From an uncultured Ruminococcus sp. (GTDB lineage Bacteria > Bacillota > Clostridia > Oscillospirales > Acutalibacteraceae), in contig CACXBF010000016.1 of assembly GCA_902765855.1 (NCBI GenBank), positions 1 to 64,000 on the forward strand: a DNA stretch of 64,000 nt. The letters are read 5' to 3'. The number at the start of each line of letters is the position of its first letter. Position 1 is the first letter of the stretch. The translations under genes were made by a program, and so were the position numbers. Positions 1 to 64,000 of this stretch are shown one piece after another. The notes beneath the pieces are model-generated. The model was given only the letters and a program-made list of their open reading frames with translations. It did not search any database and was not told the origin of the DNA.

Positions 1-7
1 AAACAAA

Positions 8-43
8 ATGGATGCCTCCTGTACAATACAGGAAGACATCCAT
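8..43 (-). terminator. Intrinsic terminator of the tetR transcript
   Basis: The outer stem ATGGATG/CATCCAT (8-14 with 37-43) encloses an inner stem TCCTGTA/TACAGGA (17-23 with 27-33). Read on the minus strand it is followed by TTTTGTTT. It lies about 70 bases past the stop of the TetR-type gene, so it most likely ends that transcript. Confidence 0.6.
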
Positions 44-113
44 GTGTTCAGCTTAATTTATAAATATGTGTCCAGAATTCTGGGTACATATCATAATTGC
101 GGTAGCCATTCTT

Positions 114-671
114 TTATTTCAGATATTTTGCAACGATTAAAATTCTGCAATCATCAATAATGTCTTTCAGATGGTTAGTGATAAACTCAGGACTATCTTT
201 CATTCCGGTAGTTATCCAGTCGATAATAGTACCTGTTATTCCATAAGCAAAGAATTTAGCTACATAGACTCTGTCTAAGTCGTCTACTGAATTTTCATCA
301 GTTAATGTACCAATGAGGTTATAAAGTAATTTTTGTGTAAGGTTAAGTAGATAAGTTCTGAATTCTCCGCCATAAGATGTGTGTAGGGCGTTTTTATAGA
401 ATTTAGAATTTTTTTTCAAAGTGTTGAGCATGGTTAAAAATTTTTCTGCCCAGTTATCAATCGAAAATCCGTCAATAAGCTCAACTATTACATCGTTATA
501 AAATATAGTGTTTAAAAGCTCGTACTTATCGTGAAAGTGATAATAAAATGTCTGACGATTTATCTTAGCCTCGTTTGATATATCAGAAATTGTGATTTTA
601 TCAAAAGACTTTTTCTCCATAAGCTTTTTGAAGCTTTGGCTTATAATGTCTTTAGTATCAATAGATGTCAT
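114..671 (-). CDS. TetR/AcrR-family transcriptional regulator
   Basis: A 185-residue DNA-binding repressor candidate. The N-terminal 50 residues form the TetR helix-turn-helix, with the typical run ITISDISNEAKINRQTFYYH (about residues 26-45) followed by F-x-D-K-Y-E-L-L. The C-terminal part resembles the DhaS-like TetR subgroup, whose ligand-binding domain is variable; no ligand can be inferred. TAAGGAGGTT sits just upstream of the ATG, supporting this start. It is divergent from mnmA with about 200 bases between them, so it could control itself or an unlinked target. A link to mnmA would be unusual and is not supported by a visible palindrome. Family assignment is firm, target unknown. Confidence 0.85.
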   Translation of the reverse strand: MTSIDTKDIISQSFKKLMEKKSFDKITISDISNEAKINRQTFYYHFHDKYELLNTIFYNDVIVELIDGFSIDNWAEKFLTMLNTLKKNSKFYKNALHTSYGGEFRTYLLNLTQKLLYNLIGTLTDENSVDDLDRVYVAKFFAYGITGTIIDWITTGMKDSPEFITNHLKDIIDDCRILIVAKYLK

Positions 672-799
672 TACTGAACCTCCTTAGATTATTTTGCATT
701 ACAAATTTAATTATATCTTTTATTGGAAAATTTATCAATCCCATTTTTAAAAAACTATTATGGAATTAAATGCCTATTAGATTACTGGGTAATTATAAG

Positions 800-828
800 T
801 TGATTTTATCTATGGCTTGTAGTATAAT
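800..828 (+). promoter_or_regulatory. Sigma-A promoter of mnmA
   Basis: TTGATT (800-805), a 17-base spacer and a perfect TATAAT (823-828), about 40 bases upstream of the mnmA start. Spacing and direction fit a housekeeping promoter. Confidence 0.65.
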
Positions 829-868
829 AAATCTATCCTAAATCGTAAATTTATGAGAGGTGAAGCCT

Positions 869-1957
869 ATGCCAAAGGGCAAGGTTCTTGTCGCTATGAG
901 CGGCGGAGTAGATAGCTCGGTTGCCGCCGTTCTCTTAAAACAGGATTACGAGGCTGTCGGAGTAACGCTAAAGCTTTTTACAAACGAAGATATTGCGCTC
1001 GACCGTACAAAAACCTGTTGTTCGCTTGATGATGTGCAGGACGCAAGAAGTGCTGCATTTAAGCTTGGTATGGAGCATTATGTTTTCAATTTCGGCGACC
1101 GTTTTCGTGAATGTGTTATAAATCGCTTTAACAATGCGTATATTCACGGCGATACACCAAATCCTTGTATAGACTGTAATAGATTTATCAAGTTTGATGC
1201 ACTTTTAAAGCGTGCCGAAATAATGGAATGTGATTATATCGCAACGGGACACTATGTCCGCAGAGCATATGATGAAAAAACAGGTCGTTATCTTCTCAAA
1301 AAGGGCAAAGACCATAAGAAAGACCAAAGCTATGTGCTTTATGCCTTAACACAAGAACAGCTTTCAAAGACGCTCTTTCCTATCGGTGAGTATACCAAAG
1401 AGGAAACTCGAGAGATAGCAAGAAAATATGGTTTAATCAATGCCAACAAGCCTGATAGTCAGGATATTTGTTTTGTACCTGATGGCGATTATGCTTCGTT
1501 CATAGAGAGAGATACGGGCAAACATTTCCCGACAGGAAATTTTGTAGATACTCAGGGAAATGTTCTTGGTAAACATAATGGTATAATTCGCTATACAATA
1601 GGTCAGCGAAAAGGCCTGAATATTTCGCTCGGTGCTCCGGCTTATGTTGTTTCTAAGGATATGGAACATAATACCGTTACACTCGGAAAAAATGAGGATT
1701 TATTCACAACAGGACTTATTGCGAATGACATCAACCTCATTTCAATAGAAAAGTTAATAGAACCTATGAGGGTTACTGCAAAGACAAGATATAGTCAGGT
1801 TGAAAAGCCAGCAACAATATATCCGCTCGAAAACGGAGATATAAAGGTTATCTTTGATGAGCCACAGAGGGCCGTTACAACGGGACAAGCGGTAGTATTC
1901 TATTCAGGTGATATTGTTGTAGGTGGCGGAACTATTTCTAAAACAAATGTAGAATAA
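869..1957 (+). CDS. mnmA: tRNA-uridine 2-sulfurtransferase MnmA
   Basis: Installs the 2-thio group on U34 of tRNA for Lys, Glu and Gln. It activates the base with ATP and receives sulfur as an enzyme persulfide. The PP-loop SGGVDSS (residues 11-17) binds ATP. The two family cysteines are visible: PNPCIDCNRF (about 98-107) and DSQDICFVPDGDY (about residue 200). YTIGQRKGL marks the central domain. The 362-residue length is normal for the family. The start is the ATG at 869, with AGAGGTG seven bases upstream; a GTG at 860 is in frame but overlaps that ribosome site. No cysteine desulfurase gene is adjacent, so sulfur delivery must come from elsewhere. Confidence 0.95.
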   Translation: MPKGKVLVAMSGGVDSSVAAVLLKQDYEAVGVTLKLFTNEDIALDRTKTCCSLDDVQDARSAAFKLGMEHYVFNFGDRFRECVINRFNNAYIHGDTPNPCIDCNRFIKFDALLKRAEIMECDYIATGHYVRRAYDEKTGRYLLKKGKDHKKDQSYVLYALTQEQLSKTLFPIGEYTKEETREIARKYGLINANKPDSQDICFVPDGDYASFIERDTGKHFPTGNFVDTQGNVLGKHNGIIRYTIGQRKGLNISLGAPAYVVSKDMEHNTVTLGKNEDLFTTGLIANDINLISIEKLIEPMRVTAKTRYSQVEKPATIYPLENGDIKVIFDEPQRAVTTGQAVVFYSGDIVVGGGTISKTNVE

Positions 1958-1993
1958 AATCCATTTTGGTTTAATCTTATATTAATATGGGAA

Positions 1994-2184
1994 AATTAAA
2001 AGTTTTGCTCAAGCTTTTTCAAAAGCTTGCAGTTTCCAAAGGTAGTCACCTACGGCAGATCTTTTGGTCGCTCTCCGCAGAGAGCGAAACACTTTATCCT
2101 TCTTAAAGCGCAGAGGGTAGAAAAATATTCCAGTGGAATGTTTTTCGTAGGGAACCCTCGCAGGGGGTTCCCTGAAAGATAAAT
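1994..2184 (+). repeat. Interspersed hairpin repeat, long subtype
   Basis: Begins AATTAAAAGTTTTGCTCAAG, the header shared by copies at about 16470, 16610, 24212 and 61597. It continues with hairpins such as AAGCTTTTTCAAAAGCTT, CGCTCTCCGCAGAGAGCG and GGGAACCCTCGCAGGGGGTTCCC. Its second half matches the copy at 61597: both share a GCGAAACACTTTAT segment, then GTAGAAAAA, then GGTTCCCTGAAAGATAAA-type ends. It fills most of the mnmA-nadA gap and holds no gene. Confidence 0.7.
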
Positions 2185-2320
2185 GTTAGTTAAGCCTTGC
2201 AATTGATAGTTTTTCAAAGTTAATTATAAACTAATATTTATCATTGAACTTATATTATATTTAAGGGCAAACTTAGTTCGTCCAATCAATAGCATTAATA
2301 TTTATGAGAGGAAGTTAATT

Positions 2321-3247
2321 ATGATTAGAGATGTGCAGGATAAGATTTTGAAGCTTAAAAAGGAAAAAGATGTATTTATTCTTGCTCATAGCTATGTTGC
2401 GAGAGAGATTACAGAAATTGCTGATTTTGTCGGCGACTCATTTACGCTTAGCCTTGAGGCACAAAAAACAAACGCAAGGAATATTCTTCTTTGCGGCGTT
2501 CACTTTATGGCTGAAACAGCGAAAATGCTTTCCCCTGATAAGCGTGTATTTCTTGCAAATCCACTTGCAACCTGTCCCATGGCAGAGCAGATGGAGCCTG
2601 ATATGATTTCACAGCTCAAGGAAATGGAGCCGGATAGAACTGTTGTAGCATATATCAACACCACAGCCGCACTCAAGGCGGTATGTGATGTATGCGTAAC
2701 CTCATCAACCGCTGTAAAAATCGTTAAAAATATGGATAGCGATAAGATTTTGTTTATCCCTGATTGTAACCTTGGGGATTTTGTAAAGAAAAATGTTCCT
2801 GAAAAGGATATTAAGCTTTTGCAAGGTGGTTGCCCTGTTCACGCTTCTGTTACTCTCAAGGATTTAGAAGAGGCTAAGGCACTTCATCCTGACGCACTTG
2901 TTCTCGTTCACCCTGAATGTATTCCGGCAGTAGTAGAGCGTGCTGACTATGTGGGCTCTACCTCAGGTATCGCAAACTTCGCTAAGAAATCTGACCACAA
3001 AGAATTTATTATCGGTACAGAAATGAGTATTGCAGAGGCCCTCCAGTATGAATGTCCTGATAAGGATTTCTATATTCTTTCAAAGAAAATTCTTTGCCCG
3101 AATATGAAACTTACTACTCTTAATGATGTTCTCCGCTCAATTGAGAACATCGATAATGGCAAAGCTTTTGAGATTAAGATGACAGATGAAGAGATTGCAC
3201 AGTCAAGAAAATGCATAGATGAAATGATTCGTCTTGGCAATGCATAA
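2321..3247 (+). CDS. nadA: Quinolinate synthase NadA
   Basis: Condenses iminoaspartate with dihydroxyacetone phosphate to give quinolinate in de novo NAD synthesis, using a [4Fe-4S] cluster. The 308-residue length matches the short NadA form. Candidate cluster cysteines are in ATCPMAEQ (about residue 88), VHPEC (about 200) and CPNMK (about 263). HSYVAREI near the N-terminus and STSGI fit the substrate site. AGAGGAAG precedes the ATG at 2321. nadB and nadC, the usual partners, are not in this window. A bidirectional terminator follows directly. Confidence 0.95.
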   Translation: MIRDVQDKILKLKKEKDVFILAHSYVAREITEIADFVGDSFTLSLEAQKTNARNILLCGVHFMAETAKMLSPDKRVFLANPLATCPMAEQMEPDMISQLKEMEPDRTVVAYINTTAALKAVCDVCVTSSTAVKIVKNMDSDKILFIPDCNLGDFVKKNVPEKDIKLLQGGCPVHASVTLKDLEEAKALHPDALVLVHPECIPAVVERADYVGSTSGIANFAKKSDHKEFIIGTEMSIAEALQYECPDKDFYILSKKILCPNMKLTTLNDVLRSIENIDNGKAFEIKMTDEEIAQSRKCIDEMIRLGNA

Positions 3248-3272
3248 TCCAAATAAGATTTAAAATACCAAT

Positions 3273-3309
3273 AAAAAAGGAAATCCCATATTTGCAGGAT
3301 TTCCTTTTT
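3273..3309. terminator. Bidirectional terminator between nadA and a lipoprotein gene
   Basis: AAAAAGGAAATCC pairs with GGATTTCCTTTTT around a ten-base loop. It is U-rich on both strands and lies between convergent genes. Confidence 0.8.
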
Positions 3310-3322
3310 ATTTTTTATCAGA

Positions 3323-3700
3323 TTAAACTCTTTTAAAGACTGTAACTGTCGTACCATTATTAAGTTCAAGTGTTGAGCCGTTATCCTTAACAGAATAGAT
3401 AAGTTGGGCTGAACTATCATCTTTACTTGTAAGAGTTACCTGCTCATCAGTGTATGTATATGAATAATCATTTTTAATGCGTTCACCGCCTACTGTCATA
3501 TAGGCTATACCATTATGTTGAAATACAAAGCAAATCTTAGCATCATTATCCAATATACCCTCGAACTTTTTGCCATCTATAATTGTTTGTACATTTTCCC
3601 ATTTCCCGATAGGATTAAATTCAAAATCACTACAACCTGACATAAAAACCGAGCCACAAAGTACAAGTATCGAGATAATAACAGCATATAATTTTTTCAT
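3323..3700 (-). CDS. Small lipoprotein of unknown function
   Basis: A 125-residue secreted lipoprotein. The N-terminus has a Lys-Lys start, a hydrophobic stretch and the lipobox FMSGC (Cys at about 23). The mature part, about 100 residues, starts with a G-K-W-E motif and is dominated by alternating beta-type segments (for example YSYTYTDEQVTLTSK), which resembles small lipocalin-like beta-barrel lipoproteins. No catalytic motif is seen. It stands alone, convergent with nadA and downstream of the ABC pair on the same strand. I do not recognise a named family. Confidence 0.75.
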   Translation of the reverse strand: MKKLYAVIISILVLCGSVFMSGCSDFEFNPIGKWENVQTIIDGKKFEGILDNDAKICFVFQHNGIAYMTVGGERIKNDYSYTYTDEQVTLTSKDDSSAQLIYSVKDNGSTLELNNGTTVTVFKRV

Positions 3701-3797
3701 ATATAAATCAGCCTTTCACGCATAATAAACTCTCAATATATTGTACAAAATTTTTTCTCGAATTGCAAGCCTTTTGTAGTTGGCAATAATATATAAG

Positions 3798-5057
3798 TTA
3801 GCTGCGAGCCTTTTTGCTGAATACCATCTTTAATGCTTCACCAAGTTTTGGCGGTTTGCCATAAAGAAGTACACCTACTCTGTAAATAGCAGCTGCAAAC
3901 TTTCCAAGTATGAATATAGATACAACCTGAATTGCTATCGAGAGAATAATTTCCCAAGCAGCTACATTGCTCATTGCAATTCTTGCAAACATAGAAATTG
4001 GTGCTGTAAATGGAATATAAGATGTTGCTATCATAAGAGGACTGCTGAGGTCGCCACTATTCATTCCTATAATAACTACGATAAATGCGAAAATAATTAT
4101 AAACATAATCGGTGACATAAGATTGCTTAAATCCTCTATTCTTGAAACAAGCGATGCTATTGCAGCAAAAACAAATGCATATATAAAGAAAGCGAGTATG
4201 AAGAATAGTATAGCAAAAATTACAGATTCAATAGGGAATGAGAATACAGATTTAAGGTCATTAGGAATTGAATTTAACATAACAGGAAGCGATACTGCTC
4301 CTACACCGAAGATTACTGCTATCTGTGTGAAGCCTGCAAGTCCTGCACCGATAACCTTTCCGAACATAAGGTCTGATGGTGATGCACAGGTTATAAGCAT
4401 TTCCATAGCACGACTGCTTTTTTCTGTAACAACACTATTAGCAACAAGCTGACCATATGCAAGAATAGCCATATATAATGCCATAACAAGAATATAAGTA
4501 GAAATATATGCGGCTGTTTGGTCTGTTCCAAGTGTAACGATGCTTTTCTTTGCCGAGGCTGAAAGAATATTTTTAGATTCCTCAGCGGAAATACCCTTTT
4601 TCTCAAGTTCTGTTGTACGATATACAGATGTAACAACAGCATCTATAATATCAGTTGTAGTGTCATTAATTGATTGTGTAAGTGTGATATATTTATACTC
4701 AAGTGGTTTATTAAAAATTATAGAAAAGCTGTATTTTCCATCTTTAACACCTTTTTGAGCGTCATCTTCGTTTTTAACAGTTTCTATATTATAGTCTTTA
4801 AACTCATCTTTCATAGCTTTAACTATTATATCATCTTTTTCATAAGCCTCATTTACGATTGCAATTTTAGGCTTTTCTGTTTCATCTCCGTCACTTGATG
4901 ATGAAGCTAATCCCATAATGAGCACAGGCAGAAACGAGGCGATAAACAGAACGGCAACTATAAGTATGGTACTTATTATAAAGGCCTTGTTTTTAATTAC
5001 AGAGGTATATTCAAAGCCGAGAACGGCATTAAAAGCACTCTTTTTCTTTGTTTTCAT
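3798..5057 (-). CDS. ABC-2 type transporter permease, NatB-like
   Basis: A 419-residue membrane subunit of an exporter. Topology is one N-terminal membrane helix (about residues 25-50), a large extracytoplasmic domain of about 130 residues, and five or six helices in the C-terminal half. The segment ANSVVTEKSSRAMEMLITCA is typical of the NatB/YhaP permease group. It overlaps the upstream ATPase gene by four bases, so the two are translationally coupled. Known relatives export sodium ions or antimicrobial compounds; the substrate here cannot be inferred. Confidence 0.88.
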   Translation of the reverse strand: MKTKKKSAFNAVLGFEYTSVIKNKAFIISTILIVAVLFIASFLPVLIMGLASSSSDGDETEKPKIAIVNEAYEKDDIIVKAMKDEFKDYNIETVKNEDDAQKGVKDGKYSFSIIFNKPLEYKYITLTQSINDTTTDIIDAVVTSVYRTTELEKKGISAEESKNILSASAKKSIVTLGTDQTAAYISTYILVMALYMAILAYGQLVANSVVTEKSSRAMEMLITCASPSDLMFGKVIGAGLAGFTQIAVIFGVGAVSLPVMLNSIPNDLKSVFSFPIESVIFAILFFILAFFIYAFVFAAIASLVSRIEDLSNLMSPIMFIIIFAFIVVIIGMNSGDLSSPLMIATSYIPFTAPISMFARIAMSNVAAWEIILSIAIQVVSIFILGKFAAAIYRVGVLLYGKPPKLGEALKMVFSKKARS

Positions 5058-5974
5058 ATTTTGTCCTCCGTATACTCAACAAAAATATCGTTCAAGGTCG
5101 GTTGCATAACAGCCATTCCATCAATATCTATTCCGCTTGAAGAAATAAGATTATAAAGTGCCTGTTTTGAGGAAGGTTCTTTCAACTTAACCTTAACTCT
5201 GTTATCAACTTCCTTATCAACTTCAGCCGAAACTATCTCATTAGAAAATTTCTCAAAAATAAGCTTGAGAACATTCTTATAATCAAGGGTATCAATAACT
5301 ATTATATCTCTGCGATAGCTGCGTTTTATATCGTTTATTGTACCACTAAGAACGATTGAACCGCCGTTAAGAATTGCAATGTCCTCGCAAAATTCCTCAA
5401 TATAGTTCATCTGATGGCTTGATAAAAACACTACCGCACCTTCATCAATAAGTTCATTTATTATATCTTTCAAAAGCATAGCATTAACAGGGTCAAGACC
5501 GGAGAAAGGTTCATCAAGAATTACCACTGATGGTTTGCACATAACCGCCGCCGCAAGCTGAATTTTTTGCTGATTACCTTTGGATAATGTTTCAAGTTTT
5601 TTATTAGCGTATTCCTCCATAGAAAGGCGTTCAAGCCATTGCTTTGAAGATGAAATAGCGTCATTCTTGCTCAAACCGTGAAGTCTGCCGAAGTAAACAA
5701 GCTGGTCTATAATTTTTTTCTTAGGATACATACCTCTTTCTTCTGGCAAGTATCCAATAGTTAGTTCATTTCTGTCTATCGGCTTACCATCTACAAGAAT
5801 TTCTCCGCTGTCTGCCGGAAAAACTCCCATAATAATTCTTATAGTAGTAGTCTTGCCTGCACCGTTTCTGCCAAGCAAACCTAAAGCCTTTCCACTATAA
5901 GCATTAAGGCTTATTCCACGAAGAACTTCTTTTTCGCCGAATGACTTAGTAATATTATTTACAGTAAGTTGCAA
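5054..5974 (-). CDS. ABC transporter ATP-binding protein, NatA-like
   Basis: The 306-residue ATPase partner of the adjacent permease. Walker A is GRNGAGKTT (about 36-44), the signature is LSKGNQQKIQ, Walker B with the catalytic Glu is VVILDEPFSGLDP, and the switch histidine is in SSHQM. About 80 C-terminal residues follow the nucleotide domain, as in NatA/YhaQ-type proteins (DUF4162-like). The start is TTG at 5974 with AAGGAG five to six bases upstream. A strong minus-strand promoter precedes the gene at 6010-6038. Confidence 0.92.
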   Translation of the reverse strand: MQLTVNNITKSFGEKEVLRGISLNAYSGKALGLLGRNGAGKTTTIRIIMGVFPADSGEILVDGKPIDRNELTIGYLPEERGMYPKKKIIDQLVYFGRLHGLSKNDAISSSKQWLERLSMEEYANKKLETLSKGNQQKIQLAAAVMCKPSVVILDEPFSGLDPVNAMLLKDIINELIDEGAVVFLSSHQMNYIEEFCEDIAILNGGSIVLSGTINDIKRSYRRDIIVIDTLDYKNVLKLIFEKFSNEIVSAEVDKEVDNRVKVKLKEPSSKQALYNLISSSGIDIDGMAVMQPTLNDIFVEYTEDKI

Positions 5975-6009
5975 AATTTCTCCTTCTTCCTTTTTGTTGT
6001 GTTATTTAT

Positions 6010-6038
6010 ATAATACAATACACAATGCTTATTGTCAA
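6010..6038 (-). promoter_or_regulatory. Promoter of the NatAB-like operon
   Basis: On the minus strand, TTGACA (6038-6033), a 17-base spacer and TATTAT (6015-6010), about 35 bases before the TTG start of the ATPase gene. Confidence 0.7.
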
Positions 6039-6074
6039 CATTATATATAATTTTTTTACATTTATTTCTAAAAG

Positions 6075-6103
6075 TTGATATTTAATACTATTTGTGATAT
6101 ATT
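6075..6103 (+). promoter_or_regulatory. Promoter of the 6.2-kb membrane protein gene
   Basis: TTGATA (6075-6080), a 17-base spacer and TATATT (6098-6103), about 40 bases upstream of a strong AGGAGGTG ribosome site. Confidence 0.55.
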
Positions 6104-6154
6104 TAAGCTATATCCATTTCATTTGAAAGATAAAATCCTTTTAGGAGGTGATTT

Positions 6155-7099
6155 ATAATAAAAAATATTCAAGATAACAATGATATATTTTTGGAAACCG
6201 AGAAAAGCGACCCGGCCTTAAGAAAATCAATGAACCAATTTCGTAGAACTATATTTATACTTATTGCCATTGTTATTTTATCTGCTATTATAGCGACTTC
6301 AATATTATTTCTAAAAATCAATTCATTAAATTCAGAGCCTTTTTTCAAGGTGATTTCTGCCTCCAAGAATACTTTTACTGCCTATAGCGCAAGGATAGAC
6401 GCTACCTTAGAAAATGCCTTTGAGGATAGATTGAGTACACTTACGGGAAAATATGAAGTTAACCCGGATAAAAAGAAACTTACTGCTGAATTTGATATTA
6501 TTTCTAAACCAATTAAAAATACTTCTAAAAAAGAAGATAAAATAGATATACAAATAAATTGTACAGATAATGGCGGGAAAATTCTCTATAAGCAAAATAA
6601 TAAGACGGAAAGTATAGATATAAGTAAAGAAAACGCAGAATATTTTTTCGCTTTGTTTTCAGAGACAAAAGATTTTAGTATAACTAATTTTAATAATGAT
6701 TGGCAAGGTTTGATAAATAAGATAGGTTGGCAGGATTATGTCAACGCTAATGAAATCGAAAATTCTCTGATTAATATTTATAACATTTTAAGTAGTGATG
6801 ATGGAAAAGCGAAAATTCTTGGTTTAAGCACAGAAAACACAGAAAATGGCGATATTATAAATTTTGCCATAAATCCATATTTAACGGCTGATTGTATACT
6901 TACAAATAGTCGGACAGTTTTTAAGAGAGATGAAGATTACAACTATTATAAAAAGCTGGTTGATGATAACAAATCAACCTTAGATAGCCTTGTAATAAAT
7001 TTTGATATAACAATATCTAATGAAGGATTTTTAAAAGAAATTTCCGCAGATAATCTCGGCATTAAGCTTAATTTGAAAATAAGCGATATTAAATCATAG
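6155..7099 (+). CDS. Membrane-anchored protein of unknown function, unusual start
   Basis: A protein of about 314 residues with one N-terminal membrane helix (TIFILIAIVILSAIIATSIL) and an extracytoplasmic domain of about 260 residues without recognised motifs. It is not a lipoprotein, as there is no lipobox Cys. The start is odd. AGGAGGTG at 6143-6150 is a near-perfect ribosome site, but the codons at the right distance are ATA ATA AAA, an in-frame TGA lies at 6149, and the first conventional start is a TTG at 6191, about 40 bases away. I place the start at the ATA at 6155 as a hypothesis; the TTG at 6191 is the conservative choice. The gene is monocistronic between its own promoter and a terminator. 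Confidence 0.6.
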   Translation: MIKNIQDNNDIFLETEKSDPALRKSMNQFRRTIFILIAIVILSAIIATSILFLKINSLNSEPFFKVISASKNTFTAYSARIDATLENAFEDRLSTLTGKYEVNPDKKKLTAEFDIISKPIKNTSKKEDKIDIQINCTDNGGKILYKQNNKTESIDISKENAEYFFALFSETKDFSITNFNNDWQGLINKIGWQDYVNANEIENSLINIYNILSSDDGKAKILGLSTENTENGDIINFAINPYLTADCILTNSRTVFKRDEDYNYYKKLVDDNKSTLDSLVINFDITISNEGFLKEISADNLGIKLNLKISDIKS

Positions 7100-7162
7100 C
7101 TTTTTATAAAAGTAAAAACTTCGCTCAAGATAGAGCTTTTTAAGAACAGAATAATTACACAA

Positions 7163-7199
7163 AAATGGCGTTCAGACTTATTAAATCTGAACGCCATTT
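7163..7199. terminator. Bidirectional terminator
   Basis: AAATGGCGTTCAGA (7163-7176) pairs perfectly with TCTGAACGCCATTT (7186-7199). It separates the convergent membrane-protein gene and the foldase-like lipoprotein gene. Confidence 0.85.
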
Positions 7200-7214
7200 C
7201 TATATTTTTAATGA

Positions 7215-8651
7215 TTAACCTTGTGCAGAACTTTCTGATTTGCTTGCATCGCTTGCAGTTTTGGATTCTGTTGAAGATTCCTTGCTTGTTTCACTTGTAG
7301 ATTTAGATTCTGTTGAAGATTCTGTGCTTGATTCATTTGATGATTCAGAGCTTGAAGCTTTTGAGGATTCGTCTTTTGAGTTATCGGAATCAGGAATAAC
7401 CCTTGATGGTGTATACTTGTTGTATGCAGCGTCATTGAATTCATAATCAAGTTTCTTTCCTTCTTCTTCAATATACTTGTCGAATTCATCGTCTTTGATA
7501 GAGTGAAGTATTGTAGAACGATAGTTCATTGTATTATTCTTATCAAGTGCGGAACTTACTTCGTCAGCTATAGGTGTTTTATATAAGAAATAGTATGCAG
7601 AAGAAGTTGCAACATAAGCAGCCTCGTTGTCTTTCATTTCCTTGAGCTTTTTCTTAACATCATCACCGAACATAAAGTTATCACTGCTTAAATCATCTAT
7701 TGAAGACTGTACTGAACTTTTCTTTGTAGAAGAATTAGAGTTTTCTGTTGAGCTTTCAGAAGAAGATTCAGAGGAGGTAGTTTCCTTGCTTGATTCATCA
7801 GAGGAAGGTTCAGATGAAGTTGTTTCAGGCTTGCTTGATTCCTCATTAGAAGCTGTTGAAGAGGTTGTTTCTTGGCTAGATTCACTCGAACTTTCAGAAG
7901 AGGATTCAGAAGGATAGTCCTTGTCATATTGTTCAGCAACATCATCTATTGTTTTGCCTTGTTCATTTATGATTTTTACATATCTTTCGTACTGTTCTTT
8001 AACAACTTCTTTTTCCTCATCTGTCATAGTTGTAGAGTTTCCGCTGCTGTCTGTTTTATTAAGAGAAGTTGTGAGATACTTGTAGCTTACATAATTTTCC
8101 TTAAAATATTTTTCAAGTTCGCTATCCTTAACTTCCTTGCTGCCGCCCTCACCATAAATCTTGTTGAAAAGCTTGTCTTTTTCGAGAGCAGTCTTGATTA
8201 TTGCATTCTTATATGAGTTTTCAGAAATACCCATAGTTTCATAGCTTTGCTTAGACATAACCCACATATCAGAATAAGAGTACATACCATAGAAAGTGCT
8301 TTTATCGGTATAAGTAGCATCTACATCATCATCTGTTATATCAATTTTATTGTCTTTGCAAAGTTTATCAAGAGTCATTTGTTCTACGCAAAGCTCTTTA
8401 GCTCTGTCACGAATCCATTGGTCGCCGGTTTTCTTATCAATAGTTTCACTGAGAACATCGTTACCAGATTTGCCTGTTTTTTCTTTAGCTTCACTGTATG
8501 CCTGATTCATATAATAGATATATGTGCCAACAGAAAGCTTTTCATCATCATTTCTCTTAACGCTCCATGAAGTATCTGCACAGCCAGCCATACTCAAAAG
8601 CAAAGCACCGCAGATTGTAGAAGCAGCAATCTTTTTTATAGCATTTTTCAT
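7215..8651 (-). CDS. PrsA/SurA-like lipoprotein with Ser/Glu/Thr-rich linkers
   Basis: A 478-residue lipoprotein with lipobox SMAGC (Cys at about 23). Residues 30-175 look like the SurA/PrsA N-terminal helical chaperone domain (YIYYMNQAYSEAKEK, AKELCVEQMTLDKLCKDNKI). A parvulin-like region begins at YVSYKYLTTSL (about residue 190) but is interrupted by about 75 residues of SES/SSE/TSS low complexity (about 249-325). It resumes through FMFGDDVKKKLKEM and AYYFLYKTPI. A second Ser/Glu/Thr tail fills the last 50 residues. Relatives fold secreted proteins outside the membrane. Whether the split domain keeps isomerase activity is unclear. The linkers may span the wall or be glycosylated (inference). 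Confidence 0.75.
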   Translation of the reverse strand: MKNAIKKIAASTICGALLLSMAGCADTSWSVKRNDDEKLSVGTYIYYMNQAYSEAKEKTGKSGNDVLSETIDKKTGDQWIRDRAKELCVEQMTLDKLCKDNKIDITDDDVDATYTDKSTFYGMYSYSDMWVMSKQSYETMGISENSYKNAIIKTALEKDKLFNKIYGEGGSKEVKDSELEKYFKENYVSYKYLTTSLNKTDSSGNSTTMTDEEKEVVKEQYERYVKIINEQGKTIDDVAEQYDKDYPSESSSESSSESSQETTSSTASNEESSKPETTSSEPSSDESSKETTSSESSSESSTENSNSSTKKSSVQSSIDDLSSDNFMFGDDVKKKLKEMKDNEAAYVATSSAYYFLYKTPIADEVSSALDKNNTMNYRSTILHSIKDDEFDKYIEEEGKKLDYEFNDAAYNKYTPSRVIPDSDNSKDESSKASSSESSNESSTESSTESKSTSETSKESSTESKTASDASKSESSAQG

Positions 8652-8774
8652 TACAAACTTTCCTTCCTTTCGGAATATTATACAAATATAATCTATTATA
8701 CCTCAAAATTATTCAAATGTCTACTTTAAAATGTCTACTTTTTCAAATTTTAATATTATTGAGTATATACAAAA

Positions 8775-8802
8775 AGGCATAGCTCATAATTAAGCTATGC
8801 CT
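8775..8802 (-). terminator. Terminator of glyA
   Basis: AGGCATAGCT (8775-8784) pairs with AGCTATGCCT (8793-8802). On the minus strand TTTTTG follows. It sits just past the glyA stop. Confidence 0.8.
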
Positions 8803-8831
8803 GTAATAGTCAGATATATCGCTGTTTTAAA

Positions 8832-10085
8832 TTATTCGTAAAGTGGGAATTTAGCACAGATTTCGTTTACACCTGCACGAATATCATCTGCACTACCCTC
8901 GAAATCATTTACGCAAAGTGAAATGAATTCAGCAATCTTATCCATTTCCTCAACGCCAAGACCTCTTGTAGTAACCGCAGGAGTACCGATTCTGATACCG
9001 CTTGTTACGAATGGACTGCGAGGTTCGTTTGGAACAGTGTTCTTGTTGACAGTGATATAAACCTCGTCGAGTCTATGCTCAAGTTCCTTACCGGTGATTT
9101 CTCTGTCGCGGAGGTCAAGGAGCATAACATGGTTGTCTGTACCGCCGGAAACAAGGTTAAGACCTCTTGAAACAAGACCGTTAGCAAGAGTCTTAGCGTT
9201 CTTAACGATGTTTTCGCCGTATGTCTTGAATTCAGGCTTGAGAGCCTCACCAAAGCAAACAGCCTTAGCAGCGATTATGTGCATAAGCGGACCACCTTGA
9301 GTACCAGGGAAGATAGCTTTGTTAATCTGCTTTGAGTATTCCTCGTTGCAAAGAATAAGACCACCTCTTGGACCTCTGAGGGTTTTGTGAGTAGTAGTTG
9401 TTGTGAAGTGTGCGTATGGAACTGGGCTTGGGTGAACGCCTGCTGCAACAAGACCGGCAATATGAGCCATATCTACCATAAGATATGCACCGACCTCGTC
9501 AGCAATCTCTCTGAAACGCTTGAAGTCGATAATTCTTGGGTAAGCACTTGCACCGCAGACAATCATCTTTGGCTTAACTTCTTTAGCGATTTCAAGAACC
9601 TTGTCGTAGTTGATTCTGTGTGTTTCAGGGTCAACGCCGTAAGGAACGAAGTTGAAGTATTTACCGGAAATATTTACCGGTGAACCGTGAGTAAGATGTC
9701 CACCTTCGCTGAGTGACATACCCATAACAGTATCACCTGGCTCGAGCATTGCAAAATAAACTGCTGTATTAGCTTGAGCACCTGAATGTGGCTGAACATT
9801 AGCGTATTCTGAACCGAAAAGCTTGCAAGCTCTGTCGATAGCGATTTGCTCTACAACATCAACGCATTGGCAACCGCCGTAATATCTCTTTCCAGGATAG
9901 CCCTCAGCATATTTGTTGGTAAGAACTGAACCCATAGCCGCCATAACAGCAGGAGAAACGATATTTTCAGAAGCGATAAGTTCAAGGTTTCTGCGTTGTC
10001 TTTTAAGTTCATCGTTCATTGCAGCAGCGACATCTGGGTCGTATTGAGCGACAAGACCGATTGAATCGCACAAATCTTTGTACAT
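8832..10085 (-). CDS. glyA: Serine hydroxymethyltransferase
   Basis: A PLP enzyme that interconverts serine and glycine and charges tetrahydrofolate with one-carbon units. [40 protein letters not shown] and [14 protein letters not shown] (with the PLP lysine) are all present. The length of about 417 residues is standard. I prefer the second ATG at 10085: the protein then begins [13 protein letters not shown], as in relatives, and GGGGGTT lies about eight bases upstream. The ATG at 10100 lacks a ribosome site. Single-gene transcript with its own terminator. Confidence 0.95.
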
Positions 10086-10185
10086 TTTAATAACCCCCAT
10101 TTTTTATTTTTTCTACATTATACCCTATTATAGTTAAATAATCAAGCATAGACGATTTTTCGCAACAAAATCAATATTTATAAAG

Positions 10186-10675
10186 TCATAACTTCATTTT
10201 TCGCGTGAATTTTCCTATTAGTGATTGTGCAAATTTTAGATTCAGTGCTACTATTGCAATTCCCATAATACTAAATACTATAAGCTCTGTTGTTTGTAAG
10301 GACAGTTCTGCTATGGATTTAATTATAACCCATATACTGATAGGCAAAAATAAAATGCTTGTAATTGTTGCAGGAATATACTGCCTCATAAATATAGCCT
10401 GACCAATATGTATTACTAAATGTAGAGCACAGGCTATGAATTCACCTAATTGCCAGTAAATAATGCCAATAAACAAAAAATAATAAATAAAATCAGTTTT
10501 TCAAGTAATACAAGTGAAAAGCCCTCGGTGCTGAAATCTTTATATGTCTTGCTAATGCTTGGATATTTTTCATCGAGCAGTGCTTTATTTTTCTTTAACC
10601 ATATTCCGAGACCTATAATTCCTCCATATCGTGTACTATAAAGATTATAGGAAATAACCATACATATTTTTCCAT
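10186..10675 (-). pseudogene. HXXEE-domain membrane protein, two frameshifts
   Basis: Three reading frames join into one recognisable HXXEE-type membrane protein. Frame 1 starts at the ATG at 10675 and reads MEKYVWLFPIIFIVHDMEE, containing the family H-x-x-E-E motif, then hits TAG two codons later. The next frame continues IIGLGIWLKKNK through STEGFSLVLLEKLILF to LALFTGN and a stop at 10446. The third continues YWQLGEFIACALHLVIHIGQ to the end at 10186. The first lesion fits loss of one A (GAGGAAATT to GAGGAATT, about 10619-10622). The second, near 10447-10462, fits a ten-base slippage deletion between two TACTGGCAAT copies. Start-to-stop order, motif and helices all align, so this is a decayed or mis-assembled gene. 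It lies 54 bases downstream of the XRE regulator on the same strand. Confidence 0.75.
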
Positions 10676-10728
10676 ATAATATTCTTTTCCGTATTTAATT
10701 TCAAATTTATACTATTAGTAATAACATA

Positions 10729-11490
10729 TTATAAGATAGTTTGTATTATCGAGGATATCCATTGATAAATGCTTGGTACTATATCTTGCATAACAGCAAC
10801 TATTTGTTTTTTATCATCTGATGTTAGCTCTCCTACTTTTTGAAGTATGCTTCCATTGGCGTAGGTTTTTCCGTATGCTATCATTCCGCTTGAGTGATCT
10901 CCATACGCAAAATAATGCCCTATTGATAATGCTCCGACAGAAAATTCTCCTATGGCTATTGCACCAAAAGAAATAATACCTATGCTTATTGCACCAATAG
11001 CCAAACCGCCTATTGCAAAAGAGCCTGCCGAAATAAGACCTATTGCAAACATACCTAAGGCTAATAAGCCTATTGGTAAGAATCCGAAAGAAATAATACC
11101 GATTGAAAGAAATCCTAATGAAATTATACCCTTAGCTTTAAATCCAACTGCAATTATACCTTTTGCATTTTTGCTGATATGCCAAAGTGGTAAGCCACAA
11201 ACAGTACGCTTACTTTTCTTATCAAAATTCATAAATTTGTCAACTGCTTCCTGCCAAAAATCATTTTCTTGATTTTTTGTTTGTTGTTCAAGACTATCTT
11301 CTTTGAGCAAATAATCCAAAGTACAGCCAAAAATCTCGCTAAGCTGTATCAGCTTTTCTGTTTCTGGATATGCTATATTGGATTCCCATTTGCTTACGGA
11401 TTGTCTTGATACCCCCATACGCTCTGCAAGTTGTTCTTGTGTGTAATTATTTTCTTTTCGCAGTCTTGAAATTTTTTCTCCGGTTGTCAT
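10729..11490 (-). CDS. XRE-family regulator with a period-5 glycine repeat domain
   Basis: A 253-residue protein. Residues 1-60 are a classic HTH_XRE domain (NYTQEQLAERMGVSRQSVSK, then W-E-S-N-I-A-Y-P-E). After a linker, about residues 110-190 form an unbroken repeat with Gly at every fifth position: units such as LPIGL, LALGM, FAIGL, ISAGS, FAIGG, LAIGA, ISIGI. The pattern is strongly hydrophobic at the other positions and could form a beta-solenoid or a membrane-associated sheet; there is no standard transmembrane helix. The protein ends in an amphipathic segment. The neighbouring HXXEE pseudogene may have been its operon partner. DNA binding is well supported; the role of the repeat (ligand sensing or membrane tethering) is inference. 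Confidence 0.85.
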   Translation of the reverse strand: MTTGEKISRLRKENNYTQEQLAERMGVSRQSVSKWESNIAYPETEKLIQLSEIFGCTLDYLLKEDSLEQQTKNQENDFWQEAVDKFMNFDKKSKRTVCGLPLWHISKNAKGIIAVGFKAKGIISLGFLSIGIISFGFLPIGLLALGMFAIGLISAGSFAIGGLAIGAISIGIISFGAIAIGEFSVGALSIGHYFAYGDHSSGMIAYGKTYANGSILQKVGELTSDDKKQIVAVMQDIVPSIYQWISSIIQTIL

Positions 11491-11645
11491 GATACCACTC
11501 CTAAATGTTTTGAAGATATGCTAAATTGTATAATATATTTTACAAATCATCAATAGATTTTCGGTTTCTATATGTAAACTTTCGGTTGCGGGGGCGAATA
11601 ATCAGATTTAAATAATATAATTGCTTTACTTAGAAAACAAAGTGT

Positions 11646-12161
11646 TTAGTAGAGTAGTTTTTCACGCTCTTTATAATCGGGCAGATATTTTTCTATTAAG
11701 GCATAGAAAGCTTTACTATGATTTTTATGTTTGATGTGTGCAAGTTCGTGAACAACAACATAATCAATAGCTTCATCAGGATAACGCATTAGCAAATAAG
11801 AAAAACAAATACTATTCTTACCGCTGCAACTCCCGAAACGAGTTTTTGCAGCGGTAATTTTTAATGCCGTTGGATATAATTTCATAAGCTTAGAATAATA
11901 TGCAACTTTATTAGGCAGAATTTTCTTAGCTTTTTCTATTAAGGATTTAGCCTCATCTTCAGAAATTTGACTTGGATATTTTTCAGTTCTTGTTTTCATC
12001 TTTTCAAGATTTTTAGTTATCCAGTCATTTTTTGATGTAACAAAACGGTCTATTTCTGCTTTCGGAAAACCATATGGTGAGCGAACTATTATATCTAAAT
12101 TCTTGGAAATCTCAAGAGAAATAGATTTACGCTTAGAGCGTATAAGATTATATTCATACAT
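11646..12161 (-). CDS. YgjP/SprT-like zinc metallopeptidase (DUF45)
   Basis: A 171-residue protein of the YgjP-like, WLM/SprT-related metallopeptidase group. The zinc site HELAHIKHKNHS (about residues 131-142) supplies H-E-x-x-H. TRFGSCSGKNSICFSYLLM is the conserved segment before it, and W-I-T-K near residue 54 matches the family. The start is the ATG at 12161, with GAAAGGAAG upstream; an earlier in-frame ATG at 12218 would add residues absent from relatives. It is divergent from the marR gene. Biological substrate unknown. Confidence 0.88.
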   Translation of the reverse strand: MYEYNLIRSKRKSISLEISKNLDIIVRSPYGFPKAEIDRFVTSKNDWITKNLEKMKTRTEKYPSQISEDEAKSLIEKAKKILPNKVAYYSKLMKLYPTALKITAAKTRFGSCSGKNSICFSYLLMRYPDEAIDYVVVHELAHIKHKNHSKAFYALIEKYLPDYKEREKLLY

Positions 12162-12236
12162 TGAAATCTTCCTTTCGTTATTAAATAATAACATAATTTT
12201 CAGAAAAACACATCTCAAGATTTACATAAGACAAGG

Positions 12237-12265
12237 TTGACAATTAAAAAATATATGAGTATAAT
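12237..12265 (+). promoter_or_regulatory. Consensus promoter of the marR-ABC operon
   Basis: TTGACA (12237-12242), a 17-base spacer and TATAAT (12260-12265): both hexamers are perfect, implying strong transcription unless repressed. Confidence 0.85.
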
Positions 12266-12309
12266 GTTAGCTATAGAACAGTTAGTTATAAAACAATTCG
12301 TAAACTAAC
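12266..12309 (+). promoter_or_regulatory. Probable MarR operator region
   Basis: Directly after the -10 box are two adjacent 15-base direct repeats, GTTAGCTATAGAACA (12266-12280) and GTTAGTTATAAAACA (12281-12295). GTTAGTT (12281-12287) also forms an inverted repeat with AACTAAC (12303-12309). Repeats overlapping the transcription start of a marR gene are the expected place for autorepression; binding itself is inferred. Confidence 0.55.
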
Positions 12310-12330
12310 AATTTTAAGGAGGTGATTCTT

Positions 12331-12765
12331 TTGGCATATAAGCATACAATCGGATTTGAGCTTAGAACTGTAAATAATATGTTACATAGACAGATTATTG
12401 CTTCTGAAAACATAAAGCGTGTTGATGAGCTGACAGGTGCTACGGGCTGGCTTATAGGTTATCTTGTACATAACCGTGATAGGGATATTTTTCAAAAGGA
12501 TATAGAGAAGGAATTTTCTATCCGCCGTTCGACCGCCTCAAAGGCTTTATCTATTATGGAAGAAAAAGGACTTATCAAGCGTGAATCCGTACCATATGAT
12601 GCAAGACTTAAAAAGCTGGTTTTAACTAATAGGGCGATTGAGCTTAATAAAATTATCGAAATTGATATTATAGAAATCGACAAAAAGATGACAGCAGGTC
12701 TTAGCGATGAAGAAATAAGTGCATTTATTGCAACAATTCAAAAAATCAAAAAAAATTTAGAGTAG
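12331..12765 (+). CDS. MarR-family transcriptional regulator
   Basis: A 144-residue winged-helix regulator. The recognition region reads FSIRRSTASKALSIMEEKGL and the wing reads SVPYDARLKKLVLT. A MarR-type helical dimerisation region flanks it. The start is TTG at 12331, seven bases after AGGAGG; a GTG at 12322 overlaps the ribosome site and is rejected. It is the first gene of an operon with two ABC exporter genes, so it most likely represses them and itself until an inducer binds. Confidence 0.92.
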   Translation: MAYKHTIGFELRTVNNMLHRQIIASENIKRVDELTGATGWLIGYLVHNRDRDIFQKDIEKEFSIRRSTASKALSIMEEKGLIKRESVPYDARLKKLVLTNRAIELNKIIEIDIIEIDKKMTAGLSDEEISAFIATIQKIKKNLE

Positions 12766-12781
12766 AGCAGGAGGTAAAAAT

Positions 12782-14527
12782 ATGGTTAGAAAGCTCTTAA
12801 AAAGTGTAAGGGAGTATAAAAAGCACTCTATACTTGCACCTATCTTTGTTATTTTTGAGGTTATAATGGAGGTTGTAATACCACTTCTTATGGCGAATCT
12901 GATAGATTTCGGCATAGATGATGGCAATCTTGAATATATCGTAAAAATGGGCGTTGTGCTTGTAGTATTTGCGGTTATATCTTTGATTTTCGGCATACTT
13001 TCGGGACGAAGTGCAGCCATAGCATCAGCCGGTTTTGCGAAAAATCTCCGTAAGGATATGTATTATAAGGTTCAGAATTTCTCTTTTTCGAATATAGATA
13101 AATTCTCTACCGCAAGTATCGTAACAAGACTTACAACAGATGTAACTAATGTTCAGAATGCTTATATGATGATTATAAGAGTTGCGGTTCGTGCTCCGAT
13201 AATGCTCATATGTGCATTAGTTCTTGCTTTTAATGTAAACGCGTCTATGGCACTTATATTCCTATGTATTGTGCCTATTCTTGCAGTAGGCTTGTTTTTT
13301 ATAATGTCTAAGGCACATCCGATATTTGAGCGTGTTTTTAAGACTTATGATAAATTGAATAATGTTGTACAAGAAAATCTTTATGGCATAAGAGTTGTAA
13401 AGTCTTTCGTAAGAGAAGACCACGAGAATGAGAAATTCGGCAAAATCTCGAAATCCATTTTTAAGGATTTCAGTAAGGCAGAAAGACTTCTTGCTTGGAA
13501 TATGCCACTTATGCAGTTCTGTGTTTATACTTGTATGCTTTTGATTTCTTGGTTCGGAGCAAGACTTATAGTTCTCTCCGGCAATGACCCGGCTGTCGGT
13601 ATGACAACAGGTCAGCTTATGAGCCTTATAACCTACGCAATGCAGATTCTTATGAGCCTTATGATGCTTTCAATGATTTTCGTTATGATTATTATTTCTC
13701 GTGCATCTATGGAGAGAATAACAGAAATTCTCGATGAAGAAAGCGACATCACAAATGGCGAAAATCCGGTAAAGGAAGTCAAAGATGGTTCTATTGTTTT
13801 TGATAATGTCAGCTTTGCATATAAAAAAGATGCTGATGAAATGTGCTTGAGTGATATTTCAGTTTCGATTAAATCCGGTGAAACGGTCGGTATAATCGGT
13901 GGAACGGGTTCAGGTAAGACAAGCCTTGTAAATCTTATCCCAAGACTTTACGATGTTACAAAGGGTAAGCTTACAGTCGGCGGACTTGATGTCAAGGATT
14001 ACGATATAGAGGCTTTGCGTGATTCTGTTGCGGTTGTTTTGCAGAAAAATGTTCTTTTCTCAGGAACAATTAAAGAAAATCTTCGCTGGGGTAATGAAAA
14101 TGCAACAGATGAAGAGATTGTCAATGTATGTAAGCTGGCACAGGCAGATAGCTTTGTTTCCACCTTCCCAAAGGGCTACGATACATATATTGAGCAAGGC
14201 GGTACAAATGTTTCAGGCGGTCAGAAGCAAAGACTTTGCATAGCAAGAGCCTTGCTTAAAAAGCCGAAGATTCTTATTCTCGATGATTCTACAAGTGCAG
14301 TTGATACCAAGACAGATGCACTTATAAGAAAAGCTTTTGCTGAAGAAATTCCTGATACAACGAAGATTATCATAGCACAGAGAATTTCCTCAATCGAAAA
14401 TGCTGATAAGATAATCGTTATGGACGATGGCTGTATAAATGCTGTCGGCACACATGAAGAACTTCTCAAGACAAATGAAATTTATCGTGAGGTTTATACT
14501 TCACAAACAAAAAACTCACAGCAGTAA
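12782..14527 (+). CDS. ABC exporter half-transporter, degenerate-site subunit
   Basis: A 581-residue type IV exporter subunit with six N-terminal membrane helices (about 15-310) fused to an ATPase domain. Walker A is GGTGSGKTS and the signature is VSGGQKQRL. Two catalytic residues are altered: Walker B reads ILILDDSTSAVD, with Asp for the catalytic Glu, and the switch loop reads IAQRISS, with Gln for His. This pattern is known for the noncatalytic site of heterodimers such as TM287/288, LmrCD and BmrCD. AGGAGG precedes the ATG, 14 bases after marR. It pairs with the next gene; a drug or lipid-like substrate is likely but unproven. Confidence 0.93.
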   Translation: MVRKLLKSVREYKKHSILAPIFVIFEVIMEVVIPLLMANLIDFGIDDGNLEYIVKMGVVLVVFAVISLIFGILSGRSAAIASAGFAKNLRKDMYYKVQNFSFSNIDKFSTASIVTRLTTDVTNVQNAYMMIIRVAVRAPIMLICALVLAFNVNASMALIFLCIVPILAVGLFFIMSKAHPIFERVFKTYDKLNNVVQENLYGIRVVKSFVREDHENEKFGKISKSIFKDFSKAERLLAWNMPLMQFCVYTCMLLISWFGARLIVLSGNDPAVGMTTGQLMSLITYAMQILMSLMMLSMIFVMIIISRASMERITEILDEESDITNGENPVKEVKDGSIVFDNVSFAYKKDADEMCLSDISVSIKSGETVGIIGGTGSGKTSLVNLIPRLYDVTKGKLTVGGLDVKDYDIEALRDSVAVVLQKNVLFSGTIKENLRWGNENATDEEIVNVCKLAQADSFVSTFPKGYDTYIEQGGTNVSGGQKQRLCIARALLKKPKILILDDSTSAVDTKTDALIRKAFAEEIPDTTKIIIAQRISSIENADKIIVMDDGCINAVGTHEELLKTNEIYREVYTSQTKNSQQ

Positions 14528-14554
14528 AATTCATACAGAAAGGAATGAGATTTA

Positions 14555-16447
14555 ATGAGTAATCAAAAACAAACAAAAAAGCCTGTAAGAAGTAAAAACA
14601 CAGGCAAAACCGCAAAAAGACTTCTTTCGTATGTTTTTAAATATAAAGGCAGATTGGTTGTAGTTCTTATATCAATCCTTGCAAGTGCATTAACGGGTGT
14701 TGCGTCATCGCTTTTCTTGCAAACACTTATAGATGATTATATAGAGCCTCTTTTGATTGAGGCTGTTCCAAATTTCGCAGGACTTTTCAAAGCAATAATC
14801 TTTATGGCTGGAATATATATTATAGGCGTTGTAGCTACACTTCTGTATAATCGCCTTATGGTTACAGTTGCACAGGGAGTTCTTAAAGATATTCGTGATG
14901 AAATGTTTGAGCATATGCAAAGCTTACCGATAAAATATTTTGATACACATTCACACGGCGATATTATGAGCCGTTATACAAACGATACCGATACGCTCAG
15001 ACAGATGATTTCCCAGAGCTTGCCACAGATGTTCTCATCACTTATTACAATAGTTTCCGTATTCTTTGCAATGCTTGCAACAAATATATGGCTTACACTC
15101 CTTGTAGTAGTTTTTGTATCATTTATGCTTTTTGTTACAAGTAAAATTGCCGGCAAGAGTGCAAAATACTTTGTTAAGCAACAGCAGTCAATAGGTGATG
15201 TCAACGGCTATATCGAGGAAATGATTAACGGTCAAAAGGTTGTTAAGGTTTTCTGCCACGAAGAAAAGGCAAAAGAGGGCTTTGATGAGAAAAACGAGGA
15301 ACTTTGTAAAAATTCCGCAGCAGCAAATATGTTTGCGAATGTTCTTATGCCGGTTATGAATAACCTTGGCAATGTTCAGTATATTCTTATTGCTATAATT
15401 GGCGGTGTTTTCGCCGTCAATGGAATTGGTGGAATTACCCTTGGTGTTATTGCATCATTCTTACAGCTTTCTAAGTCATTTACACAGCCTATGGGACAGA
15501 TTTCCCAACAGCTTAATGCAGTAATTATGGCACTTGCAGGTGCAGAGAGAATTTTCGAGCTTATGGACGAAGAATCGGAAGTTGACGATGGCTATGTAAC
15601 ACTTGTCAATGTGAAGTACGGCAAAAATGATGAACTCGTTGAGGTGGAGGAGCGTACGGGAATATGGGCTTGGAAACACCCACATTCAGACGGAACAGTA
15701 TCCTATACAAAGCTTGAGGGAAAAGTAGAACTTCACAATGTAGATTTCGGCTATGTTGAAGATAAGATAGTTTTGCACGATATAACACTTTATGCCGAAC
15801 CTGGACAAAAGGTTGCTTTTGTTGGTGCAACAGGCGCAGGCAAAACAACTATAACAAATCTTATCAACAGATTTTATGACATTGCAGATGGTAAAGTTCG
15901 CTATGATGGCATTAACATAAATAAAATCAAGAAAAGCGATCTCCGCCGTTCTATTGGTATAGTTTTGCAAGATGTTAATTTGTTTACAGGCACAGTTATG
16001 GATAATATCCGCTATGGCAACCTTAATGCAAGTGATGAGGAATGTATAGCCGCCGCAAAGCTTGCTAATGCAGACGGTTTTATCAGACATTTGCCAGACG
16101 GATATAATACAGTTATTTCGGGTAGTGGCTCAGACCTTTCACAAGGACAGCGACAACTTTTGTCGATTGCGAGAGCGGCAGTTGCAGACCCACCTGTTAT
16201 GATTCTTGACGAGGCTACAAGCTCGATTGATACAAGAACAGAAGAAATCGTCCAGCGAGGAATGGACGGACTTATGTATGGCAGAACAGTATTTGTCATA
16301 GCACATAGACTTTCAACTGTAAGAAATTCCGATGTAATAATGGTTCTTGAATTAGGAAGAATTATTGAGCGAGGAAGCCATGAAGACCTGATAAAACAGC
16401 ATGGACAGTATTATAGATTGTATACAGGTGCGTTTGAACTGGAATAA
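14555..16447 (+). CDS. ABC exporter half-transporter, catalytic-site subunit
   Basis: The 630-residue partner of the preceding gene. Six membrane helices (about 35-340) precede an ATPase domain with Walker A GATGAGKTT, canonical Walker B MILDEATSSID and switch histidine IAHRLST. Its signature is LSQGQRQ rather than LSGGQ, the complementary deviation expected because this motif completes the degenerate site of the partner. About 45 extra residues (around 355-400: NVKYGKNDELVEVEE, WKHPHSDGTVS) are inserted before the ATPase domain. AGAAAGGAATGAG precedes the ATG. Last gene of the marR operon. Confidence 0.94.
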   Translation: MSNQKQTKKPVRSKNTGKTAKRLLSYVFKYKGRLVVVLISILASALTGVASSLFLQTLIDDYIEPLLIEAVPNFAGLFKAIIFMAGIYIIGVVATLLYNRLMVTVAQGVLKDIRDEMFEHMQSLPIKYFDTHSHGDIMSRYTNDTDTLRQMISQSLPQMFSSLITIVSVFFAMLATNIWLTLLVVVFVSFMLFVTSKIAGKSAKYFVKQQQSIGDVNGYIEEMINGQKVVKVFCHEEKAKEGFDEKNEELCKNSAAANMFANVLMPVMNNLGNVQYILIAIIGGVFAVNGIGGITLGVIASFLQLSKSFTQPMGQISQQLNAVIMALAGAERIFELMDEESEVDDGYVTLVNVKYGKNDELVEVEERTGIWAWKHPHSDGTVSYTKLEGKVELHNVDFGYVEDKIVLHDITLYAEPGQKVAFVGATGAGKTTITNLINRFYDIADGKVRYDGININKIKKSDLRRSIGIVLQDVNLFTGTVMDNIRYGNLNASDEECIAAAKLANADGFIRHLPDGYNTVISGSGSDLSQGQRQLLSIARAAVADPPVMILDEATSSIDTRTEEIVQRGMDGLMYGRTVFVIAHRLSTVRNSDVIMVLELGRIIERGSHEDLIKQHGQYYRLYTGAFELE

Positions 16448-16469
16448 TGCTAACAAATTTCCCTACGAC

Positions 16470-16570
16470 AATTAAAAGTTTTGCTCAAGGCGGAGTGCCT
16501 CCGCAATCAAGACGCGAAATCGCTCAACAAGTTTCGCTCGTAGTGGATTAGGGAAGATAGTTGACGCGGT
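16470..16570 (+). repeat. Interspersed hairpin repeat, variant copy
   Basis: Shares the AATTAAAAGTTTTGCTCAAG header but then carries a different module, GGCGGAGTGCCTCCGC, followed by CGCTCAACAAGTTTCGCTCG. It starts about 20 bases after the second ABC gene. Confidence 0.55.
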
Positions 16571-16609
16571 CGGGGGAACTACCGATTAACTAATGCACTT
16601 TTCTAAGAC

Positions 16610-16737
16610 AATTAAAAGTTTCGGTCGAGCCTTTTCAAAGGCTCGCAGGGTTGAGGGACGGAGTCCCTCATGGGTTTTAAGGGCAACGCCCTTAACATTC
16701 TTTGCTCCTAAGGGCGGACTTTGTCCGCCCTTTTTTG
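16610..16737 (+). repeat. Interspersed hairpin repeat ending in a terminator
   Basis: The best-formed copy. The AATTAAAAGTTTC header is followed by four hairpins: GAGCCTTTTCAAAGGCTC, GAGGGACGGAGTCCCTC, AAGGGCAACGCCCTT and AGGGCGGACTTTGTCCGCCCT, the last with a T6 tract. A remnant (GTAGGTGAACACAGTTCGCCC) continues to about 16790. The terminal hairpin is a good intrinsic terminator for the marR-ABC operon. Confidence 0.75.
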
Positions 16738-16799
16738 CTAATGTTGTTGACAAAAGAAATTATGTAGGTGAACACAGTTCGCCCACTTAGAAAGTAAGA

Positions 16800-17035
16800 G
16801 ATTTTAAGAATCTTAATTTAAGATTCTTAATTTTGATAATTCATAAATTGTTAACCATAACTTTAAGTAAATTTAAGGTAGTGGGAATAATATTTATATC
16901 AGCAAGAGGAAAACAACTTGCTAAGATTTTTTCTTTCCTTTCTAATTTTTTGTTTTGATAACAAACCTTTTTTCAAACCTCGCTTTTAGTAGAAAAACCT
17001 GCGGACAGCACACCGCAGGTTTTTTGTTTTGTTGA
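16800..17035 (+). other. Non-coding stretch with hairpins, possible small RNA
   Basis: No credible coding frame. A promoter-like pair, TTGATA (16833-16838) and CATAAC (16856-16861) with 17-base spacing, precedes AGCAAG/CTTGCT around AGGAAAACAA (about 16903-16924) with a T-rich tail. A strong terminator hairpin AACCTGCGG/CCGCAGGTT with TTTTTT follows at about 17003-17028. The terminator has no coding gene ahead of it on this strand except through the repeats, so a small transcript is possible. Confidence 0.3.
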
Positions 17036-17212
17036 AAACCTTCTGTTTTTTAAATTTTATTAAGTTTTTTAAAAAAGCGTGTAGGGATTTTAAACTTTAT
17101 TGCGTATTATATTATACAAGGGTGTGTTCTTGAACTTTTATAGTAAAGAATGGAATAAAAAGAATTTAAAGCAATAATTTATAGTATATGCTGTTTTAGG
17201 AGGTGTTTTTGC

Positions 17213-18226
17213 TTGAATATACGAGAACAAACCGAGAATATCGAAAAAACAATATTGTCGCCGTTTGCTAAACTTGCATCAGAGAGTGAAGGCAGATTAA
17301 AGCTTGAACAACCATGTTTGGTGAGAACTTGTTTTCAGCGTGATAGAGACAGGATTATTCATTGTAAATCATTTCGTCGATTAAAGCATAAAACACAGGT
17401 ATTTCTCTCTCCGGAGGGTGACCATTATAGGACACGCCTTACTCATACACTTGAGGTTTCTCAAATAGCAAGAACAATAGCAAAAGCACTGAGACTTAAT
17501 GAGGATTTAACCGAAGCTATTTCACTTGGACACGACTTGGGTCATACGCCTTTTGGACACGCAGGAGAAAAAGCTTTAGATGGGATTTCACCGAGTGGCT
17601 TCAGACATTACGAGCAAAGTCTTAGAGTAGTTGATTTTCTTGAAAAGGATGGTAAAGGTCTTAATCTTACCTACGAAACGAGAGATGGCATTTTAAACCA
17701 TACTAAAGGTAAAGAAGCGACAACTCTCGAGGGCAGAATTGTCCGACTTGCGGATAGAATAGCCTATATCAACCACGATATAGATGATGCAATTCGAGCA
17801 GATATAATTTCTGAAAATGATATACCAAAGAAAATTTCCAAAGTTCTTGGCGATAATACAAGCGAAAGAATAGATAGACTTGTAATATCAGTAATCGCAA
17901 ATTCGCAGAACGGAATATTATCAATGGATTCGGAAATGCAAAGTTGTTTTGATGAACTTCATTCGTTTATGTTCGATAGAGTATACTTAAATAATACCGC
18001 TAAAAAAGAAGAAAAGAAAATACCCAAGCTTATAGAGGCTCTTTATGAATATTTTTATAAACATATAGACGAGATACCATCTCATATACTTATACATTCC
18101 AATGGTGATACCGATAGGGCGGTTTGCGACTATATCGCCGGAATGACCGATAAATACGCAGTAGAACTTTTCAAAGAAATTTTCATTCCAAAGTCGTGGA
18201 GTAAAACAGGAAAAAACCTTGCGTGA
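17213..18226 (+). CDS. dgt: dGTP triphosphohydrolase-like HD-domain protein
   Basis: A 337-residue HD-superfamily enzyme that releases tripolyphosphate from dGTP or related dNTPs. Metal-binding residues are in [19 protein letters not shown] and [15 protein letters not shown], with a later [21 protein letters not shown] near residue 60 is the family's substrate region. The start is TTG at 17213 with AGGAGGTG upstream. It heads the dgt-dnaG-rpoD operon common in clostridia, linking dNTP pools to replication and transcription initiation. Its stop overlaps no real gene; the dnaG start lies 36 bases on. Confidence 0.92.
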
Positions 18227-18261
18227 GAATTTTTGTTATATTTTTTAAGGGGGTGATTATT

Positions 18262-20028
18262 ATGCCGTTACCTGATGAATTTTTGCAGGAACTAAAATTA
18301 AGAACAGATATTGCAGATGTCATATCATCATATGTGAATTTAAAAAGAGTAGGTCGAAATCTTGTCGGACTTTGCCCTTTTCATAGCGAGAAAACACCTT
18401 CATTCAGTGTTTCACCTGAAAATGGCTTTTTTCATTGTTTTGGTTGTGGTGTAGGTGGAGATGTAATAACCTTTATTAAGCGTATAGAAAACCTTGATTA
18501 TATTGACGCAGTAAAGCTTCTTGCCTCTCGTGCCGGACTTGAAATGCCGACAGACACGCAGTCGAAGGGTTTGAGTGAGCTTAGAAAACGCATTTTCGAG
18601 GCAAATCGTGAGGCGGCAAGATTTTTCCATAAGGCTTTGTATTCACAAGATGGAGTACACGCACTTTCGTATTTGCGTGGCAGAGCCTTATCCGAGGCAA
18701 CAATAAAGCATTTTGGCTTAGGCTATTCGCCTCCGTCACGCTTTGCACTCGTCAATTATCTAAGAGCAAAGGGCTTTAAGGATTCCGAACTTGTCAGTGC
18801 GAACTTAGCTTTTACAACGAAAAGCGGTCATACAATGGATAGATTTTTCGACCGAGTGATGTTTCCGATAATTGATGTAAGGGGCAATGTAATCGCATTT
18901 GGCGGAAGAATAATGTCCGATGAAAAGCCTAAGTACCTTAATACATCAGATACGCCTGTGTTTAAGAAAAGCTCAAATCTTTTTGCACTTAACTTTGCAA
19001 AAAATGTCGGAGAAAATATGCTTATCCTGTGCGAGGGCTATATGGATGTTATCGCACTTCATCAAGCAGGTTTTCAGAATGCTGTTGCTACGCTCGGAAC
19101 ATCTCTTACTACCGAGCAAGCAATGATTATAAAACGCTATTGCGATACGGTTGCAATATGCTATGATGCCGATGAGGCAGGCCAAAAAGCGACTTCTCGT
19201 GCAATCGGCATACTTCGCCCAACGGGTATCGACATAAGAATAATCATCGTTCCAAGTGGAAAAGACCCTGATGAATTTATTCGTTCATATGGCGAACAAG
19301 GAACGGCAAGATTCAGAAAACTTCTCGAATCAAGCGGAAATGATGTTCGTTATCAGATACAGAAAGTTCGCAAAAAGTATGATACACAAATTCCTGAACA
19401 AAGAATAAGCTTTCTTAATGAATGTGCAAGACTTCTTGCCGAGCTTAACAGCGATATTGATGCAGATGTTTATGCAGGAGAACTTGCCGAGGAACTTTCT
19501 GTTTCAAAATCATCTATTAAGAATGAAATTGAGAAATATCGAAAACGTTCGTTCAAAAAAGAAAGCAAAGAGCAGATACGAAACATACAGCTAAAAACCT
19601 CTGCCGCTAATGATAGAATAAACCCCGAAAAGCATAGAAATCTTCGTGCCGCAAATGCAGAGGAAGCAATAATTGCCATACTTATAAATAACCCAGACCT
19701 TGCGGATACTATAATGTCAAGGATTTCTGCGGATTCGTTCGTCACTTCGTTTAATAAGCGAGTTTTCAGCATTTTGCTTGAGAGGGTTAAGGAAATGCGT
19801 TCAGTTTCGCCTATGGATATATCGGAAGATTTTACCGCTGACGAGATGAGTAGCATTACTTCGATTTTATCATCTCGCCCACGAGAAAATAATCCAAAAC
19901 GGGCGATTCAAGAATATATTGATGTTCTGCTTGAGGAGAAAGAAAAAATTTCCCCGGAGAAAGCAGCGTCAGCCAGTGATGAAGAGATGTTAGAATATTT
20001 CAAAAAATTGAGGGAAAGAAAAAAGTAG
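18262..20028 (+). CDS. dnaG: DNA primase DnaG
   Basis: Makes RNA primers at the replication fork. The N-terminal zinc finger is C-P-F-H and C-F-G-C with FHSEKTPSFSVSPE between them. The Toprim domain shows LILCEGYMDVIAL and C-Y-D-A-D-E-A-G-Q-K-A. The C-terminal third is the helicase-interaction domain. The start is the ATG at 18262, preceded by AGGGGGTGAT; an in-frame ATG at 18223 would add a hydrophobic tail not found in primases. The length, 588 residues, is usual. It is followed by rpoD after 12 bases. Confidence 0.96.
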   Translation: MPLPDEFLQELKLRTDIADVISSYVNLKRVGRNLVGLCPFHSEKTPSFSVSPENGFFHCFGCGVGGDVITFIKRIENLDYIDAVKLLASRAGLEMPTDTQSKGLSELRKRIFEANREAARFFHKALYSQDGVHALSYLRGRALSEATIKHFGLGYSPPSRFALVNYLRAKGFKDSELVSANLAFTTKSGHTMDRFFDRVMFPIIDVRGNVIAFGGRIMSDEKPKYLNTSDTPVFKKSSNLFALNFAKNVGENMLILCEGYMDVIALHQAGFQNAVATLGTSLTTEQAMIIKRYCDTVAICYDADEAGQKATSRAIGILRPTGIDIRIIIVPSGKDPDEFIRSYGEQGTARFRKLLESSGNDVRYQIQKVRKKYDTQIPEQRISFLNECARLLAELNSDIDADVYAGELAEELSVSKSSIKNEIEKYRKRSFKKESKEQIRNIQLKTSAANDRINPEKHRNLRAANAEEAIIAILINNPDLADTIMSRISADSFVTSFNKRVFSILLERVKEMRSVSPMDISEDFTADEMSSITSILSSRPRENNPKRAIQEYIDVLLEEKEKISPEKAASASDEEMLEYFKKLRERKK

Positions 20029-20040
20029 GAGGACAAAAAT

Positions 20041-21135
20041 ATGAATACATTACAACAGCAGGATAAGAAGCCGGCAAATCCATTAAAAACGCTTCTTGAT
20101 TTAGGAAAGGCAAAGGGACAGCTTTCAAGTAAAGAAATACTTGATGTTCTTGGCGATGAATTAGACCCAGAGCAGATAGAAAAAATCTATGATTCACTTG
20201 AGTCTAATGGAATTGAGATTATAGAGGATACAGAGGATTTATCTCTTGATGATTTAAACATAAACGAAAATAGCGATGATGATGCCGAGACGGCACCGGA
20301 CGGCGTTTCTATTGACGACCCGGTTAAGATTTATCTGAAAGAAATCGGACGAGTTCCCTTGCTCTCACCAGATGAGGAAGTTGACCTTGCGATAAGAATT
20401 TCACAGGGCGATGTAGCTGCAAAGAAGCGCCTTTCAGAAGCTAACCTCAGACTTGTTGTAAGTATAGCAAAGCGTTATCTTGGCAGAGGTATGCAGTTCC
20501 TCGACCTCATACAAGAGGGTAATCTCGGACTTATCAAGGCTGTTGAAAAATTCGACCATACAAAGGGCTTTAAGTTTTCAACCTATGCAACATGGTGGAT
20601 TCGTCAGGCAATAACAAGAGCTATTGCAGACCAGGCAAGAACAATCCGTATACCTGTTCATATGGTTGAAACTATCAATAAGGTTAAGAAAGTTTCAAGC
20701 CAGCTTTTGCACCAGAATGGACACGAGCCGTCAGCAGACGACATTGCAGCAGAGCTTGATATGCCTGTTGATAAGGTAAGAGAGATTATGCGTGTGGCGC
20801 AAGAGCCAGTATCTCTCGAAACACCTATAGGTGAAGAGGAAGACAGCCATCTCGGAGATTTCATTCCTGATGATGATGCCCCGGCACCACAGGACGCAGC
20901 ATCACATACATTATTGAAAGAACAGTTATCAGATGTTCTTTCTACTTTGACATCAAGAGAAGAAAAGGTTTTGCGCTTGCGTTTTGGACTTGAGGACGGT
21001 CGTTCAAGAACACTTGAAGAAGTCGGCAAGGAGTTTAATGTTACTCGCGAGCGTATCAGACAGATAGAGGCTAAGGCGTTGAGAAAACTTCGTCACCCAA
21101 GCAGAAGCAAGAAATTAAAGGATTTCCTTGATTAA
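20041..21135 (+). CDS. rpoD: Primary sigma factor RpoD (SigA)
   Basis: A 364-residue housekeeping sigma factor. Region 1.1 is short and acidic (about residues 1-80). [16 protein letters not shown] is region 1.2, [20 protein letters not shown] and [20 protein letters not shown] are region 2, and region 4 holds [20 protein letters not shown] and [36 protein letters not shown] precedes the ATG. It matches the TTGACA/TATAAT promoters seen across the window. Last gene of the operon; a repeat with a terminator hairpin follows. Confidence 0.97.
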
Positions 21136-21179
21136 GTTTTAATCAAAAAGAACCTATTAGCTAATTAAACTTATCTTAG

Positions 21180-21311
21180 ACACTCAAAGTTTAGGTCAAG
21201 CCTTTTTAAAGGCTTGCGGTTTCCAAAGGCAGAGCCTTTGGTGGGTTTTAAGGGCGAAGCCCTTAACATCTCTTACTCCCTAAAGGGGCGGACATTGTCC
21301 GCCCCTTTTTT
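21180..21311 (+). repeat. Interspersed hairpin repeat downstream of rpoD
   Basis: Header ACTCAAAGTTTAGGTCAAGCC, then CAAGCCTTTTTAAAGGCTTG, CCAAAGGCAGAGCCTTTGG, AAGGGCGAAGCCCTT and AGGGGCGGACATTGTCCGCCCCT with a T6 tract. The second hairpin replaces the GAGGGACGGAGTCCCTC module of the 16610 copy while its neighbours are kept. It probably terminates the dgt-dnaG-rpoD operon. Confidence 0.75.
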
Positions 21312-21341
21312 ACTGATGTTGTTTATAAAAGAAGAAATTAA

Positions 21342-21466
21342 GCGGTGGACAAAGTCCACCGCTCAAAGAGCAAAGAATGTTAAGGGCGTTGCCCTTAAAA
21401 CCCATGAGGGACTCCGTCCCTCAACCCTGCAAGCTTTTGAAAAAGCTTGAGCAAAACATGAATTAA
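21342..21466 (-). repeat. Inverted copy of the hairpin repeat, overlapping an ATPase gene end
   Basis: Read on the minus strand: TTTTGCTCAAGC header, AAGCTTTTTCAAAAGCTT, GAGGGACGGAGTCCCTC, AAGGGCAACGCCCTT, then AGCGGTGGACTTTGTCCACCGCT. The segment GCAGGGTTGAGG through ATGGGTTTTAAGG matches the 16610 copy almost base for base. It faces the rpoD-side copy, and its first half is translated as the C-terminus of the Ca2+-type ATPase. Confidence 0.75.
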
Positions 21467-24100
21467 GGTCGGAGCTTTGTGTTTTGTTGTTTTATGTTGA
21501 AAAAACTTTTCAATCTCTACAACAACAAGCGGTATGAACGATAAGCCTGCAACGATAAGCCACTGAATAGGCGAAAGAGGTACAGCTTTGAAAATTGTTG
21601 CTAAAGCTGGTATTGATATAACCGAAACTTGCATTATAACTCCGATTATAAAAGATAAAATCAACTTTGGGTTGGTGAATAATCCACCCTTAAAAATTGA
21701 TTGTTCGCTTTTTATGTTAAAAGCGTGTATAAGTTGACAAAGACTAAGTGAAGCAAATGTCATAGTTCTGCCGACAACAGGTTCGCCGCCGTTATCAAAG
21801 AAAACCCTGCCGATAGTAAAGGCAAGAAAGGATAATGCACCGATAAAACAGCCCTCTATGGCAATGTTGAAAATCATTCCGTCAGCGAAAAGACTCTTTT
21901 TTGCATCATTTGGTTTGCGTTCCATAATGTCTTGGGGAGTAGGTTCTACACCAAGAGCAAGTGCGGGCAAACTGTCTGTTACCAAGTTTACCCATAGTAA
22001 TTGAATAGCAAAAAGTGGTGACGGAAGTCTGAAAAGAAATGCCGTAAATACAGTTATAATTTCTCCGATGTTGCTTGAGAGGAGAAAATGAACAGTTTTT
22101 TTGATGTTTTCATATATACCTCTGCCCTCTGAAACGGCTTCTACTATTGTTGAAAAATTATCATCAGTAAGAATCATATCGGCTGCACCCTTTGCGACAT
22201 CTGTTCCGGTAATTCCCATAGCACAGCCTATATCGGCGGCTTTGAGTGCAGGAGCGTCATTAACGCCGTCACCGGTCATAGCTACAACGGCAGACGCCGC
22301 ACGAAAAGCTTTTACAATTCGTACCTTGTGTTCGGGCGAAACTCTTGCAAAAACCGAATATGAAAAAATATTTCTTGTCAAATCTTCATCAGAAATTTTA
22401 TCAAGCTCCGTGCCTGTCATAGCTTTGTCATTGCCGGAGAAAATGCCTAAATCCTTTGCAATAGCCTTTGCAGTTGCGATATGGTCACCTGTTATCATAA
22501 CAGGCTTGATTCCAGCAGTTTTACATCTTGCAACAGCGTGTTTTGCTTCTGGACGAGGAGGGTCTATCATTCCAATAAGTGCTGTGAAAATCAAGCCTTT
22601 TTCAGCCTCATCAACAGTTTTAGGAATAGTGGCTGTATCACGATACGCAACCGCAAGAACTCTCAAAGCGTCTGATGCCATAGATTCATTTTTTGAAATG
22701 ACAGCTTTTCGAGAAATTTCAGTCATACCTCTGCCGTCTGAGCTTGACGAGCATAACGGAAGTAACATATCAGGAGCGCCCTTTGTAATAATTCGATATC
22801 CTCCATTTTTTAGTTTATGGACAGTAGTCATACGCTTTCTTGTTGAATCGAAAGGAAATTCCTTTACACGAGGAAGTTCCTGTTCAAGCTTTTCTTTTTT
22901 ACGACCAGCCTTGAGAGCCGCAAGAACCAAAGCTCCCTCGGTAGGGTCGCCTGAGGCTGTACCGTCAGAGTTGATATGACTGTTATTACAAAGTGTGCAT
23001 AGAGAAAGAGCGAATACGCCTTCAGGAGAATTAAAGCTTGCCGAACCTTTCGGGAGTTCTAAGCGTGTAACAGTCATTCTGTTTTGTGTAAGAGTGCCTG
23101 TTTTATCTGAACATATGACATTTGCTCGGCCAAGCGTTTCAACAGCCGGCATTCTTCGAACGATTGCTCGTCTTGCCGCCATTTTCTTTATGCCAAGTGC
23201 AAGAACTATTGTAACTACCGCAGGCAAGCCCTCAGGAATAGCTGCAACTGCAAGGCTTATTGAAATCATAAACATATTAAGTGGCGGAATTTGCTGTAAT
23301 AAGCCGAGTATAAAAATTATTATACAAATCGCAATGGCACCTATGCCAAGCATTTTTCCAGTTTTCGCAAGACTTTTTTGAAGTGGAGTTTTAGGACTTT
23401 CCTCATCATTTATCATTTCAGCTATTTTTCCTACTTGTGTTCGCATACCTGTTTCAACAGCGACAGCAAGGGCGTTTCCAGAAGATATAATTCCGGTAGA
23501 GAAAAGCATATTATGTCTGTCGCCTATAGGTGCAGATTTTTCGCAGATTATATTAGCACTTTTTTCAGACGGAACAGCTTCTCCTGTGAGAGATGATTCC
23601 TCAGATTTAAGAGATGATTCGGATATTATTCTTGCGTCACAGCAAAGAATATCGCCAGTTTCAAGCACAAGAATATCTCCCGGAACGACTTCCTCTGACA
23701 AAATACTTGTTTCTTTACCATCACGAATAACTTTTGCGTGCGGTGCGTAGAGTTTTTTAAGAGCCTCGATAGCCTTTTCTGCACGATTTTCCTGAATAAC
23801 ACCTGTGACAGCATTTATTACAACAATCAGCAAAATCATTATAGGGTCTATGAAATCTCCAGTTTTTTCGATTATGGCAGTTACAAATGAAATTCCGGCC
23901 GCAATTAAGAGTATAAGAACCATAAAGTCAGAAAATTGTGCTATGAATTTAGCGAGTAAAGACGGTTTTTTTGGTTCGTGCAGGCGGTTTTTCCCATATT
24001 TTTCAAGCCTTTTCTTGGCTTCGGCGGACGAAAGTCCGTTTTTTTCATTTGTTTTTAGTTTTTTGATGACTTCAGCAGAGGATTGAGCGTGCCAGTCCAT
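21395..24100 (-). CDS. P-type Ca2+-transporting ATPase
   Basis: A ten-helix cation pump of about 900 residues. [11 protein letters not shown] is the actuator, [15 protein letters not shown] holds the phosphorylated Asp, and [12 protein letters not shown] and [14 protein letters not shown] form the hinge. [17 protein letters not shown] in helix M4 is the calcium-type (SERCA/PMR1-like) pattern. I prefer the ATG at 24100 ([15 protein letters not shown]), which matches relatives and follows GAAGGGAG; an ATG at 24139 adds 13 residues without a clear ribosome site. The last 20 or so residues ([19 protein letters not shown]) are encoded by an interspersed repeat and are probably not ancestral. Confidence 0.93.
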
Positions 24101-24211
24101 TATTTTCAAGCTCCCTTCCGAAAATTCTTTATTAGCCATTATATTATTGTTGTTGGAATTTTATTCTTACAGAATAAGAAATTACCCATAAGCTGGCAGA
24201 TTTCTCCAAGA

Positions 24212-24310
24212 CAATTAAAAGTTTCAATTGAGCCTTTTTAAAGGCTCGCAATTTTCAAAGACAGAGCCTTTGGTGGATGTTAAGGGCGGACTTTGTTCGC
24301 CCTTTTATCG
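24212..24310 (+). repeat. Interspersed hairpin repeat, short copy
   Basis: AATTAAAAGTTTCAATTGAGCC header, GAGCCTTTTTAAAGGCTC, a degenerate CAAAGACAGAGCCTTTGGTGG, then AAGGGCGGACTTTGTTCGCCCTTTT. The AAGGGC-AAC-GCCCTT module is missing. It lies in the 400-base gap between the ATPase and ytaF-like genes, which has no coding content. Confidence 0.65.
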
Positions 24311-24375
24311 ACTAGTGTTACTGAAAAAATATTGAGGTTGTTGGCACAAATTAAGAATTTACCAATGAACTACCG

Positions 24376-24469
24376 AAATGGCGGACGAAGTTCACCATCA
24401 GAAAGAAATAGGATATTAAGGGCGTTGCCCTTAAAACCTATGAGCGAAACTTTTAAGTGTCTTAGGGAA
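24376..24469 (-). repeat. Inverted interspersed hairpin repeat
   Basis: On the minus strand it runs GACACTTAAAAGTTTCGCTC, then an AGGTTTTAAGGGCAACGCCC module and a decayed GGTGAACTTCGTCCGCC hairpin. With the 24212 copy it forms an inverted pair, as at 21180/21342. Confidence 0.6.
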
Positions 24470-24547
24470 GTCTATCGAAATTGTTGAATGGCGGAAAATT
24501 GGTGAAATTCATATTATAGTAAGAGTAGCTTTTTAGGGGGTTGGAAT

Positions 24548-25180
24548 ATGGAAATCTTTGGACTGCTCTTGCTATCAATGTCACTTTCAATAGACGCATT
24601 TACGATTGGAACAAGTTGTGCATTAGGCGGAATTAAGGCATCTTGGAAATCAAGGCTAATAATTTGTGCAATTTCTGTACTTATTATGGGCGTTTCGATA
24701 TTCTGTGGTGAAGCTTTAGCAAGGCTTATCAGTCAGGAGGTAGCAAAATATATTGGCTGTGGAATGTTATGTATACTTGGTATTTATATAATATTTGGAA
24801 GCTTTAATGGGAATAAAAAGCCTAAAAAGAAAAAAAGCATAACATTTGCACTAAAACCTTTGGGTATAACTATAAGCATAATAAGAGAACCTTCTCTTTG
24901 CGATATTGATAAATCAAATACGATAGATTCAAAAGAGGCTTGCTATATTGGTACGGCACTTTCGATAGATTCTGTTGGCGCAGGAGTTTCTATGGGAGTA
25001 AGCGGGATAGGTGCAATTTCGGCGGCAGGTTTATGTGGAATATTTCAGCTTATATTTCTATGTATGGGATTATTTCTTGGAAAAAGATTGAGGAGAATAG
25101 AAAAGATACCGCAAAAATTTTTTACAAGGATTTCTGGACTTGTTATAATATTAGTTGCAATAATAAAGCTATTTATATAG
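24548..25180 (+). CDS. ytaF: YtaF-like sporulation membrane protein (MntP-related)
   Basis: A 210-residue membrane protein of six helices in two halves. Each half starts with the family pattern: LLLSMSLSIDAFTIGTSCAL (residues 6-25) and YIGTALSIDSVGAGVSMGVS (about 134-153). The cytoplasmic linker carries IIREPSLCDIDKSNTIDSKE, matching the D-x-D-x-S-G-x-I segment of YtaF. YtaF proteins are annotated as sporulation membrane proteins and are related to the MntP manganese exporters; the transported ion is not established. GGGGGTTGG precedes the ATG. It stands alone between repeats and the mal operon. Confidence 0.85.
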   Translation: MEIFGLLLLSMSLSIDAFTIGTSCALGGIKASWKSRLIICAISVLIMGVSIFCGEALARLISQEVAKYIGCGMLCILGIYIIFGSFNGNKKPKKKKSITFALKPLGITISIIREPSLCDIDKSNTIDSKEACYIGTALSIDSVGAGVSMGVSGIGAISAAGLCGIFQLIFLCMGLFLGKRLRRIEKIPQKFFTRISGLVIILVAIIKLFI

Positions 25181-25384
25181 ACGAATTCTTTATAAAATAT
25201 AGTAGAGATTAAGAAGATTTCAAAATTTATATATCGTGAAATTTTTTGTGTTTAGGTATATTTAGTATGGTAAGAATGTCAAATTTGCTTATAAATTTTT
25301 GGAAGTTTTTTGAATGAGGGCGTTGTTTTGTGCAAAATGCCGTCAAAAAGCGGTAAAAAACCCTAAAAATGCTAAAAACAAGGG

Positions 25385-25411
25385 AAAATAGTTCTTAATT
25401 GGAACTATTTT
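25385..25411 (+). terminator. Intrinsic terminator upstream of the mal operon
   Basis: AAAATAGTTC (25385-25394) pairs with GAACTATTTT (25402-25411), followed by TTAAC. It lies 200 bases past the ytaF-like gene and could end that transcript. The stretch 25181-25590 otherwise shows nothing coding. Confidence 0.6.
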
Positions 25412-25593
25412 TAACAAAAAATAAAAAAGCTATTCAAAATTTTGTCAAAATATCACTGAAAAATTATATTGAAAATGTACAGAAATAAGAAAATGAATTT
25501 ATGCAAAACGGAAAAAATCATAAAAAAACGGGTAATATTAAACAAATTTAAGATATCATTTATAGTTATATGAATAAAAATTACAATTTATAG

Positions 25594-25622
25594 TTGCAAA
25601 GTTCAAAATCATATGTTATTAT
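25594..25622 (+). promoter_or_regulatory. Promoter of the mal operon
   Basis: TTGCAA (25594-25599), a 17-base spacer and TATTAT (25617-25622). It leaves an untranslated leader of about 150 bases. Confidence 0.6.
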
Positions 25623-25647
25623 TACTACAGAGGCGAATGGGTTCGTT

Positions 25648-25747
25648 TGGTGCATATACGATTTAAACAAAATTGTTAATTTCGTCTTTATGCTCCGAAT
25701 ACCTCGCTGAGAGGTACAAGGTAAGTGCCTTGTACGCAGGCCCGAAC
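25648..25747 (+). promoter_or_regulatory. Structured 5' leader of the maltodextrin-binding protein gene
   Basis: Three consecutive stems: an interrupted long one (GG-GCAT-ACGA-TTAA pairing with TTAA-TCGT-ATGC-CC, 25649-25696), ACCTC/GAGGT (25701-25715), and a perfect eight-pair stem GTACAAGG/CCTTGTAC (25714-25735). The last two share bases and so could be alternatives. GTTCG (25641-25645) can also pair with CGAAC (25743-25747). No known riboswitch class is recognised. It may stabilise or regulate the abundant binding-protein mRNA. Confidence 0.4.
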
Positions 25748-25779
25748 AAAATAAATTTTTTAGAGAGAAGGATTTTAAA

Positions 25780-27168
25780 ATGGCAAGTAAGGCAAAAAAG
25801 ACCACAGCTCTGCTTCTCGCATCTCTTATGTGCGCAGGTGCATTTGCAGGTTGTGGCGGTAACGGCGGTACAACAAGCAGCACAGCAGGTGGTTCATCTT
25901 CAACAGGCGGCACAACTGCAAGCGGAGATTCTTCCACAACATCTGCAGTAGGAGATGTTTCTGTTCCTACAGTTGCAGAAATCACAGAAAGACTTAAGAC
26001 AGAAGCTAAAGACGGTAAGATTTCTCTTAAGGTCTGGGCTCCTAACAACAGCAAGAACTTCATCAAAGATATGGTTGAGAAGTTTAAGACAACTTATGCT
26101 GTTGACGGCGTAACATATGATATTAAGGTTGTTGAAAAAGGCGAGGATAAGTGCATTAACTCACTTACAGAAGATGCTTCTAAGGGTGCTGATGTATTCC
26201 AGTTCCCAACTGACCAGCTTCTTACAGGTGTTACTGCAGGTGTTCTTGCAGAAGTTCCTACAGTTTTCCAAGGACAGATTTCTTCTGAAAATATGGAAGA
26301 CGCTGTTAAGAACTGCACATATAACAATAAGGTATACGCTTATCCGATGACATCTGATAACGGTTATTTCCTCTATTATAACAGCTCTAAGTTTACAGCT
26401 GACGATGTTAAGTCTTTCGAGACTCTTCTTGCCAAAGCAAAAGACCAGAGTGTTCAGGTTCTTATGCCGGTAGATAACGCTTGGTATAACTCAAGCTTCT
26501 TCTATGCAGCAGGCTGCGATATTAAGCTTGATACATCAACACAGAAGATGACACTTGATAAGTTTGCAAGTACTGAGGGTATTACAGCTACTAAGGCTAT
26601 GGCAGACATCGTAAACAACAACAAGGAATCTTTCGTAGCTTCCGGTGATGACGCTGCTATTTCTACACTTCTTTCATCTGGCAAGCTTCAGGCTGTTGTA
26701 ACAGGTACTTGGAATACTCCTGTTATTGAGAACGCATGGGGCAAGGAAAATGTTGCAGCTGCAAAGCTTCCAACAGTTAAGATGAACGGCACAGATACAC
26801 AGCTTCATTCTTTCGGTGGATATAAGCTTGTAGGTGTAAACTCTGCATCTAAGTTCCCACTTGCTGCTGCTACACTCGCAACATATCTCACAGGTTCTGA
26901 GGTTCAGAAGGCAAGATATGAGCAGCTTCAGGTTATTCCTACAAACAACGAAATTCTTGCAACAGATGCACTTAAGAATGATAAGATTCAAAAGGCTATT
27001 GAAGAACAGCGTCCATACTCACATTCACAGAGCGTTTGCACACAGAAGTTCTGGGATCCAGTGGCATCTGTAGGTAAGGATATCATCAACGGCAACCTCA
27101 AGAGCAGCGACGAGGCAGGCATTAAGACAGCTCTCGAGAAGGTTGTAAAGAGCGTTGAGAATGGCTAA
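25780..27168 (+). CDS. Maltose/maltodextrin-type ABC substrate-binding lipoprotein
   Basis: A 462-residue lipoprotein with lipobox AFAGC (Cys at about 27), then a Gly/Ser/Thr-rich linker of about 45 residues. The solute-binding protein family 1 fold begins at KISLKVWAPNN. ADVFQFPTDQLLTGVTAGVL and GTWNTPVIENAWGKENV are typical of MalE-like proteins. It captures oligosaccharide outside the membrane for the following permeases. AGAGAGAAGG precedes the ATG. Codon choice is biased (AAG, CTT, GTT), consistent with high expression. The exact sugar is not shown by sequence; the malF/malG/amylase context argues for maltodextrin. Confidence 0.88.
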   Translation: MASKAKKTTALLLASLMCAGAFAGCGGNGGTTSSTAGGSSSTGGTTASGDSSTTSAVGDVSVPTVAEITERLKTEAKDGKISLKVWAPNNSKNFIKDMVEKFKTTYAVDGVTYDIKVVEKGEDKCINSLTEDASKGADVFQFPTDQLLTGVTAGVLAEVPTVFQGQISSENMEDAVKNCTYNNKVYAYPMTSDNGYFLYYNSSKFTADDVKSFETLLAKAKDQSVQVLMPVDNAWYNSSFFYAAGCDIKLDTSTQKMTLDKFASTEGITATKAMADIVNNNKESFVASGDDAAISTLLSSGKLQAVVTGTWNTPVIENAWGKENVAAAKLPTVKMNGTDTQLHSFGGYKLVGVNSASKFPLAAATLATYLTGSEVQKARYEQLQVIPTNNEILATDALKNDKIQKAIEEQRPYSHSQSVCTQKFWDPVASVGKDIINGNLKSSDEAGIKTALEKVVKSVENG

Positions 27169-27221
27169 TAGCACCACAGACTGAATAGATACCGTATATA
27201 AGAGCGGTGAAAACTTTATGC

Positions 27222-27252
27222 GAGCAGCCTGATATTTATTGTTAGGCTGCTC
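27222..27252 (+). other. Intercistronic hairpin between binding protein and permease genes
   Basis: GAGCAGCCT (27222-27230) pairs perfectly with AGGCTGCTC (27244-27252) and lacks a T tract. Such stems often stabilise the upstream mRNA, giving more binding protein than permease (established for other mal operons; inferred here). Confidence 0.6.
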
Positions 27253-27305
27253 AAATAAAGTTTAGAACATAAATTTATATTTTCAGAAAGAGGGTGCAAA
27301 ACCGC

Positions 27306-28802
27306 ATGGATTTTCTTGATTATATGCAGATGAGTGCAGGTCAGAAGTTTCTTTATAAATTTAAGACATTCTTTAAGAATCTGCCTTCAAACATTGGCAA
27401 GGCATTTACATTGCTCGGTCAGAAAGTCATTAAACTTTTAAACACTATCGTCAACGGTTTTGCTAACTATGGCAGAAATTTTGTAAAAGGCGATATTTTC
27501 ACAAAACTTTCTTATGTTATCATGGGTGCTGGAAGCGTCGGTCATAAGCAGATAGTAAAGGGTATTCTTTATTTTGTGCTTGAAGTTTTATACTTCGCAT
27601 TTATGATTGGTTTTGCAGTTCCTAACGGACTTTCACAGTTCTTTACACTTGGTACAGTAGAAACTCATATTGAAAAGGATACATGGGGTGTTCAGACTGA
27701 GATTCAGGGTGACAACTCTATGCATATTCTTCTTATAAGCGTTATGGCTATGATTGTAACGATTGCATTCTTTGTATTCTATCTTATGAATATCAAGTCT
27801 GCTATTGCTGCACAGGAGACAATTAAAGCTGGAAAAAAGCCGATTGGTATTAAGAAGGAGCTTCTCATTTTCCTTGATGAGCGTTTTCACATTACTCTTC
27901 TCAGTCTTCCGATTGCTCTTATTCTTTGCTTTACAATTCTTCCTATTGTATTTACAATCTTTATGGCGTTTACAAACTATGACCAGTTCCACCAAGCTCC
28001 TCAGAAACTATTTACTTGGGTTGGTTTTAAGAACTTTGCAGATGTTTTCTATGATAACCCTGAAAAGTCTTATACCTTTGGTAAGATTCTTGGCTGGACA
28101 ATCATTTGGGCGTTTTTTGCAACATTTACCAACTATATAGGCGGTATGATTCTTGCACTTCTTATCAATAAGAAGGGTATTAAGTTTAAGGGACTCTGGA
28201 GAACACTCTTTGTTATCACAATCGCTGTTCCTAACTTTGTTACACTTCTTGTTATGAACCAGCTTCTTGCAGACCAAGGTACTCTTAACCTGACACTTAA
28301 GGACTGGGGACTTATAAGCGACAGTATTCCATTCTTATCAGATGCGAACTATGCTCGTGTAGTTGTTATCTTGGTTAATATGTGGATTGGTGTTCCTTAT
28401 ACAATGCTCAGCACAAGTGGTATTCTTATGAATATCCCTGAAGACCTCTATGAAAGTGCTAAAATTGATGGTGCGAATGCTTTCCAGACATTTATGAAGA
28501 TTACTCTTCCATATATGCTCTTTGTTACAACTCCGTACCTAATTTCTTCTTTCGTAGGAAATATCAACAACTTTAATGTTATCTTCCTCTTAACAGGTGG
28601 CGAACCAAAGAGTACAGATTACTATAGCGGTGCAGGTAAAACAGACTTGCTCGTTACATGGCTCTATAAGTTGACTGCTACTAATAAGGACTATAACCTT
28701 GCGGCTGTTATAGGTATTATTATCTTTGTTATATGTGCTATTGCATCGTTGATTACCTATAATATGTCAAAATCTGCTAAAGATGAGGAGGCATTCGGAT
28801 GA
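27306..28802 (+). CDS. MalF-like sugar ABC transporter permease
   Basis: A 498-residue permease with the cytoplasmic EAA loop EDLYESAKIDGANAFQTFMK that docks on the ATPase. An N-terminal extension of about 75 residues (amphipathic, Lys/Phe-rich: FKTFFKNLPSNIGKAFTLLG) and an extra helix pair precede the usual core, as in several clostridial MalF proteins. The start is the ATG at 27306, nine bases after AGAGGGTG; the GTG at 27294 is within the ribosome site. Its stop overlaps the malG-like start by four bases. Confidence 0.9.
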   Translation: MDFLDYMQMSAGQKFLYKFKTFFKNLPSNIGKAFTLLGQKVIKLLNTIVNGFANYGRNFVKGDIFTKLSYVIMGAGSVGHKQIVKGILYFVLEVLYFAFMIGFAVPNGLSQFFTLGTVETHIEKDTWGVQTEIQGDNSMHILLISVMAMIVTIAFFVFYLMNIKSAIAAQETIKAGKKPIGIKKELLIFLDERFHITLLSLPIALILCFTILPIVFTIFMAFTNYDQFHQAPQKLFTWVGFKNFADVFYDNPEKSYTFGKILGWTIIWAFFATFTNYIGGMILALLINKKGIKFKGLWRTLFVITIAVPNFVTLLVMNQLLADQGTLNLTLKDWGLISDSIPFLSDANYARVVVILVNMWIGVPYTMLSTSGILMNIPEDLYESAKIDGANAFQTFMKITLPYMLFVTTPYLISSFVGNINNFNVIFLLTGGEPKSTDYYSGAGKTDLLVTWLYKLTATNKDYNLAAVIGIIIFVICAIASLITYNMSKSAKDEEAFG

Positions 28803-29662
28803 CACAGGCTGCTGGAGAAAAATCATATTCCAAAAAACAGAAAACGGTCAACATTATCGTTTATGTTGTGCTGATAGTTATGGCAATTATTTGGCTGCTT
28901 CCAATAGTTTGGTTGGTTATCACATCATTTAGTGACCAATTGGGACCGTCCGCAAGCTTTATTCCGAAGAAGTGGACTTTCCAAAACTATGTAAATCTTG
29001 TTACAGATGAGAGCTTCCCATATTGGCGTTGGTTCTTAAATACACTCTTTGTTGCGGTTATCTCTTGTGCAATTTCTACACTCTTTATATTTATGACAAG
29101 TTACACATTGAGCCGTCTCCGTTTCAAATGGCGTAAGAGATTTCTTAACATAGGTCTTATCCTTGGTATGTTCCCAGGCTTTATGTCGATGGCTGCTGTT
29201 TATGCTATCATCGAATGGATTGGTCTTAGCCAGTCGCTCTTCGCACTTATCCTCGTATATTGTGCAGGTGCAGCTATGGGTTATCAGATTAGTAAGGGCT
29301 TCTTCGATACAATTTCACATTCACTTGATGAGGCCGCTACTATTGATGGTGCTAATAAGAACACTATCTTCTGGAAAATTATTCTTCCACTTTCAAAGCC
29401 AATTCTTGTATATACGGCTTTGACAACATTTATTGCCCCTTGGGTTGACTTTATATTCGTCAGCTATATCATGAAGGACAACAGAGATAACTATACTGTT
29501 GCTTATGGCTTACAGCAAATGCTTGAAAGAGAAAACAATGCGAAATACTATACAACATTCTTTGCAGGTTCTGTAGTAGTTGCAATTCCTATTACAATTC
29601 TTTTCGTTAAGATGCAAAAGTATTATGTTGAAGGTGTTACAGGCGGCGCTGTTAAAGGCTGA
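28799..29662 (+). CDS. MalG-like sugar ABC transporter permease
   Basis: The 287-residue second permease, six helices, with EAA loop HSLDEAATIDGANKNTIFWK. ATGA overlap with the preceding gene implies coupled translation. The operon has no ATPase gene, so import must use a shared MsmX/MalK-type ATPase encoded elsewhere. The C-terminus, YYVEGVTGGAVKG, is the standard MalG-type ending. Confidence 0.92.
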   Translation: MTQAAGEKSYSKKQKTVNIIVYVVLIVMAIIWLLPIVWLVITSFSDQLGPSASFIPKKWTFQNYVNLVTDESFPYWRWFLNTLFVAVISCAISTLFIFMTSYTLSRLRFKWRKRFLNIGLILGMFPGFMSMAAVYAIIEWIGLSQSLFALILVYCAGAAMGYQISKGFFDTISHSLDEAATIDGANKNTIFWKIILPLSKPILVYTALTTFIAPWVDFIFVSYIMKDNRDNYTVAYGLQQMLERENNAKYYTTFFAGSVVVAIPITILFVKMQKYYVEGVTGGAVKG

Positions 29663-29677
29663 TTTTATTCAAAAAAC

Positions 29678-29714
29678 GAAGCAAGGAGTGGCTCATGCAG
29701 TCGCTCCCTGCTTC
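29678..29714 (+). other. Intercistronic hairpin before the amylase gene
   Basis: GAAGCAAGGAGTG pairs imperfectly with the TCGCTCCCTGCTTC arm, followed by TTGTTT. It could be a leaky terminator that lowers amylase expression relative to the transporter. Confidence 0.55.
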
Positions 29715-29737
29715 TTGTTTGTAAAGGAGAGATTTAC

Positions 29738-31435
29738 TTGAAAAAAAGACTTTTAGCCCTTGCTCTTTGTGCAGCGATGATTGTTTCCGCAGCATTTACC
29801 GGTTGTCAGGGTGGCGGCACAACAGAAAGCAGCAATTCTACTACTACTGTTTCAACTGCTTCATCAACAAGTTCAAGCTCAACAGAGGGTATTCCTGAAA
29901 ACGGCGGATTTAAAACAATAAGCTATGAGGCATCTAAGGATAAATATAGAAACTATTACGAAATCTTTGTATACTCTTTCTGTGATTCTGATGGCGATGG
30001 TATAGGCGATTTTAAGGGTCTTACTTCTAAGCTTGATTATCTTAATGACGGCGACCCTAATACAACAGACGACCTTGGCATTGATGGTATTTGGCTTATG
30101 CCGATTATGCCTTCTGGCTCATATCATAAATACGATGTTGATAATTATAAGGATATTGATAAGAGCTATGGTACTCTTGATGACTTCAAGAATTTCCTTT
30201 CTGAAGCTCATAAGCGTGGTATAAATGTTATTATCGACCTTGTCATTAACCATACTTCTAACACTAACGAATGGTTTAAAAAGGCTAAAGAGGAACTCAA
30301 AGAAGGTAAAACAGATGGCTATGCTCAGTATTACAACTTTGTTCAGTCTGATTCAAAGCCAGCAGATGTAGGTGCTTCAAAGTATTACTTTGCCGGAACA
30401 AAGGGCTGGTATTATGAATCAGCATTTACTCAGAATATGCCTGACCTTAACCTCAAAAACGAAAAGGTTCGTAAGGAAATCGAAGGCATATGCGATTTTT
30501 GGCTAAAGGATATTGGCATAGATGGTTTCCGTCTTGACGCTGCATATCATTATGACCAAAATTCAAATGAATCTATCAACGACATTAAATGGCTCTATGA
30601 CTACTGCAAGAGCATTAAAGATGATGTCTATATGGTCGGCGAAGTCTGGATGGGAGGAAATGTTATCTCCGATTTCTATAAGAGTGGAGCAGACAGCTTC
30701 TTTAACTTCGATATGCAAGGTACTTCCGGACAAGTTGCAACTAAGGCTGTAAACCTCAAGGATGTACAGAGCTATTATGACTATGTAAAATCTTGGGTTG
30801 ATACTATTACTGCAAACAACAGTAAGGCTATAAGCGCTCCATTTATTTCTAACCATGATACAGCAAGAAGTGCGGGATTCCTTACAAGAAATACTCAAAA
30901 GGAAAAGAACGCAGCTATGGCTTATCTTCTTACTCCGGGTAATCCATTCATATATTATGGTGAGGAAATTGCTATGACTGGTTCAGGAGAAGATCCTGAT
31001 AAGAGAACTGGTATGGTATGGTCGCTTTCTGACAATACGGGCTATGTTTCGACTATTCCTGGTGCTACAAATAAGGAAAAGCCTGAAGAAGGTGTAGCTG
31101 AGGCGCAGAAGAATGAAAATTCTCTCCTTAATCTCTATAAGAAGGTTATAAGACTTAAACTTCAAAATCCTGAAATTGCAAGAGGTACATTTACTCCTGT
31201 TACTCTTGATGAGAATAATAAGGCAGTTGGTGCATTCATCAGCGAGTATAATGGCTCTAAGGTTATGGTTATTCTTAACCTTGATAATAAGGCAACTGTT
31301 ACAGTTCCTAAGTCGACAATGTCTTATTCAGGTGTAAGAGGTTATATTATTAGTGATACAACTAATACAGAAAAAGTTGAGCTTAACGGTGAACAGCTTA
31401 CTATTCCTGCAAATAGTGTTGTAGTTCTTAAATAA
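29738..31435 (+). CDS. Secreted lipoprotein alpha-amylase, GH13 family
   Basis: A 565-residue lipoprotein: Lys-rich start, lipobox AFTGC (Cys at about 23), a Ser/Thr linker to about 50, then a GH13 barrel. Conserved regions are present: VIIDLVINHTSN (region I), IDGFRLDAAYHY with the nucleophile Asp (II), VYMVGEVWM with the acid/base Glu (III) and FISNHDTARS with the third Asp (IV). A beta-sandwich domain ends the protein. DSDGDGIGDFKGL near residue 85 is a calcium-type loop. The start is TTG with AAAGGAG upstream. Being tethered outside next to MalEFG, it would trim starch-derived oligosaccharides for import. Confidence 0.93.
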   Translation: MKKRLLALALCAAMIVSAAFTGCQGGGTTESSNSTTTVSTASSTSSSSTEGIPENGGFKTISYEASKDKYRNYYEIFVYSFCDSDGDGIGDFKGLTSKLDYLNDGDPNTTDDLGIDGIWLMPIMPSGSYHKYDVDNYKDIDKSYGTLDDFKNFLSEAHKRGINVIIDLVINHTSNTNEWFKKAKEELKEGKTDGYAQYYNFVQSDSKPADVGASKYYFAGTKGWYYESAFTQNMPDLNLKNEKVRKEIEGICDFWLKDIGIDGFRLDAAYHYDQNSNESINDIKWLYDYCKSIKDDVYMVGEVWMGGNVISDFYKSGADSFFNFDMQGTSGQVATKAVNLKDVQSYYDYVKSWVDTITANNSKAISAPFISNHDTARSAGFLTRNTQKEKNAAMAYLLTPGNPFIYYGEEIAMTGSGEDPDKRTGMVWSLSDNTGYVSTIPGATNKEKPEEGVAEAQKNENSLLNLYKKVIRLKLQNPEIARGTFTPVTLDENNKAVGAFISEYNGSKVMVILNLDNKATVTVPKSTMSYSGVRGYIISDTTNTEKVELNGEQLTIPANSVVVLK

Positions 31436-31452
31436 TCTGACTTCATAAATTT

Positions 31453-31493
31453 AACACCCCGCTTATCGGATAATTTCTGATAAGCGGGGTGTT
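31453..31493 (+). terminator. Terminator of the mal-amylase operon
   Basis: AACACCCCGCTTATC (31453-31467) pairs perfectly with GATAAGCGGGGTGTT (31479-31493), followed by TATATTT. A sister hairpin with compensatory changes occurs at 43351-43391. Confidence 0.9.
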
Positions 31494-31599
31494 TATATTT
31501 GATAGGAATATATCGGGGAGGATTATTTTAAGATTGTATAACAATTAAGACTTAAATTTGATATAATTGTTTTAAAAAGGTTATCTTATGATGTCGTTA

Positions 31600-31945
31600 T
31601 TTTGATTTATATAGTATAAAAACAACCCAATTTTCACGACTTACTATTGCAATTTGTGTAGGAAAATTATATAATTTATACGATAGATTTGGATTGGTTG
31701 GTTTTATAGGTGATTAAGCAAAAATTATTGATGCATTGAATAAAATCTTATTGAAATTTTTTAGAAGATAGTGAAATTATAGATAGATTTTTTGCAGTAT
31801 TATAGAAATTGTGAATTCATTATTTAAAATGCCTATTCAGTATACGCAATTATAAAAAATAAGTAGTATTTTGGCAAATGCTTGCAGATAATGTTGAGTT
31901 TAAGCTTGAACTGGGTTATAAATTCTTCTAAAATCAAAATCTTAT
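31600..31945 (+). pseudogene. Possible remnant of a small gene
   Basis: A 500-base gap with no intact gene holds short protein-like runs broken by stops: RLTIAICVGKLYNLYDRFGL followed by VGFIGD, then AKIIDALNKILLKFF, then DSEIIDRFFAVL, then WQMLADNVEFKLELGYKFF. They read left to right like fragments of one protein, but in shifting frames. I recognise no family; chance open stretches in AT-rich DNA cannot be excluded. Confidence 0.25.
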
Positions 31946-31992
31946 TTTAAAATAGTATAATTTCAACTTTCGGTTTGAAAGGATGTAAAGTA

Positions 31993-32760
31993 ATGAATTT
32001 TATGGTTTCAGCAGAAACAGATATTGGAATAGTAAAAAGCACAAATCAGGATAGCCTCAGCGTTAAAATCATTGACACATATCAGGGTAGAATGGCTTTT
32101 GCTATAGTATGCGATGGTATGGGTGGATTAGAAAAAGGTGAGCTTGCAAGTGCAACAGTAGTAAGGGCTTTTGATAAATGGATAAATGAGCAATTACCTG
32201 TTTTAACTATGCAAGCCCTTGACCAATCAATTATATTTTCACAATGGAAAGATATTATTTCAGAACAAAATGAAATTATAGGTCGTTATGGAGATTCGCA
32301 AGGGATAAAGCTTGGCACAACAGTTGTTGCGTTGCTGATAACTCAAAACGAATGTTTTATTATAAATGTAGGTGACTCAAGGGCATATGTGATAAATGAT
32401 AATATAAATCAGATAACACAGGACCAGACATTTATTGCTCGCGAAATAGCACTTGGAAATATGACACCTGAACAAGCTAAAACAGACAGAAGACGAAATG
32501 TTCTTTTGCAGTGTGTTGGTGCATCAGATAAGGTTTATCCTGATGTTTTTTATTTAAAATCAGATAAAAACACAGTATATATGTTATGTTCAGATGGTTT
32601 TCGACATGAAATAACTCAAGAAGAAATATATGAAAAATTAAAGCCAGAATTATTGATTAGTAGTGATATTATGATGCAAAGTTCTAAAGACCTTATTAAA
32701 CTTAATAAGGATAGAATGGAGAATGATAATATTTCTGTTGTACTAATCAGAACATTTTGA
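31993..32760 (+). CDS. PP2C-family Ser/Thr phosphatase (PrpC/Stp-like)
   Basis: A 255-residue soluble metal-dependent phosphatase. The metal-binding motifs are STNQDSLSVK, VCDGMGGLEKGELAS, VGDSRAYVI, LLCSDGFRHEI-type (MLCSDGF) and ENDNISVVLI. The start is the ATG at 31993, seven bases after AAAGGATG. It is the first gene of an operon continuing with a membrane Ser/Thr kinase, the usual phosphatase-kinase pair of Gram-positive bacteria. It probably reverses phosphorylation of the kinase and of the downstream membrane proteins. A -10-like TATAAT lies at 31956-31961 without a clear -35. Confidence 0.93.
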   Translation: MNFMVSAETDIGIVKSTNQDSLSVKIIDTYQGRMAFAIVCDGMGGLEKGELASATVVRAFDKWINEQLPVLTMQALDQSIIFSQWKDIISEQNEIIGRYGDSQGIKLGTTVVALLITQNECFIINVGDSRAYVINDNINQITQDQTFIAREIALGNMTPEQAKTDRRRNVLLQCVGASDKVYPDVFYLKSDKNTVYMLCSDGFRHEITQEEIYEKLKPELLISSDIMMQSSKDLIKLNKDRMENDNISVVLIRTF

Positions 32761-32853
32761 TTTAAAATTAGGGCAGCACCGCATAAATATTACAGAGATT
32801 TATATATATTTTTGCAGTGGTGCCTTAGTTAGTTTATTTTTGAGGGATGATTT

Positions 32854-34562
32854 ATGTTAGAAATAGGGTCAATTATAGATGGAAAATATAAAATTCTGAA
32901 CAAGGTAGGACAAGGCGGTATGAGCATTGTATACCTTGCTATGAATGAAAAGGCAAATAAGCAGTGGGCTATTAAGGAAGTCAGAAAAGATGGCGTAAAA
33001 GACTTTGAACTTATAAAACAGGGGCTCATTGTTGAAACAGATATGCTTAAAAAATTAAGTCATCCAAGCTTACCAAGTATTGTTGATGTTATAGAAGATG
33101 ACGATACATTTCTTATAGTTATGGATTACATACAAGGTAATCCATTGAGCAAAACTCTGGAAGAATATGGGGCACAATCTCAGGAGAATGTTGTTGAATG
33201 GGCAAAGCAATTATGCGATGTTTTGGGATATCTTCATTCGAGAAAACCCCCGATAATATATAGGGATATGAAACCTGCAAATGTTATGCTTAAACCAGAT
33301 GGAAGTATCACATTAATAGATTTTGGTACAGCAAGAGAATATAAGTCTAAAAATATAGCTGATACGACCTGTCTTGGAACAATAGGCTATGCTGCACCAG
33401 AGCAATTTGGTGGAATGGGACAAACAGATGCAAGAACGGATATTTATTGCTTAGGTGCAACCCTCTATCATTTGGTTACGGGAATGAACCCATGCGAACC
33501 GCCTTATGAAATAAGACCTATCCGCCAAATAAACCCCGCACTTTCGAGCGGTCTTGAAAAAATTATTATAAAATGCACACAGCGCGACCCTAATGCAAGA
33601 TATCAGTCTTGTGCGGAGCTTATGTATGACCTTGAGCATTTCGATGAGATGGATAATACTTATAGACGAAAGATGAAATTTCATTTGGGAATATTCATTA
33701 CAAGTGTTATACTTACTATAGGTTTTGGTTGTGTGGCTATATGGGGTAACTCATCAGCCGAAAATATTAAAAGTAAGAACTACTCTTATATACTTTCTAA
33801 TGCTAAGTCTTTAATTATTATGAGGCAATTTTAACTGACCCATCAAAAACAGATGCTTATTTTGAGCTTGTTAATTATCTAAGAACAGATACACTGACAA
33901 AAGAAGAAGCAGATGGGCTTAATCAGCTTCAGGCTGGGCTTGATAGAAAAAATTCTAATGGATATTCAGAAACAGTAAATGTCCTTGAAAAACTTAAGGA
34001 AAATAATTATGATGGCTACCTTGATGTATGTTATGAATTCGGAAATGCCTTCCTTTTTTCATCGGATACAACAAATGACAGGGAAAGATATGTGAACGCT
34101 GCAAAATGGTTTTCTGAGGCAAAAGATAAGTATGAGATGGCTTCTATATTCTGTGATATTGCCTCTTGTCTTCAGCTTATTGACCAAAATCATCAGTCTA
34201 CAATAGTACAGAAGGGTAAGGAACTTCAGGAATATAAAAACTTATGGGATAAGCTTACTAAACTTGAATCTAAGGTTGATGGACTGGGAAAAAGTCCGGA
34301 AGAAAGCGATACTAAGATAAATGTTATAAATAGCATAACAAATATAATCTATAATAATGCCAATGGTTTTGTAGATGCTATAAAAAATAATGGATTGAGC
34401 TATAAGAAAATTGATGCACTTCTGAGCGATATGAATTCAAAGCTTGCGGATATTGATGACTCTATATATAAGGAACAAAAACAGCAGGTTAGTGCTATGA
34501 TTTCTGATACTATAGAGAAATATAAAATAACAAGTGCAGAAAAAGGAAGTGGCAATGAATGA
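32854..34562 (+). CDS. Transmembrane Ser/Thr protein kinase, frameshifted
   Basis: Kinase domain at residues 1-265: G-Q-G-G-M-S loop (19-24), Lys41 in AIKEV, YRD (136-138, Tyr for the usual His), DFG (156-158) and APE (181-183). A membrane helix follows at about 278-296. The frame then stops at 33832 shortly after SNAKS. The next frame, open from 33807, continues FNYYEAILTDPSK and runs without interruption to 34562, giving an extracytoplasmic, helix-rich, TPR-like region of about 240 residues. Loss of one T in TCTTTTAAT near 33808-33813 explains the shift. I therefore read one gene of about 569 residues. As written it would give a 326-residue kinase lacking its sensor. The true state may be a base-calling error or a real mutation. 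Confidence 0.8.
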
Positions 34563-35068
34563 CATATGAAATATATCAATATATCTTCTATGGTTCGCTT
34601 ATAATGTGCATAGTTATGTTGATTTTATCGGTTATACTTTTTTTTGCCTTTAAAATTCCTAAAGTAATTGAATTTTTAAGTGGTGCTACGGCAAGAAAGG
34701 CAATCAAAACTATAAATGAACATACAGAGCAATCTATGAGTCAAAGACTTAAACAGAAAAATGGCAATGCACACAATATTGATTTTTCGTCTTCTGGTAA
34801 GCTTATGAAAAAAACAAATGTATCAATGGATTCAGATTCACCGATAACTGAAAAGTTTAAAACAGAATCATTGATACCCGGTAATAATACTACGGTACTT
34901 AATCAGAGGAATAATGAAACTAAAGTTTTATCGCAGACAAGTTCATTAGAGGAAACAAGTGTTCTCAATAATTCCAATGAAGCTAATATTGATGATGGTT
35001 TAGTACCAAAAGAATTTGCGGTTATATATGATATTACATATATATGGACAAATGAAACTATAAAGTAG
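34559..35068 (+). CDS. Single-helix membrane protein with three T-x-V-L motifs
   Basis: A 169-residue protein: one N-terminal membrane helix (about 10-31), then a polar tail presumed cytoplasmic. The tail carries TTVLNQ (111-116), TKVLSQ (121-126) and TSVLNN (133-138), each in an Asn/Ser/Glu-rich context. Threonines in T-T-x-V/L-type motifs are known kinase targets bound by FHA domains, as with GarA/OdhI E-T-T-S-V-F. The protein ends with F-A-V-I-Y-D-I-T and a W-T-N-E-T-I tail. ATGA overlap with the kinase frame couples translation. Proposed role: phosphorylated scaffold or substrate of the adjacent kinase (inference). No FHA protein is encoded nearby. Confidence 0.75.
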   Translation: MTYEIYQYIFYGSLIMCIVMLILSVILFFAFKIPKVIEFLSGATARKAIKTINEHTEQSMSQRLKQKNGNAHNIDFSSSGKLMKKTNVSMDSDSPITEKFKTESLIPGNNTTVLNQRNNETKVLSQTSSLEETSVLNNSNEANIDDGLVPKEFAVIYDITYIWTNETIK

Positions 35069-35080
35069 GAGGTTACCTAA

Positions 35081-35539
35081 ATGAAGAATGAGAATAGTAA
35101 GGGAAGTTTTTTTCTTTTATTATCAATGATTTCATTTTTTATAATGTCGGCTACATTTTTAGTAATGCCGCTTATACAGACAGATATTGATAGCGGGAAT
35201 AATGCTTATAGTATTATTATTGGTATTACTTTTTGGCTTACTTTAGTCTTTGGTATTATAAGCTTATTTTTAGCTCGAAAAAATATTCAAGGAATAGAAA
35301 ATATAAAAAAAGGAATAGGGCTTATAAAATTTTTTCAAAATAAAATTGCTGCTATTTTTGATATTTTGTTGATAATCAGTATTATAGGGCTTATAATTTT
35401 GACGATTATAACCGATGGTACATTATATATATGTTACATATTTTTTAGTGCAGTTACTTTTTCATTTATTATGCACTGCATATTGAATGGAAATATATTT
35501 AACTGTTTAATTATAAATAAAAAGAGGAGTGAAGTTTAA
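35081..35539 (+). CDS. Four-helix membrane protein of unknown function
   Basis: A 152-residue integral membrane protein with four hydrophobic segments: SFFLLLSMISFFIMSATFLV, then about residues 40-65, 83-107 and 112-135. It has short Lys-rich loops and no recognised motif. TAGGAGGTTACCTAA precedes the ATG. It is 12 bases after the T-x-V-L protein gene and ends one base before the start of the giant Ig protein, so it is co-transcribed. It could assist export or anchoring of that protein; nothing in the sequence proves this. Confidence 0.75.
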   Translation: MKNENSKGSFFLLLSMISFFIMSATFLVMPLIQTDIDSGNNAYSIIIGITFWLTLVFGIISLFLARKNIQGIENIKKGIGLIKFFQNKIAAIFDILLIISIIGLIILTIITDGTLYICYIFFSAVTFSFIMHCILNGNIFNCLIINKKRSEV

Positions 35540-35540
35540 A

Positions 35541-38500
35541 ATGGCAGAGAGTAATATTAAATTTAGGGATAGAGTCGTTTCTGCTATCCTGGCATTACTT
35601 ATTCCAATACTTGGACTTAATATGGGAAATTCATTTAATATAGCAGAGGCTACATCATATAATGATGAAACTCAAAATAATATAAGTTCTGTTCAGAATA
35701 ATAAAAAAGAAAATCAAACACAAAAAAGAATGCTGACGGTGAATACAGTTTTTGAAACATATGATGATACTAAAGCACCAGATAAAGTACTGGTTAAAGT
35801 ACCGAATACGGTCTTCAAATATAGAATATATTCTGACGAAGAAAAAAAGAATCCTATTTCTGATGAGAAAACGGCTTGTTCTGGCGATGATGGTCAGACG
35901 ATAATTGAATTAGATGATGGAGATACGGTATATGTTGAAATAATATCGGCTAATGCTTATGGATATTTTTTAAGGAAATCTAAAACAGTGGAAGTGGCAG
36001 ATAAAGTTAAAGTCTATAATGTTGAGCTTAGCAAGGAGGCTTCGCATTATTATTCAATTTCTTTAAAGACTATAGATAGTAAAAGCGGAATTGCTATAGA
36101 TGCCATAGATTCATCTAAGGCATCTGCGAATCAAATAAAAATTAGTACAGCATAGTAAATGAAGAAGGAATTACTGTTACTAAAGATGCTAATAAGACTA
36201 TGAGGTATAATAGCAAACTTAATAAATATGTAACTACACTTTATGAAAATGAAATTTATGATTTTATATATACATCTAATGAATACCAAAACAAAACAAT
36301 AAGAGCTAAAGGTTTGAATCCTAATGAGAAGGATGGTAATAATACTTTCTTAACAGGACAGATAGATAAAATTAACAACAATGATGTTTATGATATGGAA
36401 CCGATAATTGTTGAAAAATTGCTTGAAGATAAAAGTCTGAAATTTGTAGATGGTTCAGATAAAGAATTTTCTGAGCTTAATATGATTTATGGTGATAACC
36501 TGAATATAAGTGTAAAATCAGATAACATTGCTGATGAATATTTAGATCAGATAACAGCAAATTCTTCTGATGAAAATATAGTTTCTGTTATTAAGGATGG
36601 TTCCTCTATTAAGCTTAAAGCAAATAAAACTGGAGAGGCTACTATTAATGTAACTGTGCCTTCTGATGGAAAATATAAGAAAAGTGAATTGAGTTTTAAA
36701 GTTACAGTAGAAGCAAAGGAATTAGGTGATGAAATAGAATTTTTAGGCGTTCCTCAAAATCCTAAGGTAAATAGCAAAAGTAATCAACTTAAAGTAACAA
36801 ATATTTCTGAAGACGCTGGAGAAGTTGAGATAACATATTATATATCAAAGGTTACTCGTCTTGATGGTAGCAATGTTAATACGAAGCAATATAGTGATTA
36901 TGTTGAGATTGACTCTGAAGGTAAGTTAAGTTTTCATAAGGCTTGTAGATTTAAAGTAAAAGCAGATATAAAAAGTTCAAATTTAAATTATAAGATTAAA
37001 ACAATCGAAACAAAAGAAATTCTTGTAGATAAAGATATAGTAAGACCAAAATTTGAAGAAGAAAATATAAGTCTTAAATATGGAAAAAGCGCTACAAATA
37101 AATTAAAAAATTTTGTTGAAGAATATGGCGTTTTAACATACTCCTCAAGTGATAGTAAAATTGCATCTGTTGATGAAGAGACAGGTCTTGTAAGTGGAAA
37201 AGATATAGGAAATGCAGTTATTACGGCTACAATTGATAGCGAATCATATACATTTGGATATATAGATGGCAAAGAAGTTAATAATATTTCTTATTCAGTA
37301 AACGTAGAAAAAGCAGACCAGGATGTTTCCTTTTCGGACAAAATGATTAAAAACATTACTTATGGTGACGAAATAGAGAGTAGCTCTGATTGGTTTGCTG
37401 GAATCCAAGAAAATGCTGAATTATTAAGTGCCGATATTGAAGAAAATGATTATGCAAAATTAGATGGAAATAAAATAATAGTCAAAAATGCTGATGATAA
37501 TGCAAAATTTAGAATTAGGTTTAATTTTGCTGAGACAGCTCATTATAAGGCTTTTACTACTGATTATGCTATTATATATGTTGAGCGTGCCGATAGAAAT
37601 ATTGATATTTTTGCTGGTAGTGAGAAAATTACCGGCAAGACGCTTGAACTTAATTATGGTGAACAAAAACAATATCAGCTTTCATATTCTCTGCCAACCG
37701 ATGAAGAAGTAAATGTTAGTTTTAATATTTATAAGCTTCATAATGGTGTTTATGAGGAAATGACTGGCGAAGGAAAAACTTCCATAGACAATACAGGGCT
37801 TATAAAATTTGCGGATAAAGATACTGGAAAATATAAGGTAACTGTTAAAAACGTACAGGGTAAGTGTTATAATGAATCCAACGCAGAGGCATATATCAAT
37901 CTTGACCTTGCAAAGTCTGATTCTTTGAATTGCACTTATTCTCAAACAGAGTATAATGATTGGTATAACACAACAAATGGCATCACCATTACTCCTCCTG
38001 ATGGATATAAAATTAGCGATGATATGAGTTTTAATGATGATAACTGGAAAGATACATATTCATATGTGGGAAATGGAAAAAATCAGCATATTGAATTTTA
38101 TGTCAGAGATAATCTGAATGGAAAAATTTATAAAATAGAAAAAGAAAACATAAATATTGATAATACCGACCCTTATAATCTTGATATTTCATATAACAGT
38201 GAAAAAAATGTATATAATACCATTCTTAATTATATTACATTCGGACTTGTAGGAAGTGGAGATACAAATATTGAAGTAACCTTGAGTGCTTATGAGGATA
38301 TTTCCGGTATAGAGAGTTTTTCTTATACACTGATACCGGAAGATAGCAGAGAACTGAACTCCGAAAATGCGGTTAATGAAAATGTTATACTTGATAATGT
38401 AGAAACAGCCATAGATGAAAATGGAAAGACTTATTATAAAGCTTCATTTAAGATTGAAGCCGAGTTCAGAGGCGATATTAAATTTACTGCAAAAAGTAAG

Positions 38501-41500
38501 GCAGGACTTCAAACAGAATACGATAAAAATGCTAAGGTTATAGTTGATAATAGAAAACCTGATGTTGATATTAAGCTTGACTCTGAGGCTGTGGCAACTA
38601 ATGGACAATATTACAATAAATCTGTTGTAGCTAATATCAGCATTTCTGAAAGCAATTTTGATGCGGACAAGGTTGATATTCTTATCAATGGTCAGAAGCT
38701 TTCTGAGAGCGGATATAAGCTTGAAAATGATGAATGGGCTAAGAGCGGTAATACAGAAAAAATAACATGGACAAACTCAATTAAGTTTAGTGAAGATGGA
38801 GTTTATAACATTTCTGTTATTGCAAGTGATGAGCTTGGACAGACTTCTGATGAAAAAACAACAAGCTTTATTATTGATAAAACAAAACCGATAATCTCTG
38901 TTGAATATTCTTCTGATTCTCCGGCTGTGAACGAAAAATTCTATACAACAAAAATCAGAGCAAAGGTATCGGTTAATGAAGCGAATTTTAGAGCTGATGA
39001 TATTATATTTGAGCTTAAAGCACAAGATGTTACACTTAATAATATAAACGATTATGAAACAGTTCTTAAAGAACTGAATGACACACTTCATAATGGAGAA
39101 TGGATTTCTAACGGAAGTAATCATTATATTGAAATTGAGTTTAACAAAGATGCGAACTATGGCTTTACATTAAATTATACAGATCTCGCAGGAAACGATG
39201 CTGAGGAAAAATATAATTCACCTGATTTTGCGATTGACCAAACACCACCTACAAATCTTAGTGCTAAATATTCTGAAGAAAAGAACTTCTTTGAAGAAAT
39301 TATTGATAACATTATATTCAATACCTATTATTATAAGGATAATGTAACAATTACATTTAGTGCAGAGGATATGACTTCTGGTATTGATTCGATTGATTGG
39401 GTATATCAAAGACAAAATGGCTCAAGTGATTCATCTGTTGCTGATGTAAGTAAGCATTTTAACAAAGAAGATATTACATTCTCTGAAGATGTAAAAACTG
39501 GTAAAGTAATAGTCGAATTGTCAGCAGAGGAAAGCAAACAGTATCGTGGAACGATTTCGTTTACGGTTACTGATATGGCAGGAAAAACAGCAACTTGTCC
39601 GGTAGAAAATAAAGATGAGAGAGTAATTGTTGTTGATAATATTTCACCGACAAGAAGCGTTGAATATCAAACAAACAACTTTGTAAAGGCAATATATGCA
39701 GATAGCTTTAAAAATGCTACATATGATATGAAGTCTGACACTAATAATTACAGACTTTATTATAAAAATAATGCTACTCTCAAATTTACAGTTAAAGAAG
39801 CTAATTTCTTTGGCGAGGATATTAATCTATATGATAATGGTAAGTCTATAGACTTTAGCGAAAATTGGCAACAAAATGGTGATGAGTATACAAATACGCT
39901 TACCCTAAGTGATGAGGGAGAGCATATTATTAAAATGACATATACGGACCGTTCAACTAATGAAATGAAGTCGTATGAGTCTAATACTATAATTATTGAT
40001 AGAACCAAGCCGGTTATAGATGTTCAATATTCTCCAGAAAATAAAATTTCTGATGCAAATAAAAATGTTTACTGCAATAAACAGCAGACAGCAACGATTA
40101 AAATTACTGAGCGTAATTTCCGTGCAGATGATGTTGCAGTAACAGTTAGTGCTAAAGATGCAGGCGGAAATGACATCAAAGTGACTGACTATGCAGCATA
40201 TCTTTCATCAAGAGATAGCTGGAAAAAGAATGGAGATACATATACAGCAACAATAAAGTATTCTATAAATGCAAATTATACTTTTGATATTTCTTATTCC
40301 GATTTGGCTTCTCACTCTGCTGATAACTATAAGCAGGATAAATTTACAGTTGATGAGTATGCTCCATCAACCTCAAAGATGAAAATTTCATATAGCAAAG
40401 AACTTAATTTCTGGGAAAGTGTATTAAATGGAATTACTTTTGGTTATTACGCATATCAGAAAGATGTTACAGTTACTTTGACAGCGGTTGATGATATTTC
40501 AGGCGTTGACAGTATGAAATGGACATATACAAGAGAGAATGGCGCAAGCACCACTAAAAATCTGAAAAGTGATAGCGGAAATATTAAAAATGTGATAATT
40601 TCTTCAGATGGTAAAACAGCAACCGCAAAATTTACTCTTACAGCCGACCAATCAAAACAGTATAGAGGAAAAATTTCCTTTACTGCAACTGATAGGTCTG
40701 GAAATACAAGTAGTGTAAAGAATGATAATAAAAATAGTATTGTTATAGTCGATACTATATCGCCTACAAGAAGTGTTGAATTTAGCAAGGCTGATAGGGT
40801 TGTTACTGCATATGATATGAATGATGTAAGTAATTATAACTATGGTACAGAAGGAAATTCATATAAGCTATACTATAAGGATAGTGCAACTGCTACTATT
40901 AAGATTACTGAGGCAAACTTCTATCCGGAAGATGTTAATATAGCGGTCAATGGTTCAAAGCAAAAGGTGAATAACTGGAAACAGAGTGGCGATACTTGGA
41001 CAGGCAATCTTAAACTCTCAAAAGAGGGAGAGTATGTTATAACGATTAATTATATTGATAGGTCAAATAATAAAATGAAAACTTATACATCGAATGAGAT
41101 TATTGTTGACCATACTAATCCTGTAATCAATGTCGCATATTCTCCAAATAAGGTTGTAAATACTGCTAATGGAATTAAATATTATAATTCTGCACAGATA
41201 GCTACTATTAGCGTTGCTGAGCGTAATTTCAGAGCAGATGAGATTGTTGCAAGCATTACTGCAGTTGATGTTAATGGAAAAGCTGTTGGTGTTGAGAATT
41301 ATGCTCAATACCTTAGCAAGAGAAGCAACTGGATAAAAAATGGCGATGTATACACAGCGAATATTAAATATTCGGCTGATGCTAATTATACTTTTAAGAT
41401 AGAGTATGAGGACTTAGCAGGAAGAAAAGTACAGAACAATGTTGAGGATAAGTTTACAGTTGATAAGACTGCACCTAAAAACTTGAAAATATCCTATAGC

Positions 41501-43333
41501 CAGAATGTTTTCCAAAGTGTGCTTAATTCTATAACATTTGGTTATTACAATGCACCTGTTACGGTTACTATTTCCGCAGAAGATGATACCACAGCTATTG
41601 GAAAATTTGTATATAGCTATTTGAAAGATAATAATTCAAGTAATGTTAATGCACAGTTGCTTAATGAAGCAATCAGCAAGGCTGATATAAAGAGAAACGG
41701 TAATGTTAATACTGCAACATTCAGAATTCCAAAATCAGTTCTTGACGCTCAGCATCAGTATAATGGTACTGTTAAATTTACAGCATATGATATGTCACAA
41801 AATGATAGTGATAAATCAGATACTAAGAAGATAATAGTTGACAATATCAAACCTGAAATAGATGTAACCCTTAATAAACCAATATCAACATCAGATGGAA
41901 CAGCTTATTATGATGGTAAAATAGACGCTACACTGAAAATAAATGAGGCTAATTTCTATTCTGAAGATGTCAGAGTTATGGTTTATGATATAAATGGAGA
42001 GCGTACATTGAATCCTTCAGTAAACTGGACTGATAATAATTCAGATCTACATATAGGTACTTTCTCGATTAATAAGGACGGAAAATATCGTATAGAGGTT
42101 GAATATACAGACCGTTCAAATAATAAGATGAACAACTATGCTTCGGATTATTTGATTATTGATACTAAAAAACCAAGCTTAAAGGTTACTAATATTAAAA
42201 ATAATACTGCTAACAAAGATAAGACCTACGGCTTTACTATCGATGCAAGCGATACTAATATTGATTTTAAGAGCTTTAAACCAGTTCTTGAAGCACTTAT
42301 GATGACAAGCTCGGGACAATTCAAAAAAGAAAACATTGACCTTAGCAAGTATCTTAGAAAAAATAGCAGTACATCATATTCATATGTTGTTGATAATCTT
42401 AGCGATGATGCGGTATATACACTTAGCTGTTCTGTTGCAGATATGTCTGGTAATAAGACAGAAAAGATTCTTCTTGATGATGGCAAAACATATGATAATG
42501 CAGAATTCTCTATAAACCGAAATGGTTCGACATTTAAGATTGATGAGAATACACAAAAGCTTTTAGATAACTATTATGTTTCAAGTGTTGATAATGATAT
42601 AGTTATTCAAGAGATAAATGTTGACCCGATAGAAAATTATGTAGTTAAGCTTAATGGAACAGCTCTTAAAGAAAATGAGGACTATACAACATCTGAAACT
42701 ACAGATACTTCTAAGTGGTGTGAGAGAAAGTATGTTATAAATTCATCATTATTTGAAAATGAGAGTGACTACGATATTAAAATCGAATCAACTGATAAGG
42801 CTGGTTCTGTGGCTTATAGTGATTTGAAGGGACTTGAAGTTAAGTTTGTAGTTGATAAGACTCCGCCTACACTTATAGTCAGTGGTATAGAAGATAATGG
42901 TCGTTATCAGGTACAGGAACAGAAAGTTACAGTTATTCCTTCAGATAATGGAGGAAAATTGGGAAGTCTGAAAATAGTTATTCTTGATTCTAATGGCAAA
43001 GAAATAAAGGTTTTGTTTAATAAATCCGGAGAAGATTTATTAAAGTATCTGAGCAGTAATAATGGCAAGGTTGAATTTAATATTCCAGAAGGTTTTGAAA
43101 ACCAAGTCGTATTTTACTGCGATGATTGTTCGGTAGGTTCAAATGGACAGTTTAATGAAAATAAGAAAATTATTTCAAATATAACTGTTTCACCGAATAA
43201 TTTCGTTATTTTCTATGCTAATAAGCCAATGTTCTATAGTGTAACTATTGGTGGTTCTGTTTTGATTATCGGTATTATTGTAGCGATTGTTCTTATTGTT
43301 CGTAGAAAAATGAGAAAATATATATCACAATAA
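35541..43333 (+). CDS. Giant Ig-repeat surface protein, frameshifted near its 5' end
   Basis: About 2597 residues once one frameshift is corrected. The start is the ATG at 35541 after GAGGAG. The N-terminus carries a signal-type helix (VVSAILALLIPILGLN). The first frame stops at 36153; the frame reading SIVNEEGITVTKDANKT is open from 36146 and runs to 43333, so one base seems missing near 36146. Domains: unknown N-terminal region; Big_2-like Ig domains around 36430-37320 (SSDSKIASVDEETGLVSG); four rounds of a three-module Ig super-repeat at about 38165-42530; two further Ig-like domains; and a C-terminal membrane helix (VLIIGIIVAIVLIV) with the basic tail RRKMRKYISQ. There is no LPxTG. Probably a membrane-anchored, cell-surface stalk or adhesin. 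Confidence 0.85.
38165..42530 (+). repeat. Four tandem copies of a ~1.1-kb, three-module Ig super-repeat
   Basis: Modules recur in fixed order. C modules have K-x-S-Y-S, a V-L-N-x-I-T-F-G-Y-Y segment and D-D-I-S-G (starts about 38165, 39240, 40362, 41468). D modules have S-P-T-R-S-V-E and an A-N-F-x-x-E-D-V segment (about 38555, 39640, 40759, 41845). B modules have K-P-V-I-x-V-x-Y-S-P and N-F-R-A-D-D (about 38884, 40006, 41112, 42165). The fourth B module is degenerate. DNA identity is low enough that the frame and order, not the bases, show the repeat, so the duplications are old. Confidence 0.75.
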
Positions 43334-43350
43334 TGTTGGCTTTATAAAAT

Positions 43351-43391
43351 AACACCCTGTTTATCATATAATTTATGATAAACAGGGTGTT
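43351..43391 (+). terminator. Terminator of the kinase/Ig-protein operon
   Basis: AACACCCTGTTTATCAT (43351-43367) pairs perfectly with ATGATAAACAGGGTGTT (43375-43391), then GATATTTTGG. It ends only nine bases before the ribosome site of the HAD gene. Closely related to the hairpin at 31453-31493. Confidence 0.85.
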
Positions 43392-43409
43392 GATATTTTG
43401 GAGGAGCTT

Positions 43410-44021
43410 ATGAAGAAATGGTTGTTTTTTGATGTCGGTTCTACACTTGTAGATGAAACAGAATGTGAAAAGCAAAGAATTATTGATACTATCAATGGAA
43501 GTTCCGTTAGCTATGATGAATTTTATCATAAGATGGAATATTATGCTTGTTGTAATATGAATTGCTATAAGTGTACTTTAGAAAGATATGGGCTAAAGAA
43601 AGCAGATTGGAAAAGTGAGCTTGAAATTATATATCCAAAGGCAGATTATATTTTAAATTCTTTAAGCGTAAAATATAATCTTGGAATTATTGCAAATCAA
43701 AATAAAGATTTGGCAGAAAGATTAAGACAGTTTAAAATATATGATTATTTTAATGTGATTATTTCTTCATCTGATGTTGGTTTTGCAAAGCCTGATGAAC
43801 GAATTTTTGCATTTGCATTGAAGCAGGCAAATTGTTCTGCACAAAATGCTTATATGATAGGGGATAGGCTTGATAATGATATTATCCCTGCACAGCATAT
43901 AGGAATGAGAACAGTATGGATAAAGCAAGGATTTGGAGGATTGGGAAATCCTGATAAGCTTTCAACATTTCCAGACCATATTGTTGAAAACTTATCGGAA
44001 CTCTTAAATCTACAATTTTGA
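43410..44021 (+). CDS. HAD-superfamily hydrolase
   Basis: A 203-residue haloacid-dehalogenase-type phosphohydrolase. Motif I is FFDVGSTL (the D-V-G-S/N-T-L variant with one Asp), motif II is I-I-S-S-S-D, motif III Lys is in GFAKPDERIFAFAL, and motif IV is MIGDRLDNDI. A Cys-rich cap (YYACCNMNCYKCTLERYG) is unusual. The start is the ATG at 43410 with GGAGGAG upstream; the earlier TTG at 43398 is rejected. Substrate unknown. It directly follows the terminator of the giant-protein operon and converges on hisS. Confidence 0.88.
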   Translation: MKKWLFFDVGSTLVDETECEKQRIIDTINGSSVSYDEFYHKMEYYACCNMNCYKCTLERYGLKKADWKSELEIIYPKADYILNSLSVKYNLGIIANQNKDLAERLRQFKIYDYFNVIISSSDVGFAKPDERIFAFALKQANCSAQNAYMIGDRLDNDIIPAQHIGMRTVWIKQGFGGLGNPDKLSTFPDHIVENLSELLNLQF

Positions 44022-44029
44022 GTTTACAA

Positions 44030-44068
44030 AAAAGTGGTTACAAGCTTATTAGGCCTGCAACCACTTTT
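44030..44068. terminator. Bidirectional terminator between HAD gene and hisS
   Basis: AAAAGTGGTT pairs with AACCACTTTT, with T-rich flanks on both strands between convergent genes. Confidence 0.8.
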
Positions 44069-44074
44069 AGTTTA

Positions 44075-45367
44075 TTATTTTACAGCGAACTGCGATTGAA
44101 TATAGACATTATAGAAATCTGAGAAGAAGTTTTCTCCGAGAGAAATTTCTGTTTTCTCACCAGTTTCCATATTTTTGAGCTGTGCTTTGCCACTTTCAAT
44201 CTCACTATCGCCGAGAACTACACTGAACTTTGCTCCGATTTTATCAGCATACTTCATCTGTGCTTTAAGGCTTCTGCCTACAATATCACATTCGGCAGAA
44301 AGTGATGATGAACGAACTGTTTTTACAAGCTCAAAGGATTTAAGCTGTGCTTTTTCGCCTAAGCCTGCAATATAAATATCACAGGTTGGTGCGGCTGGAA
44401 TTTCAATGCCCTGAGCTTCAAGCAAGAGGAGAAGTCGCTCAATACCGATTGCATATCCGAGAGATGGTGTGTGTTGACCACCAAGCTCTTCGATAAGGCC
44501 ATCATAGCGACCACCGCCACAAACTGTACCCTGTGCACCAATAGATGAGGAAACAAACTCAAAAACAGTGCGTGTATAGTAATCAAGTCCACGAACTATA
44601 GTTGGGTTTACAGTATATTCTATACCAACGGCATCAAGACACTTTTTTACACCCTCAAAGTGCTCTCTACAATCATCACAAATATAGTCAAGGACAGTTG
44701 GAGCTTTTTCTGCAATTTTAGAGCAGATAGGACTTTTGCAGTCAAGTATTCTCATTGGGTTTTTCTCAAGTCGGGAAAGGCAGGTTTCGCAAAGTTCTGA
44801 TGTGTGTCCTGCAAAATATTCTTTAAGTGCCTTGTGATAATTTGCACGACACTTTGGACAACCGATAGAGTTAATTTCAAGGTTTAATCCCTTAACTCCA
44901 AGACGCTTAAATATGGAATCTGCTGCACAGATAACTTCAGCGTCAGCAAAATATGAAGCTGCACCGTATACTTCCATACCAAACTGGTGAAATTCACGAA
45001 GTCTGCCCTTTTGCGGCTTTTCGTAACGGTAGCAAGATGTGAAATAGTAAGCCTTGATAGGATAGCCGTCATTATATACACCGTGTTCGAGGATAGCTCT
45101 TGCTGAACCAGCTGTACCCTCTGGACGGAGTGTAATTGAATCTTCGCCCTTTGTATTAAATGTATACATTTCTTTTTGAACAACATCTGTTGTATCACCA
45201 ACTGAACGCTGGAAAAGTTCTGTATGTTCAAAAACAGGTGTACGAATTTCTTTGAAAGAGTGAGCCTGAGCTTCTTCTCTCATTATTTTTTCGATAAACT
45301 GCCATTTATAGCTTTCTTTTGGCAGTACATCTTGAGTTCCTTTTACGCTTTTAGTAATTAAATCCAT
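44075..45367 (-). CDS. hisS: Histidyl-tRNA synthetase
   Basis: A 430-residue class II synthetase that charges tRNA-His. GTQDVLPKE begins the catalytic domain; motif 2 is YYFTSCYRYEKPQKGRLREF. The histidine-specific motifs are GGGRYDGLIEELGG and VRGLDYYTRTVFEF. Motif 3 is GYAIGIERLLLLLE, and the anticodon-binding domain fills the last 95 residues. A C-x-x-C pair (IGCPKCR) plus CETC in the insertion is a common Firmicute feature. GAAGGAAGAT precedes the ATG. It is transcribed alone from a strong promoter about 230 bases upstream. Confidence 0.97.
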   Translation of the reverse strand: MDLITKSVKGTQDVLPKESYKWQFIEKIMREEAQAHSFKEIRTPVFEHTELFQRSVGDTTDVVQKEMYTFNTKGEDSITLRPEGTAGSARAILEHGVYNDGYPIKAYYFTSCYRYEKPQKGRLREFHQFGMEVYGAASYFADAEVICAADSIFKRLGVKGLNLEINSIGCPKCRANYHKALKEYFAGHTSELCETCLSRLEKNPMRILDCKSPICSKIAEKAPTVLDYICDDCREHFEGVKKCLDAVGIEYTVNPTIVRGLDYYTRTVFEFVSSSIGAQGTVCGGGRYDGLIEELGGQHTPSLGYAIGIERLLLLLEAQGIEIPAAPTCDIYIAGLGEKAQLKSFELVKTVRSSSLSAECDIVGRSLKAQMKYADKIGAKFSVVLGDSEIESGKAQLKNMETGEKTEISLGENFFSDFYNVYIQSQFAVK

Positions 45368-45605
45368 TTTATATCTTCCTTCATTTTAAAAGTTGTTTAT
45401 TTGACTTTTATATAATATAGTCAGTACGTAGAATATTGGTGGTAAGCGGTTTTTCCGAAAATCGTGTTAAAAAGTAAAGAGTGATAATTTCAGTCAACAT
45501 AATGACAAACCGAATAAATTTGCTGTATGTAACCATGTTATTACAACCCTTACTTAGGGAGAAACGCCTACTGTATGTGCAAATATCATCATAATGATAA
45601 GTATA
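45368..45605 (-). promoter_or_regulatory. Promoter and long leader of hisS
   Basis: On the minus strand TTGACA (45628-45623), a 17-base spacer and TATACT (45605-45600) form a near-consensus promoter, leaving a leader of about 225 bases. The leader contains a 12-codon frame (about MMIFAHTVGVSP), a CCCT/AGGG stem and a TGTAA/TTACA stem. No T-box core (AGGGTGGTACCGCG) is present, although long synthetase leaders in Firmicutes usually have one. Its function is unknown. Confidence 0.45.
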
Positions 45606-45646
45606 CACAATGTAATAAAAATTGTCAATTATGCCTTTATATTAAA

Positions 45647-45685
45647 AATAACTGCGTATCCTTATCTTGAGGAAACGCAGTTATT
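45647..45685 (-). terminator. Terminator of mgsA
   Basis: AATAACTGCG and CGCAGTTATT close a stem with GGAA/TATCC-type inner pairs. On the minus strand TTTTTAAT follows, just ahead of the hisS promoter. Confidence 0.75.
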
Positions 45686-45770
45686 TTGGTTTGTAGATAT
45701 ACGTTATACTTATTATTGCAGAATTTCCTAATAATGCGTATATTAACAGAATATTTGTTGATTGGTTTAA

Positions 45771-46169
45771 TTAGGACTTTATGATATTACGCCAATCAAG
45801 GTCACCACGCTCAAGGCCATGAATAAGAACTTCACCGGTAGCAATATTGGTTGCAACTGGGATATTGTGCATATCGCAAAGACGAAGAAGGTTTATATCG
45901 TTTGGTTCGTGCGGCTTAGGATTTTGTGGGTCACGCAGGAAGATAAGCATATCAACTTCGTTGAATGCTATTCTTGCGGCGATTTGTTGGTCGCCACCCT
46001 GAGCGCCGCCGAGAAAACGCTGAATCTCAAGACCGGTTGCTTCAGCTACGAGTTTGCCTGTTACACCTGTTGCACATAGGGTATGTCTGCTGAGGATACC
46101 ACAATATGCGATACAGAATTGAACCATAAGTTCCTTTTTTGAATCGTGTGCAATAAGAGCTATATTCAT
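45771..46169 (-). CDS. mgsA: Methylglyoxal synthase
   Basis: A 132-residue enzyme converting dihydroxyacetone phosphate to methylglyoxal and phosphate, an overflow route when phosphate is short. [36 protein letters not shown] with the catalytic Asp region, and [15 protein letters not shown] are all family hallmarks. AGGAGGTAATTTTTA precedes the ATG. It lies 47 bases after the MinD-like gene on the same strand; minD-mgsA linkage is seen in other Firmicutes. Confidence 0.96.
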
Positions 46170-46216
46170 TAAAAATTACCTCCTGAGAGTTTAAGTTACA
46201 ATTTCGTATATAGGGC

Positions 46217-46954
46217 TTATTTTATTCCGAGAGGAACATTCTCTCCGTCCGCCCTTGCGGCAAATCGGTTGAAAGCGTAGACGGCATCAGAATTTCCCTC
46301 AATAGGTTTGCCTTGTTGAGAAAGCGCTGATGCAGTGAAATCTTCAGGAATTACAGCAATAAGTCTTGCGCCTGCTTCGTCAATGACTGCATCTAAATCT
46401 TCGTAGAGATTGGCTTTTCTGAATTTTTTTTCGGAAAATTTGTTGATTACAAGTCTTATGTTTGTTATTCCTGCCGATTGAAGGTTTTCTCTGACCATAG
46501 AACAGCCACGAGCCGAGAGCGGATCTGCATTACAGACGAGGAACGCTCTATCCGCAGGAGCGATAGCAGCCTCAAAACCTGAGCCGATACCTGCGGGGCA
46601 GTCGATAATTATATGGTCGTAATATTTACGAAGGATATTTGTAAGCTGTCGCATAAGATAGGGGCTAAGCTCATCGTGAACGCTCTGCGGAGCAGGCAGC
46701 ACATAAAGCTCTGCCATATTTTTGCAAGGATAGATAGCACTCGCAGGCGGACAGCTTCCGTTAATAACATCTGCTATATCAAAGACAAGGTCGCTGCTTA
46801 CACCAAGCATAAGGTCGATGCCGCGCATACCAGCGTCACAATCTATAAGCAGAACTCTATTTCCGCGACGAACAAGTGCCGCCGCTAAGCCTACGGAAAC
46901 CGTAGATTTTCCTGTTCCTCCTTTACCGGAGGTTATAACTGTTACCATTCCCAT
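46217..46954 (-). CDS. minD: MinD/ParA-family ATPase
   Basis: A 245-residue deviant-Walker ATPase. The Walker A GKGGTGKST (residues 10-18) has the signature Lys. DCDAGMRGIDLMLG and HIIIDCPAGIGSGFEAAI match MinD. MinD acts in division-site placement with MinC. The C-terminus (FNRFAARADGENVPLGIK) is not the amphipathic, Lys/Phe-rich membrane-targeting helix typical of MinD, and no minC or minE is near, so it may be a MinD-like protein with another role. AGGAGAGG precedes the ATG. Confidence 0.82.
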   Translation of the reverse strand: MGMVTVITSGKGGTGKSTVSVGLAAALVRRGNRVLLIDCDAGMRGIDLMLGVSSDLVFDIADVINGSCPPASAIYPCKNMAELYVLPAPQSVHDELSPYLMRQLTNILRKYYDHIIIDCPAGIGSGFEAAIAPADRAFLVCNADPLSARGCSMVRENLQSAGITNIRLVINKFSEKKFRKANLYEDLDAVIDEAGARLIAVIPEDFTASALSQQGKPIEGNSDAVYAFNRFAARADGENVPLGIK

Positions 46955-47078
46955 TTTGCAATACCTCTCCTAACATTTTAGCACAATCTCACGCAAAAGT
47001 CAAAGATTTTTTGTAAATTTTGTAGGTGCAGAGATAAATTTTCTTTAATGTCAATATACATAGTTACTAATATATATA

Positions 47079-47969
47079 TTATTTTGTTATAAGATAAACC
47101 CCGCCTGCTCCGAAAATAAATCCTGCTATACAGGCAACTATAATATAATTATTGGGCATTCCCGGAAAAATTTCGATTACACAAACAAGCATAAGACCGA
47201 TTATTATAAGGTGCGTTGGAGCGGGAAAACGCTTGATTGTGAAACTAAGAATTTTTGCAGTAAGCAGACAGCCTATAAAAAATCCGAGAAAAATTAAAAA
47301 TAAATTTAACAAATCAAAGTTAATAATTGATGAAAGTATGGAATTATACATTCCAATAAAATATAAGCTATGGGAAAGATTTATTCCCGGAATAAGTATA
47401 GCTATTGCCGATATTATACCGCTTATAAACAACATTACATAGTTTTGAAAATCTGTTGGGTTGCTTATAAAATGATTTTTAGGCAGAAAATTAAGAGCAT
47501 AGGCAAGGCCTCCGCCGAGAATTACCCATAAAAAATAGAGAGGATTGAATTTTTTGATTTTTCCTCGGCGATAAATTGACGGCAGAGAGCCTATTATTAC
47601 ACCCATGAAAAGGTACATCATAGGATATTCAAATTTTTGCATTAAATCTAATATCATTTGTGAAAACAGAAATATTCCGGAGATAATACCCGTTGCAATT
47701 TGCAAAAGAAGTAGAAAATTATAATTAAAGTTTTTGAATAGCTTGCCTATTGAGCGTATAAGTTTATCATAAAGATTTAAGGCATTTGCCATTGCGCCGC
47801 AATTTATACCGCCAACAAATATTGTTGAACCAATTATAATTCCACCGAAGATATTTTCGACAATTTCTTTAATATAAAACCGTGGTCGTTTATGAGTATT
47901 CTTTTTTGTGGTGAAATTTTGAACTGCCCTATCAGGCATTTTTTGTGGTATTCTATTACCTTGTGCCAT
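47079..47969 (-). CDS. DUF368-family (PopT-like) membrane protein, divergent
   Basis: A 296-residue membrane protein with about eight helices in two related halves: GGIIIGSTIFVGGINCGAMA with NLYDKLIRSIG in the first, and LIPGINLSHSLYFIGMYNSI with ILSSI in the second. This layout matches DUF368, recently linked to undecaprenyl-phosphate recycling (PopT). The usual first-half P-G-V-S-G-G-T is replaced by G-G-I-N-C-G-A, so function could differ. A basic, disordered N-terminus of about 35 residues precedes the first helix. AGGAGC precedes the ATG. It is separated from the next gene upstream by a short repeat remnant. Confidence 0.75.
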   Translation of the reverse strand: MAQGNRIPQKMPDRAVQNFTTKKNTHKRPRFYIKEIVENIFGGIIIGSTIFVGGINCGAMANALNLYDKLIRSIGKLFKNFNYNFLLLLQIATGIISGIFLFSQMILDLMQKFEYPMMYLFMGVIIGSLPSIYRRGKIKKFNPLYFLWVILGGGLAYALNFLPKNHFISNPTDFQNYVMLFISGIISAIAILIPGINLSHSLYFIGMYNSILSSIINFDLLNLFLIFLGFFIGCLLTAKILSFTIKRFPAPTHLIIIGLMLVCVIEIFPGMPNNYIIVACIAGFIFGAGGVYLITK

Positions 47970-48079
47970 AGGTTCAGCTCCTAATAGTTTATTGTTGATA
48001 TATTAAAATTGGCTTTTGTATAAGAGTAGTTTCTTGGCGGACGAACACAGTTCGACCCTACATTATTGAGAAAATTTGA

Positions 48080-48421
48080 TTATTTATTAAGTGATATTTC
48101 AATTCCGACAACGCCGTATTGTTTTTGTTTTTCGGGAGTGTAATATTCGTTCATATCGTCAGGATTCGCAATTTCGTTATCTTCATAACCCATAGCAGAT
48201 TTATCAAAATGCTTATAGAGTGCTGCGAAGCTTTCGTATTTATGTAGTGCCAAAACTGTGACGCTTATTGTTTCGCCATCTTCAAGATTTTCAAATATGA
48301 TTTCATCACCAATATTTAGTTTTCTGCGTTTTTCGTCATAAAGTCTAAGCTCAATATTTTTTCTGCCGTTTTTAATCATTGTGAACGGCTTATTGTTTAG
48401 TTTCATTCTATGTATGTCCAC
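48080..48421 (-). CDS. ASCH-domain protein
   Basis: A small protein of about 113 residues with the ASCH (PUA-like, RNA-binding) fold: MKLNNKPFTMIKNGRKNIEL, RLYDEKRRKLNIGDEIIFEN and YGVVGIEI. Relatives may bind or modify RNA or nucleotides. The start is GTG at 48421 (reading MDIHRMKLNN), five bases after GGTGAG; an ATG at 48436 overlaps that site. It is the last gene of the minus-strand run from the response regulator, 23 bases after ogt. Confidence 0.82.
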   Translation of the reverse strand: MDIHRMKLNNKPFTMIKNGRKNIELRLYDEKRRKLNIGDEIIFENLEDGETISVTVLALHKYESFAALYKHFDKSAMGYEDNEIANPDDMNEYYTPEKQKQYGVVGIEISLNK

Positions 48422-48444
48422 TAAACTCACCACCATAAATTATT

Positions 48445-48933
48445 TTACCACTTTATTGGAAAATCTTCAACATCTGTGATATTTTCAAGTTTTAAAAGGA
48501 ATTTGAGTTTATCTATTCCTCCGCCGTAACCTCTGATAATACCTTTTGCCCCGACCACTCTATGGCAAGGAATAACTATTACAATAGGATTTTTGTTATT
48601 AGCCATTCCTACGGCTCTCGCCGCACAAGGTTGATGTATTTTATTGGCAATGGTTTTATAGCTTGCTGTTTTACCATAAGGGATTTCTATTAACGCTTTC
48701 CAAACTGAAAGCTGAAATACTGTTCCTGATGGCTTTAGTGGGAGATTAAATTCTTTGCGTTCACCGTTGAAATATTCTGAAAGCTGTTGCTTGGTTTGGC
48801 TTAAAAGTTCGGTTTCGTTTTCGCAAGAATCTTCAAATTTGCTTTCGCCATAGGCAATATTAGTTATATAGTTGTTTTCCTCAGCAAGAGTCATTTTACC
48901 GAGGGGAGTTTCGATGAATATATAGTTTTTCAT
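48445..48933 (-). CDS. ogt: Methylated-DNA--protein-cysteine methyltransferase
   Basis: A 162-residue suicide repair protein that removes methyl groups from O6-methylguanine. The acceptor cysteine is in IVIPCHRVVGAKG. The helix-turn-helix segment FQLSVWKALIEIPYGKTASY and the arginine finger AARAVGMANN are present. It lies two bases after recQ, so it is co-transcribed. It makes a DNA-repair pair with recQ. Confidence 0.95.
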   Translation of the reverse strand: MKNYIFIETPLGKMTLAEENNYITNIAYGESKFEDSCENETELLSQTKQQLSEYFNGERKEFNLPLKPSGTVFQLSVWKALIEIPYGKTASYKTIANKIHQPCAARAVGMANNKNPIVIVIPCHRVVGAKGIIRGYGGGIDKLKFLLKLENITDVEDFPIKW

Positions 48934-48935
48934 AT

Positions 48936-50471
48936 TTATACACCTTTTTCGTCAATGTATTTTTGAATTTCGGCAAGGAACATTGAGCCGTAGCGTTTTA
49001 GCTTATTATCGCCAACACCATTTACTGATAAAAATTCTTTTTCGGTTCTTGGTTTAGTGCCTGACATTTCTCGCAGCGTTGCATCTGAAAATACAACATA
49101 AGCAGGAACGCTCTGTCGCATAGCGATATTTTTTCGCAAAACCTTTAAACGCTCGAAAAGTTCCTTATCAGGAATGACTTCTTCTTTAGTATAGCTTTCA
49201 GTTTTGCGAATTGGTTTGATAATTTCGGAATAGTCATCGTTTGTATAACCCTCGCATACACTGCAATTATTGCAATGTTGGGGTGCATATTCGCCAAAAT
49301 AATTAAGCATACGCTTTCTAAGACAAACTGTTTTTGAGGTGGAATAAAAGGTCATCATTTTTAGCTTTTCAAGCTCTTCTTTTAGAAAGGCTTGTCTTTC
49401 TTCTGGTGTAAGACTTTCGTTTTCTTCACTGCCCTTGTTAATCATAAATTTATTAAGAGAAACATCTGAAGCGCTATAGAGTAAGATACATTCAGCTTTT
49501 TCGCCGTCACGACCTGCACGACCTGCTTCCTGATAATATTGCTCAATATTTCTTGGCATATGATAGTGTATTACAAAGCGTACATTTGGTTTGTTTATTC
49601 CCATACCAAATGCGGAGGTTGCAACAATAATTTTAACTCGGTCATATATGAAATCGTCCTGATTTTTGGTTCGGAGTTCGTCGGACATTCCTGCGTGATA
49701 GGGAAGAGTATCTATGCCGTTTTCAGAAAGTGTTTCACATAATCTTTCGACGATTTTTCTTGATGAACAGTAGATTATGCCCGATTCATCGGGATTTCTT
49801 TCAAGATAATTTAATATCCAGCTTTCTTTAGATAGTGGTTTATAAACAGCGAAATGCAGATTTGGTCTATCAAAGCCCGTGGTAAGCTCAAATGGCGAAT
49901 TGAGCTTTAATTTTTCGGTAATATCTTGCTTGACAAGGTTTGTCGCTGTTGCAGTAAAGGCGGCAACTATTGGGCGATAAGGAAGAAGCTCTATAAAATC
50001 TGAAATTTTCGTATAGCTTGGTCGAAATTCGTGTCCCCATTGAGAGATACAATGAGCCTCGTCTATCGCAAGAAGTGATATATTTGCATTTTTGGCAAAA
50101 TCAATAAAATTCTTGGTGAGAAGTCTTTCCGGAGCAACATATATTATTTTATACATGCCGGATTTTGCGCGTTCTGTGGCAAGGGCGATTTGTCTTGGTG
50201 TAAGCGAGCTATTTAGATATGCTCCCCTTATACCCATTTCTATTAGCGAACGGACTTGGTCCTGCATAAGTGAAATTAGCGGTGAAACGACTATTGTTAT
50301 TCCGTCAAGTGCAAGGGCGGGAACCTGATAGCATACAGATTTACCCGCCCCGGTTGGCATAATCGCAAGAACATCACGATTAGCAAGTATTGAATTTATG
50401 ATTTCTTCCTGACCTGTGCGGAACGAATGATAGCCGAAATATTCTCTTAAAATATTATGAATATCAGCCAT
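48936..50471 (-). CDS. recQ: RecQ-family ATP-dependent DNA helicase, short form
   Basis: A 511-residue 3'-5' helicase. Motif I is MPTGAGKSVCYQVPA, motif II LLAIDEAHCISQWGHEFR, and motif VI EAGRAGRDG. A zinc-type cluster (CLRKRMLNYFGE, C-N-N-C-S-V-C) follows at about 375-400. The winged-helix (RQC) domain of E. coli RecQ is absent: only about 40 residues separate the zinc region from an HRDC domain (FERLKVLRKNIAMRQSVPAY, about 435-511). The ATG shares one base with the htrA stop (TAATG), so translation is coupled. Confidence 0.93.
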   Translation of the reverse strand: MADIHNILREYFGYHSFRTGQEEIINSILANRDVLAIMPTGAGKSVCYQVPALALDGITIVVSPLISLMQDQVRSLIEMGIRGAYLNSSLTPRQIALATERAKSGMYKIIYVAPERLLTKNFIDFAKNANISLLAIDEAHCISQWGHEFRPSYTKISDFIELLPYRPIVAAFTATATNLVKQDITEKLKLNSPFELTTGFDRPNLHFAVYKPLSKESWILNYLERNPDESGIIYCSSRKIVERLCETLSENGIDTLPYHAGMSDELRTKNQDDFIYDRVKIIVATSAFGMGINKPNVRFVIHYHMPRNIEQYYQEAGRAGRDGEKAECILLYSASDVSLNKFMINKGSEENESLTPEERQAFLKEELEKLKMMTFYSTSKTVCLRKRMLNYFGEYAPQHCNNCSVCEGYTNDDYSEIIKPIRKTESYTKEEVIPDKELFERLKVLRKNIAMRQSVPAYVVFSDATLREMSGTKPRTEKEFLSVNGVGDNKLKRYGSMFLAEIQKYIDEKGV

Positions 50472-52078
50472 TATTGTCCAGTATCCTCCAAAAGCACAAC
50501 TGATACGCTAAAGCTCTTAGCTTTGCTATCAGAACTGTAATTTTTAAGCCTGAAAAGTTTGATAGTTATTCTATCGCCAGGTTTATTTTCATCTATTGCA
50601 TCAAACATAGACGAAAGGTTTTTGACGGTTTTGCCGCCGATTTCTGTGATTATATCGCCTGCTTGAACATCTGTGCCTGAAAATACATTTTCTGATGATA
50701 GGGATTCAATTTTTACGCCAATAGGAGTATCGTTCTTTTTGGCGGCATAGGTTGACCATTCGGATGCAGTAATGCCAAGATAGGCTCTGCCCTTGACATA
50801 GCCGTTTCGGATAATATTATTTACTATACTTATTACTGTATTACTTGGAATGGCAAAGCCCATACCTTCATATTCTTCAGAAACAAGCTTAGATGTATTT
50901 ATTCCGATAATCTGACCATATGGGTTTATTAAAGCACCACCTGAATTTCCTGGGTTGATGGCGGCATCAGTCTGAATATATTTTACGGCACTATTTGAAC
51001 TTATAGTTCTGTTTATTGCAGAAATTGTGCCTTTTGTAAGAGAATTTGAAAATTGTAATCCGCCGGGATTGCCGATAGCATAGGCGTTTTGTCCGATAGT
51101 AACACTATTGGAATCTGCGAATTCTGCGGCGGGAAGATTCTTTGCGTCAATTTTTACGACGGCAAGGTCAGTACGCTTATCAAATCCTACAACTGCACCA
51201 ATATATTCTTCGTTGGTGCTTAGTTTGACGAGGACTCCCGTATCCTTCGAATCATTTATAACATGGCTATTTGTAGCTATGTAGCCGTCGCTACTGATGA
51301 TAATTCCCGAACCTTCATTTGATTCTGTTATTGTATAATCGGTTCCGGCCGGATAGGCTACTATTCCAACTATGCTTGGCGAAACCTTATTATAGACTGA
51401 AATTGCCTCGTTATCACCACTTGTTTCAGGAGTCGAGGCAGTTTCAATCTGCGGTCCGTTTGGATTCGCGGAGACATCAGGAATTTTTGATGTTTGAATC
51501 CACGAATTTTCGGGAACATAATAGGAATATTCGCCTGATGAATCATATTTTATGCTATCGTCTTCTTTGAAAGTATTTATTCTAAGTGTAGCAACGGTAA
51601 CACCTATTGCTGCACTTGGGACTATAATGGCAAGGCAGATTGCAAGAGCCTTCATAAATTTTTTTGTTCTACGCTTTCTATTAGATAATGGTAGAGGTGG
51701 AGTATATGGTGTAGAATATTGCGATTGATATGGTTGGCTTTGCTGACCGTAGTTGTTATAATACGGTTGATTTTCAAAAGAATTTGACTGTTCAGGGTAA
51801 TTTTCGGTTATTGCGGGAGTTTTATATGATTGGTTGGAATAGCTATTATATTGTTGATGATATGGTTTAGTGCTATTTGAGGCTGATGATGGCTGATAGC
51901 TGTATCCATTGTCAGCGTTATATTGAGTTTGTGGAGAATTAAAGCCTTCCTTCATATCATTATAATTTTTGTCCTGTGGAAGTCTTTGTTCTTCCTGCGG
52001 TGCGGACGATTCGGAGCCTGGCTGTTTATACTGCCAAGAGTTTTGGTTGAAATCGTCCTCTCTGCGTTCATCGCTCAT
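50471..52078 (-). CDS. htrA: HtrA/DegP-like membrane serine protease
   Basis: A 535-residue protein. The first 140 residues are a Gln/Asn/Tyr/Ser/Pro-rich cytoplasmic region, followed by one membrane helix (about 143-165) and a trypsin-like domain outside. The catalytic triad is His in YIATNSHVI, Asp in KRTDLAVVKI and Ser in NPGNSGGALI. One PDZ domain ends it (AYLGITASEW, GDIITEIGGKTV). It degrades or refolds damaged exported proteins. It overlaps the kinase gene by four bases, so the upstream two-component system probably controls it, as CssRS does for HtrA in Bacillus (inference). Confidence 0.93.
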   Translation of the reverse strand: MSDERREDDFNQNSWQYKQPGSESSAPQEEQRLPQDKNYNDMKEGFNSPQTQYNADNGYSYQPSSASNSTKPYHQQYNSYSNQSYKTPAITENYPEQSNSFENQPYYNNYGQQSQPYQSQYSTPYTPPLPLSNRKRRTKKFMKALAICLAIIVPSAAIGVTVATLRINTFKEDDSIKYDSSGEYSYYVPENSWIQTSKIPDVSANPNGPQIETASTPETSGDNEAISVYNKVSPSIVGIVAYPAGTDYTITESNEGSGIIISSDGYIATNSHVINDSKDTGVLVKLSTNEEYIGAVVGFDKRTDLAVVKIDAKNLPAAEFADSNSVTIGQNAYAIGNPGGLQFSNSLTKGTISAINRTISSNSAVKYIQTDAAINPGNSGGALINPYGQIIGINTSKLVSEEYEGMGFAIPSNTVISIVNNIIRNGYVKGRAYLGITASEWSTYAAKKNDTPIGVKIESLSSENVFSGTDVQAGDIITEIGGKTVKNLSSMFDAIDENKPGDRITIKLFRLKNYSSDSKAKSFSVSVVLLEDTGQ

Positions 52079-53643
52079 TTTGCTGATTCTCCTTTTTTGA
52101 AGGGAAGTTTAGAGTTTTTATTTTCAAGCTTTGAAATTTTGTTTTCATGTCGTGATTTCTTAGGTGTTTTGCGTGGAATATAGAAATCAAAGCGACAATA
52201 TTTATTAACTTCACTTGAAACAGTGATTTTACCGCCGTGAAGTCCGATAATTGTTTTTACAAGGTAAAGTCCTAAGCCCATACCCTTTTTATCAATACTC
52301 CTGGACTTATCTGTTTTATAGAATTTATCAAAGACAAGTGCAAGGTCGTTTTTATCAATTCCGTGACCGCTGTTTATAATGGCAAATTCTGTTTTATCGG
52401 GCAAATCATTTATGACAAACTGAATATATCCATTTTCATTGACAAATTTCACAGCGTTCTCTATAAGGTTATAGACTACCTGATGAATAAGATCTGCGTC
52501 ACCGTCGATATAAACGCTTTGCATATCTTCAAGTCCACGAATTTCTATATTTTTACGGTCTATTTCTGCTTCAAAGGTTACGAGAGCAGAAATAAGTGTA
52601 GAAACAAGGTCGAAATTTTGATAGTTCAGCTTTAGCTCGCCACTGTCAATTTTAGAAAGGTCGAGCATAGAACGGACAAGGCGTGAAAGTCTGCGAACTT
52701 CATCGCTTACTATTTTGAGGTAGTAAGTTTGCTTTTCTTGTGGAATAGTGCCGTCAAGGATGCCGTCTATAAATCCGGCTATGGTTGTCATAGGGGTTTT
52801 AAGTTCGTGTGAAACATTGGCTATAAAGCTACGGCGAATATTTTCAGAGGAGCTCAGAGATTCCGCCATACTGTTGAATTCATCAGCAAGCTGACCGATT
52901 TCATCTCGCGATTTAACCTTGACCCTTGTACTGAAATCGCCCTGACCAAATTTATGTGCGGCAAAAGCAATCTGACGCAGAGGCTTAACCATATAATATG
53001 TGTAGATACCTATAGCTATGATTGCGATTGCAAAAGTGATAAGTGCAGAAACAAGGAATATATTAAGCATAAGTGAGGTGAATTGGTAGTATTCTGATGT
53101 ATCTGCGGTTGTGAAGGCTATGCAGACAAGCTGGTCGCCGATATAAACAGGCAGACCATAGATATAATGATTTTGCTTGAATACTCCGCCGAGGTCGGTT
53201 TCTTTATAATATTTGCTGTTAATAATAGTATCCTTTACCACTTCATAATCTATGAATTTTCCTTCGGTAGCGTACTCTGCGTTACTATTGGAAACAATTA
53301 TTTTTCCGTTGGCATTAACGAAGAATACTTCGCCGCCTATATTGCTTGAAACGGTTTCCATAATATCTTGAAGCGCAACGCTTTCATCAAAGAAATAATC
53401 CTGCTTTATGGAATCTTTTAATCTTATGTATCTTGTGCAGAGTGAGGCGAGAGACGAGGTATTTTTGCTCATCGTTTCCATTTTGGTGTTTGTCCAATAC
53501 TGTGTTAAAACAGTCATAAGTATAAAACCTAAAATTAAGAAACTAAGGAGTATAATGACAAAGCTTATTGCAAGATATTTATGAAAAAGTGTACTTTGTC
53601 CGTTGAGTCGAAATTTAATCTTTAACTTCAAATTTATATCCAA
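52075..53643 (-). CDS. Sensor histidine kinase with HAMP domain
   Basis: A 522-residue kinase. Two membrane helices (about 22-48 and 180-212) flank an extracytoplasmic PAS/Cache-like sensor. A HAMP linker follows, then HisKA FIANVSHELKTPMTTIAGF with the phosphorylated His, then the ATPase motifs NLIENAVKF and GMGLGLYLVKTIIGLHGG. The C-terminus is a short Lys-rich tail. The start overlaps the response-regulator gene by 29 bases: TTG at 53643 follows GGGGAG very closely and TTG at 53631 is a second option, so the exact N-terminus is uncertain. Operon with response regulator and htrA suggests envelope-stress sensing. Confidence 0.9.
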   Translation of the reverse strand: MDINLKLKIKFRLNGQSTLFHKYLAISFVIILLSFLILGFILMTVLTQYWTNTKMETMSKNTSSLASLCTRYIRLKDSIKQDYFFDESVALQDIMETVSSNIGGEVFFVNANGKIIVSNSNAEYATEGKFIDYEVVKDTIINSKYYKETDLGGVFKQNHYIYGLPVYIGDQLVCIAFTTADTSEYYQFTSLMLNIFLVSALITFAIAIIAIGIYTYYMVKPLRQIAFAAHKFGQGDFSTRVKVKSRDEIGQLADEFNSMAESLSSSENIRRSFIANVSHELKTPMTTIAGFIDGILDGTIPQEKQTYYLKIVSDEVRRLSRLVRSMLDLSKIDSGELKLNYQNFDLVSTLISALVTFEAEIDRKNIEIRGLEDMQSVYIDGDADLIHQVVYNLIENAVKFVNENGYIQFVINDLPDKTEFAIINSGHGIDKNDLALVFDKFYKTDKSRSIDKKGMGLGLYLVKTIIGLHGGKITVSSEVNKYCRFDFYIPRKTPKKSRHENKISKLENKNSKLPFKKGESAK

Positions 53644-54307
53644 CTCCCCATACTGTCTTTAACGCCCATTTATCTGAAACACCTTCTAACTTTTCTCTAA
53701 GACGTTTTACATGGACATCAACTGTTCGTGAATCACCATAGTAATCAAATCCCCATACTTCATCAAGGAGTTGGTCGCGGGTGAAGACTCTGTTTGGATT
53801 GCTTGCAAGTTGATAGATAAGTTCAAGCTCCTTTGGAGGAGTGTCAATCTGAACACCATTGACTTTAAGCTCATAGTTGGTGAGGTTTATAGAAAGTTTA
53901 TCATATTTGACAAGCTTGATTTCTTCTTCGACTTTGTCGCCACCTGTTCTTCTAAGAACAGCCTTTATTCTTGCTATGATTTCCTTAGCTTCAAACGGTT
54001 TTACTACATAGTCATCTGCACCAAGCTCAAGACCGAGAACCTTATCGAAAACTTCACCTTTTGCGGTGAGCATAATAATAGGCACTTGCGAGGTCTTTCT
54101 GATTTCTCGGCAGACATAAAGTCCGTCGTGGATAGGAAGCATTATATCGAGCATAATGAGATCCGGCTGTACTTCTTTAAATTTTGTAAGTGCCTCCTGA
54201 CCGTCATTCGCAATTTCTATATCATAGCCCTCTTTTTCGATATAAAGTCTGAGAAGTTCACAGATATTTTTATCATCATCTACTACTAATATTTTTCCTT
54301 TTGTCAT
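53615..54307 (-). CDS. OmpR/PhoB-family response regulator
   Basis: A 230-residue regulator. The receiver domain holds the acidic pair VVDDDKN, phospho-acceptor Asp in LIMLDIMLP and Lys in YVVKPFEAKEI. The winged-helix domain has PNRVFTRDQLLDEVWGFDYY and SRTVDVHVKRLREKLE. It partners the overlapping histidine kinase. GAGGGGGATTACAACC precedes the ATG. It heads the minus-strand run RR-HK-htrA-recQ-ogt-ASCH. Confidence 0.95.
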   Translation of the reverse strand: MTKGKILVVDDDKNICELLRLYIEKEGYDIEIANDGQEALTKFKEVQPDLIMLDIMLPIHDGLYVCREIRKTSQVPIIMLTAKGEVFDKVLGLELGADDYVVKPFEAKEIIARIKAVLRRTGGDKVEEEIKLVKYDKLSINLTNYELKVNGVQIDTPPKELELIYQLASNPNRVFTRDQLLDEVWGFDYYGDSRTVDVHVKRLREKLEGVSDKWALKTVWGVGYKFEVKD

Positions 54308-54419
54308 AGGTTGTAATCCCCCTCATATTTGGAACGGCAGAGTATTAATTCTGCTGATGTTTTGTATTTATAAATTGACAGCTGAATATAGTAATTCTAC
54401 TGTTTTATATACAAAATAA

Positions 54420-54428
54420 ATTATAGCA
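54420..54428 (-). promoter_or_regulatory. Extended -10 promoter of the two-component operon
   Basis: On the minus strand TGCTATAAT, a perfect -10 with the upstream TG, about 110 bases before the response-regulator ATG. A clear -35 is missing. The rest of the divergent gap 54308-54668 is AT-rich and shows no gene. Confidence 0.5.
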
Positions 54429-54668
54429 TAAATTTAAATAAATTTCACTAAATTTTATGAATTTTATTTTAATAATCATTTTGGGATAAAATAAAATGAG
54501 TTTAATATTATAGAAATTTGGTGACGAAAATTACTTTTTTTCGACGAGAGAGAGGTATTATACTTTATTTTTGAAAGATGATTTTCGGGCTTTACCTAAG
54601 GTTTATATAGATTTAATGGTCATTTTTCATAAATTATACAAAAAATTATTAAAATGAGCTAATAAGAC

Positions 54669-54697
54669 TTGAAAATTATCCAAAAAATTGGTATGAT
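54669..54697 (+). promoter_or_regulatory. Promoter of the glg operon
   Basis: TTGAAA (54669-54674), a 17-base spacer and TATGAT (54692-54697), leaving a leader of about 150 bases before glgB. Confidence 0.65.
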
Positions 54698-54852
54698 ATA
54701 CATATAATAAGCAAATGGAATACCAAACTATATCGTTTTTGAAACAACCGCAGAAAATTTTAGTAACTCTTTTCTACGCTTGTATATTTTTAAATAAAAT
54801 AAGGTCAAAATCGGTTCGTTTTGGCATTACTCAAAGAGCAGGAGGAATATAT

Positions 54853-57429
54853 ATGATTCTCGAAAATAAAGAAAACCTCGAAATGTCCCCTATTGAATCG
54901 TTCCACAACGGTGAGAATTATACAGCCTATAATTTCCTTGGCGTACATAAGGTAAAGACTGGTAAGGGAACATCTTTTGTGTTTCGTACTTGGGCGCCTA
55001 ATGCAAAGACTGTTTCAGTTGTCGGTACTTTCAATGACTGGGATAGAGAGAAAAATCCGATGCAGCGAATTAGTGATGGCGGAATCTGGGAATGCTATAT
55101 TGATGAGGGTATAGAAAACTTTACTATATATAAATATAGTATAGAAACTTTTGATGATGTTTGTATTCTCAAATCTGACCCATACGCTTATCACTATGAA
55201 ACACGCCCTAATAACGCATCTGTTTATTTTGATATTGACGGTTTTAAATGGACTGATGACAAATGGTATCAGCATAAGAAAAATACCTCTCATTATTCAA
55301 GTCCTGTAAATATTTATGAACTCCATGTTGGTTCATGGAGAAAGTATGCGGACGGAAATACTTTCTCTTATACAAAGCTTGCGGACGAGCTTATTCCTTA
55401 TGTTAAGGATATGGGCTATACACATATTGAACTTATGCCTTTGACAGAATATCCTTTCGATGCTTCTTGGGGATATCAGGTTACAGGATATTTTGCTCCG
55501 ACTGCACGATATGGCACACCTTTCGATTTTATGACGTTTATAGATAAATGCCATGAGGCAGGACTTTATGTTATTATGGACTGGGTTCCTGCTCATTTCC
55601 CAAGAGACTCTTATGGTCTTGCAAAATTTGATGGCACTCCTTGCTATGAATATGCTGACCCAAGAAAGGGCGAACACAAGGATTGGGGAACCCTTGTATT
55701 CGACTATGGCAAAAATGAGGTTGTAAGTTTCCTTATTTCGAGTGCTATATTCTGGATGGATTATTATCATATTGACGGAATCAGAGTTGACGCTGTTGCT
55801 TCTATGCTCTATCTTGATTATTCAAGGCGTGACGGCGAATGGGTTCCAAATAAATTTGGCGGTAAGGAAAATCTTGAGGCGGTTGCCTTCCTTAGAAGAC
55901 TTAATGAGGCGGCTTTCCAATATTTCCCTGAGGTTATGATGATTGCAGAAGAATCAACCTCTTGGCCAATGGTTTCTCGCCCTACATATTCGGGCGGTTT
56001 GGGCTTTAACTATAAGTGGAATATGGGCTGGATGAACGATATGCTCCACTATATTTCGCTTGACCCGCTCTATAGACCATTTAATCACGATAATCTTACA
56101 TTCTCATTCTATTATGCTTTCTCTGAGAACTTTGTTCTTCCGATTTCTCACGATGAGGTTGTTCATGGAAAGGCTTCTCTTATCAATAAGATGCCGGGCA
56201 GTTACGAGCAGAAGTTTGCAGGAGTTCGTACTTTTATGGCGTATATGATGGCTCACCCAGGTAAAAAGCTTGTTTTTATGGGTACTGAATTTGGTCAGTT
56301 TAAGGAATGGGATTATGCAACAGAGCTTGACTGGATGTTGACAAGCTATCCTGCACATAATCAGCTCAAGGAATATTTTAAGGCTATTAACCACTTCTAC
56401 CTTGAAAATAGTCCTCTCTGGGAGATTGACTTCTCTTGGGAAGGTTTTAACTGGATTTCTAATGATGACTATACGCAAAGCTGTATAAGCTTTAGAAGAA
56501 TAGATAAGAGCGGTAAGGAAATTATTGTTGTGTGCAACTTCCAGCCGGTTCTTAGAGAAAATTATTCTATTGGTGTTCCTTTTGATGGCACATATGCAGA
56601 AATATTCAATACAGAGGCAACTGAATTCGGCGGTTGCGGAATATCAAACGGCAAGGCGATTCGTTCAGATGGTGCTCCGATGCACGGATTTGAACAGTCT
56701 ATTACATTGACTTTGCCACCACTTTCTGTAATGTTCTTTAAGCTTGTAAGAAAGCGTGCAAAGAAAAAGGTTATTGACGCTGAGGTTACAGAGAAAAAGC
56801 CTAAGGCAAAAGCAAAAGCAAAGGCAAAACCAGTTTCTACAGACGCAAAGAGTGAAAAGAAAACTAAGACCACCAAGGCTAAGGCAAAATCAAAATCTAA
56901 ACTTATAGATGTTGAAGCTGTTGATGTCAAGGTTGAGCCTGCTGAAGTTAAGACAGAGCCAAAGACTAAGGCTAAGAAAGAAACTAAGGCGGAAGTCAAG
57001 GTTGAGCCTGCTGAAGTTAAGTCAGAGCCAAAGACTAAGGCTAAGAAAGAAACTAAGGCGGAAGTCAAGGTTGAGCCTGCTGAAGTTAAGACAGAGCCAA
57101 AGACCGAGGTTAAGAAAGAAACTGAGACGGAAGTCAAGGTTGAGCCTGCTGAAGTTAAGACAGAGCCAAAGACTAAGGCTAAGAAAGAAACTAAGGCGGA
57201 AGTCAAGGTTGAGCCTGCTGAAGTTAAGACAGAGCCAAAGACTAAGGCTAAGAGAGAAACTAAGGCGGAAGTCAAGGTTGAGACTGTCGAGGTTAAGGCA
57301 GAGACAAAGACTAAGGCTAAGAAAGAAACTAAGGCGGAAGTCAAGGTTGAGCCTGCTGAAGTTAAGTCAGAGCCCAAAACCGAGGTTAAGAAAGAAATTA
57401 AAAAACCAAGAAATAGCAAGAAAAAATAA
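54853..57429 (+). CDS. glgB: 1,4-alpha-glucan branching enzyme with a repetitive Lys-rich tail
   Basis: Makes alpha-1,6 branches in glycogen. An N-terminal CBM48 ([15 protein letters not shown]) precedes the GH13 barrel. The latter has [16 protein letters not shown] with the nucleophile, [10 protein letters not shown] with the acid/base Glu and [15 protein letters not shown] with the third Asp. A normal enzyme ends near residue 640. Here about 215 extra residues follow: Lys/Ala stretches ([12 protein letters not shown]) and then seven 23-residue units [20 protein letters not shown] with A-E-V. The start is the ATG at 54853 with AGGAGG seven bases upstream; an in-frame ATG at 54715 is rejected. 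First gene of glgBCDA. Confidence 0.95.
56926..57408 (+). repeat. Seven tandem 69-bp repeats in the 3' end of glgB
   Basis: Units begin with GTCAAGGTTGA at 56926, 56995, 57064, 57133, 57202, 57271 and 57340, exactly 69 bases apart and in frame. Most units are nearly identical at the DNA level; the third has ACCGAGGTT and ACTGAGACG changes and the sixth has ACTGTCGAGG. Such identity indicates recent or ongoing expansion and contraction. Confidence 0.95.
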
Positions 57430-57501
57430 TATATAAGATGTTTACAAGATATTGAATATATAAAATCGGATAACAAAGGGTTATTCTAAGGAGGAGTACA
57501 G

Positions 57502-58716
57502 ATGTATCCAAAGCAAGAGGTCGTAGCAATGCTGCTTGCAGGTGGTCAGGGAAGCAGATTGGGCGTACTGACACAGAAAATCGCAAAGCCAGCAGTTCCG
57601 TATGGCGGTAAGTATCGTATAATTGATTTCCCACTCTCTAACTGTGTGAACTCAGGCATTGAGGCTGTCGGCGTTTTAACGCAATATCAGCCTTTAGTTC
57701 TTAATGAATATATAGGTAACGGTCAGCCTTGGGATTTGGACGGTATGAATGTTGGCGTTCAGGTTCTTTCACCATATGAGAAAAAGGGTGGTGCGGACTG
57801 GTATTCCGGTACAGCAAATGCTATATACCAAAATATAAACTACATAGATAGATATAATCCTGAGTATGTTGTAATTCTTTCAGGCGACCATATTTATAAG
57901 ATGGATTATTCTAAAATGGTTGCTTATCATAAGGAACATAATGCAGACTGTACTATTGCAGTTATTGATGTTCCGCTCGCAGAGGCTTCACGCTTTGGCA
58001 TTCTGAACACCAATCCTGATGGTTCTATCTACGAATTTGATGAAAAGCCGGCTCACCCAAAGAGTACAAATGCTTCTATGGGTATTTATGTATTCAGTTG
58101 GGATAAGCTCAGAAAGTATCTTATTGAGGATGAAGCTAATCCGGATTCTTCTAACGATTTTGGTAAGGATATTCTTCCCAAAATGCTTGCAGATGGTCAG
58201 AGAATGTTCGCTTATGAATTCTCAGGATATTGGAAAGATGTCGGAACTATCGAAAGTCTTTGGGAGTCTAATATGGACTTGCTCGACCCGAATGTTACTC
58301 TCGACCTTGCAGATGAAAATTGGAAAATTTATTCACGAAATCCTGTTGTTGCCCCACATTATGTCAGCCCGACAGGCGTTGTGCAAAATTCACTCATCTC
58401 TGATGGCTGTATAATTGAGGGAAATGTTGATTTCTCAGTTCTTTTCTCTAATGTTACTGTTGCTCCGGGTGCAGTTGTAAACGATTCAATACTTATGCCT
58501 GGTGTTGTGGTTGAGGAAGGCGCTGTAATTCAATATGCTATCGTATCTGAAAATGCAGTTATCAAGAAGAATGCAGTTGTTGGTGCAAGACCTGAGGATA
58601 TAGAAAACAAGGAAGATTGGGGAGTTGCCGTTGTTGGCGATAACCGTACAATAGGTGAGGGTGCTGTCGTTGCCCCGAAAGAAATGGTCTATGAAGATAA
58701 AGAGGGGGTAAACTGA
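57502..58716 (+). CDS. glgC: Glucose-1-phosphate adenylyltransferase, catalytic subunit
   Basis: Makes ADP-glucose from ATP and glucose-1-phosphate, the committed step of glycogen synthesis. The nucleotide motif is [13 protein letters not shown] with [20 protein letters not shown]. The catalytic Asp lies in [14 protein letters not shown], and the sugar-binding Lys in the [10 protein letters not shown] region. A left-handed beta-helix forms the C-terminus. Length 404 is normal for Firmicutes. AAGGAGGAG precedes the ATG. glgD follows after one base. Confidence 0.96.
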
Positions 58717-58717
58717 T

Positions 58718-59833
58718 ATGCGTGGAAATAATGTTATAGGCTTGATTTTCACAAACCTTCACGGAGAGCTTATAAGCGAGCTTACTGATAAGAGAACTAT
58801 GGGTTCCGTTCCTTTTGGCGGAAAGTACAGACTTATAGACTTCCCTCTTTCTAATATGGTAAATTCAGGAATCAACAAGGTCGGTGTTATTACAAAGAAT
58901 AACTATCAATCACTTATGGATCACCTCGGAACAGGTAAGGCTTGGGATTTATCAAGAAAGCGTGACGGACTCTTTATTCTCCCTCCTTTTAACAATAGTG
59001 AGGAGGAATACAGAAATAGAATAAGCATTCTTAATTCCATTAAGAAATTCCTTATTAACTCTAAAGAGGAATATGTACTTATTTCCGATTGCGATACTGT
59101 TTGCAACATAGATTATCAGAATGTTCTTGAAAAGCATATTTCTAATGACGCTGATATTACTGTTGTATATAAAAGAGGTCAGTTACCAGAGCATCAGGAC
59201 GAACCAACGGTATTTTCTCTTGATTCTACTGGCAGAGTTAAAGATGTCCTCATTAACCCAATTATTGAAGGTCCTTGTAGTTTTTACCTTAATAAGATTC
59301 TTATGAAGCGTGAGCTTTTGATTTCTCTTGTAAGCGAATGTGTAAGCAAGAATAAGAATAACTTTAAGAGGGATATTATTCAGGGACAATTTGATAAACT
59401 TAAAATTTATGGCTATGAATTTGAGGGCTTCTGTGCAGTTATGGATTCTATGAGCAGCTATTTCAATGCAAATATGCAGCTAATGGATTTGAATATAAGA
59501 AACGATCTTTTCAACTCTGCAAGACCGATATATACAAAGGTTCGTGACGATATGCCAACAAGATATGGTCTTGGCTCTAATGTTAAGAATACGCTTATCG
59601 GAAACGGCTGCGTTATTGAAGGCGAAGTTGAAAACTGTGTACTCTTTAAGGGTGTTCATATCGGTAAGGGGGCAAAGGTCAGCAACTGCGTTATAATGCA
59701 GGATACAGTCATTGGTGCAGGCTCTAACCTTAGCTATGTTATAGCTGATAAAGATGTTATTATAAAGGATAATCGCTCTCTGATGGGTTTCCTTACATAT
59801 CCTGTTTATATTAACAAGGCAAGCAAAGTCTGA
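58718..59833 (+). CDS. glgD: Glucose-1-phosphate adenylyltransferase, GlgD subunit
   Basis: A 371-residue GlgC paralogue that in Firmicutes forms a hetero-oligomer with GlgC and modulates it. The start of the nucleotide fold is degenerate: the G-G-Q-G-S-R-L loop is replaced by FTNLHGELISELTDKRTMGS, while VPFGGKYRLIDFPLSNMVNS is kept. VLISDCDTVCNIDY replaces the catalytic GDH motif. These changes are expected of GlgD. GGGGGT lies before the ATG at 58718, two bases after the glgC stop. Confidence 0.94.
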   Translation: MRGNNVIGLIFTNLHGELISELTDKRTMGSVPFGGKYRLIDFPLSNMVNSGINKVGVITKNNYQSLMDHLGTGKAWDLSRKRDGLFILPPFNNSEEEYRNRISILNSIKKFLINSKEEYVLISDCDTVCNIDYQNVLEKHISNDADITVVYKRGQLPEHQDEPTVFSLDSTGRVKDVLINPIIEGPCSFYLNKILMKRELLISLVSECVSKNKNNFKRDIIQGQFDKLKIYGYEFEGFCAVMDSMSSYFNANMQLMDLNIRNDLFNSARPIYTKVRDDMPTRYGLGSNVKNTLIGNGCVIEGEVENCVLFKGVHIGKGAKVSNCVIMQDTVIGAGSNLSYVIADKDVIIKDNRSLMGFLTYPVYINKASKV

Positions 59834-59971
59834 TTTTAAAGCTTAAATAACTCTCTTAATGAGAGCGGTTATATGCCGATGCTGTGTATGGGCTTTCATA
59901 CTATCGACATATATATAATAAAAATATTCTTTACAATGCTTTTTGGATTGTAGTTTAAGGAGGTATAAACC

Positions 59972-61396
59972 TTGAAGGTTTTATTTGTAACAAGTGAAGC
60001 TCAGCCGTTTGCAGCATCAGGCGGTCTGGCAGATGTTTCCGGTTCGTTGCCGCAGGCTCTTCGCAGAAGGTTGATAGGCACAAGAATTGTTATGCCACTT
60101 TATGATGAAATACCACAAAATCTAAAAGACGAAATGCGTTTTATTACAAGTCTTTCTGTGCCTGTTGCGTGGAGAAGACAGTATTGCGGTGTTTTTGAGG
60201 CTCGCTGGGGCGGAGTAATTTATTATTTCCTCGATAACCAGTATTACTTTAAGCGTTCAGGTCTTTATGGCCATTATGATGATGCAGAGCGGTTCGCTTT
60301 CTTCTCAAGAGCGGTTCTCGAAATGCTTCCATTTATCGACTTTAAGCCTGATATTATTCATTGTAACGATTGGCAAACGGCTCTCGTACCTACATACTAT
60401 TCACTTTTCTATGGGCAAAATCAGTGGTACCAGGGTATTAAGACTATCTTTACTATTCATAATATCCAGTATCAAGGTAAGTATGGTACGGAGCTTTATG
60501 AAGAGGTTGTTGGTATTCCACCACATCAGCGTTCAGTCCTCGATTGGGACGGTTGCATTAACTTTATGAAGGGTGCTATCGAAACAGCTAACAGAGTAAC
60601 AACAGTTAGTCCAAGTTATGCTTGGGAAATTCGTGACCCATGGTTCTCACATGGTCTTGACCCGATTCTTAATGCCCGTTCATGGAAGCTTTGCGGTATT
60701 CTGAATGGTATTGATACTGACTCTTATAATCCTGAAACGGATATTCAGATTTATAATAACTTTAGTGTTGATGACCTCAGCGGTAAGGCTGAAAATAAGC
60801 GTAAACTTCAGGAACGTCTCGCACTTGAGCAAAATCCTGATGTGCCGATTATTGCTATGGTTACAAGACTTGTATCTCATAAGGGGCTTGACCTTGTTAA
60901 GGCAGCTCTTGACCAAATGATGCGTGAGGAGTATATCCAGTTCGTAATACTTGGTTCGGGCGATTGGGAATATGAAAGCTTTTTCCAGTCTATGCAGGAT
61001 AGATATCCAGGCAGACTTTGTGCTTGCCATGGCTTTATTCCTGAGCTTTCAAGAAAGATTTATGCAGGTGCGGATATGTTCCTGATGCCTTCTAAGGCAG
61101 AGCCTTGCGGACTTTCTCAGATGATTGCTCTCCGCTATGGTACTATTCCGATTGTTCGTGAGGTTGGCGGTCTTCGTGACTCTATTCAGGATAGCGAAAA
61201 CGGTGAAGGTAACGGCTTTACTTTCAAGAATTACGATGCAATGGATATGCTTGGTGCTGTAAGAAGAGCTATTGCAGGATATTGGCAGCGTGATGGCTGG
61301 AATGTTCTTGTTAAGCGTGCTATGACATGGGATTTGAGCTGGAACAGAAGTGCCGGCGATTATATCAATCTTTATAAGACTGTTATTAACGAATGA
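59972..61396 (+). CDS. glgA: Glycogen synthase GlgA
   Basis: A 474-residue GT5 enzyme that elongates glycogen from ADP-glucose. The N-terminal motif reads VTSEAQPFAASGGLADVSGS, where the usual K-T-G-G-L is A-S-G-G-L. IHCNDWQTALVPTYY, TIHNIQYQGKY and the C-terminal LMPSKAEPCGLSQMIALRYG are family motifs. The start is TTG at 59972 with TTAAGGAGGTATAAACC upstream. It lies 138 bases after glgD in a stretch without a strong terminator, and probably belongs to the same operon. Confidence 0.95.
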   Translation: MKVLFVTSEAQPFAASGGLADVSGSLPQALRRRLIGTRIVMPLYDEIPQNLKDEMRFITSLSVPVAWRRQYCGVFEARWGGVIYYFLDNQYYFKRSGLYGHYDDAERFAFFSRAVLEMLPFIDFKPDIIHCNDWQTALVPTYYSLFYGQNQWYQGIKTIFTIHNIQYQGKYGTELYEEVVGIPPHQRSVLDWDGCINFMKGAIETANRVTTVSPSYAWEIRDPWFSHGLDPILNARSWKLCGILNGIDTDSYNPETDIQIYNNFSVDDLSGKAENKRKLQERLALEQNPDVPIIAMVTRLVSHKGLDLVKAALDQMMREEYIQFVILGSGDWEYESFFQSMQDRYPGRLCACHGFIPELSRKIYAGADMFLMPSKAEPCGLSQMIALRYGTIPIVREVGGLRDSIQDSENGEGNGFTFKNYDAMDMLGAVRRAIAGYWQRDGWNVLVKRAMTWDLSWNRSAGDYINLYKTVINE

Positions 61397-61435
61397 TTTT
61401 GTTAATGATTGAACTAAAATTGAATAGCTAATAAT

Positions 61436-61471
61436 AAAGACGAGTGATGGCTTAGGCTGTCACTCGTCTTT
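61436..61471 (+). terminator. Terminator of the glg operon
   Basis: AAAGACGAGTGA (61436-61447) pairs with TCACTCGTCTTT (61460-61471), followed by TTCTTTTTG. Confidence 0.88.
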
Positions 61472-61596
61472 TTCTTTTTGAGATATAAATAACAGAAATT
61501 TTCATATATAATCTTGTGTAACAGATTTGTAAGTTGATTTAGAGCATAAATCATATTATTCTTAATTATGGATAATATAATGTGCATTTGATAAAA

Positions 61597-61740
61597 ATTA
61601 AAAGTTTCGCTCAAGTCTTTTCAAAGACTCGTAGGTCAAGGACAACGCCCTTGTCGCCGTCCGCAGAAGGCGAAACACTTTATGCTCCTCAAAATGTGGG
61701 AGTGTAGAAAAACCTCGCAGAGGTTCCCTGAAAGATAAAC
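61597..61740 (+). repeat. Interspersed hairpin repeat, long subtype
   Basis: AATTAAAAGTTTCGCTCAAG header, AGTCTTTTCAAAGACT, CAAGGACAACGCCCTTG, CGCCGTCCGCAGAAGGCG, then AACACTTTATGCTCCTC, GTAGAAAAACCTCGCAGAGG and TTCCCTGAAAGATAAA. Its second half parallels the copy at 1994-2184. It occupies most of the gap before the peptide-binding lipoprotein gene. Confidence 0.7.
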
Positions 61741-61819
61741 ATTTATGAAAATGTTGAATTTTAAAGTTATTATCGAACTTATGTGTTAATATAGATAGAT
61801 TTTGGCAAGGAGAATTTCT

Positions 61820-63421
61820 ATGCGTTTTGTGAAAATGTTTTTAGCCGGCTTTTTGGTGCTTAGTCTTATATCTTTTATGTATGGCTGTTCTGATGATGGG
61901 GTAAAATCAGAACTGACTATAAAATATAATATCGAAAGTGAGCCTATTACACTTGACCCACAGGTTGCAAACGATAGTTCATCAAGACTTGTAATTCTTA
62001 ATATTTTTGAGGGGCTTATGAAGCTTGATGAAAATGACAGAGCCATTCTTGGAGCGGCAGAAAGCTATGAGGCAAATAATGACTATACACATTTTATATT
62101 TACTTTGCGTGATGGTTTAAAATGGAATGATGGTACTGCTCTTACGGCAAATGATTTTAGGTACGGAATTGTGAGGGCATTATCGCCTGAAACTGATTCT
62201 GAAACAGTTGAGGACCTTTATTGCGTGAAAAATGCGGAAAAATTTCATAAAGGTAATGCTAAAGAATCAGAACTTGGAATAAGTGTCGATGAAAATAAAA
62301 TAATCTTTGATTTGGAATATTCGGACGAGGCTTTTCCTAAGGTTTTGACCTTTCCGCCAACTATGCCTTGCAATGAAAAATTCTTTCTGTCAACCAAAGG
62401 ACAGTATGGCAGAGATGACGAGTTTATTTTATCAAATGGGGCTTTCTATATTAAAAGCTATGGTTGGTCTCATAACAATAGTATAAGTCTTATAAATAAC
62501 AAAAATTATGTTGGCGATAAAAAGGCTATTCCTACGGGAGTTGATATTTCAATAGGAAATATAGACAATGGTTATCAGGCTATTGTTGATGGAAAAGTAG
62601 ATTGTTACGCCATTTCGGGCAGTGATTTAGAAAGTGCAAAAAATTCTGGAATGACAATTAAGGAATATGATGATACAACATGGGGTATTTGCTTTAATAT
62701 GCAAAATAAAACTATGCAGAATAGTAATATAAGAAAGGGTTTGCTAAAGGCTCTTAATAGGGAAAATATTGAAAAAGCTGTGCCTGAACATTATAACATT
62801 ACAAGAGGAATTGTGCCGAAATCTGTGGAAGTCGGTTCGCAGAATTATCGTACAAAAGCTGGCGAGATGTATCTTAAACACGATAAAAATGCAAGACAGT
62901 TTGTTTATGATGGTATGCAGGAGCTTGAATTAACAAGGCTTACTGATATTGAGATTCTTTGTCCCGATGATGAAAAACTTCAACCGCTTATCAATGAAAT
63001 ACTTGAGGATTGGAACAAAAGTACAGGATATTATTTTAATAAAAATCCTGTTTCCCAATCTGAACTTGAATATGCTGTTTCTGTTGGCAATTATACAGCG
63101 GCATTTTTGCCTATTCAGAGCGACGGAGATTCTCCGTTTGATACACTAAAAAAATTTCGTACAGATGAAAATGGTAATGTATCAGGTTTAAGCTCAAAGG
63201 ACTACGATTCTTATATCGAAAAAATAGAAAATTCTTCAGATTATGAGAGTTTAGATACAATTATTAAAGCTGAAAAATATCTTTGCGATAATGCGATATT
63301 TTATCCGATTTGTACTGAAACAAGATATTATGCAAGTACAGAGGGGATAGTGGGAGTAATGTTTCATCAGTTTGGTGCTGAAGCAGATTTTCGATATGCT
63401 TCAGCGGTTGAAAAACAGTGA
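61820..63421 (+). CDS. OppA-like solute-binding lipoprotein (family 5)
   Basis: A 533-residue lipoprotein with lipobox FMYGC (Cys at about 23) and the family 5 fold: EPITLDPQVANDSS, NIFEGLMKLDE, FTLRDGLKWNDGTALTANDF and, late, ATLP-like EYAVSVGNYTAAFLPIQ. It binds oligopeptides or similar ligands for an Opp-type importer. The start is the ATG at 61820 with AAGGAG upstream. No permease or ATPase genes are adjacent, so it is an orphan binding protein, possibly used by a remote transporter. Confidence 0.9.
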   Translation: MRFVKMFLAGFLVLSLISFMYGCSDDGVKSELTIKYNIESEPITLDPQVANDSSSRLVILNIFEGLMKLDENDRAILGAAESYEANNDYTHFIFTLRDGLKWNDGTALTANDFRYGIVRALSPETDSETVEDLYCVKNAEKFHKGNAKESELGISVDENKIIFDLEYSDEAFPKVLTFPPTMPCNEKFFLSTKGQYGRDDEFILSNGAFYIKSYGWSHNNSISLINNKNYVGDKKAIPTGVDISIGNIDNGYQAIVDGKVDCYAISGSDLESAKNSGMTIKEYDDTTWGICFNMQNKTMQNSNIRKGLLKALNRENIEKAVPEHYNITRGIVPKSVEVGSQNYRTKAGEMYLKHDKNARQFVYDGMQELELTRLTDIEILCPDDEKLQPLINEILEDWNKSTGYYFNKNPVSQSELEYAVSVGNYTAAFLPIQSDGDSPFDTLKKFRTDENGNVSGLSSKDYDSYIEKIENSSDYESLDTIIKAEKYLCDNAIFYPICTETRYYASTEGIVGVMFHQFGAEADFRYASAVEKQ

Positions 63422-63429
63422 TATAAATA

Positions 63430-63456
63430 AAAGGGGCGAATACAATTCGTCCCTTT
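63430..63456. terminator. Bidirectional terminator
   Basis: AAAGGGGCGAAT (63430-63441) pairs with ATTCGTCCCTTT (63445-63456), with ATTTTTG following on the plus strand. It separates convergent genes. Confidence 0.8.
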
Positions 63457-63478
63457 ATTTTTGCGAAATTTATAGTTA

Positions 63479-64000
63479 TTAAGCGAGAAGTAAGCAAAAA
63501 TCTTCTACGCTTAATCCTTTATGCAAGGCACAATTTAAAGACATTCCAACAAGACGGGAAGCTCTTTCGATTAAAAGGTCTATCTCTCTTGGGGTTACTA
63601 TCATTTGTTCTCCACGAGGAGATACCAGACCTTTTTGCTGATATGAGAGTTTTGCTTCAGGTATAAGCTCTAATGCAAGAGTTTGTGCGTCAACTACGGT
63701 TGGAACGCCTATGCCTATGACGGGTATTCCCATTGTTTCTTTATTAAGGCTAAGACGATGATTTCCAACGCCTGAACCCGGAGAAATTCCTGCGTCTGAA
63801 ATCTGTATTGTACAGCCAAGCCTTGAAAGACTTCTTGAGGCAAGAGCGTCAATGGCTATTACCGCCGAGGGTTTTATACTCTCGACAACGCTCTTGATGA
63901 GTTCGCCTGTTTCTATTCCTGTCTGACCGAGAACTCCCGGTGCAAGAACAGCAACTGAACGAAGTCCGGAAAGCCCTAATGAACGCTTTAATTCGCCTGT
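63479..64000 (-). CDS. gpr: Spore germination protease Gpr, C-terminal part
   Basis: Partial: the gene continues beyond the right edge, and about 173 C-terminal residues are present. It cleaves small acid-soluble spore proteins when spores germinate. Recognisable segments are LAPGVLGQTGIETGELIK, the active-site region VIAIDALASRSLSRLGCTIQ, ISPGSGVGNHR and GIPVIGIGVPTVVDA. The protein ends in an Arg/Leu-rich helix. Its presence, with ytaF, implies a spore-forming lineage. Confidence 0.93.
   Translation of the reverse strand, partial: TGELKRSLGLSGLRSVAVLAPGVLGQTGIETGELIKSVVESIKPSAVIAIDALASRSLSRLGCTIQISDAGISPGSGVGNHRLSLNKETMGIPVIGIGVPTVVDAQTLALELIPEAKLSYQQKGLVSPRGEQMIVTPREIDLLIERASRLVGMSLNCALHKGLSVEDFCLLLA

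Follow-up and report, generated by a model that had tools for sequence, protein, structure and literature searches.

A kinase and phosphatase operon with a giant Ig-like gene in an uncultured Ruminococcus sp., probably the decaying signalling half of a Tad-pilus locus

What does an operon signal to when it joins a protein phosphatase and a membrane Ser/Thr kinase to a giant surface protein? The operon lies in the window, the stretch of 64,000 nucleotides from an uncultured Ruminococcus sp. that was analysed here. An earlier note, made from the sequence alone, had read it as five tightly packed genes through which contact or load on the giant protein is relayed by phosphorylation of a membrane tail. 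The parts of the locus, compared with those of the relative Pseudoruminococcus massiliensis (P. massiliensis), are as follows.

31453..31493, + strand: terminator-like palindrome 3' of the alpha-amylase gene, upstream border; match to the region 3' of the P. massiliensis amylase gene
31727..31835, + strand: degraded remnant of a DUF5702 (Tad-locus) gene; 71% over 114 columns against the P. massiliensis gene, 46.4 bits
31875..31960, + strand: degraded remnant of the 3' end of a DUF6382-FHA gene, directly 5' of the PP2C gene; aligned to P. massiliensis, 41.0 bits
31993..32760, + strand: PP2C-type phosphatase; Pfam PP2C_2 44.6 bits (cut-off 24), 89% to P. massiliensis
32761..32853, + strand: spacer between PP2C and kinase genes with a strong hairpin; z -4.3 (P. 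massiliensis: -6.4)
32854..33834, + strand: Ser/Thr kinase domain and transmembrane helix, early frame end; Pkinase 162 bits, 97% to P. massiliensis
33807..34562, + strand: kinase ectodomain, in a different frame from the kinase domain; the junction differs from that of P. massiliensis by 4 bases, and relatives have intact copies
34559..35068, + strand: one-helix membrane protein with a motif-bearing tail (TseH/TseK-like); 80% to P. massiliensis
34889..34900, + strand: T-x-V-L motif 1, preceded by N (from the sequence)
34919..34930, + strand: T-x-V-L motif 2, preceded by E (from the sequence)
34955..34966, + strand: T-x-V-L motif 3, preceded by E (from the sequence)
35081..35539, + strand: four-helix membrane protein; variable among relatives, 38 of the 72 loci with room giving an HMM match
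35541..36155, + strand: N-terminal part of the giant Ig-like protein, with a signal-type hydrophobic segment and an early frame end
36146..43333, + strand: main part of the giant Ig-like protein and its C-terminal membrane helix, in the other frame; 84% to P. massiliensis, one base fewer at the junction
43350..43392, strand not assigned: terminator-like palindrome 3' of the giant gene

The PP2C gene, the kinase domain, the four-helix protein and the giant protein ending at 43333 are all present on the + strand as first described, together with the one-helix protein and its three motifs, and the 4-base overlap is real. The near-zero spacings hold at two junctions (12 and 1 bases) but not between PP2C and kinase, which are separated by 93 bases with the hairpin; this spacer yielded one match per genome in the two genomes searched. 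The PP2C ORF is also open from a TTG at 31975, and a consensus scan returned 81 promoter-like sites versus 75 expected. Alike palindromes are carried by both borders of the locus. The parts of the membrane kinase with its ectodomain and of the Ig-like protein of about 2600 residues were correctly recognized, but each is divided between two frames rather than being a single ORF, and in the window both proteins exist only by reading across two frame breaks. The label 'Ig' is backed by one Pfam Big_2 match above the cut-off, the remaining matches being weaker and below it. The five-gene order was thus read correctly, but the earlier note overlooked an FHA partner, Tad or type VII secretion (T7SS) neighbours, both frame breaks and a deleted pilus block.

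The conservation of the gene set was assessed in the 80 loci nearest to the window's kinase, the best of 488 kinase loci found. Order was counted for 77 kinase ORFs longer than 400 aa from these loci (L112, in which no kinase ORF was called, and L116 and L123, with shortened ORFs, were dropped), and denominators are the loci with room on the relevant side. PP2C lies upstream of the kinase in 75 of 75 loci and an FHA gene within 3 kb upstream in 57 of 69, being absent in 12; the one-helix tail protein is found in 67 of 72, and an Ig giant follows in 53 of 61 (52 by HMM and one by length), the order being above chance. Relatives in which the pair and the giant are never neighbours were looked for and not found. 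Judged from these sequences, an FHA protein, PP2C, a one-helix kinase whose ectodomain is mostly helical, a tail protein with one helix and a giant Ig-like protein make up the conserved unit, to which a four-helix protein is sometimes added. DUF6382 was found in 13 of 15 genomes with the module versus 10 of 185 others; the congener G192 gave no match to the ectodomain, the Ig protein, DUF6382 or TadA.

Frequent adjacency of kinase and giant is what would be expected if the Ig protein were a load or contact sensor driving the kinase, as first proposed, and 28 of 33 complete Ig ORFs longer than 1500 aa combine a hydrophobic segment at the N-terminus with a helix at the C-terminus. This role is nevertheless unlikely: eight of the 61 loci with room have no downstream Ig giant (L130 among these has a giant upstream), the protein could equally well serve as conduit, adhesin or wall anchor, and its frame is broken in the window. 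A search of PDB sequences with the Ig protein gave no match at E 0.01.

The neighbours of the module point to a surface machine. Among the 55 loci with more than 8 kb upstream, Tad genes (an HMM match to any of TadA/B/C, A24 or DUF5702; L102 by A24 alone) are present in 34, EssC/YukD in five, both in none and neither machine in 16; these loci are the nearest relatives only, and the Tad share may not extend further. On this count the module often adjoins Tad-pilus or T7SS genes. In a quick kinase tree with long branches (the kinase alignment holds 52 of 79 kinases), the eight T7SS-linked rows need seven changes, and 87 of 500 shuffles were as low; the T7SS-linked rows are no more clustered than shuffles, and therefore machine linkage seems to switch among kinases. 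A plain T7SSe gene set with incidental Tad neighbours would account for the components, which equal TseD, TseF, TseH/K, TseI and TseJ as described in the available text of PMC11217815, and some relatives do adjoin EssC/YukD/WXG100 genes. We regard it as decidedly improbable, given that linkage to Tad is seen in 34 loci against 5 for T7SS and the two never occur together, and that in a class-level sample TadA/B/C were found by HMM in 52 of 59 DUF6382 loci and a T7SS gene in 0 of 59. (This sample took every second listed genome, down to the 121st of 127, with L044 and L087 set aside.) The window genome itself has no match to WXG100 (TseA, TseA2) and only one FtsK_SpoIIIE match, in an open frame of 952 aa, which is not the EssC-size ATPase expected of TseC.

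By fold, the kinase domain is nearest to Stk1/PknB, and by sequence the kinase part is nearest to the PASTA-kinase model, below its cut-off (215.8 bits versus 450). These two results would fit a PrkC/PrpC-like envelope-stress pair whose neighbours are passengers. Such a pair is, however, very improbable here: the ectodomain piece has no Pfam match, PASTA included, and is mostly helical in a model of the intact relative; the gene order is conserved with the FHA and tail proteins; and a separate PASTA-like PP2C and kinase pair sits on contig C8, in agreement with the earlier note, which contrasted the pair in the window with PrkC/PrpC-like pairs near cell-division genes. Searches of PDB sequences with the ectodomain reached E 0.079 at best, and those with DUF6382 E 0.78. 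A pseudokinase reading of DUF6382, prompted by the secondary structure of its model, was dropped because the 50 Foldseek rows listed all match FHA.

The tail protein and the FHA partner share a motif. T-x-V-L occurs 165 times in 71 tail proteins versus 6.5 in shuffles (about 25-fold) and 123 times in 63 FHA proteins versus 9.8 (13-fold), with the consensus E-T-T/S-V-L common to both; no excess over shuffles was seen in the kinase, PP2C and Ig sets (the last comprising 56 proteins, one of which is actually the EssC of L130). The tail protein has one helix by hydropathy, and its C-terminus is predicted by charge to lie inside in 63 of 71 relatives. Directly before the FHA domain stand two motifs in 52 of 63 proteins, one in seven and none in four. 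In an alignment of 41 of these 63 (picked by length and hand-thinned, omitting L092, L119 and L163, which have no tandem motif), the two Thr and the two Leu never vary; together with the two Val they are the only columns of at least 90% among the 244 of the linker. The pocket residues S, R, H and N of the FHA domain are conserved. AlphaFold models leave the motifs disordered (pLDDT below 50 or near it) and not docked on the FHA domain. A pTXXL ligand has been reported for Rad53 FHA2, according to a title in a reference list (PMC3146460). The pattern suggests that the T-x-V-L motifs are likely phospho-sites and that the FHA protein likely reads the phosphothreonines.

At least two motifs are present in 53 of 63 FHA proteins with the module versus 0 of 52 without it; on the FHA tree, from which rows shorter than 330 aa were excluded, this contrast comes down to two independent pairs, too few for significance, and the Fisher values ignore relatedness. 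The 52 come from the class-level sample, where the FHA ORF was not called by HMM in five of 59 loci and L202 and L204 (kinase and PP2C present) stand outside the module-free proteins; in these sampled Tad loci the FHA gene mostly has neither a kinase module beside it nor the tandem motif. Some FHA partners appear to begin with a trypsin-like domain, for which Pfam was clearly above cut-off in two of three and marginal in one, a fourth protein examined (L090) being of the DUF6382 type. An HMM built from four sequences matched 15 of 63 FHA partners, three of the 15 being its own seeds and L164 reaching only 12 bits. In the window genome, a search with the codon pattern of E-T-T/S-V-L gave eight sites versus 15 in the reversed control and is therefore of no use for finding more substrates.

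The window copy differs from the relatives in its state. In P. massiliensis both broken genes are open throughout (573 aa for the kinase, 2607 aa for the Ig frames). Of its ORFs of at least 100 aa with a match of more than 60% identity in the window (n=29, hisS being two pieces), only the kinase is matched in two frames and only the Ig protein is matched without its N-terminal part, which sits in the other frame of the window; no frame break was seen among the other 27, and one more ORF is clipped by the window end. Tad genes are present at this site in P. massiliensis and are not adjacent to the module in the window, where the complete DUF6382-FHA gene is likewise absent and only its 3' remnant is found. 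Filaments resembling pili have been reported for P. massiliensis E10-96H (PMC8726730). None of 100 dinucleotide shuffles matched as well as the DUF5702 remnant, for which 40 kb of other DNA from the same genome gave 27.4 bits at best, and none of 100 shuffles equalled the FHA-gene remnant, which has a tblastn match to residues 503-516 (E 0.01). By these alignments, the adjacent Tad-FHA block is taken to be lost in the window genome, leaving remnants. Because this block is lost and both the kinase and the Ig gene carry frame breaks, the window copy is probably a unit that has recently begun to fail. Over the whole divergence dN/dS of the module genes is 0.03-0.33, with 0.49 on the poorly aligned N-terminal part of the Ig gene, and the decay, if real, must therefore be recent.

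Assembly errors could account for the frame breaks, in which case an intact window operon would work in trans with a Tad locus on contig C1. That locus has TadZ receiver, T2SSE and T2SSF domains above cut-off, in a genome with one TadA place, and includes a DUF6382-FHA gene whose product retains two T-x-V-L motifs; low dN/dS in most module genes favours the same view. We consider it somewhat unlikely, since two breaks fall in one operon versus none in the other matched ORFs, one of them is a 4-base difference outside any repeat, and the pilus block of the same operon is gone. Programmed frameshifting or phase variation was rejected because the kinase break is a 4-base difference at a site without a repeat.

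The operon is most plausibly the signalling half of a Tad-pilus locus (in other lineages, of a T7SS locus), a phosphothreonine-FHA relay that serves a surface machine and is in decay in this genome; we hold this to be probable. The kinase would respond to an envelope cue, perhaps the Ig protein, and would phosphorylate the first Thr of each motif. The FHA domain would bind pThr-x-V-L in the linker of its own protein or in the membrane tail, and phosphorylation may thus place the FHA protein at the membrane or release it, gating the machine served by its N-terminal domain, while PP2C would reset the switch. A wider proposal, which we put forward tentatively, is that of a portable phosphothreonine cassette, in which kinase, PP2C, motif-tail protein and Ig giant form one sensing unit and a swappable adaptor, with its tandem E-T-T-V-L linker and FHA domain, wires it to various surface machines. 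The N-terminus of the adaptor would be DUF6382 for Tad pili and, in non-Tad loci, often a secreted trypsin-like protease with a membrane helix, and the window copy would be losing first its machine and then its reading frames. Tad pili and T7SS, mostly studied separately, would become linked, and one motif, one kinase and one FHA domain would offer a specific and inexpensive test of how either may be switched in gut Clostridia. A phospho-tail role is also suggested for TseH/TseK-like one-helix proteins, whose short cytoplasmic parts are unstructured according to the available text of PMC11217815.

Among known systems, the closest are the T7SSe accessories TseD, TseF, TseH/TseK, TseI and TseJ of Garrett, Higginson and Palmer 2024 (PMC11217815, cited here from the available text). 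Shared are a one-helix kinase with an extensively helical C-terminal part (TseD), a PPM phosphatase (TseF), one-helix proteins with a short unstructured cytoplasmic part (TseH and TseK are not distinguished here), a large Ig-like protein that carries a signal peptide as well as a C-terminal helix (TseI; matched by description, the window frame being broken) and, in relatives, the DUF6382-FHA protein (TseJ). The difference lies in the machine: the window genome has neither a WXG100 match nor an EssC-size ATPase, and Tad genes are found instead in most of the nearest relatives with room. The same text reports Tad genes adjoining T7SSg and T7SSh and a TadZ-like domain in T7SSf, and no mention of the shared E-T-T-V-L motif or of this set beside Tad was found in it; the Tad coupling, the shared motif and the protease-FHA partner outside Tad loci are apparently new. 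The Tad (Flp, type IVc) loci of Clostridia are alike in that the DUF6382-FHA gene of P. massiliensis ends a Tad cluster; CpaF proteins with an N-terminal FHA domain have been reported (PMC12019362, available text), whereas the FHA domain is on a separate protein here.

The PrkC/PrpC PASTA pair resembles the window pair in that PP2C adjoins a one-helix Hanks kinase, and differs in its ectodomain and its neighbours. In OdhI, a threonine motif in a disordered segment is bound by the adjacent FHA domain when phosphorylated. The available texts on GarA (PMC5448819) and DgcB (PMC6733907) likewise describe an FHA domain that can bind a neighbouring Thr motif, in a disordered segment, once this is phosphorylated. 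The same combination of a Thr motif in a disordered segment with a conserved FHA pocket is found in the FHA partner of the relatives, which is not a window gene. It differs from GarA, OdhI and DgcB in that its FHA domain is C-terminal and usually preceded by two motifs, and in that this motif recurs in a separate membrane protein.

The five gene types of the module (PP2C phosphatase, kinase, one-helix tail protein, four-helix protein and giant Ig-like protein), described in the earlier note as one tightly packed operon with an Ig protein of about 2600 residues, were all found where that note had placed them, but the kinase gene and the giant Ig-like gene each span two frames:

32854-33834, kinase domain, in a frame that differs from that of the ectodomain
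33807-34562, kinase ectodomain, in a frame that differs from that of the kinase domain
35541-36155, giant Ig-like protein, N-terminal part, in a frame that differs from that of the main part
36146-43333, giant Ig-like protein, main part, in a frame that differs from that of the N-terminal part

The close packing was borne out by gaps of -4, 12 and 1 bases, but not between PP2C and kinase, which are 93 bases apart. In Pseudoruminococcus massiliensis Marseille-P3876 (locus L090), the closest named relative of the window genome (2.39 Mb) in this analysis, the kinase gene and the giant Ig gene are both uninterrupted open frames. The comparison covered 29 P. massiliensis ORFs (at least 100 aa, matched in the window at >60% identity); a two-frame match was seen for the kinase only, and the Ig ORF matched without its N-terminal part, which sits in the other frame. 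Because dN/dS between the two genomes is 0.03-0.33 for the module genes (0.49 for the poorly aligned Ig N-terminal part), the frame breaks would be late, unless they are assembly errors. A strong hairpin at 32761-32853, between PP2C and kinase, is kept in P. massiliensis and gave a single match per genome in both genomes searched.

Of 200 genomes from the family, 20 had a match to the main Ig part and five to the kinase ectodomain. PP2C and kinase lie upstream of the Ig gene in 15 of the 20 Ig-matched genomes (window counted); the remaining five comprise weak matches to a short protein (G030, G056), contigs that start within the Ig gene (G154, G184) and a weak kinase-like match upstream only (G136). 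Locus counts were based on the best 80 of 488 relatives in a named-genome scan with the window kinase as query, loci without room on the relevant side being set aside. Among these, PP2C precedes the kinase at 75/75 loci, and an FHA protein is encoded no more than 3 kb ahead of the kinase at 57/69; the tail protein is present at 67/72, the four-helix protein at 38/72, and the Ig giant follows the kinase at 53/61. Median gaps were 37 bases from FHA to PP2C (63 loci), 12 from PP2C to kinase (78 loci) and 3 from kinase to tail protein (71 loci). Locus L112 has Tad and Ig genes and a kinase match with no called kinase ORF, perhaps a second broken copy or an ORF-calling artefact.

At the same chromosomal site, flanked by an alpha-amylase gene on one side and HAD/hisS genes on the other, P. 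massiliensis carries a Tad cluster, then a DUF6382-FHA gene, then the module. Pfam recognized T2SSE (TadA) and two T2SSF proteins (TadB, TadC), and weakly TadE and DUF5702; TadZ, a small Flp-like gene and the prepilin peptidase were assigned by position and likeness to other clusters. Comparison with P. massiliensis shows two colinear remnants in the interval that separates the amylase terminator from PP2C in the window, one from the DUF5702 gene (46.4 bits) and one from the 3' end of the FHA gene (41.0 bits). Neither score was reached in 100 dinucleotide shuffles, and the maximum over 40 kb taken from elsewhere in P. massiliensis was 27.4 bits. The Tad-FHA block was therefore once present and has been lost in the lineage of the window. 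Similar terminator-like palindromes of 41-43 bases flank the module (31453-31493 and 43350-43392) and could have aided deletions.

The window genome has a single TadA place, in a Tad cluster on contig C1 (L062, 7328-19825) that ends with the sole DUF6382-FHA gene of this genome. The encoded FHA protein, which has two T-x-V-L copies, is just 51% identical to that of P. massiliensis, and the cluster may have moved or be of foreign origin. The genome gave no WXG100 match and has one FtsK-type gene. Elsewhere it encodes an FHA domain N-terminal of an FtsW/RodA-type protein (L003, contig C13, 1327-3036; Pfam FTSW_RODA_SPOVE 186.8 bits, FHA 57.2 bits) and a kinase-like protein with PASTA domains (L007, contig C4, 658-2313; PASTA 56.3 bits, partial Pkinase 41.1 bits), perhaps a pseudokinase, as its catalytic motif appears altered by eye.

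Of 55 best-80 loci with >8 kb upstream, 34 have Tad genes, five EssC or YukD, none both and 16 neither. In a class-level sample of 391 genomes (DUF6382 in 127; 59 loci read), TadA, B or C occurred at 52/59 DUF6382 loci, T7SS genes, sought with custom HMMs, at 0/59, and kinase, PP2C and tail protein together at 1/59. DUF6382-FHA is therefore mainly a Tad-locus protein in this sample, and the kinase module is an addition at a few of these loci. Kinases of another kind (296-307 aa; L194, L199, L201) adjoin FHA or Tad genes, as do kinases of 949-1036 aa accompanied by a large membrane protein (L206, L214, L087).

The N-terminus is DUF6382 in 37/37 FHA proteins of Tad loci. The remaining 26 matched a trypsin-like protease HMM built in this analysis (15), DUF6382 (5) or neither (6), the trypsin-like matches falling at 7/11 loci with no adjoining machine, 4/5 with T7SS and 4/10 short loci. 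Pfam trypsin was supported in L134 and L141 and marginal in L165. These three, L124 and other non-Tad loci combine a trypsin-like domain, a membrane helix, tandem E-T-T-V-L and FHA, with no DUF6382.

T-x-V-L is strongly enriched in 71 tail proteins (165 observed versus 6.5 expected; maximum 13 in 200 shuffles) and in 63 FHA proteins (123 versus 9.8; maximum 18), E-T-T-V-L being the favoured form in both. No excess was found in kinases (6 versus 11.4 shuffled) or PP2C (8 versus 8.9), and Ig proteins were not above chance (57 versus 49.7). In the tail proteins, no copy precedes the membrane helix. Most copies in the FHA proteins (113 of 123) are found 100-139 residues before the C-terminus, directly ahead of the FHA domain, where 52 proteins have two copies, seven one and four none; several of those lacking a copy there retain T-x-x-L. 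In the linker alignment (41 of the 63 proteins), the only columns of 244 that are at least 90% conserved are the two Thr, two Leu and two Val of the motifs, the Thr and Leu without exception. At least two copies occur in 53/63 FHA proteins beside the module versus 0/52 without it (Fisher 6e-23, kinship ignored), a contrast that amounts to two independent pairs on the tree.

The model of the P. massiliensis kinase (52 sequences) has a mean pLDDT of 83, its ectodomain predicted as helical except for one short strand pair (pLDDT mostly 76-97). The ectodomain had no Foldseek match of its own among the matches listed, as Stk1 and PknB kinase domains lead the best 50 of these. In the FHA protein model the DUF6382 and FHA domains are confident and the linker between them is mostly disordered; AlphaFold predicts the T-x-V-L motifs as disordered. 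Foldseek matches to its FHA domain include EmbR, GarA, OdhI and DgcB.

No paper on a Tad-linked kinase/FHA set was found among the matches listed from the open-access literature, and PMC3244431, which treats type IV pili of Gram-positive bacteria, contains none of the words kinase, phosphatase, forkhead and FHA. In PMC8726730, P. massiliensis is reported to have pilus-like filaments; the word 'Tad' does not occur in the part of the text available. According to the available part of PMC11217815, Tad genes adjoin T7SSg and T7SSh, T7SSf contains a TadZ-like domain, and the component set of the module is that of T7SSe.
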